A program made the translations under genes and the position numbers. 20,816 bases of DNA from Campylobacterales bacterium (GTDB taxonomy: Bacteria; Campylobacterota; Campylobacteria; Campylobacterales; Sulfurimonadaceae), in contig JAFGVR010000095.1 of assembly GCA_016937915.1 (NCBI GenBank), positions 1-20,816 on the forward strand. Reading direction: 5' to 3'. Position 1 is the stretch's first letter, and every line of letters begins with the position of its first letter. A model generated the notes under the pieces. That model saw only the letters and a program-made list of their open reading frames with translations. It was not told where the DNA came from and searched no databases. Below, piece after piece: positions 1-20,816 of this stretch.

Positions 1-6
1 AATAAC

Positions 7-12
7 TATAAT
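7..12 (+). promoter_or_regulatory. Possible -10 element of the chemoreceptor gene
   Basis: TATAAT lies at 7-12 inside a perfect 12-bp palindrome (6-17), about 25 bases before the ATG. The -35 region would fall outside the window, so only the -10 can be judged. A strong ribosome-binding site, GGAGGG at 28-33, follows. In such AT-rich DNA a TATAAT match can arise by chance. Confidence 0.3.
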
Positions 13-36
13 TATAGATAATAAGATGGAGGGTTA

Positions 37-1161
37 ATGTTTTTTGGAAATAGGGAACTAGAAAAAAAGATTCAAGAACAAGAGAATTTAATCACACAAT
101 TAAAAAATGAAAATGAAGATCTTTTAAATCAAATAGATAATCTAAAAAGTGAACAAAAACGCTCACAAGATATAGAGGCTATGAATAAACTAGTTCATGC
201 TCTAACAACAGGACTGAGTTCTTCTTGTGATCAAGATCTATCTATGATAAGGGGTGATTTAGAGCATAACTTAGAACTACTTCAAGAAATAGATGAGAGT
301 GACCATAAAAATCAAGAGTTTGCAAACAGAGTAAATACTGAATTAAATGATCTAAATGAACTAACTAACTCTTTAATGGAACATATATCACAAACTTATG
401 AACAGGTAAATACTCTAAACTCAAATGTTGATAGCATCTCTGATGTTATCAACCTTATAAAAGATATATCTGACCAAACAAATCTTTTAGCCCTAAATGC
501 AGCTATAGAGGCAGCAAGAGCTGGGGAACATGGTCGTGGATTTGCTGTAGTTGCAGATGAAGTTCGTAAACTTGCTGAGAGAACCCAAAAAGCTACAAGT
601 GAAGTTGAAATCTCTGTGATGGGGTTAAAACAAAATGCTCAAGAGGTTCATGGACACTCACAATCTATGGAGGAGTTATCTCAAGTATCTTCTAGTAAGA
701 TGGAAGCTTTTGCTCATGAGATGTCTGGACTCTCACAAAGTGCGTATGTGATGGAACAGCAAACTACAGATATTACAAACTCTATTTTTATCATATTATC
801 AAAACTAGATCACCTAATTTTTAAATCAAACGGATATAAGACTGTATTTACAAATCAAGTAAATAACAATTTTGCATCTGAGAGTGAATGTAGGCTTGGT
901 AAATGGTACTTAAGTGGTAAAGGAAAAGAGAATTTTTCAAAATGTCCAAGTTTTTCAAAAATGGCAAACCCACATAAAGATGTGCATGATAATATAAAAA
1001 AAGCGGTAGCTTGTGTTAAAGCTGGAACATGTTCACAAGAGTCTAAAAATATAATGACATACTTCAAAGATGCTGAAAAAGCTTCAACTGAAGTTGTAAA
1101 TGTTCTATCGGCACTTCTAATAGAAGAGGCTGAACTTAGACGCTCCAAACATAAAAAATAA
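37..1161 (+). CDS. Soluble methyl-accepting chemotaxis protein with C-terminal CZB zinc-binding domain
   Basis: Chemoreceptor of 374 aa that signals to CheA/CheW. There is no signal peptide or membrane segment, so it should act in the cytoplasm. Residues 5-45 are a charged coiled coil. The MCP signalling helices cover about 95-255, with the conserved hairpin tip at about 146-180 ([19 protein letters not shown], then [18 protein letters not shown]). The C-terminus, about 255-365, matches a chemoreceptor zinc-binding (CZB) domain: the His of DHLIFK (H259), the Cys of CRLGKW (C285) and the HKDVH pair (H313, H317) fit the 3-His/1-Cys site. This layout (coiled coil, short MCP module, CZB, no periplasmic sensor) is that of Helicobacter pylori TlpD, a cytoplasmic receptor linked to oxidative and energy stress. 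A TlpD-like role is inferred. The start is set by GGAGGG a few bases upstream. The gene is monocistronic and converges on mnmG. Confidence 0.93.
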
Positions 1162-1162
1162 A

Positions 1163-1187
1163 CTCAACTCTATAATTAAGAGTTGAG
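1163..1187. terminator. Bidirectional hairpin terminator between the chemoreceptor gene and mnmG
   Basis: A perfect 9-bp stem, CTCAACTCT (1163-1171) with AGAGTTGAG (1179-1187), encloses a 7-nt loop. It sits between the stop codons of two convergent genes. Read on the minus strand, the stem is followed by a T-rich run (TTTATTTTTT), so it is a good terminator for mnmG. On the plus strand the following GATTTTAAT is weaker. Confidence 0.72.
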
Positions 1188-1202
1188 GATTTTAATCAAT
1201 TT

Positions 1203-3083
1203 CTAAATTTTTTTATTCTTTGAATCTATCTTGATATATATATGAAGTATTTCTATAGCAGCAGGGGTGATGCCACTTATTTGCATCGCAGCTTGTAGAG
1301 TTGGTGGGTTAAATTTTTCTAGTTTTTCAACTATCTCTTTTGAAAGACCACTCACTTTTTTAAAGTCAAAATTCTCAGGGATAGCGATTTTAAGATACTT
1401 TTTCATCTTCTCTATCTCTTCGCTTTGTTTATCTATATAACGAGCGTATTTACCCTCTACAAGTATCTCATCTTTTATATACTCATCATATTTTGATAAC
1501 TCTGGAACGATGCGTAGCATCTTCTCAACATCAAAACTTTTTCTAGCTACAAGTTGCTGAGCTGTTGAGATATCTTTTATAGGAGCTTCACCAATGCTCT
1601 CTAGCAGTGCATTAAACTCTTTGTTAGGTGTAAAACGGGTCTCTTCTAAAAGTTTTGCACCCTCTTTTATCTGAGTATCTTTTAGTTTTACCCTCTCATA
1701 AGTCTCATCATCTATAAGCCCAAGCTCATGCCCATAGTGACTAAGGCGAGTATCTGCACTCTCCTCTCTTAAAAGCAGTCTATACTCAGCACGACTTGTA
1801 AACATCCTGTAAGGCTCTTTTGTCCCCTTAGTTACCAAATCATCTATAAGTACCCCTATGTAAGCTTCATCACGGCGAAGAACTAAAGGCTCTTTGTTTT
1901 GAAGACTAAGAGATGCGTTAATCCCCGCCATAAGCCCTTGAGCAGCAGCCTCTTCATAACCAGTAGTTCCATTTATCTGACCAGCCAAGTAAAGCCCACT
2001 CACTTTTTTAGTCTCAAGTGAGTGTTTAAGCTCTCTAGGATCTACAAAGTCGTACTCTATAGCGTAACCATAACGAACAACTTTTGCATTTTCCATCCCC
2101 TTAACTGAGCGGATCATATCTCTTTGAACTTCAGGTGGAAGTGATGTACTCATCCCATTTATGTAGCACTCAGTGTTATCCATAGTTTGTGGCTCTATGA
2201 AAATGTGGTGTCTGTCTTTATCACAAAAGCGGTTTATCTTATCTTCGATGCTAGGGCAATATCTAGGTCCTAAACCCTCTATCTGACCTGTAAAAAGTGG
2301 AGCTTGGTAGAAGTTTGATTCTATGATGCTATGAGTTGTTTCATTTGTATATGCGATGTAACAAGGGAGTTGTTTTTTTTCAGCTCTAAATTTTTCTCTG
2401 TTGGTACGAAAACTAAAAGGGTTTGGAAGCTCATCTCCCCCTTGCTCCTCCATCACTGAAAAATCTATACTTGATGTATCTATCCTAGCACAAGTTCCTG
2501 TCTTTAGTCTTCCGATGCTAAGTCCACACTCTTTTAACGAATCACTAAGATGCTCACTGCTTTGCTCACCAAAGCGACCACCCACTTGTTTGATGCTACC
2601 TATGTGGATAAGCCCTTTTAAAAATGTTCCAGAAGTTATGATAACTTTTTTTGCACCATATTCATTTAAGAGGTTTGTTTTTACACCGACAACTTTTCCA
2701 TCTTCTACTTTTATAGACTCAACCACCTCTTGAACTAGATCAAGATTTGGAGTGTTTAAAATTGTGTTTCTAGCTATCACACGATACTTGTCCATGTCTA
2801 TCTGAGCACGACTTCCACGAACTGCTGGACCTTTTGTGTGGTTTAATATTCTAAACTGTATCCCAGCCTCATCAGTTATAAGCCCCATCTCACCACCAAG
2901 TGCATCAAGCTCACGAACCAAATGCCCCTTTGCAAGTCCACCAATAGCAGGGTTACACGATGTAGCACCAACATTTTCTGCAAGCATAGAGATCAAAAGT
3001 GTAGCGTTTCCCATCCTAGCAGATGCAAGGGCTGCCTCAACTCCAGCATGACCCCCACCCACTACTATTACATCATAATTCAT
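1203..3083 (-). CDS. mnmG: tRNA uridine-5-carboxymethylaminomethyl modification enzyme MnmG (GidA)
   Basis: FAD-dependent subunit of the MnmE-MnmG complex, which installs the (carboxymethyl)aminomethyl group on C5 of the wobble uridine of several tRNAs, in the cytoplasm. The N-terminus carries the dinucleotide-binding motif [10 protein letters not shown], followed by the family motifs TSCNPAIGG and [13 protein letters not shown]. The central region has [12 protein letters not shown] and [10 protein letters not shown], and the second flavin region has YGYAIEYDF and [21 protein letters not shown]. The C-terminal helical domain (about 550-626) ends in [11 protein letters not shown], typical of the family. 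Length is about 626 aa against 629 in E. coli, so the protein is complete. I start at the ATG at 3083, which gives [11 protein letters not shown] and has a GTGGACAG Shine-Dalgarno-like stretch. A GTG at 3095 would add four residues but has no ribosome-binding site. It is the only confident minus-strand gene here and appears monocistronic. Confidence 0.98.
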
Positions 3084-3110
3084 ATATCTGTCCACTGTTA
3101 AATTAATCGA

Positions 3111-3119
3111 ATTTTAGCA
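3111..3119 (-). promoter_or_regulatory. Candidate extended -10 for mnmG
   Basis: Read on the minus strand this is TGCTAAAAT, an extended -10 (TGn plus TAAAAT), about 28 bases before the ATG at 3083. There is no convincing -35. In Campylobacterota sigma-70 promoters often lack a conserved -35, so its absence is not disqualifying. Confidence 0.4.
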
Positions 3120-3153
3120 TATTTTAGGTACAATTTTTGCGTTACAATTGGTG

Positions 3154-3182
3154 TTGACTTCTTTCGGTGACGGGTGTATAAA
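3154..3182 (+). promoter_or_regulatory. Strong sigma-70 promoter of the small-peptide gene
   Basis: TTGACT (3154-3159) and TATAAA (3177-3182) are separated by exactly 17 bases, matching the consensus at five of six positions in each hexamer. A full -35 is unusual in Campylobacterota and makes this the best promoter in the window. Transcription should begin near 3188-3190, giving a leader of about 40 nt before the ATG at 3229. Confidence 0.7.
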
Positions 3183-3201
3183 AAGGGAATGGAGTTCAGA
3201 G

Positions 3202-3227
3202 GGTATCTCCAAGAAGGAGGATACACC
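3202..3227 (+). promoter_or_regulatory. Leader hairpin that hides the Shine-Dalgarno sequence of the small-peptide ORF
   Basis: The leader segment GGGTATCTCC (ending at 3210) can pair with GGAGGATACACC (3216-3227). GTATC pairs with GATAC and TCC with GGA, with single-base bulges, and outer GG pairs with CC; the loop is AAGAA. The 3' arm contains the ribosome-binding site AAGGAGGA (3214-3221). When folded, the mRNA should therefore be poorly translated, a common property of type I toxin messages. Confidence 0.5.
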
Positions 3228-3228
3228 A

Positions 3229-3285
3229 ATGAAACTAATCATTGTAGTAATGGTTTTAATCGTTTTCGCCGAACGGTTATACTAA
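3229..3285 (+). CDS. Ibs-like hydrophobic 18-residue peptide, candidate type I toxin
   Basis: Short ORF encoding MKLIIVVMVLIVFAERLY. An ideal Shine-Dalgarno (AAGGAGGA, 3214-3221) lies seven bases before the ATG, and a near-consensus promoter lies about 40 nt further up. These signals are much better than those of any other non-gene ORF here. The peptide opens with MKLII, continues as an uninterrupted run of Ile, Val, Leu and Met, and ends in Tyr. That resembles the 18-19-residue Ibs peptides of E. coli, inner-membrane toxins silenced by the antisense Sib RNAs. The residues AERL before the final Tyr differ from the Ser-rich ending of Ibs. It stands alone between mnmG (divergent) and a small operon. 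The toxin role is inferred from resemblance and layout. It could instead be a leader peptide or a small membrane regulator. Confidence 0.6.
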   Translation: MKLIIVVMVLIVFAERLY

Positions 3286-3295
3286 AAATATAACT

Positions 3296-3350
3296 ACAGA
3301 GAGCTACAAACTCTCTGTTACCATTGCTACAATTGTAACATAAATTTTTT
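3296..3350 (+). terminator. Hairpins and T-run ending the small-peptide transcript
   Basis: A perfect 8-bp stem, ACAGAGAG (3296-3303) with CTCTCTGT (3311-3318), begins ten bases after the peptide stop codon, with a 7-nt loop. A second, overlapping stem pairs TGTTAC (3316-3321) with GTAACA (3335-3340) and is followed four bases later by T6 (3345-3350). The first stem lacks a T-run and may protect the RNA 3' end. The second is the better terminator but has a 13-nt loop. Confidence 0.45.
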
Positions 3351-3390
3351 AAAAAATATTATTAAGCAATATGTTATTAAGGTTATTATT

Positions 3391-3600
3391 ATGTCAACAA
3401 AAGATTTATTTAAAGATTATGTACCAGAAGTTATAGAGTATGACCCTGCTGTTGATGGTGGGCAAGAGTTTAAAGTTAGAGAAGATAGACTAAATGAAAA
3501 AGAGGATCTTTTAGAGAAGATGCGTCAAGCAAAGTCAGATGCTAAAGGTAACCAAACCACTTTTAGACTAAACATCAGAACTGAAAACGAAAAGAAATAA
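3391..3600 (+). CDS. Small charged conserved-looking protein upstream of riboflavin synthase
   Basis: A 69-aa soluble protein that I do not recognise as a named family. It starts MSTKDLFKDYVPEVIEYDP and is strongly charged, with a central Glu/Arg/Lys-rich helix (about 25-50: REDRLNEKEDLLEKMRQAK). It has no Cys, no His and no membrane segment. The start has only a weak AAGG-type ribosome-binding site (about 3378). The stop codon TAA overlaps the AAGG that serves the next gene, and ribE starts nine bases later, so the two are probably co-transcribed and translationally linked. Codon use matches the neighbouring genes, which supports a real gene. No function is proposed; a link to flavin metabolism would rest on position alone. 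Confidence 0.7.
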   Translation: MSTKDLFKDYVPEVIEYDPAVDGGQEFKVREDRLNEKEDLLEKMRQAKSDAKGNQTTFRLNIRTENEKK

Positions 3601-3608
3601 GGTAGATT

Positions 3609-4220
3609 TTGTTTACAGGACTTATAAGAGAGATAGCTAGTGTAAAATCTTTAGCTGGCTCAAAACTAACCATAAAAGCAAAACACAAAGCAAAACTAGG
3701 TGACTCCATAGCTATAAACGGAGCATGTTTGACCGTCATAGATGTTTTAAATGATGGATTTACAGTTGAGCTATCCCCTGAGAGTCAAAAGCATCTAGCT
3801 ATGGAAAACTATAAAGATGAAGTTCACATAGAACCAGCTATGATGATGGGTGATAGGTTTGAGGGGCATGTTGTCCAAGGGCATGTCGATGCTATAGGGG
3901 TAGTAGAAGATATAAAAAACAATGGAAACTCTTACGATGTTTTTATAACCATAGATAAAAAATTTATCCCTTACATAGTCCCTAAAGGCTCTATCACCAT
4001 AGATGGTGTGAGTTTGACTGTAAATGATGTTATGAGTGATAAATTTAGACTAACTATCATCCCACACACTATGAAAGAGACTTTGTTTAAAAACTATAAA
4101 AAAGGCTCTAGAGTAAATGTTGAGACCGATATGTTTGCCAGATATGTGCATCATATGTTAAAAAAAGATAAAGAAACATTAGACTGGGAAACTGTAGATA
4201 AAATAATCTCTCTTTATTAA
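3609..4220 (+). CDS. ribE: Riboflavin synthase, alpha chain
   Basis: Catalyses the dismutation of two 6,7-dimethyl-8-ribityllumazine molecules to riboflavin and a pyrimidinedione, the last step of riboflavin synthesis, in the cytoplasm. The 203-aa protein has the diagnostic N-terminus MFTGLI and two repeated lumazine-binding barrels, about 1-90 and 91-190. The repeat is visible as GDSIAINGACLTV in the first half and KGSITIDGVSLTVN in the second; HVVQGHVDAIG begins the second barrel. The Cys of GACLTV, present only in the first repeat, is the conserved catalytic-site cysteine. The start codon is TTG at 3609, required to give MFTGLI, with AAGG at 3599-3602 overlapping the upstream stop. Length is normal for the family (about 200-215). 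It follows the 69-aa gene as the second member of a two-gene unit. A weak 5-bp hairpin (4241-4255) lies after the stop. Confidence 0.97.
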   Translation: MFTGLIREIASVKSLAGSKLTIKAKHKAKLGDSIAINGACLTVIDVLNDGFTVELSPESQKHLAMENYKDEVHIEPAMMMGDRFEGHVVQGHVDAIGVVEDIKNNGNSYDVFITIDKKFIPYIVPKGSITIDGVSLTVNDVMSDKFRLTIIPHTMKETLFKNYKKGSRVNVETDMFARYVHHMLKKDKETLDWETVDKIISLY

Positions 4221-4313
4221 AATTATTGCAATGATTCTAATGTACCCTTAGTACAATATGAAATACATTTTGTTTTAGCTATTATTTTTAACATTTTTTT
4301 ATAGGGTTTCGTT

Positions 4314-5498
4314 TTGCAAAAAATCTTTCTTTTTCCATTTTATAGTACACTTTTTGCGGATGCTAATGTAAAAAGTTCAAATAGTGACTTTTTACATAAC
4401 TTATTATTATTTTTTATATTTGTTACAGTTATTGGTATATGGCTATATTATGATTCAAAAAAAATAAATAAAATCATAAAAAAGAAAAATGAAGAGTTAC
4501 AAACTACAAAAGATGATTTACTTGAAACAAACTTAGAACTTCAAAGAGCTAAAGAAGAGCTGCTTAAAAAAAACAAGGAGCTTATCATCTCAAAAGAGAT
4601 ACTCCAAGAGACAAATGAAGAGCTCCAAATAGCACAAAAAACTTTTAAAAATCTCCTTTACGGTACTAGTGAACCTATCCTTTTACTACATAATGAAAAG
4701 TTTGTATCTTGCAACAATGCTGCTATGGAACTTTTAGAGTACAAAAAAAAGTGGGAAATTTTAAACCGTTCACCTATTGATATATCACCAAAACATCAAC
4801 CAGATGGGCAACTCTCAGAGATAAAAGCTAAAGAGATGATTCAAAAATGTGTAGATGATGGAAAGAACAGGTTTGAGTGGGTTCATATCAAAAGTAGTGG
4901 TGAAGAGATTTGGTGTGATATAAACTTAACTAAAATCAATATAGATTATAGAGATATGATTCATGTAACTTGGAGAGATATAACTTTAGAGAAAAAACTT
5001 CAAGCAGAACTTGAGAAACTCGCAGTTACAGATAGACTAACAAAAGTTTATAACCGTCATAAACTTGATGAAGTATTAGAGGCAAGTAAAGAGCTCGCAG
5101 ATAGGTACACAACACCTTTTGGGGTAATTATACTTGATATAGATCACTTTAAAAAGGTAAATGATACTTATGGGCATCAAGGTGGTGATATAGCACTCGT
5201 TGAGTTTGCTTCTATCATAACTAAATACAGCAGAAAAACTGATATAGTTGGAAGATATGGTGGGGAGGAATTTTTGATAGTAGTCCCACACGCTGATGAT
5301 GCTTCTATTGTTTCATTTGCAGAAAAATTACAAGAACATATAAGAAAATACAATTTTAATATAGTTGGAAAGCTAACGGCTAGTATGGGGATTAGTTTAT
5401 ATCAAGAGTATGACTCCATAGATACTTTATTACATAGAGCTGATGAAGCATTGTATGAATCAAAGAAAAATGGAAGGGATTGCATCCACTTTAAATAA
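4314..5498 (+). CDS. Membrane-anchored PAS-GGDEF diguanylate cyclase
   Basis: Makes the second messenger c-di-GMP from two GTP. The 394-aa protein begins with a short hydrophobic leader (2-16, possibly a signal peptide) and a membrane helix (29-46). A heptad-patterned coiled coil follows (about 55-112, with EEL/NEEL repeats), then a PAS domain (about 112-228) and a GGDEF domain (about 232-394). The GGEEF signature at 316-320 and DIDHFK at 275-280 are intact, so it should be active. RKTD (307-310), five residues before GGEEF, is an intact RxxD inhibitory site for product feedback. Only about 15 residues could lie outside the membrane, so any signal probably enters through the PAS domain. The TTG start at 4314 has AGGG about eight bases upstream and is needed to include the membrane helix. 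The gene appears monocistronic. Confidence 0.93.
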   Translation: MQKIFLFPFYSTLFADANVKSSNSDFLHNLLLFFIFVTVIGIWLYYDSKKINKIIKKKNEELQTTKDDLLETNLELQRAKEELLKKNKELIISKEILQETNEELQIAQKTFKNLLYGTSEPILLLHNEKFVSCNNAAMELLEYKKKWEILNRSPIDISPKHQPDGQLSEIKAKEMIQKCVDDGKNRFEWVHIKSSGEEIWCDINLTKINIDYRDMIHVTWRDITLEKKLQAELEKLAVTDRLTKVYNRHKLDEVLEASKELADRYTTPFGVIILDIDHFKKVNDTYGHQGGDIALVEFASIITKYSRKTDIVGRYGGEEFLIVVPHADDASIVSFAEKLQEHIRKYNFNIVGKLTASMGISLYQEYDSIDTLLHRADEALYESKKNGRDCIHFK

Positions 5499-5515
5499 TC
5501 GTTTTACCTTAGTGC

Positions 5516-5524
5516 TGATATAAT
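5516..5524 (+). promoter_or_regulatory. Extended -10 promoter of the DUF2892-purM-lyase operon
   Basis: TGATATAAT, a TGn motif joined to a perfect TATAAT, lies 31 bases before the ATG at 5555. No good -35 is seen. It is the only promoter-like site in the 56-bp gap after the diguanylate cyclase gene and would serve 5555-7645. Confidence 0.55.
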
Positions 5525-5554
5525 TGCATCAAATATAAAAGATAAAGGTATCAC

Positions 5555-5758
5555 ATGGATTATAACAAAATTAGAAAATTTTGTAGAGTGTTTAGAATAA
5601 TCATAGGACTTGCTTTGATAGCTGCTGGTGTTATCAACTACGGAGCTTTTGATGGAGCTGGTTGGTTTTTCTTAGGGTTTATCCCTCTGATTGCTGGTAT
5701 AGTTAATTTTTGTCCACTTTGTATAATCACTAAAAAATGTGACTTACCTCAAAAATAG
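5555..5758 (+). CDS. DUF2892 (YgaP-type transmembrane domain) small membrane protein
   Basis: A 67-aa protein with two membrane helices (about 14-29 and 34-52) separated by a Gly-rich turn. The pattern GLALIAAGVINYG, then GWFFLGFIPLIAGIVNFCPLC, matches the DUF2892 family, whose helix pair ends in a CPL motif and which also forms the membrane anchor of the rhodanese YgaP. Here the domain is free-standing, without a rhodanese. Three cysteines (FCPLCIITKKC) cluster after the second helix. The function is unknown; roles in sulfur or persulfide handling are suggested only by the rhodanese link. AAAGG lies about seven bases before the ATG. purM begins six bases after the stop codon, so the two genes share a message. 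Confidence 0.85.
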   Translation: MDYNKIRKFCRVFRIIIGLALIAAGVINYGAFDGAGWFFLGFIPLIAGIVNFCPLCIITKKCDLPQK

Positions 5759-5763
5759 GAAGA

Positions 5764-6765
5764 ATGATGAGCCAAATTAGTTATAAAGATGCAGGTGTTG
5801 ATATAGACGCTGGAAATAGTTTTGTAGAAAACATAAAACCGCTTGTAAAAGCTACACAGATTCCAGGTGTGATAGGTGGTATAGGTTCATTTGCAGGTGC
5901 GTTTGAGCTTCCAAAAGGTTTTAGTGAACCAGTTATGCTTGCAGCTACTGATGGTGTTGGAACAAAACTAAAACTAGCAATTGATAGTGGCATCCACAAC
6001 ACTGTTGGGATAGATCTAGTAGCTATGTGTGTAAATGACCTTTTATGTAACTTCGGTACGCCATCGTTTTTCTTAGATTACTACGCTACAGGAAAACTTG
6101 ATGTTAACATAGCTACAAATGTAGTAGCAGGGATTGCAGAGGGTTGTAAACAAGCTGAGTGTGCACTTATAGGTGGTGAGACTGCTGAGATGCCAGGGAT
6201 GTACAGTGAAGATGATTATGACTTAGCTGGTTTTGCAGTTGGTGTAGCTGAAAAATCTGAAATGGACAGAGTAAGTATGGTAAAAGCTGGTCAAAAGCTT
6301 ATAGCACTTCCAAGTTCAGGTCTTCACTCAAACGGTTTCTCACTTGCAAGAAAAGTTTTATTTGAAAAAATGAACCTTGATTTTAACGAAGATTTTAATG
6401 GCAAACCTCTTATAGAGACACTTTTAGAACCAACTAAAATCTATGTTAAAACATTTAAAAAACTAAAAAATGAGATAGTAGCACTTGCACACATCACAGG
6501 TGGCGGCATCGTTGAGAACTTACCAAGAGTACTTCCTGAAAATATGATGGCTGAAGTTAAAAAAGACTCAATCAAAACTCTACCTATATTTGAGCTAATC
6601 TCTGAGCATGTTGATAGAGATGAGATGTTTAGAGCATTTAACATGGGTGTTGGTATGGTACTTGTTGTTAATGAAGAAAATGTTGAAAAAGTGTTAGCTG
6701 AAGCTGAGGGTTCATACCTAATAGGTGAGATAAAAGAGGGTGAGAGAAAAGTAGAGATGATATAG
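5764..6765 (+). CDS. purM: Phosphoribosylformylglycinamidine cyclo-ligase (AIR synthetase)
   Basis: Catalyses ATP-dependent ring closure of formylglycinamidine ribonucleotide to 5-aminoimidazole ribonucleotide, step five of purine synthesis, in the cytoplasm. At 333 aa it is close to the usual 340-350. Family motifs are in order: SYKDAGVDIDAG at the N-terminus; GSFAGAFELP; ATDGVGTKLKLA for nucleotide/phosphate binding; GIDLVAMCVNDLLCNFGTP with DYYATGKLD; ALIGGETAEMPGMY; LPSSGLHSNGFSLARKV; AHITGGGIVENLPRVLP; and FNMGVGMVLVV near the C-terminus. The fold has an ATP-grasp-unrelated PurM N domain (about 1-165) and C domain (about 170-333). AGGA at 5757-5760 could serve either the ATG at 5764 or the next codon's ATG at 5767, which has the better spacing. 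It is the middle gene of a three-gene operon. Confidence 0.98.
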   Translation: MMSQISYKDAGVDIDAGNSFVENIKPLVKATQIPGVIGGIGSFAGAFELPKGFSEPVMLAATDGVGTKLKLAIDSGIHNTVGIDLVAMCVNDLLCNFGTPSFFLDYYATGKLDVNIATNVVAGIAEGCKQAECALIGGETAEMPGMYSEDDYDLAGFAVGVAEKSEMDRVSMVKAGQKLIALPSSGLHSNGFSLARKVLFEKMNLDFNEDFNGKPLIETLLEPTKIYVKTFKKLKNEIVALAHITGGGIVENLPRVLPENMMAEVKKDSIKTLPIFELISEHVDRDEMFRAFNMGVGMVLVVNEENVEKVLAEAEGSYLIGEIKEGERKVEMI

Positions 6766-6772
6766 TCATATC

Positions 6773-7645
6773 GTGAAAAAAAAGATAGACTATACACAGC
6801 TTGCTGGGACACTTTTCATCCCAGCTACCCACAAAGATCTAGATGCTGTTATTTTAGGTATGAAATACCCAAACCTAAAAAGTGTCTTGATTGACTTAGA
6901 AGATTCTGTAGATGATGTTGAGTTATCTATGAAGAATCTTCAACAACTCCTAAACTACCTTGAGAAAAAAATCCCACTTGTTTTTATCCGACCACGAGAT
7001 GCAACCTCACTAAAAAATATTTTAGATTTAAAACATATCCAAAGAGTAGATGGTTTTATCCTCCCAAAATTTACACTCTCAAACGCAGATGCATACCTCA
7101 CACTTTTAAAAGATAAAGATTTTTCATTTATGCCTAGCATCGAGGGGAGTGAACTTTTTGATCCCTCTAAACTTATAGAGTTAAAAGATATTTTACTTCC
7201 ATACAAAGAGAAGATTATCCTTATCCGCTATGGTTTGGAAGATATGTTAAGACAGCTTGGGATGAGACGCAGATGCGATGAGTCTATATTTGACTTTGCA
7301 TCAACATCTGTAGTGCTTGGTAATCTCATAGCTACCTTTAAAGGTGCTGGATTTGCCATAAGTGGGGGAGTTTATCCATATTTTAGAGATGATGCTGGAT
7401 TTATAAAAGATGTTAAAAAAGAGATGAGAGAGGGGCTTTTCTCAAAAACCATCATCCATCCAAACCAGATAACTGTTTTAAATGAGCTTTATAAAGTGAG
7501 TGAGAGAGAGTTTGATGAAGCTTTAGCGATATGTTTTGCATCAGATGCTGTTTTTGGAGTTGATGGGAAGATGGTTGAGAAAACAACCATGACTCCACAC
7601 TCTCTAGAGGTTATAAAGAGAGCTTTGGTTTATGGGTTAAGGTAA
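6773..7645 (+). CDS. HpcH/HpaI aldolase / citrate lyase beta (CitE)-like protein
   Basis: A 290-aa TIM-barrel protein of the CitE-like carbon-carbon lyase superfamily, whose members cleave or form C-C bonds of CoA thioesters or related acids using Mg2+. Visible motifs are TLFIPATHKD at the N-terminus, LIDLEDSV (about 39-46), VFIRPRD (arginine strand), MPSIEGSELFD with the metal-binding Glu, YGLEDMLRQLGMRR with the metal-binding Asp, and KTIIHPNQI near the C-terminus. All core residues are kept, so it is probably an enzyme. The substrate cannot be read from the sequence: there are no citrate lyase alpha or gamma genes, and no glyoxylate or CoA-transfer genes beside it. GTG at 6773 is the start, with no clear ribosome-binding site, seven bases after the purM stop; translation may depend on coupling. 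It is the last gene of the 5555-7645 unit. Confidence 0.85.
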   Translation: MKKKIDYTQLAGTLFIPATHKDLDAVILGMKYPNLKSVLIDLEDSVDDVELSMKNLQQLLNYLEKKIPLVFIRPRDATSLKNILDLKHIQRVDGFILPKFTLSNADAYLTLLKDKDFSFMPSIEGSELFDPSKLIELKDILLPYKEKIILIRYGLEDMLRQLGMRRRCDESIFDFASTSVVLGNLIATFKGAGFAISGGVYPYFRDDAGFIKDVKKEMREGLFSKTIIHPNQITVLNELYKVSEREFDEALAICFASDAVFGVDGKMVEKTTMTPHSLEVIKRALVYGLR

Positions 7646-7654
7646 AGTTTTATT

Positions 7655-7663
7655 TGTTAAAAT
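7655..7663 (+). promoter_or_regulatory. Candidate extended -10 of the signalling operon
   Basis: TGTTAAAAT, an extended -10 with one mismatch to TATAAT, lies 27 bases before the ATG at 7690. A palindrome, CTTTTTAAAAAG, follows at 7671-7682 and would lie in the leader. The 44-bp gap offers no better site. Confidence 0.4.
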
Positions 7664-7689
7664 AATAATACTTTTTAAAAAGAGAACTT

Positions 7690-8610
7690 ATGGAACAAAA
7701 ACAAAACATACTCGTCGTAGATGATGAAAAATCAAATATAGATATCATAATCAATCTGTTTAATAAGATAAACGGGGGTGAGTTGTATAACATAATCCCT
7801 GTTTTATCTGGTGAAAAAGCTTTAAAAGCTGTAGAGAAAAAACAGATAGATTTGATTTTACTTGATATTATGATGCCAGATATGGATGGTTATGAGGTTT
7901 GCAAAATTTTAAAATCAAAAGAATCAACAAAAAATATCCCTGTACTTTTCATAACATCTAGCACCGATGATGATTCTATAATTGAAGCGTACTCCATCGG
8001 TGCTGCTGATTATGTAACAAAACCTTTTAAAGCAGTTGAACTTCTATCGAGAGTTAAAATCAATCTGCAACTACAACAAAACTTCAAACAACTCGAATAT
8101 TATGCTTACTATGACACTATGACAAATGTTTATAACAGAAGAAAATTTTTTAAACTAGCTACTAAAAAATTTGATACTAAAAAAGAGAACCTTTATGGTG
8201 TGATGATAGATATAGATAAATTTAAAAATATAAACGACACCTATGGACATGCTGTTGGTGACAAGGTTATAAAATCTGTTGCAACCCACATAAAAGACTC
8301 TTTAGATGATGAGATGATTTTAGGAAGAATCGGTGGAGAGGAGTTCGCCATAATCCTAAATGCAGATAGTGATGAGATGATTTATAACTTTATAGAATCT
8401 ATAAGAAAAAAGATAGAACATATTGAGATTTTTATAAATCAAACAGATGTTGTGAGATGCACAATAAGTGATGGGATAGCAAAGTATCACGATGGTATGC
8501 CAACAGTTGATCATCTACTTCAAAGTGCTGATGAAGCACTTTATGAAGCAAAAGAGAGTGGTAGAAATAGAACAATTTTTAGAATAAACAAAGGAGACAT
8601 TAGATGTTAA
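7690..8610 (+). CDS. Response regulator with GGDEF output (REC-GGDEF diguanylate cyclase)
   Basis: Phosphorylation-controlled diguanylate cyclase of 306 aa in the style of PleD/WspR, cytoplasmic. The receiver domain (about 5-125) has the acidic pair D11-D12, phosphoacceptor D59 in LLLDIMMPDMDGYEV, T89 and K111 in VTKPF: a complete switch set. A short helix (125-142) joins it to the GGDEF domain (143-302), with DIDKFKNINDTYGH and an intact GGEEF (215-219). At the inhibitory-site position five residues upstream there is DDEM instead of RxxD, so ordinary product inhibition is probably absent, unlike the cyclase at 4314-5498. It is first in a five-gene unit; the next ATG lies inside its last codons (7-nt overlap). 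The hybrid kinase two genes on is the natural phosphate donor (inferred). Confidence 0.95.
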   Translation: MEQKQNILVVDDEKSNIDIIINLFNKINGGELYNIIPVLSGEKALKAVEKKQIDLILLDIMMPDMDGYEVCKILKSKESTKNIPVLFITSSTDDDSIIEAYSIGAADYVTKPFKAVELLSRVKINLQLQQNFKQLEYYAYYDTMTNVYNRRKFFKLATKKFDTKKENLYGVMIDIDKFKNINDTYGHAVGDKVIKSVATHIKDSLDDEMILGRIGGEEFAIILNADSDEMIYNFIESIRKKIEHIEIFINQTDVVRCTISDGIAKYHDGMPTVDHLLQSADEALYEAKESGRNRTIFRINKGDIRC

Positions 8611-8825
8611 AAGATATAAAACCAGTTTTTGAGTGGGCAAAACAAAATGGAGATGCCAATATATATGACAGAATCATAATGAAAGTGATGCCAGAGCTTT
8701 TAAAAAATGATTTGAGATTGACTAGTCATGATATAGATGAGAGGGAAAAGATCGAGGTTATAGATGAGATTTATGAGCTTATCTTGGAAAAATCTCAAGA
8801 GTTAGTGGGGGAGAGATATGTTTAA
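8604..8825 (+). CDS. Small helical protein of unknown function in the signalling operon
   Basis: A 73-aa protein that I do not recognise. It is predicted all-helical, with no membrane segment and no Cys. It opens MLKDIKPVFEWAKQNGDAN and has a second acidic half (DIDEREKIEVIDEIYELILEKSQ). The evidence for a real gene is strong: AAGGAG (8591-8596) sits seven bases before the ATG, it overlaps the upstream gene by 7 nt and the downstream gene by 8 nt, and codon use matches its neighbours. The position between a REC-GGDEF protein and a V4R-like sensor suggests an adaptor or partner in that circuit, but nothing in the sequence states a function. Confidence 0.75.
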   Translation: MLKDIKPVFEWAKQNGDANIYDRIIMKVMPELLKNDLRLTSHDIDEREKIEVIDEIYELILEKSQELVGERYV

Positions 8826-10047
8826 TATACACGATTATAAATTTGATGAAAAACATAACTACCTAGAGATAGGTGGTGAGGCTATGGTATTTCATTGTCA
8901 CCACTACATAACAAACCTTCAAAGAACAATATTAGATGCTGATTATATAGACAGTGCTAGATTTTTGATAGGTAGTGCTGCTGATGCATTGTATCATCAG
9001 TTAAGTAACTTATGTGATGGGCTTGATATAAAAGAGTCTAAAGAGATGGCTCAAGATATATATAAATGTTTTGGATATGGGCTTATCAATCTTGATTGTA
9101 TGGATGAGAATGGGTGTGAACTTAAAACCACAAAATCTTTTTTCTCAAAAACTTGGGAGATGAAGTTTGGTCAAAGTAAAAAACCTGTTGATTATTATAC
9201 TAGTGGTTTTTTAGCTGCTGCTTACGCGGTTATATACAAAAAAGAGTTAAAAGATATAGAGGCTTATCAAAGTAGTTGTATGGCTTGTGGAGATGAGTGC
9301 AATACCCACATAGTAAAACTTGGCGAGAGAAACTTCGATATATACCCACCAAAAAAACCTACAGAGTTTAAAAAGGCTCCGAAACTAAAGATTGACTGGG
9401 AGTATGAAGAGATTGTTACAAACGCTTTTTTAGGAGCTCATGCTACACTTGTTGGAAATGAGATAGGGTTGATACCAGCATTTGGAGTATATATAGTTAG
9501 AAATCAAAGTGATTATGTAAACAGACTTCAGTTTGAGTTTGTACACAAAATGACTGAAGTTGCAGGTGAATATGGAGTTACCCTTGCAGGTGAACTTCTT
9601 ATGGAAGCGGGTCATGCTTGTGGTTTCTTTACATACGGAGGCATCATGACATCACCTGAGTGGGAGGGTGCTGTAAAACCATACCTTAAAACAAAAGAGG
9701 ATTGGATAAAAGCTCTTGCATCTTTAGTAAACACTATGGGTTGGGGTTATTATACAGCAAGTGAACTAAGTGAGAAAAAAGCGGTGTTTAGAAACTATAA
9801 TGACTTTGAAGATCTAAGCTATATGAGGATGTATGGCAAATCTGAGTACCCAGTAAGTTGGGCAAATAGTGGCGGTTTTACAGGTCTTATGCAACTTGTT
9901 TACAATACAGACTTAGTAAATGGTCAAAAGATAGAAACTGAAGAGGGCTTTAGGGAGATGAGAAGATCTAAAGTGGGATATAAAACTAAGATGACAAAAT
10001 CGATTGCATGTGGCGATGATTATCTAGAAGTGGAGATTTGGCTGTAA
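8818..10047 (+). CDS. Tandem V4R-like (4-vinyl reductase family) ligand-sensor protein
   Basis: A 409-aa soluble protein that I read as two diverged V4R-like domains. V4R domains bind small hydrophobic molecules and occur in BchJ and at the N-terminus of the phenol regulators DmpR and PoxR. Domain 1 (about 20-168) ends in CMACGDECNTHIV, the CxxxGDxxC-type V4R terminus. Domain 2 (about 200-409) has GELLMEAGHACGFFTYGGIM and ends in IACGDDYLEVEIW, where the flanking cysteines are replaced by Ser and Tyr. Domain 1 also has a His/Cys cluster (FHCHH, 25-29), so with C154, C157 and C161 it could hold a metal or cluster. It starts inside the upstream gene with a strong GGGGGAGA (8807-8814). Directly before a hybrid kinase, it is probably its input partner. 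The family call is from remembered motifs. Confidence 0.7.
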   Translation: MFNIHDYKFDEKHNYLEIGGEAMVFHCHHYITNLQRTILDADYIDSARFLIGSAADALYHQLSNLCDGLDIKESKEMAQDIYKCFGYGLINLDCMDENGCELKTTKSFFSKTWEMKFGQSKKPVDYYTSGFLAAAYAVIYKKELKDIEAYQSSCMACGDECNTHIVKLGERNFDIYPPKKPTEFKKAPKLKIDWEYEEIVTNAFLGAHATLVGNEIGLIPAFGVYIVRNQSDYVNRLQFEFVHKMTEVAGEYGVTLAGELLMEAGHACGFFTYGGIMTSPEWEGAVKPYLKTKEDWIKALASLVNTMGWGYYTASELSEKKAVFRNYNDFEDLSYMRMYGKSEYPVSWANSGGFTGLMQLVYNTDLVNGQKIETEEGFREMRRSKVGYKTKMTKSIACGDDYLEVEIWL

Positions 10048-10049
10048 CT

Positions 10050-13000
10050 ATGGATAAAATATACGCAAATGATAAAATCTCATCGATATATCACAGACTC
10101 TATGAGATAGGTAAAAGTATAAATGAGACGGTTGATATAGATGAGCTTTACGAAACTGCGTGTGATTTTGCTACAAATGAGTTAAATTTTCAAAAAGCTT
10201 TGATATTTGAGCATGATGATTCAAATGGATGGTTCAAAGTTGTCAAATCTGCAGGATATGATAACCCGATAGAGCAAAGGATAATAGGAATTATAAATCT
10301 TCTTTTATCTGGTGAAGTTATAGAGTATCTAAGGGTGAGGGGTGAGCCTATCATCCACACAGAATATAAACCAAAAGAGCGTGTCCAATCTTTAGTCAAG
10401 TCACTTTTTTTAAGTGAAGCCTATTTTGAACTTTTTGGTGGTGATAAAGAGATTCCTTATGGTCTCATAATTATGGGTAATGGTTTAAAAGATATAGAGG
10501 GGTATTCAAGATTATTAGAGGATAGCCTACTTATGATGGCTCTTGGAAATTTTACAGTTCAACTCTCAAATACAATCAACAATATAGTATTTTACAAAGC
10601 TTGGAAAAATGAGAAAGAGAAGCTTGAAGAAAATATCTTAAAAAGAACCAAAGAGATAGAGGAACAAAAAAGTCAATTTGAGGCTATATATAAAATCTCA
10701 AAAGATGGTATAGCTGTACTTGACCTTGAAACAACTGCATTTTTAGATGTAAATCCAGCTTACTGTGAGATGACTGGTTTTACTAAAGAGGAGTTACTTC
10801 GTACAAGTTGTTTAAAACTAAGCATCCCTGAAGATAGAGAAAAAAGTCAAAAAGCTCTAAAAGAGGTAAAAGAGAAAGGTTTTATAACAAACTTTTTAAA
10901 AACTTGCATCATTAAAGATGGTAAACATATCATAGTAAATATGTCTATAAGTTTGATGGATGATAAAACAAAACTGCTTGCGAGTTCAAAAGATATAACA
11001 AAACAAAAAGAGCAAGAGCAAGAGCTGATTATCGCTAAACAAAAAGCTGAGGATGCTACAAAAGCAAAATCTAACTTTTTGGCAAATATGAGTCATGAGA
11101 TAAGGACACCAATGAATGGCATCATAGGGATGTCGCATCTTGCTTTGCAAACAGAGTTAAATGAGAAACAAAGACACTACCTGCAAAAGATAGATAATAG
11201 TGCAAAATCGCTCCTTGGCATCATCAATGATATACTCGATTTTTCAAAGATAGAAGCTGGAAAACTGAGTTTAGATAAAGTTGATTTTGATCTTTATAGA
11301 GTTGTAGAGCAAGTTGTAAATCATATAGAGTTTAAAGCTTATGAGAAAAATATAGAAATTTTAGTGGGTTATGACAAAGCAATCTCTAAAAACTACTATG
11401 GCGATAGCCTAAGAGTAACTCAAATACTAACAAATCTTATGAGTAATGCTTTAAAATTTACAGAGTCTGGTCAGATAGCTTTATATGTAACAAAACCTAC
11501 AAAAGATAGAGTTAGATTTGAGGTGATAGATACGGGTATAGGGCTATCGCAAGAGCAGCAAGATAAACTTTTTAAATCATTTTCACAAGCTGATGGGAGT
11601 ACTACTAGAAAGTATGGTGGTACTGGTTTAGGGCTATCTATATCTAAACAGTTATGTGAGCTTATGAATGGTGAGATATGGGTTGAGAGTGAACTTGGCG
11701 TTGGAAGCAATTTTATCTTTGAGATAGAACTCATAGAGGATGAACACAATAAGATGGGAGTGTTCAAACAGTTTAAAAACAAAAAAATACTCATAGTTGA
11801 TGATAATGAAACTTGGCATGAGATACTAAAAAATTCACTCGAGCTTTTTGGCTTGGATGTTACATCTGCTTATAGTGGGTATGAAGTGTTAGAGCTTTTA
11901 AAAGAGTGTAAAAATAGTTATGATCTAGTTTTAATGGATTGGCAGATGCCAGAGTTAGATGGGATTCAAACTGTTAAAAAGATAAAAGATGAATGTGTAT
12001 TGTGTGATATAAAAGGTTTTTGTAAAACTGCACTTCCACCAACTATAATCATGGTTAGTAGCCATAGACAGGAGTCTATAGTTGAAGAGGCAAAAGAGCT
12101 TGGTGTCGATATATTTTTACAAAAACCTATCAATCCATCTTTGCTAAATGATATACTCAGCAGCGTATTTTTAAATGAAGTGATAGATAGTTATACACAA
12201 ACAGCTACTAAAGATTCTCTTAAAAAAGAGCTAACAACGCTTAGTGGTTCTAAGATACTTTTAGTTGAAGATAATGAAACAAATCAAGAGATTATAGTTG
12301 GGCTTTTAGAGAGTAGCGGTATAGAGATAGATATAGCAAACAATGGAAAAAAAGCTGTTGAGATGTATAGTAGTGGTGATTATGAACTTATACTTATGGA
12401 TCTTCAGATGCCAATCATGGATGGTTATGAAGCTACTAAAAAGATAAGAGAGATTAATAAAGATATACCGATAATAGCACTAACTGCAAATGCTATGAAA
12501 GAGGATATAGAAAAAACAAAAGCAGTTGGGATGAATCAGCATCTAAACAAACCTATAGAGGTTGAGAAACTTTATAAAACTCTGCTTGATTATATATCTA
12601 AAAAATGTGAAGTATCTACAGATGAAACTACAAATCAAACTATTTCTGAGATGCCAGTTTTTAAAAATATAGACACTAAAATAGGACTGAGTCATCTTGT
12701 TGGAAATGTAAAACTATATAACTCTATCTTAAATAAGTTTTTAAATGACTACAAAGAGCTAGATTTAGAGAGTTTGTCTAGTGATGAGTATAAAAGGGTA
12801 GTACACACCATAAAAGGGCTTAGTGCAAATATTGGTGCGATGGAGCTACATAAAGTAGTAAAAGAGTTAGAATCAACAGCAGATAAAACTTTATTTTCTA
12901 AATTTTATGAAAATTTAAAACCTGTTATAGATGAGTTAAAAGATTATTTTAACTCTTTAGAAAAAGATGCCACAAACACACAAGATGATGCAAAAGAGGA

Positions 13001-13208
13001 GATAACTCAAGAGATTAGGAGTGAGTTATTGTCCAAAATAAAAGAAGCTGCAGATATGATGGAGTTAAAAGATTGTGAAAATATACTCCAAGAGATAAAA
13101 AAATATAGGTTAAATGAAGATGATGCTAACCTTATAACAAATATAGAGGCATCACTTAATGAGTATGATTTTGATGAAGTTGTAGAGATGCTGGAGGGTA
13201 AAGAGTGA
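10050..13208 (+). CDS. Hybrid sensor histidine kinase: GAF-like, PAS, HisKA, HATPase, two REC, Hpt
   Basis: Multi-step phosphorelay kinase of about 1052 aa without membrane segments, hence cytoplasmic. Numbering from the ATG: GAF-like domain about 15-180; coiled coil 185-210; PAS 205-325; HisKA with phospho-acceptor H349 in NMSHEIRTPMNG; HATPase with the N box around N466, DTGIGL and GGTGLGLSISKQL; REC1 about 577-710 with D630; REC2 about 733-850 with D784; Hpt about 875-970 with H919 in VVHTIKGLSANIG; and a C-terminal helical tail. All phosphotransfer residues are present, so a His-Asp-His relay to another protein is expected, probably to the REC-GGDEF protein of this operon. REC1 carries an odd insert with three cysteines (C649, C652, C658). 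A TTG at 10038, overlapping the upstream gene, would add four residues, but the ATG two bases past that gene's stop seems likelier. Confidence 0.94.
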   Translation: MDKIYANDKISSIYHRLYEIGKSINETVDIDELYETACDFATNELNFQKALIFEHDDSNGWFKVVKSAGYDNPIEQRIIGIINLLLSGEVIEYLRVRGEPIIHTEYKPKERVQSLVKSLFLSEAYFELFGGDKEIPYGLIIMGNGLKDIEGYSRLLEDSLLMMALGNFTVQLSNTINNIVFYKAWKNEKEKLEENILKRTKEIEEQKSQFEAIYKISKDGIAVLDLETTAFLDVNPAYCEMTGFTKEELLRTSCLKLSIPEDREKSQKALKEVKEKGFITNFLKTCIIKDGKHIIVNMSISLMDDKTKLLASSKDITKQKEQEQELIIAKQKAEDATKAKSNFLANMSHEIRTPMNGIIGMSHLALQTELNEKQRHYLQKIDNSAKSLLGIINDILDFSKIEAGKLSLDKVDFDLYRVVEQVVNHIEFKAYEKNIEILVGYDKAISKNYYGDSLRVTQILTNLMSNALKFTESGQIALYVTKPTKDRVRFEVIDTGIGLSQEQQDKLFKSFSQADGSTTRKYGGTGLGLSISKQLCELMNGEIWVESELGVGSNFIFEIELIEDEHNKMGVFKQFKNKKILIVDDNETWHEILKNSLELFGLDVTSAYSGYEVLELLKECKNSYDLVLMDWQMPELDGIQTVKKIKDECVLCDIKGFCKTALPPTIIMVSSHRQESIVEEAKELGVDIFLQKPINPSLLNDILSSVFLNEVIDSYTQTATKDSLKKELTTLSGSKILLVEDNETNQEIIVGLLESSGIEIDIANNGKKAVEMYSSGDYELILMDLQMPIMDGYEATKKIREINKDIPIIALTANAMKEDIEKTKAVGMNQHLNKPIEVEKLYKTLLDYISKKCEVSTDETTNQTISEMPVFKNIDTKIGLSHLVGNVKLYNSILNKFLNDYKELDLESLSSDEYKRVVHTIKGLSANIGAMELHKVVKELESTADKTLFSKFYENLKPVIDELKDYFNSLEKDATNTQDDAKEEITQEIRSELLSKIKEAADMMELKDCENILQEIKKYRLNEDDANLITNIEASLNEYDFDEVVEMLEGKE

Positions 13209-13558
13209 AATATATTATCGATATGGTAGAGGATCTGCGTCAAAATATCCACAACGCATCTGATTATACACTACTTGCTATGCTACTAAAAGAGGATGCA
13301 TCTGGTGAGCTAAAGTATGCTGGTGAAAAAGTGGTAAACTCTTTTTATATTGACCATGATTCAAAGCAGTTTATTTTTGGATTTTTAGATGAAGATGCAA
13401 CTACTAAAGAGTTGGTAGAGAGTTTAAACGCTTTAGATATAAATAGCATGATGTACGAAGTTGTCCTTAAAATCTCAGACAATTACCCTTTGATGCCAGT
13501 GGTTGGATTTGGAGAAGATCATACACAAAAGCAGTATAGCTTATTTGTAACATTATAA
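13205..13558 (+). CDS. 117-aa protein of unknown function ending the signalling operon
   Basis: Soluble alpha/beta-looking protein that I do not recognise. It has no Cys and no membrane segment. The N-terminal half is helical (MKYIIDMVEDLRQNIHNASD), and the second half has strand-like stretches (SFYIDHDSKQFIFGFLDED and PLMPVVGFGED). The GTG start at 13205 overlaps the kinase stop codon in a GTGA arrangement, with a strong GGAGGG (13193-13198) six bases upstream, so translation is coupled to the kinase. Tight coupling suggests it works with the kinase, for instance as an accessory or inhibitory partner; this is inference from position. A hairpin follows the stop codon directly. Confidence 0.75.
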   Translation: MKYIIDMVEDLRQNIHNASDYTLLAMLLKEDASGELKYAGEKVVNSFYIDHDSKQFIFGFLDEDATTKELVESLNALDINSMMYEVVLKISDNYPLMPVVGFGEDHTQKQYSLFVTL

Positions 13559-13590
13559 AAGAGCTTTATACAGAGAACTTAAAAGCTCTT
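13559..13590 (+). terminator. Hairpin after the signalling operon
   Basis: A perfect 9-bp stem, AAGAGCTTT (13559-13567) with AAAGCTCTT (13582-13590), begins right after the stop codon and encloses a 14-nt loop. The following AAGTTTATAG is only mildly T-rich, so termination may be partial. Confidence 0.45.
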
Positions 13591-13605
13591 AAGTTTATAG
13601 AGTTA

Positions 13606-13614
13606 TGTTATAAT
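13606..13614 (+). promoter_or_regulatory. Extended -10 promoter of the FISUMP-protein gene
   Basis: TGTTATAAT, an extended -10 with a perfect TATAAT, lies 27 bases before the ATG at 13641. It is followed by the ribosome-binding site AAGGTGGGG (about 13625-13633). No clear -35 is seen, as is common in this group. Confidence 0.6.
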
Positions 13615-13640
13615 CATTTATCTAAAGGTGGGGTTTTTTA

Positions 13641-14630
13641 ATGCTCTTTTTAAATAAAAAAATGTTTGGTGTGTTTGTTAGTACTACGCTAATTTATACT
13701 ACTTGTATGGCTCAAGATATAGAGGTTAAAGATGGTTGGCAACTTTATGGTGCCACAGAAGATATAGAGATAACTAAATTTGATAAAGAGTGTATAGATA
13801 TTATTTGGAAGTATGATGGATTAAGCAAACAATGGAGTGCTTATTCACCAAAACTAGATATTGCATCACTGCTTGGTTCAAACTCTGTTATGAATAAACT
13901 AGATATAGCAAACGGCTTTTGGGTACTTGGAAATGGTAACTGTAATATAACAGATCCTATAATCCACAATGGTGTGGAATATGGAAGTGTAACATCTCCA
14001 TATACAAGTAGAGTTTGGCTAGATAGAAATTTAGGAGCTTCACAAGTTTGCACCGCTTTTGATGATGATGCTTGTTTTGGTGATTATTATCAATGGGGTA
14101 GAGATGCTGATGGGCATGAAAAAGTTGGTAGCCTAACAACCCCTATTCAAGCAACAAATGTTATCAATGTTGGTCATGGAGATTTCATAACATCATCAGA
14201 TGTTGAAGATATACCTAATGAAGATGGCGAAGAGATAACTTACAACTATAACAACGATTGGGCTAGTGATTCAGATGAAAATGGCACTTTAAGGGTAGCT
14301 CAGTGGTCAAAAACTGATGGTAGCTCAATATGTCCTGTTGGCTTTAGAGTTCCAACTGCTAGTGAGATAGAAGCAGAGATTTTCAACAATGATAAAAATA
14401 TATCAAACGCTACTTTAGCGTATGAGAGCTTCTTAAAATTACCAAGTGCAGGATTTCGTTTTTTTGGAAATGGCAATCTCTCTTATGATGGTGATAGAGG
14501 ATTTTTATGGTCAAATAGTGGTAGTAGTACATATAGTTCATATCTTTACTTTAATAGCAGCACTGCTTTTATGAGAAATAATGATGAGTATAGAGCAGAT
14601 GGTAAATCTGTTCGTTGTATCAAAAATTAA
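13641..14630 (+). CDS. Secreted FISUMP-domain protein
   Basis: A 329-aa exported protein. Residues 1-25 look like a signal peptide: positive LNKK, a hydrophobic stretch GVFVSTTLIYTT, and a probable cut after CMA. Residues 28-100 form a small domain with spaced tryptophans (DGWQLYG, IIWKYDG, QWSAYSP, NGFWVLGNG) that often occurs in extracellular proteins of sulfur-oxidising Campylobacterota. Residues 108-329 match the FISUMP domain (named from Fibrobacter succinogenes paralogues): RVWLDRNLGAS, DYYQWGRDADG, SICPVGFRVPTASE, LPSAGFRFFG, GFLWSNSGSS and a final GKSVRCIKN. Several cysteines (C137/C145, C231, C326) fit disulfides in an oxidising compartment. The function is unknown; surface or lectin-like adhesion roles have been suggested for related folds. 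A shorter start at residue 8 would still give a signal peptide. It has its own promoter and no operon partner. Confidence 0.85.
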   Translation: MLFLNKKMFGVFVSTTLIYTTCMAQDIEVKDGWQLYGATEDIEITKFDKECIDIIWKYDGLSKQWSAYSPKLDIASLLGSNSVMNKLDIANGFWVLGNGNCNITDPIIHNGVEYGSVTSPYTSRVWLDRNLGASQVCTAFDDDACFGDYYQWGRDADGHEKVGSLTTPIQATNVINVGHGDFITSSDVEDIPNEDGEEITYNYNNDWASDSDENGTLRVAQWSKTDGSSICPVGFRVPTASEIEAEIFNNDKNISNATLAYESFLKLPSAGFRFFGNGNLSYDGDRGFLWSNSGSSTYSSYLYFNSSTAFMRNNDEYRADGKSVRCIKN

Positions 14631-14711
14631 AATATGGCTATATGAAATATTTTTGTTATATAAATTTATCTTTTAATAAAATATCTTTGATTGTATATTA
14701 GGAGATAGATT

Positions 14712-15734
14712 ATGTATAAAATTTCACAACGCAGATATTTAGGAAATAAAAACTCAATACTCCCATTTATAGATGAGATTATACAAAATGAGATAGGTGA
14801 GTTTTACTCCCTATGCGATATATTCTCTGGGACAGGTGTAGTTGGGGAGTATTTTAATACAAGTGATAGAAAAATCATCTCAAATGACCTACTTTATCAC
14901 AACTACATCTCCCTTAGTGCATACCTCAATCCTGAACCATTTGACGAACAAAAACTTACAAAAATTATAGATAATTTTAACTCCTTAGAGATTAATGAGG
15001 ATAACTATTTTTCTATAAATTTTGGAGATAGATACTACTCAAAAAATACAGCAAAAAAGATAGGATATATAAGAGAGGAGATAAAAGAGCTTTTCGTAAA
15101 TGGTTTGATAAACCGTAAAGAGAAAGATATACTCATCACATCTCTCATATACAGTATGGACAAAATTGCAAATACCGTTGGGCATTATGATGCATACATA
15201 AAAAAAGATATAAGAAAAAATGAACTTACAATGGGGATGTTAAATATAGATCTTCAAAGAAATCAACATAATAAAGTTTATAATAAAGATGCAAACTTAT
15301 TAGTACGAGATATAGAGTGTGACATCTTATACCTAGATCCACCCTACAACTCTAGACAATACTGCGATGCTTACCATCTACTTGAAAATGTTGCACTTTG
15401 GCAAAAACCAGAAGTTTTTGGTGTAGCAAAAAAGTTTGATAGGACAAAACTAAAAAGTGATTATTCAAAATCAGATGCAGCAAAAAGTTTTGATGATCTT
15501 ATACAAAATGCAAAATGCAAATATATCCTTTTCTCCTACAACAACATGGGAAACAAAGGAAACTCAAGAAGTAACGCAAAGATAAGTGATGAAGATATAA
15601 TGAAAACCCTTCAAAAACGGGGTAAAGTTAAAGTTTTTGAAAAAGAGTATAAAGAGTTTAACGCAGGAAACACAAAAGTTGGAGATAACAAAGAGAGGGT
15701 ATTTTTTGTTAAGGTATCTAAATTTTTGTATTAA
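14712..15734 (+). CDS. Solitary D12-class N6-adenine DNA methyltransferase
   Basis: A 340-aa DNA methyltransferase that transfers a methyl group from S-adenosylmethionine to the N6 of adenine. It has the alpha-class order of motifs: an N-terminal motif X region RRYLGNKNSILPFI (7-20), the SAM-binding motif DIFSGTGVVGEYF (36-48), a target-recognition region in the middle, and the catalytic DPPY at 209-212 (LYLDPPYNSRQYCDAYH). This is the D12 (Dam/DpnM/FokI-like) family. The recognition site cannot be read from the sequence. No restriction endonuclease gene lies beside it, so it may be an orphan regulator or a type II system remnant. AGGAGA sits nine bases before the ATG. The 81-bp gap upstream is very AT-rich and holds possible TAAAAT boxes but no convincing promoter. 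Base composition is no different from the neighbours. Confidence 0.92.
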   Translation: MYKISQRRYLGNKNSILPFIDEIIQNEIGEFYSLCDIFSGTGVVGEYFNTSDRKIISNDLLYHNYISLSAYLNPEPFDEQKLTKIIDNFNSLEINEDNYFSINFGDRYYSKNTAKKIGYIREEIKELFVNGLINRKEKDILITSLIYSMDKIANTVGHYDAYIKKDIRKNELTMGMLNIDLQRNQHNKVYNKDANLLVRDIECDILYLDPPYNSRQYCDAYHLLENVALWQKPEVFGVAKKFDRTKLKSDYSKSDAAKSFDDLIQNAKCKYILFSYNNMGNKGNSRSNAKISDEDIMKTLQKRGKVKVFEKEYKEFNAGNTKVGDNKERVFFVKVSKFLY

Positions 15735-15736
15735 GA

Positions 15737-15742
15737 TATAAT
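15737..15742 (+). promoter_or_regulatory. Candidate -10 of the pseudouridine synthase operon
   Basis: TATAAT at 15737-15742 lies just after the methyltransferase stop codon and 23 bases before the ATG at 15765. The leader would be only about 15 nt. It would drive the genes at 15765-18768, though read-through from the methyltransferase gene is also possible. Confidence 0.5.
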
Positions 15743-15764
15743 TAGAATTAAAAAGGTGAATTTT

Positions 15765-16634
15765 ATGAGATTAAATAAATATATAGCACACCACTCAAGC
15801 TACTCTCGCCGTGAAGCAGACAAAGCTATCCAAGCTGGATATGTGAGGGTAAATAGTGAAGTGGTGGATAACCCTGCTACTGATGTAGAAGAGGGAAGAG
15901 ACATAGTTTATGTAAGTGGTAAACAAGTTAGCCCAAAAAGCAAATACACAGTTATAGTTTATAACAAACCAAAGGGTGAGTTAGTAACAAAAAGTGATCC
16001 AAGAGGCAGAAAGACTATCTATGATAGTTTGCCAAAAGATTATAAACACTATATCCCAGTTGGAAGACTTGACTTTGCATCTGAGGGGCTTTTACTTTTA
16101 ACTGATGCTTCAAAAGTGGCTACTGCTTTGATGGGTTCAGATCTGCAAAGGGTTTATAAACTAAAGATAAAAGGGGAAGTCACTTCTGAGATGGAAGCTG
16201 CCATGCTAAATGGGATGACGCTAGATGATGCAAGTGCTGGTGGGCATGAAAAATCAACTATCAAGTCTATGACATTTAAACCTTTCATCGGTTATCACAT
16301 ACAAAAAAATGCACACAACTACTCAACTCTAAAAGTAGCTATCTCAGAGGGGCAAAATCGTGAACTTAGAAGGTTTTTTGCACACTTTGGTACAGAGATA
16401 ACAGACCTTAAGAGGGTTAGTTTTGCAGAGATAGAGTTAAATAATCTACCTGAGGGGAAAACTAGATTTTTAACAAGAAGTGAGTATTCAGCTTTAGCAA
16501 AATTTATCAAAGAGGAAAAGAAAGAGCAAACCAAAGATGATAAAAAAGTTGAAGAAAAAAAATATAAAAAAGATGAGAAAGTAAAACCAATTAAAAAACA
16601 AAAAAAAGATGCACCTAGAAAACCTAAAAAATAA
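15765..16634 (+). CDS. rRNA pseudouridine synthase, RsuA/RluB family
   Basis: Isomerises specific uridines of ribosomal RNA to pseudouridine in the cytoplasm. From the ATG at 15765 the protein has 289 aa: an S4 RNA-binding domain (about 1-55, RLNKYIAHHSSYSRREAD), the synthase core (about 60-235) with catalytic D103 in PVGRLDFASEGLLLLT, and a second family motif, EGQNRELRRFFAHFG (about 195-209). The S4 fusion and motif spelling fit the RluB/RsuA branch, most like RluB, which acts on 23S rRNA; the exact target base is not certain. After about 240 there is a low-complexity Lys/Glu tail, probably an RNA-binding extension. I reject a GTG at 15756 (three more residues) because it overlaps the AAAAGG (15751-15756) that serves the ATG. 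The next gene starts inside its last codons (26-nt overlap). Confidence 0.94.
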   Translation: MRLNKYIAHHSSYSRREADKAIQAGYVRVNSEVVDNPATDVEEGRDIVYVSGKQVSPKSKYTVIVYNKPKGELVTKSDPRGRKTIYDSLPKDYKHYIPVGRLDFASEGLLLLTDASKVATALMGSDLQRVYKLKIKGEVTSEMEAAMLNGMTLDDASAGGHEKSTIKSMTFKPFIGYHIQKNAHNYSTLKVAISEGQNRELRRFFAHFGTEITDLKRVSFAEIELNNLPEGKTRFLTRSEYSALAKFIKEEKKEQTKDDKKVEEKKYKKDEKVKPIKKQKKDAPRKPKK

Positions 16635-17772
16635 AACCATACTCCTTTTGGGGAAAACTCGCTCATTTAGTGAGGATGAGTTTAACTCCCAAATGATTTA
16701 CCACAACATAGAGGTTGTAAAACAACATACTCTAGATGCTATGGTCATAGTAGAGGGTGCTATGATGACCCCTTATGAGCAAAATGAGAGTGATAGGCTT
16801 TATGATGAGTTAAAACTTCCATATATGAGTATAGATGCTTTAGAGAAGATGATGGCTAAATCTATAGACTCCTCTACCCTTTTGATGAGTTTAAAACTCT
16901 CCAAAGATAAAGGAAGGCTAAAAGATTTTTTGACAAACTCTATGATAGATGATGAGCTTTTTTTAAAGCTTTTAAAAATCTATAATTGGGGTGGTGAAGA
17001 TTTTTTTGAAAATGATCATAACCGAGATGTTAGTGCTGCATTTATAGAGAGATTTTATAAAGATATAGAGAGAAACCACAATGTAGCTTATGCTAGTACT
17101 GGTTTTTTACACCTTGCAAAACAAACTTCAGATACAAAGCTTTTAGATGAGATATACTCACTTCCCCCTATAAAGTTTCACCCAAAGATAAAACAAACCA
17201 TAGCATCAAACATCTACTGCGATAAAGCGATGCAAAAAAAACTTTACAAAAGTGATGATGAGATTATTTTAAAAGCGTTATCTCAAAATCAAAATCTTTC
17301 TTATGAGATAGCTAAAAGATTTTTAAGTCAAAAGAGGTTTGCATCTGAGGTGGCTAAAAATATAACCTTGGATAACACACTTTTTGAGATGTTTGTTAGT
17401 TATAAAACAGAGTTAGCTCAAAATAAAACTTTAACAAAAGAGATGCAAAGAAATCTATTATCTTTAAAAGATAATGATGTAAATCTATCACTTGCATCAA
17501 ATAACCATATAAATATAACTATTATAAAAGAGTTATTTGATTTAAAAGATGAAGAGATAGAGATGCAACTTTACCAAAATAGCTCAACTCCACAAGAGAT
17601 GCTTGTTAGTGCTTATCAAAACCCAGCTTATCATGAAGCTTTATCAAAAAATGAAAACACACCTATAGAGATACTTTATCAGCTACTTTTAGATAGAAGA
17701 TATGAGAGATTTGTAAAATCAAATCCAGCTTTTGGGAAACATATACAAACTGAAAATATAGGATGGTTATAG
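16609..17772 (+). CDS. BRCT-like domain protein with C-terminal helical repeats, next to a MoxR ATPase
   Basis: A 387-aa soluble protein of unknown function. Residues 6-85 resemble a BRCT fold: LKNKTILLLGKTRSFSEDEF, a VEGA segment where DNA-ligase-type BRCTs have a Val-x-Gly motif, then YMSIDALEKMM at the end. The remainder is helical. From about 200 it shows imperfect repeats of about 22-25 residues containing the pattern L-(A/S)-x-N-x-x-(L/T/I) (for example LSQNQNLSYEIAK, LAQNKTLTKEM, LASNNHINITI and LSKNENTPIEIL), like leucine-rich-variant or HEAT-type scaffolds. It starts within the pseudouridine synthase gene (26-nt overlap) without a clear ribosome-binding site. It ends directly against the ATPase gene, with no gap, so the two probably act together; a scaffold for the ATPase is a reasonable guess. 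The BRCT call is tentative. Confidence 0.75.
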   Translation: MHLENLKNKTILLLGKTRSFSEDEFNSQMIYHNIEVVKQHTLDAMVIVEGAMMTPYEQNESDRLYDELKLPYMSIDALEKMMAKSIDSSTLLMSLKLSKDKGRLKDFLTNSMIDDELFLKLLKIYNWGGEDFFENDHNRDVSAAFIERFYKDIERNHNVAYASTGFLHLAKQTSDTKLLDEIYSLPPIKFHPKIKQTIASNIYCDKAMQKKLYKSDDEIILKALSQNQNLSYEIAKRFLSQKRFASEVAKNITLDNTLFEMFVSYKTELAQNKTLTKEMQRNLLSLKDNDVNLSLASNNHINITIIKELFDLKDEEIEMQLYQNSSTPQEMLVSAYQNPAYHEALSKNENTPIEILYQLLLDRRYERFVKSNPAFGKHIQTENIGWL

Positions 17773-18768
17773 ATGAGAGCAAAAAATCTAATCAAAACTC
17801 TAGATTCACTAACTACACAAAAAGTTCCAACATTTCTTTGGGGAGCTCCTGGAGTTGGAAAATCTTCTATTGTAAAGCAAATTGCAAAAACTAAAGGGGT
17901 TGAGTTTATAGACCTAAGACTCGCCCTTATGGATCCAACTGATTTAAAAGGGATCCCTTTTTATGACAAAGATTCCCACTCCGCACTTTGGGCTCCACCA
18001 GCTTTTTTGCCTCGTAGTGGCGATGGGATACTCTTTTTAGATGAGCTAAACTCTGCGGCTCCAAGTGTTCAAGCATCTGCGTATCAGCTCATACTTGATA
18101 GAAAAGTTGGTGAGTATGAACTACCTAGTGGCTGGTCGATAGTAGCTGCTGGAAACCGTGAGGGGGATAGAGGTGTTACATATAAGATGCCCCTACCCTT
18201 AGCGAACAGATTTGTCCACCTTGATATGGAAGTTAATGTAGATGATTGGAGGGAGTGGGCTTATAAAAAAGAGCTTGATGAGAGGATCATCTCATACATC
18301 TCTTTTAAAAATGAGCATCTATTCACATTTGATGCAAAAAGTGATGCAAAAACATTTGCAACCCCTAGAAGCTGGGAGTATGTAGATAGCATCTTAAAAT
18401 CTGCCCTTGATGCAGATGTGATGCTAGATGTGATAAGTGGAGCGGTTGGTAAAGAAGTAGCAGTTGGATTTTTGAGTTTTATAAAAGTGATGCAAAGACT
18501 TCCAGACATAGATGCCATATTAGAGAGTGGCGAGGGTGAATACTCAAACGAGGTGGATGTTTTATACGCTTTAAGTACAGGTGTAGTGAGCAAATACCTA
18601 AAAGATAGAGATAATAAAAAGCTTGATAACATCCTCTCATATACTTTAAAGCTTAAAAGTGAATTTGCAGTGATGATAATCCAAGACCTCCAAAGAAACG
18701 GCATAGATATGATGCACTCAAAGGTGTTTAAAGAGTGGGTTGAGAAGTTTGCTTATCTGCTAGAATAA
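17773..18768 (+). CDS. MoxR-type AAA+ ATPase
   Basis: Chaperone-like ATPase of 331 aa of the MoxR/RavA/NorQ group, which remodels or inserts cofactors into partner proteins, usually with a von Willebrand A (VWA) domain protein. It has Walker A GAPGVGKS (24-31), the Walker B stretch ILFLDEL (86-92) and sensor-1 Asn in AAGNREGDRG (about 125-134). RLALMDPTDLKGIPF (49-63) and ALANRF-like LPLANRF (141-147) are also typical, the latter carrying the probable arginine finger. The helical lid follows (about 200-331). The ATG comes directly after the stop of the BRCT-like gene. No VWA gene follows, which is unusual; the upstream repeat protein may be the partner, or the VWA gene may lie elsewhere. There is no signal for membrane insertion. 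Confidence 0.92.
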   Translation: MRAKNLIKTLDSLTTQKVPTFLWGAPGVGKSSIVKQIAKTKGVEFIDLRLALMDPTDLKGIPFYDKDSHSALWAPPAFLPRSGDGILFLDELNSAAPSVQASAYQLILDRKVGEYELPSGWSIVAAGNREGDRGVTYKMPLPLANRFVHLDMEVNVDDWREWAYKKELDERIISYISFKNEHLFTFDAKSDAKTFATPRSWEYVDSILKSALDADVMLDVISGAVGKEVAVGFLSFIKVMQRLPDIDAILESGEGEYSNEVDVLYALSTGVVSKYLKDRDNKKLDNILSYTLKLKSEFAVMIIQDLQRNGIDMMHSKVFKEWVEKFAYLLE

Positions 18769-18889
18769 ACTAAAATTGTTTAGGAATGTAAAGGTTCCTG
18801 AAAAAAAAAGATGTTTCAATAACTTTTATTGTCTTGAAATGATTATAACAGTAAAATTGCGGCAAACTGATAATAGCTAGGATATAAAA

Positions 18890-19435
18890 ATGAAAAAATT
18901 CATAGATAGTGAAATGATGATACATGTACCTCTGTGTACACACAAAGAGCCAAAAAATATACTTATCATCTCTGATAATGGTGAGGATATGGCAAACGAT
19001 GTAAAAAAACACGATTCTATAGAATCAGCAGTTGTTAAAGCAAATTTGGATTCACTAAGAGATATAGAGGATAAAAGCTTTGATGTAGTGGTTTCACAAA
19101 TGGGTGCAGATGCTGCGGTAGCTGCTCATATAAACCGCATCTTAAAAGATGATGGGCTTATGGTGAGTTCACATCCAGATCTAGATGATACACAAGCTAA
19201 CAAAACATTTATGCAGATACTTGCTAACTACTACAAAATCATCATGCCTTATAACCTTGGCAATGGCTCAACTGCACTTTTAGCATCTAAAGCTTACCAC
19301 CCAACAGCAGATATAATCCTACAAAGAAGTGATATGTTAGACAACCTTTCATACTACAACTGCGATATCCACATAGCAGCATTTGCTATGCCAAACTATA
19401 TCCGTAAAAACTACCTAACTATCATCAAAAACTAA
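18890..19435 (+). CDS. Short degenerate spermidine-synthase (SpeE) homologue, probably not catalytic
   Basis: At 181 aa it aligns by eye with the Rossmann half of spermidine synthase: EMMIHVPLCTHKEPKNILII at the front, KSFDVVVS in the middle, and YYNCDIHIAAFAMPNYIRK at the end, matching the SpeE C-terminus. It lacks the N-terminal beta domain of about 70-80 residues. The nucleotide-binding GGGDGG is replaced by SDNGED, and the catalytic Asp segment (SDxTDP in E. coli SpeE) by SQMGAD. The aminopropyl-transfer chemistry should therefore be lost. Many Campylobacterota make spermidine by the carboxyspermidine route, which would free SpeE to drift; that link is inferred. The reading frame is intact, with AGGA before the ATG, and the stop overlaps the coaE start by one base. 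So the gene is still expressed and may have a new role. Annotation pipelines are likely to call it spermidine synthase. Confidence 0.85.
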   Translation: MKKFIDSEMMIHVPLCTHKEPKNILIISDNGEDMANDVKKHDSIESAVVKANLDSLRDIEDKSFDVVVSQMGADAAVAAHINRILKDDGLMVSSHPDLDDTQANKTFMQILANYYKIIMPYNLGNGSTALLASKAYHPTADIILQRSDMLDNLSYYNCDIHIAAFAMPNYIRKNYLTIIKN

Positions 19436-20028
19436 TGGCTTTTAAGTACGCTATAGCACTAACAGGTGGGATAGCTACTGGCAAAAGTACAGTAGCATCT
19501 CTACTTGCTCTAAATGGGATGCGAGTAATTGATGCTGACACTATCTCCCATGAGATTTTAGATGCATCTGTACAGTGGGTAAAAGAGAGTTTTGGTGATG
19601 AGTTTGTGATAGGTTCAAAAGTTGACAGAGCAAAGCTTGGTTCACTTGTTTTTTCAGATGCAAAAGCTAAAAAAACTCTAGAAGATTATCTCCACCCAAA
19701 GATAAGAGAAGAGATAAAAAAACGAAGCGAAAAACAAGATGAGTTTAAATTCCCATACCTCATAGATATCCCCCTCTTTTTTGAAAAATCTGGATATGAT
19801 ATAAAAGATAGTGTAGTTGTTTACACCCCAAAAGAGATACAACTAGATAGATTTATCAAAAGAAATGGTTATTCTGCTAAAGAATCACAAAATAGAATCT
19901 CTTCTCAGATGGATATAGATGAGAAAAAACAAAGAGCTACTTGGGTGATAGATAACTCAAAAGATTTAAAGCATCTACAAAAAGAGGTTGAAGAGTTTGT
20001 AGATAAGATAAAAGGTATATACTTATGA
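19435..20028 (+). CDS. coaE: Dephospho-CoA kinase
   Basis: Phosphorylates the 3'-hydroxyl of dephospho-CoA with ATP, the final step of coenzyme A synthesis, in the cytoplasm. The 197-aa protein has the P-loop TGGIATGKSTVA (10-21) at the N-terminus, then VIDADTISHEIL (31-42) with the conserved Asp, LHPKIREEI (about 86-94), YLIDIPLFFEKSGY (substrate-side lid) and VVVYTPKEIQLDRFIKRNGYSAKESQNRISSQ split over about 127-158, ending in the usual short helix. Length is typical (about 200). The ATG shares one base with the preceding stop (TAATG), and the stop overlaps the dapF start (ATGA), so all three genes are translationally coupled. The coaE-dapF pairing is, as I recall, also seen in Campylobacter. 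Confidence 0.97.
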   Translation: MAFKYAIALTGGIATGKSTVASLLALNGMRVIDADTISHEILDASVQWVKESFGDEFVIGSKVDRAKLGSLVFSDAKAKKTLEDYLHPKIREEIKKRSEKQDEFKFPYLIDIPLFFEKSGYDIKDSVVVYTPKEIQLDRFIKRNGYSAKESQNRISSQMDIDEKKQRATWVIDNSKDLKHLQKEVEEFVDKIKGIYL

Positions 20029-20768
20029 ATATAGCAAAATACAGTGCAAACGGAAATGACTTTGTAATATTTCACACAGATGCAAAAGCAAATAGAAGTG
20101 AGTTAGCTCGCAAGCTTTGTCACAGACAAGATGGTGTGGGTGCTGATGGGCTTATAGTGATAGTCCCTCATGATGTTTATGATTTTGAATGGGAGTTTTA
20201 CAACTCAGATGGAAGCCACGCAGATATGTGTGGTAATGGTTCAAGAGCTTGTGCCCACTATGCCTATAGCCATAACCTAGCCCCTGCAAAGATGAGTTTT
20301 TTAACTGGAGCTGGTGTTATAAATGCTGAAGTTGATGGCGATATGGTTTTAAGTGAGCTTACTGAACCAATCATCATAGATACAGAGATAGAGGAAAATG
20401 GTAAGTCGTGGTGGCTTTTAAATACAGGGGTACCACATCTTGTAAACTTTACAGATGATATAACACTATTTGAGATAGCTGAAGCTAGAGAGCTTAGGTA
20501 CAAATACAACGCAAATGTAAACATAGCTTATATCCAAAATGGCAACTTAAAAGTTAGAACTTATGAACGAGGTGTTGAGGATGAGACTCTAGCTTGTGGA
20601 ACTGGGATGGCTGCTTGTTTTTACAGAGCTTTTAGTGAAGAGTTAGTACCTAACAACATAGAGGTATATCCAAAAAGTGGTGATACTCTCTACCTAGGAC
20701 ATAATGGCAAAACAATCACTTTTAAAGGTAGAGTTAAAAACACTTTTAACACTGAGTGGGAGATATAA
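20025..20768 (+). CDS. dapF: Diaminopimelate epimerase
   Basis: Interconverts LL- and meso-diaminopimelate, feeding lysine and peptidoglycan synthesis, by a two-base cysteine mechanism without cofactor. At 247 aa it is slightly shorter than E. coli DapF (274). It has two mirror-related halves, each with one catalytic cysteine: C69 in ADMCGNGSRACAHYA and C191 in ETLACGTGMAACF. Other conserved parts are KYSANGNDFVIF at the start, RQDGVGADGLIV (35-45), FYNSDGS, NTGVPHLV (133-140) and RTYERGVEDET (178-188). Both active-site motifs are intact, so it should be functional. It is the last gene of the 18890-20768 unit. A hairpin overlaps its stop codon, consistent with the end of the transcript. Confidence 0.97.
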   Translation: MNIAKYSANGNDFVIFHTDAKANRSELARKLCHRQDGVGADGLIVIVPHDVYDFEWEFYNSDGSHADMCGNGSRACAHYAYSHNLAPAKMSFLTGAGVINAEVDGDMVLSELTEPIIIDTEIEENGKSWWLLNTGVPHLVNFTDDITLFEIAEARELRYKYNANVNIAYIQNGNLKVRTYERGVEDETLACGTGMAACFYRAFSEELVPNNIEVYPKSGDTLYLGHNGKTITFKGRVKNTFNTEWEI

Positions 20769-20780
20769 TCCAATATCTCC
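20759..20780 (+). terminator. Hairpin over the dapF stop codon
   Basis: GGAGATAT (20759-20766) pairs perfectly with ATATCTCC (20773-20780), an 8-bp stem with a 6-nt loop that includes most of the stop codon. The sequence after it (TAAAACTATTTTAATC) has a short T run about seven bases downstream. A plausible terminator with an imperfect tail. Confidence 0.5.
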
Positions 20781-20816
20781 TAAAACTATTTTAATCAATC
20801 ATAAATAAGATGAACT

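Follow-up and report, generated by a model that had tools for sequence, protein, structure and literature searches.

The window, meaning the whole stretch of 20,816 nt analyzed here (contig JAFGVR010000095.1, from a Campylobacterales bacterium of the Sulfurimonadaceae), contains an 18-codon open reading frame (ORF) between mnmG and ribE. The ORF encodes the hydrophobic peptide MKLIIVVMVLIVFAERLY and is flanked by RNA pairing arms and, on the opposite strand, by a promoter-like motif. The features of the locus, each with the evidence on which it rests, are listed below; permutation counts refer to the swapped-partner test described further on.

3129..3134, plus strand: predicted -10 (TACAAT) for the toxin mRNA, which should begin at about 3141 (sequence; words in the leaders)
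3147..3163, plus strand: 5' arm of helix H0, facing the ribosome-binding site (RBS) (covariation, 0/20000 permutations; inverted repeat of 17 nt at 76%)
3163..3170, plus strand: leader arm of helix H1, pairing with 3266-3273 (0/20000 in 52 copies; 7/20000 in Sulfurimonas)
3203..3224, plus strand: H3, a local hairpin masking the Shine-Dalgarno (SD) sequence, alternative to H0 (two pairs changed on both sides)
3214..3221, plus strand: SD sequence AAGGAGGA (sequence; seven bases to the ATG at 3229)
3229..3285, plus strand: toxin-like ORF, 18 codons, ATG at 3229 and TAA at 3283-3285
3241..3254, plus strand: 5' arm of helix H4, codons 5-9 (0/20000; G-U versus A-C counts)
3266..3273, plus strand: 3' arm of H1, codons 13-15 (covariation)
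3296..3318, plus strand: H5, hairpin of the 3' UTR (eight pairs, five changed on both sides in a 16-sequence alignment)
3320..3333, plus strand: 3' arm of H4 (covariation; G-U versus A-C counts)
3332..3340, minus strand: predicted extended -10 (TGnTACAAT) of an antisense RNA (invariant columns; 38/52 copies)
3200..3326, minus strand: putative antisense (Sib-like) RNA (SIB_RNA match and drop in G-U pairs; the 3' end is a guess)

A 69-aa ORF without a Pfam match lies between the locus and ribE (3391-3600) and has relatives at 63-67% identity at two other loci (L105 and L110). Elsewhere in the window, the gene at 14712-15734 encodes an adenine DNA methyltransferase of the D12 class (Pfam E 4e-30) and also gives a weak, sub-cut-off match to the ScaI endonuclease.

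The original prediction described an ORF of 18 codons together with its signals, i.e., TTGACT (3154-3159), a 17-nt spacer, TATAAA (3177-3182), and an SD sequence, and all of these are present as described. Among 200 genomes of the Sulfurimonadaceae, a DNA search matched 17 at E<1e-7, including that of the window, and 60 when the limit was relaxed to E 0.1. Fifteen of the 17 aligned loci have the 18-codon ORF; of the other two, one is a codon short (L018, identical to L059, which was excluded from alignments A1 and A2) and one runs past the Tyr codon (L019, identical to L055). We then used R1, a covariance model of the locus built in this analysis, to collect 87 matches. Two were dropped as lying opposite a better match (L041 on the minus strand, L040 on the plus strand), and the remaining 85 represent 83 distinct places, with L133 and L078 each contributing a second copy of the same place. 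Loci L060, L064, L066, L080, L082, L083, L084, and L095 stand outside this set. A peptide of 16-20 residues is encoded at 80 of the 83 places (start codons ATG 60, GTG 18, TTG 2), the exceptions being L055, L079, and L121; the recurrence of the same frame in homologous loci places the ORF beyond chance. The family profile approximates M(R/K)L(L/I)(I/L)(I/V)LVVLMVLAxPLY. The pN/pS ratio was 0.44 in the ORF frame versus 2.12 in frame +2, and lay below all values obtained from permuted columns (mean 0.84, minimum 0.48, n = 60). We conclude that the 18-codon ORF is genuine, is conserved across homologous loci, and is subject to coding selection. Its product, a hydrophobic membrane peptide, is probably a self-poisoning toxin, a role that we infer.

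The promoter proposed upstream of the ORF did not withstand comparison. The TTGACT and TATAAA words are not conserved in alignments of the homologues and lie between conserved leader arms, around the leader arm of H1; the pair was rejected as a promoter since it sits in transcribed leader. With transcription driven from this pair, the mRNA would lack the H0 and H1 arms, whose covariation would then be hard to explain. A promoter scan of 2600-4200 found six promoter-like sites, compared to 5.8 in shuffled sequences, and did not list this pair. The arm at 3147-3154 covaries with the initiation region and that at 3163-3170 with codons 13-15, which puts the expected start upstream, near 3141. Among 52 non-redundant copies, 25 leaders contain a -10-like word on the plus strand between -120 and -71 (shuffles: mean 6.5, maximum 13, n = 200), and in most Sulfurimonas copies this word falls at -96 to -106.

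Long-range pairing was assessed by comparing each arm's score with its own partner to its score with partners swapped from other copies, over 20000 permutations. The 52 non-redundant copies were picked from 82 rows according to the length of the leader and the 8-mers shared between copies, and the Sulfurimonas and Helicobacter groups were tested without L059 and L092. Own partners scored higher than swapped partners for H0 (5' end with SD and start codon, 18.97 versus 13.73), H1 (leader with ORF end, 15.17 versus 12.64), and H4 (middle of the ORF with the 3' UTR, 25.40 versus 15.33), with 0/20000 permutations reaching the observed value in each case. The same count was obtained for all three helices in Helicobacter and for H0 and H4 in Sulfurimonas, where H1 gave 7/20000. 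Four control pairs of regions were null (18135, 14198, 13700, and 7554 of 20000), and a fifth, the 5' end with the 3' UTR, gave 16/20000 over all copies but 1897 and 9580 when each group was taken separately. In the window, H0 includes eight perfect pairs over the start codon (3147-3154 with 3223-3230). Its length varies, with 16-18 contiguous pairs in 6 of the 52 copies and as few as 5-6 in others, and H0 is short or missing in several copies (e.g., L040 and L045). When tested by duplex energy, H1 was weaker (24/20000 in the sense strand, 3/20000 in the antisense strand), and the two strands were not told apart.

In an alignment of 16 sequences, 90.3% of the cells in H3, H4, and H5 can pair and 12 pairs are changed on both sides; none of 500 shuffles reached either value. 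Of 200 shuffles of region 3154-3330, 199 fold less stably than the actual sequence (z -3.14). In the swapped-partner test, H3 gave 2/20000 for all copies, 39/20000 for the Helicobacter group, and 3360/20000 for the Sulfurimonas group, and it does not appear in minimum-energy folds. A role for H5 in terminating the sense RNA was rejected, as a T-rich tail follows it on the minus strand only.

The kinds of mismatch tolerated in H4 indicate the strand in which it acts. Where one RNA has a G-U pair, its complement has A opposite C. G-U pairs far outnumber A-C clashes in H4, so the fold is selected in the toxin mRNA. The 16-sequence alignment has 24 G-U and no A-C, and in 48 of the 52 copies (the other four fell below the H4 threshold and were left out) 61 G-U and 5 A-C occur across the outer eight positions, compared to 8 and 3 across the inner six. 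The inner half, where G-U pairs are rare, is shared with an antisense RNA that would start about seven bases past its -10, so that a start near 3325 is suggested. In the core alignment of 16 sequences, no invariant stretch is longer than AATTGTA, the complement of the minus-strand -10. The extended -10 occurs on that strand in 38 of the 52 copies (shuffles: mean 4.6, maximum 12, n = 200) and is positioned for a putative antisense gene over the ORF and RBS. This conserved motif predicts an antisense RNA from about 3325. Overall, comparison of the copies shows the coding frame, H0, H1, H4, and the opposing -10.

We next surveyed the distribution of the locus. R1 detected it in 29 of 135 Sulfurimonas genomes at E 0.01 and, across the phylum, in 30 of 397 genomes: four Sulfurimonas, 24 of one Helicobacter genus (g30), and two others (L092 and L095). 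At E 0.001, 29 of the 34 g30 genomes carry between one and seven copies. These are often in tandem, with 14 of 19 intervals between neighbors spanning 257-304 nt (full range 227-687). The genome of the window, a Sulfurimonas genome that is 62.93% complete, has one full copy. The copy in L092 (G434, genus g23, family f5), MRLIIILILVAVVATPLY, is a lone one outside Sulfurimonadaceae and Helicobacter; it looks real, and its leader-ORF pairing is very stable (-33 kcal/mol). At L095 there is no such peptide and the match overlaps a longer open frame; this match was taken as chance, as was a partial match of 18.2 bits in a Winogradskyella stretch from the pattern scan (L116). Searching phages and plasmids with the window's sequence gave no match at E 0.01, and a Helicobacter query matched one plasmid. 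This copy, MKAFLIVVILVVILTQPLY (L137, 1544-1707, NZ_KM583812.1), lies in an unannotated stretch of the mobilizable H. pylori plasmid pUM096, near a type II toxin gene of the YafQ family. Decayed copies were also observed: L055 has lost its stop codon, L059 has a shortened ORF, L064 has an insertion-like interruption, and in L079 the start codon has become ATA. In a Sulfurimonas metagenome-assembled genome, CRISPR-like direct repeats spaced every 60 nt (RF01317, just below cut-off) adjoin a toxin locus (L053, 2225-2912).

This distribution and the mRNA structure bear on whether the peptide is a toxin at all. It may instead be a regulatory or structural small membrane protein, non-toxic and made from an mRNA with the same folds; conservation by itself is no proof of harm. 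This explanation is unlikely given the closed mRNA, the overlapping antisense promoter, the tandem paralogues, and the decayed copies described above, all features typical of type I toxin loci. The antisense RNA could also be the functional product, as a trans-acting sRNA, with the ORF a relic; there is precedent in NikS, which lies opposite aapB according to the excerpted text of PMC8322730. That the frame is under selection and that H4 is selected in the sense RNA make this a distinctly improbable account. Finally, the ORF could act on the 69-aa gene and ribE downstream of it, as their leader peptide or attenuator. This would suit the position of the locus between mnmG and ribE in the window, L043, and L055, but is most improbable of all and is disfavored by variable gene context, as ribE occurs within the 3-kb stretch at just 14 of 31 Sulfurimonadaceae loci, the locus follows ribE in 11 of these 14, Helicobacter copies occur in tandem, and one copy is on a plasmid.

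We therefore return to the toxin and its relation to Ibs/Sib. Like Ibs/Sib of E. coli, the locus combines a hydrophobic peptide of 18-19 aa that starts M(M)KL and ends in Tyr, a hairpin after the stop codon, a predicted antisense RNA across the ORF and RBS, and tandem copies. All five E. coli K-12 Ibs peptides match the family profile beyond composition: IbsA to IbsE were outscored by 65, 45, 14, 41, and 1, respectively, of 50000 shuffles of their own sequence. The ends contribute much to this fit, which is weaker for positions 3-17 only (IbsE 215 and IbsD 8004 of 100000). No Rfam family matches in the window at the gathering threshold. Below it, SIB_RNA (RF00113) aligns with 3211-3353 on the minus strand at 21.4 bits, versus a cut-off of 56; of 4227 families, none scores better on 3050-3450. 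The alignment extends over the full length with start and stop codons in register, and it is the top hit in the whole genome of the window (E 0.048). None of 18 relative genomes has a SIB_RNA match over the cut-off, and four of their 41 sub-threshold matches fall on the 33 R1 loci, all on the antisense strand. About 0.005 such coincidences are expected (41 matches and 33 loci of about 290 nt in 37 Mb, two strands). The remaining 29 of these 33 loci gave no match to SIB_RNA, and neither did 20 related loci scanned together at E<=1.

Other comparisons set the locus apart from Ibs/Sib. R1 did not find ibsD/E, its best hit there having 7.2 bits (E 0.92). Neither H0 nor H4 was detected in the five K-12 ibs loci, with scores of 9-13.5 for H0 (19.0 window, 13.7 swapped partners) and 14-17 for H4 (25.4 window, 15.3 swapped); the score of an H1-like pairing there was 12-18.5. 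Because the Rfam cut-off was missed, R1 misses ibsD/E, and H0 and H4 went undetected in K-12, we do not file the locus as a member of Ibs/Sib. With four antisense coincidences against 0.005 expected, and 29 loci lacking a match, common descent with Ibs/Sib is somewhat likely rather than established. The conserved peptide gene, the conserved opposing promoter motif, and the weak SIB_RNA likeness on the other strand nevertheless lend support to the originally proposed Ibs-like reading of the peptide gene.

It is quite probable, on comparative grounds, that the locus is a chromosomal type I toxin-antitoxin system, in which the mRNA would be born locked and, once opened, be silenced by a Sib-like RNA. 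A plus-strand mRNA from about 3141 would encode the 18-aa hydrophobic peptide, which, if made, may, like Ibs, insert into and depolarize the inner membrane of the cell that produces it. As the SD and start codon emerge, the 5' arm of H0 would pair with them and close the mRNA at birth, and the second leader arm (H1) would clamp codons 13-15 during transcription. The 3' UTR, when completed, would take codons 5-9 as its partner (H4, enclosing H5), and H0 would form again over the initiation region. Opening, perhaps by end trimming or processing, would then expose the ribosome site, and the minus-strand RNA from about 3325, covering the hairpin, ORF, and ribosome site, may silence the opened mRNA by forming a duplex. 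Minimum-energy folds of the growing transcript contain H0 when it ends at 3231-3262, H1 when it ends at 3275-3320, and H0 together with H4 and H5 when it ends at 3335-3345. H0 and H1 alternate in these folds, which were predicted by a program that draws no pseudoknots. At each of eight transcript lengths, 11-15 of the 18 initiation bases (3214-3231) are paired. The strong SD word that was originally noted is present, but is predicted to be paired and not freely accessible. A helper helix predicted with the H1 intermediate (3173-3179 with 3221-3227) showed no covariation (8881/20000).

By analogy, the locus would work like Ibs/Sib and aapA/IsoA. The excerpted accounts of aapA/IsoA in Helicobacter pylori describe a membrane peptide, an antisense RNA, long-distance closure, and transient SD-masking structures (PMC6733600, PMC8322730); for aapA3, transient SD-masking hairpins and long-distance pairing keep the mRNA shut (PMC6733600, in excerpt). 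The present locus resembles this system in having a toxin mRNA with long-distance pairing, in that H0, H1, and H4 covary, and closure would follow by inference. It differs in that the SD is masked from the 5' end here and from the 3' end there: pairing of the initiation region with the 3' UTR, the aapA-type masking, gave 7554/20000, versus 0/20000 for pairing with the 5' end. Compared by length alone, the peptide has 18 aa, versus the 30 aa given for AapA1 in the excerpt of PMC8322730. Alternative or pseudoknotted folds of the toxin mRNA also appear in the excerpted descriptions of timP/TimR and tisB/IstR (PMC11228461, PMC7708055); unlike timP, where the excerpt has the pseudoknot needed for translation, pairing here covers the RBS and ORF. 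To our knowledge, the peptides of timP/TimR and tisB/IstR differ from this one.

Type I toxins are easily missed because their peptides fall below the length used by gene callers. Relatives of Ibs outside the enterobacteria may have been mentioned before. In titles and opening lines of abstracts, our literature search found no Ibs-like toxin reported for Sulfurimonas and no account of the Helicobacter peptides; it did not extend to Fozo et al. (2010), T1TAdb, or Arnion et al. (2017), and an earlier sighting is possible, above all of the Helicobacter copies. Whether the loci form an Ibs-like superfamily of Campylobacterota, with an mRNA folding relay from H0 through H1 to H4 and the antitoxin promoter in the 3' arm, so that peptide, mRNA fold, and antisense RNA would all draw on most of the coding sequence, seems to us evenly balanced. 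R1 recognizes a group of loci of this kind in Sulfurimonas and Helicobacter, and the locus would link the enterobacterial Ibs/Sib kind to Campylobacterota. It leads to the prediction of a toxin mRNA that would be silent while it is transcribed, its own 5' end masking the ribosome site.
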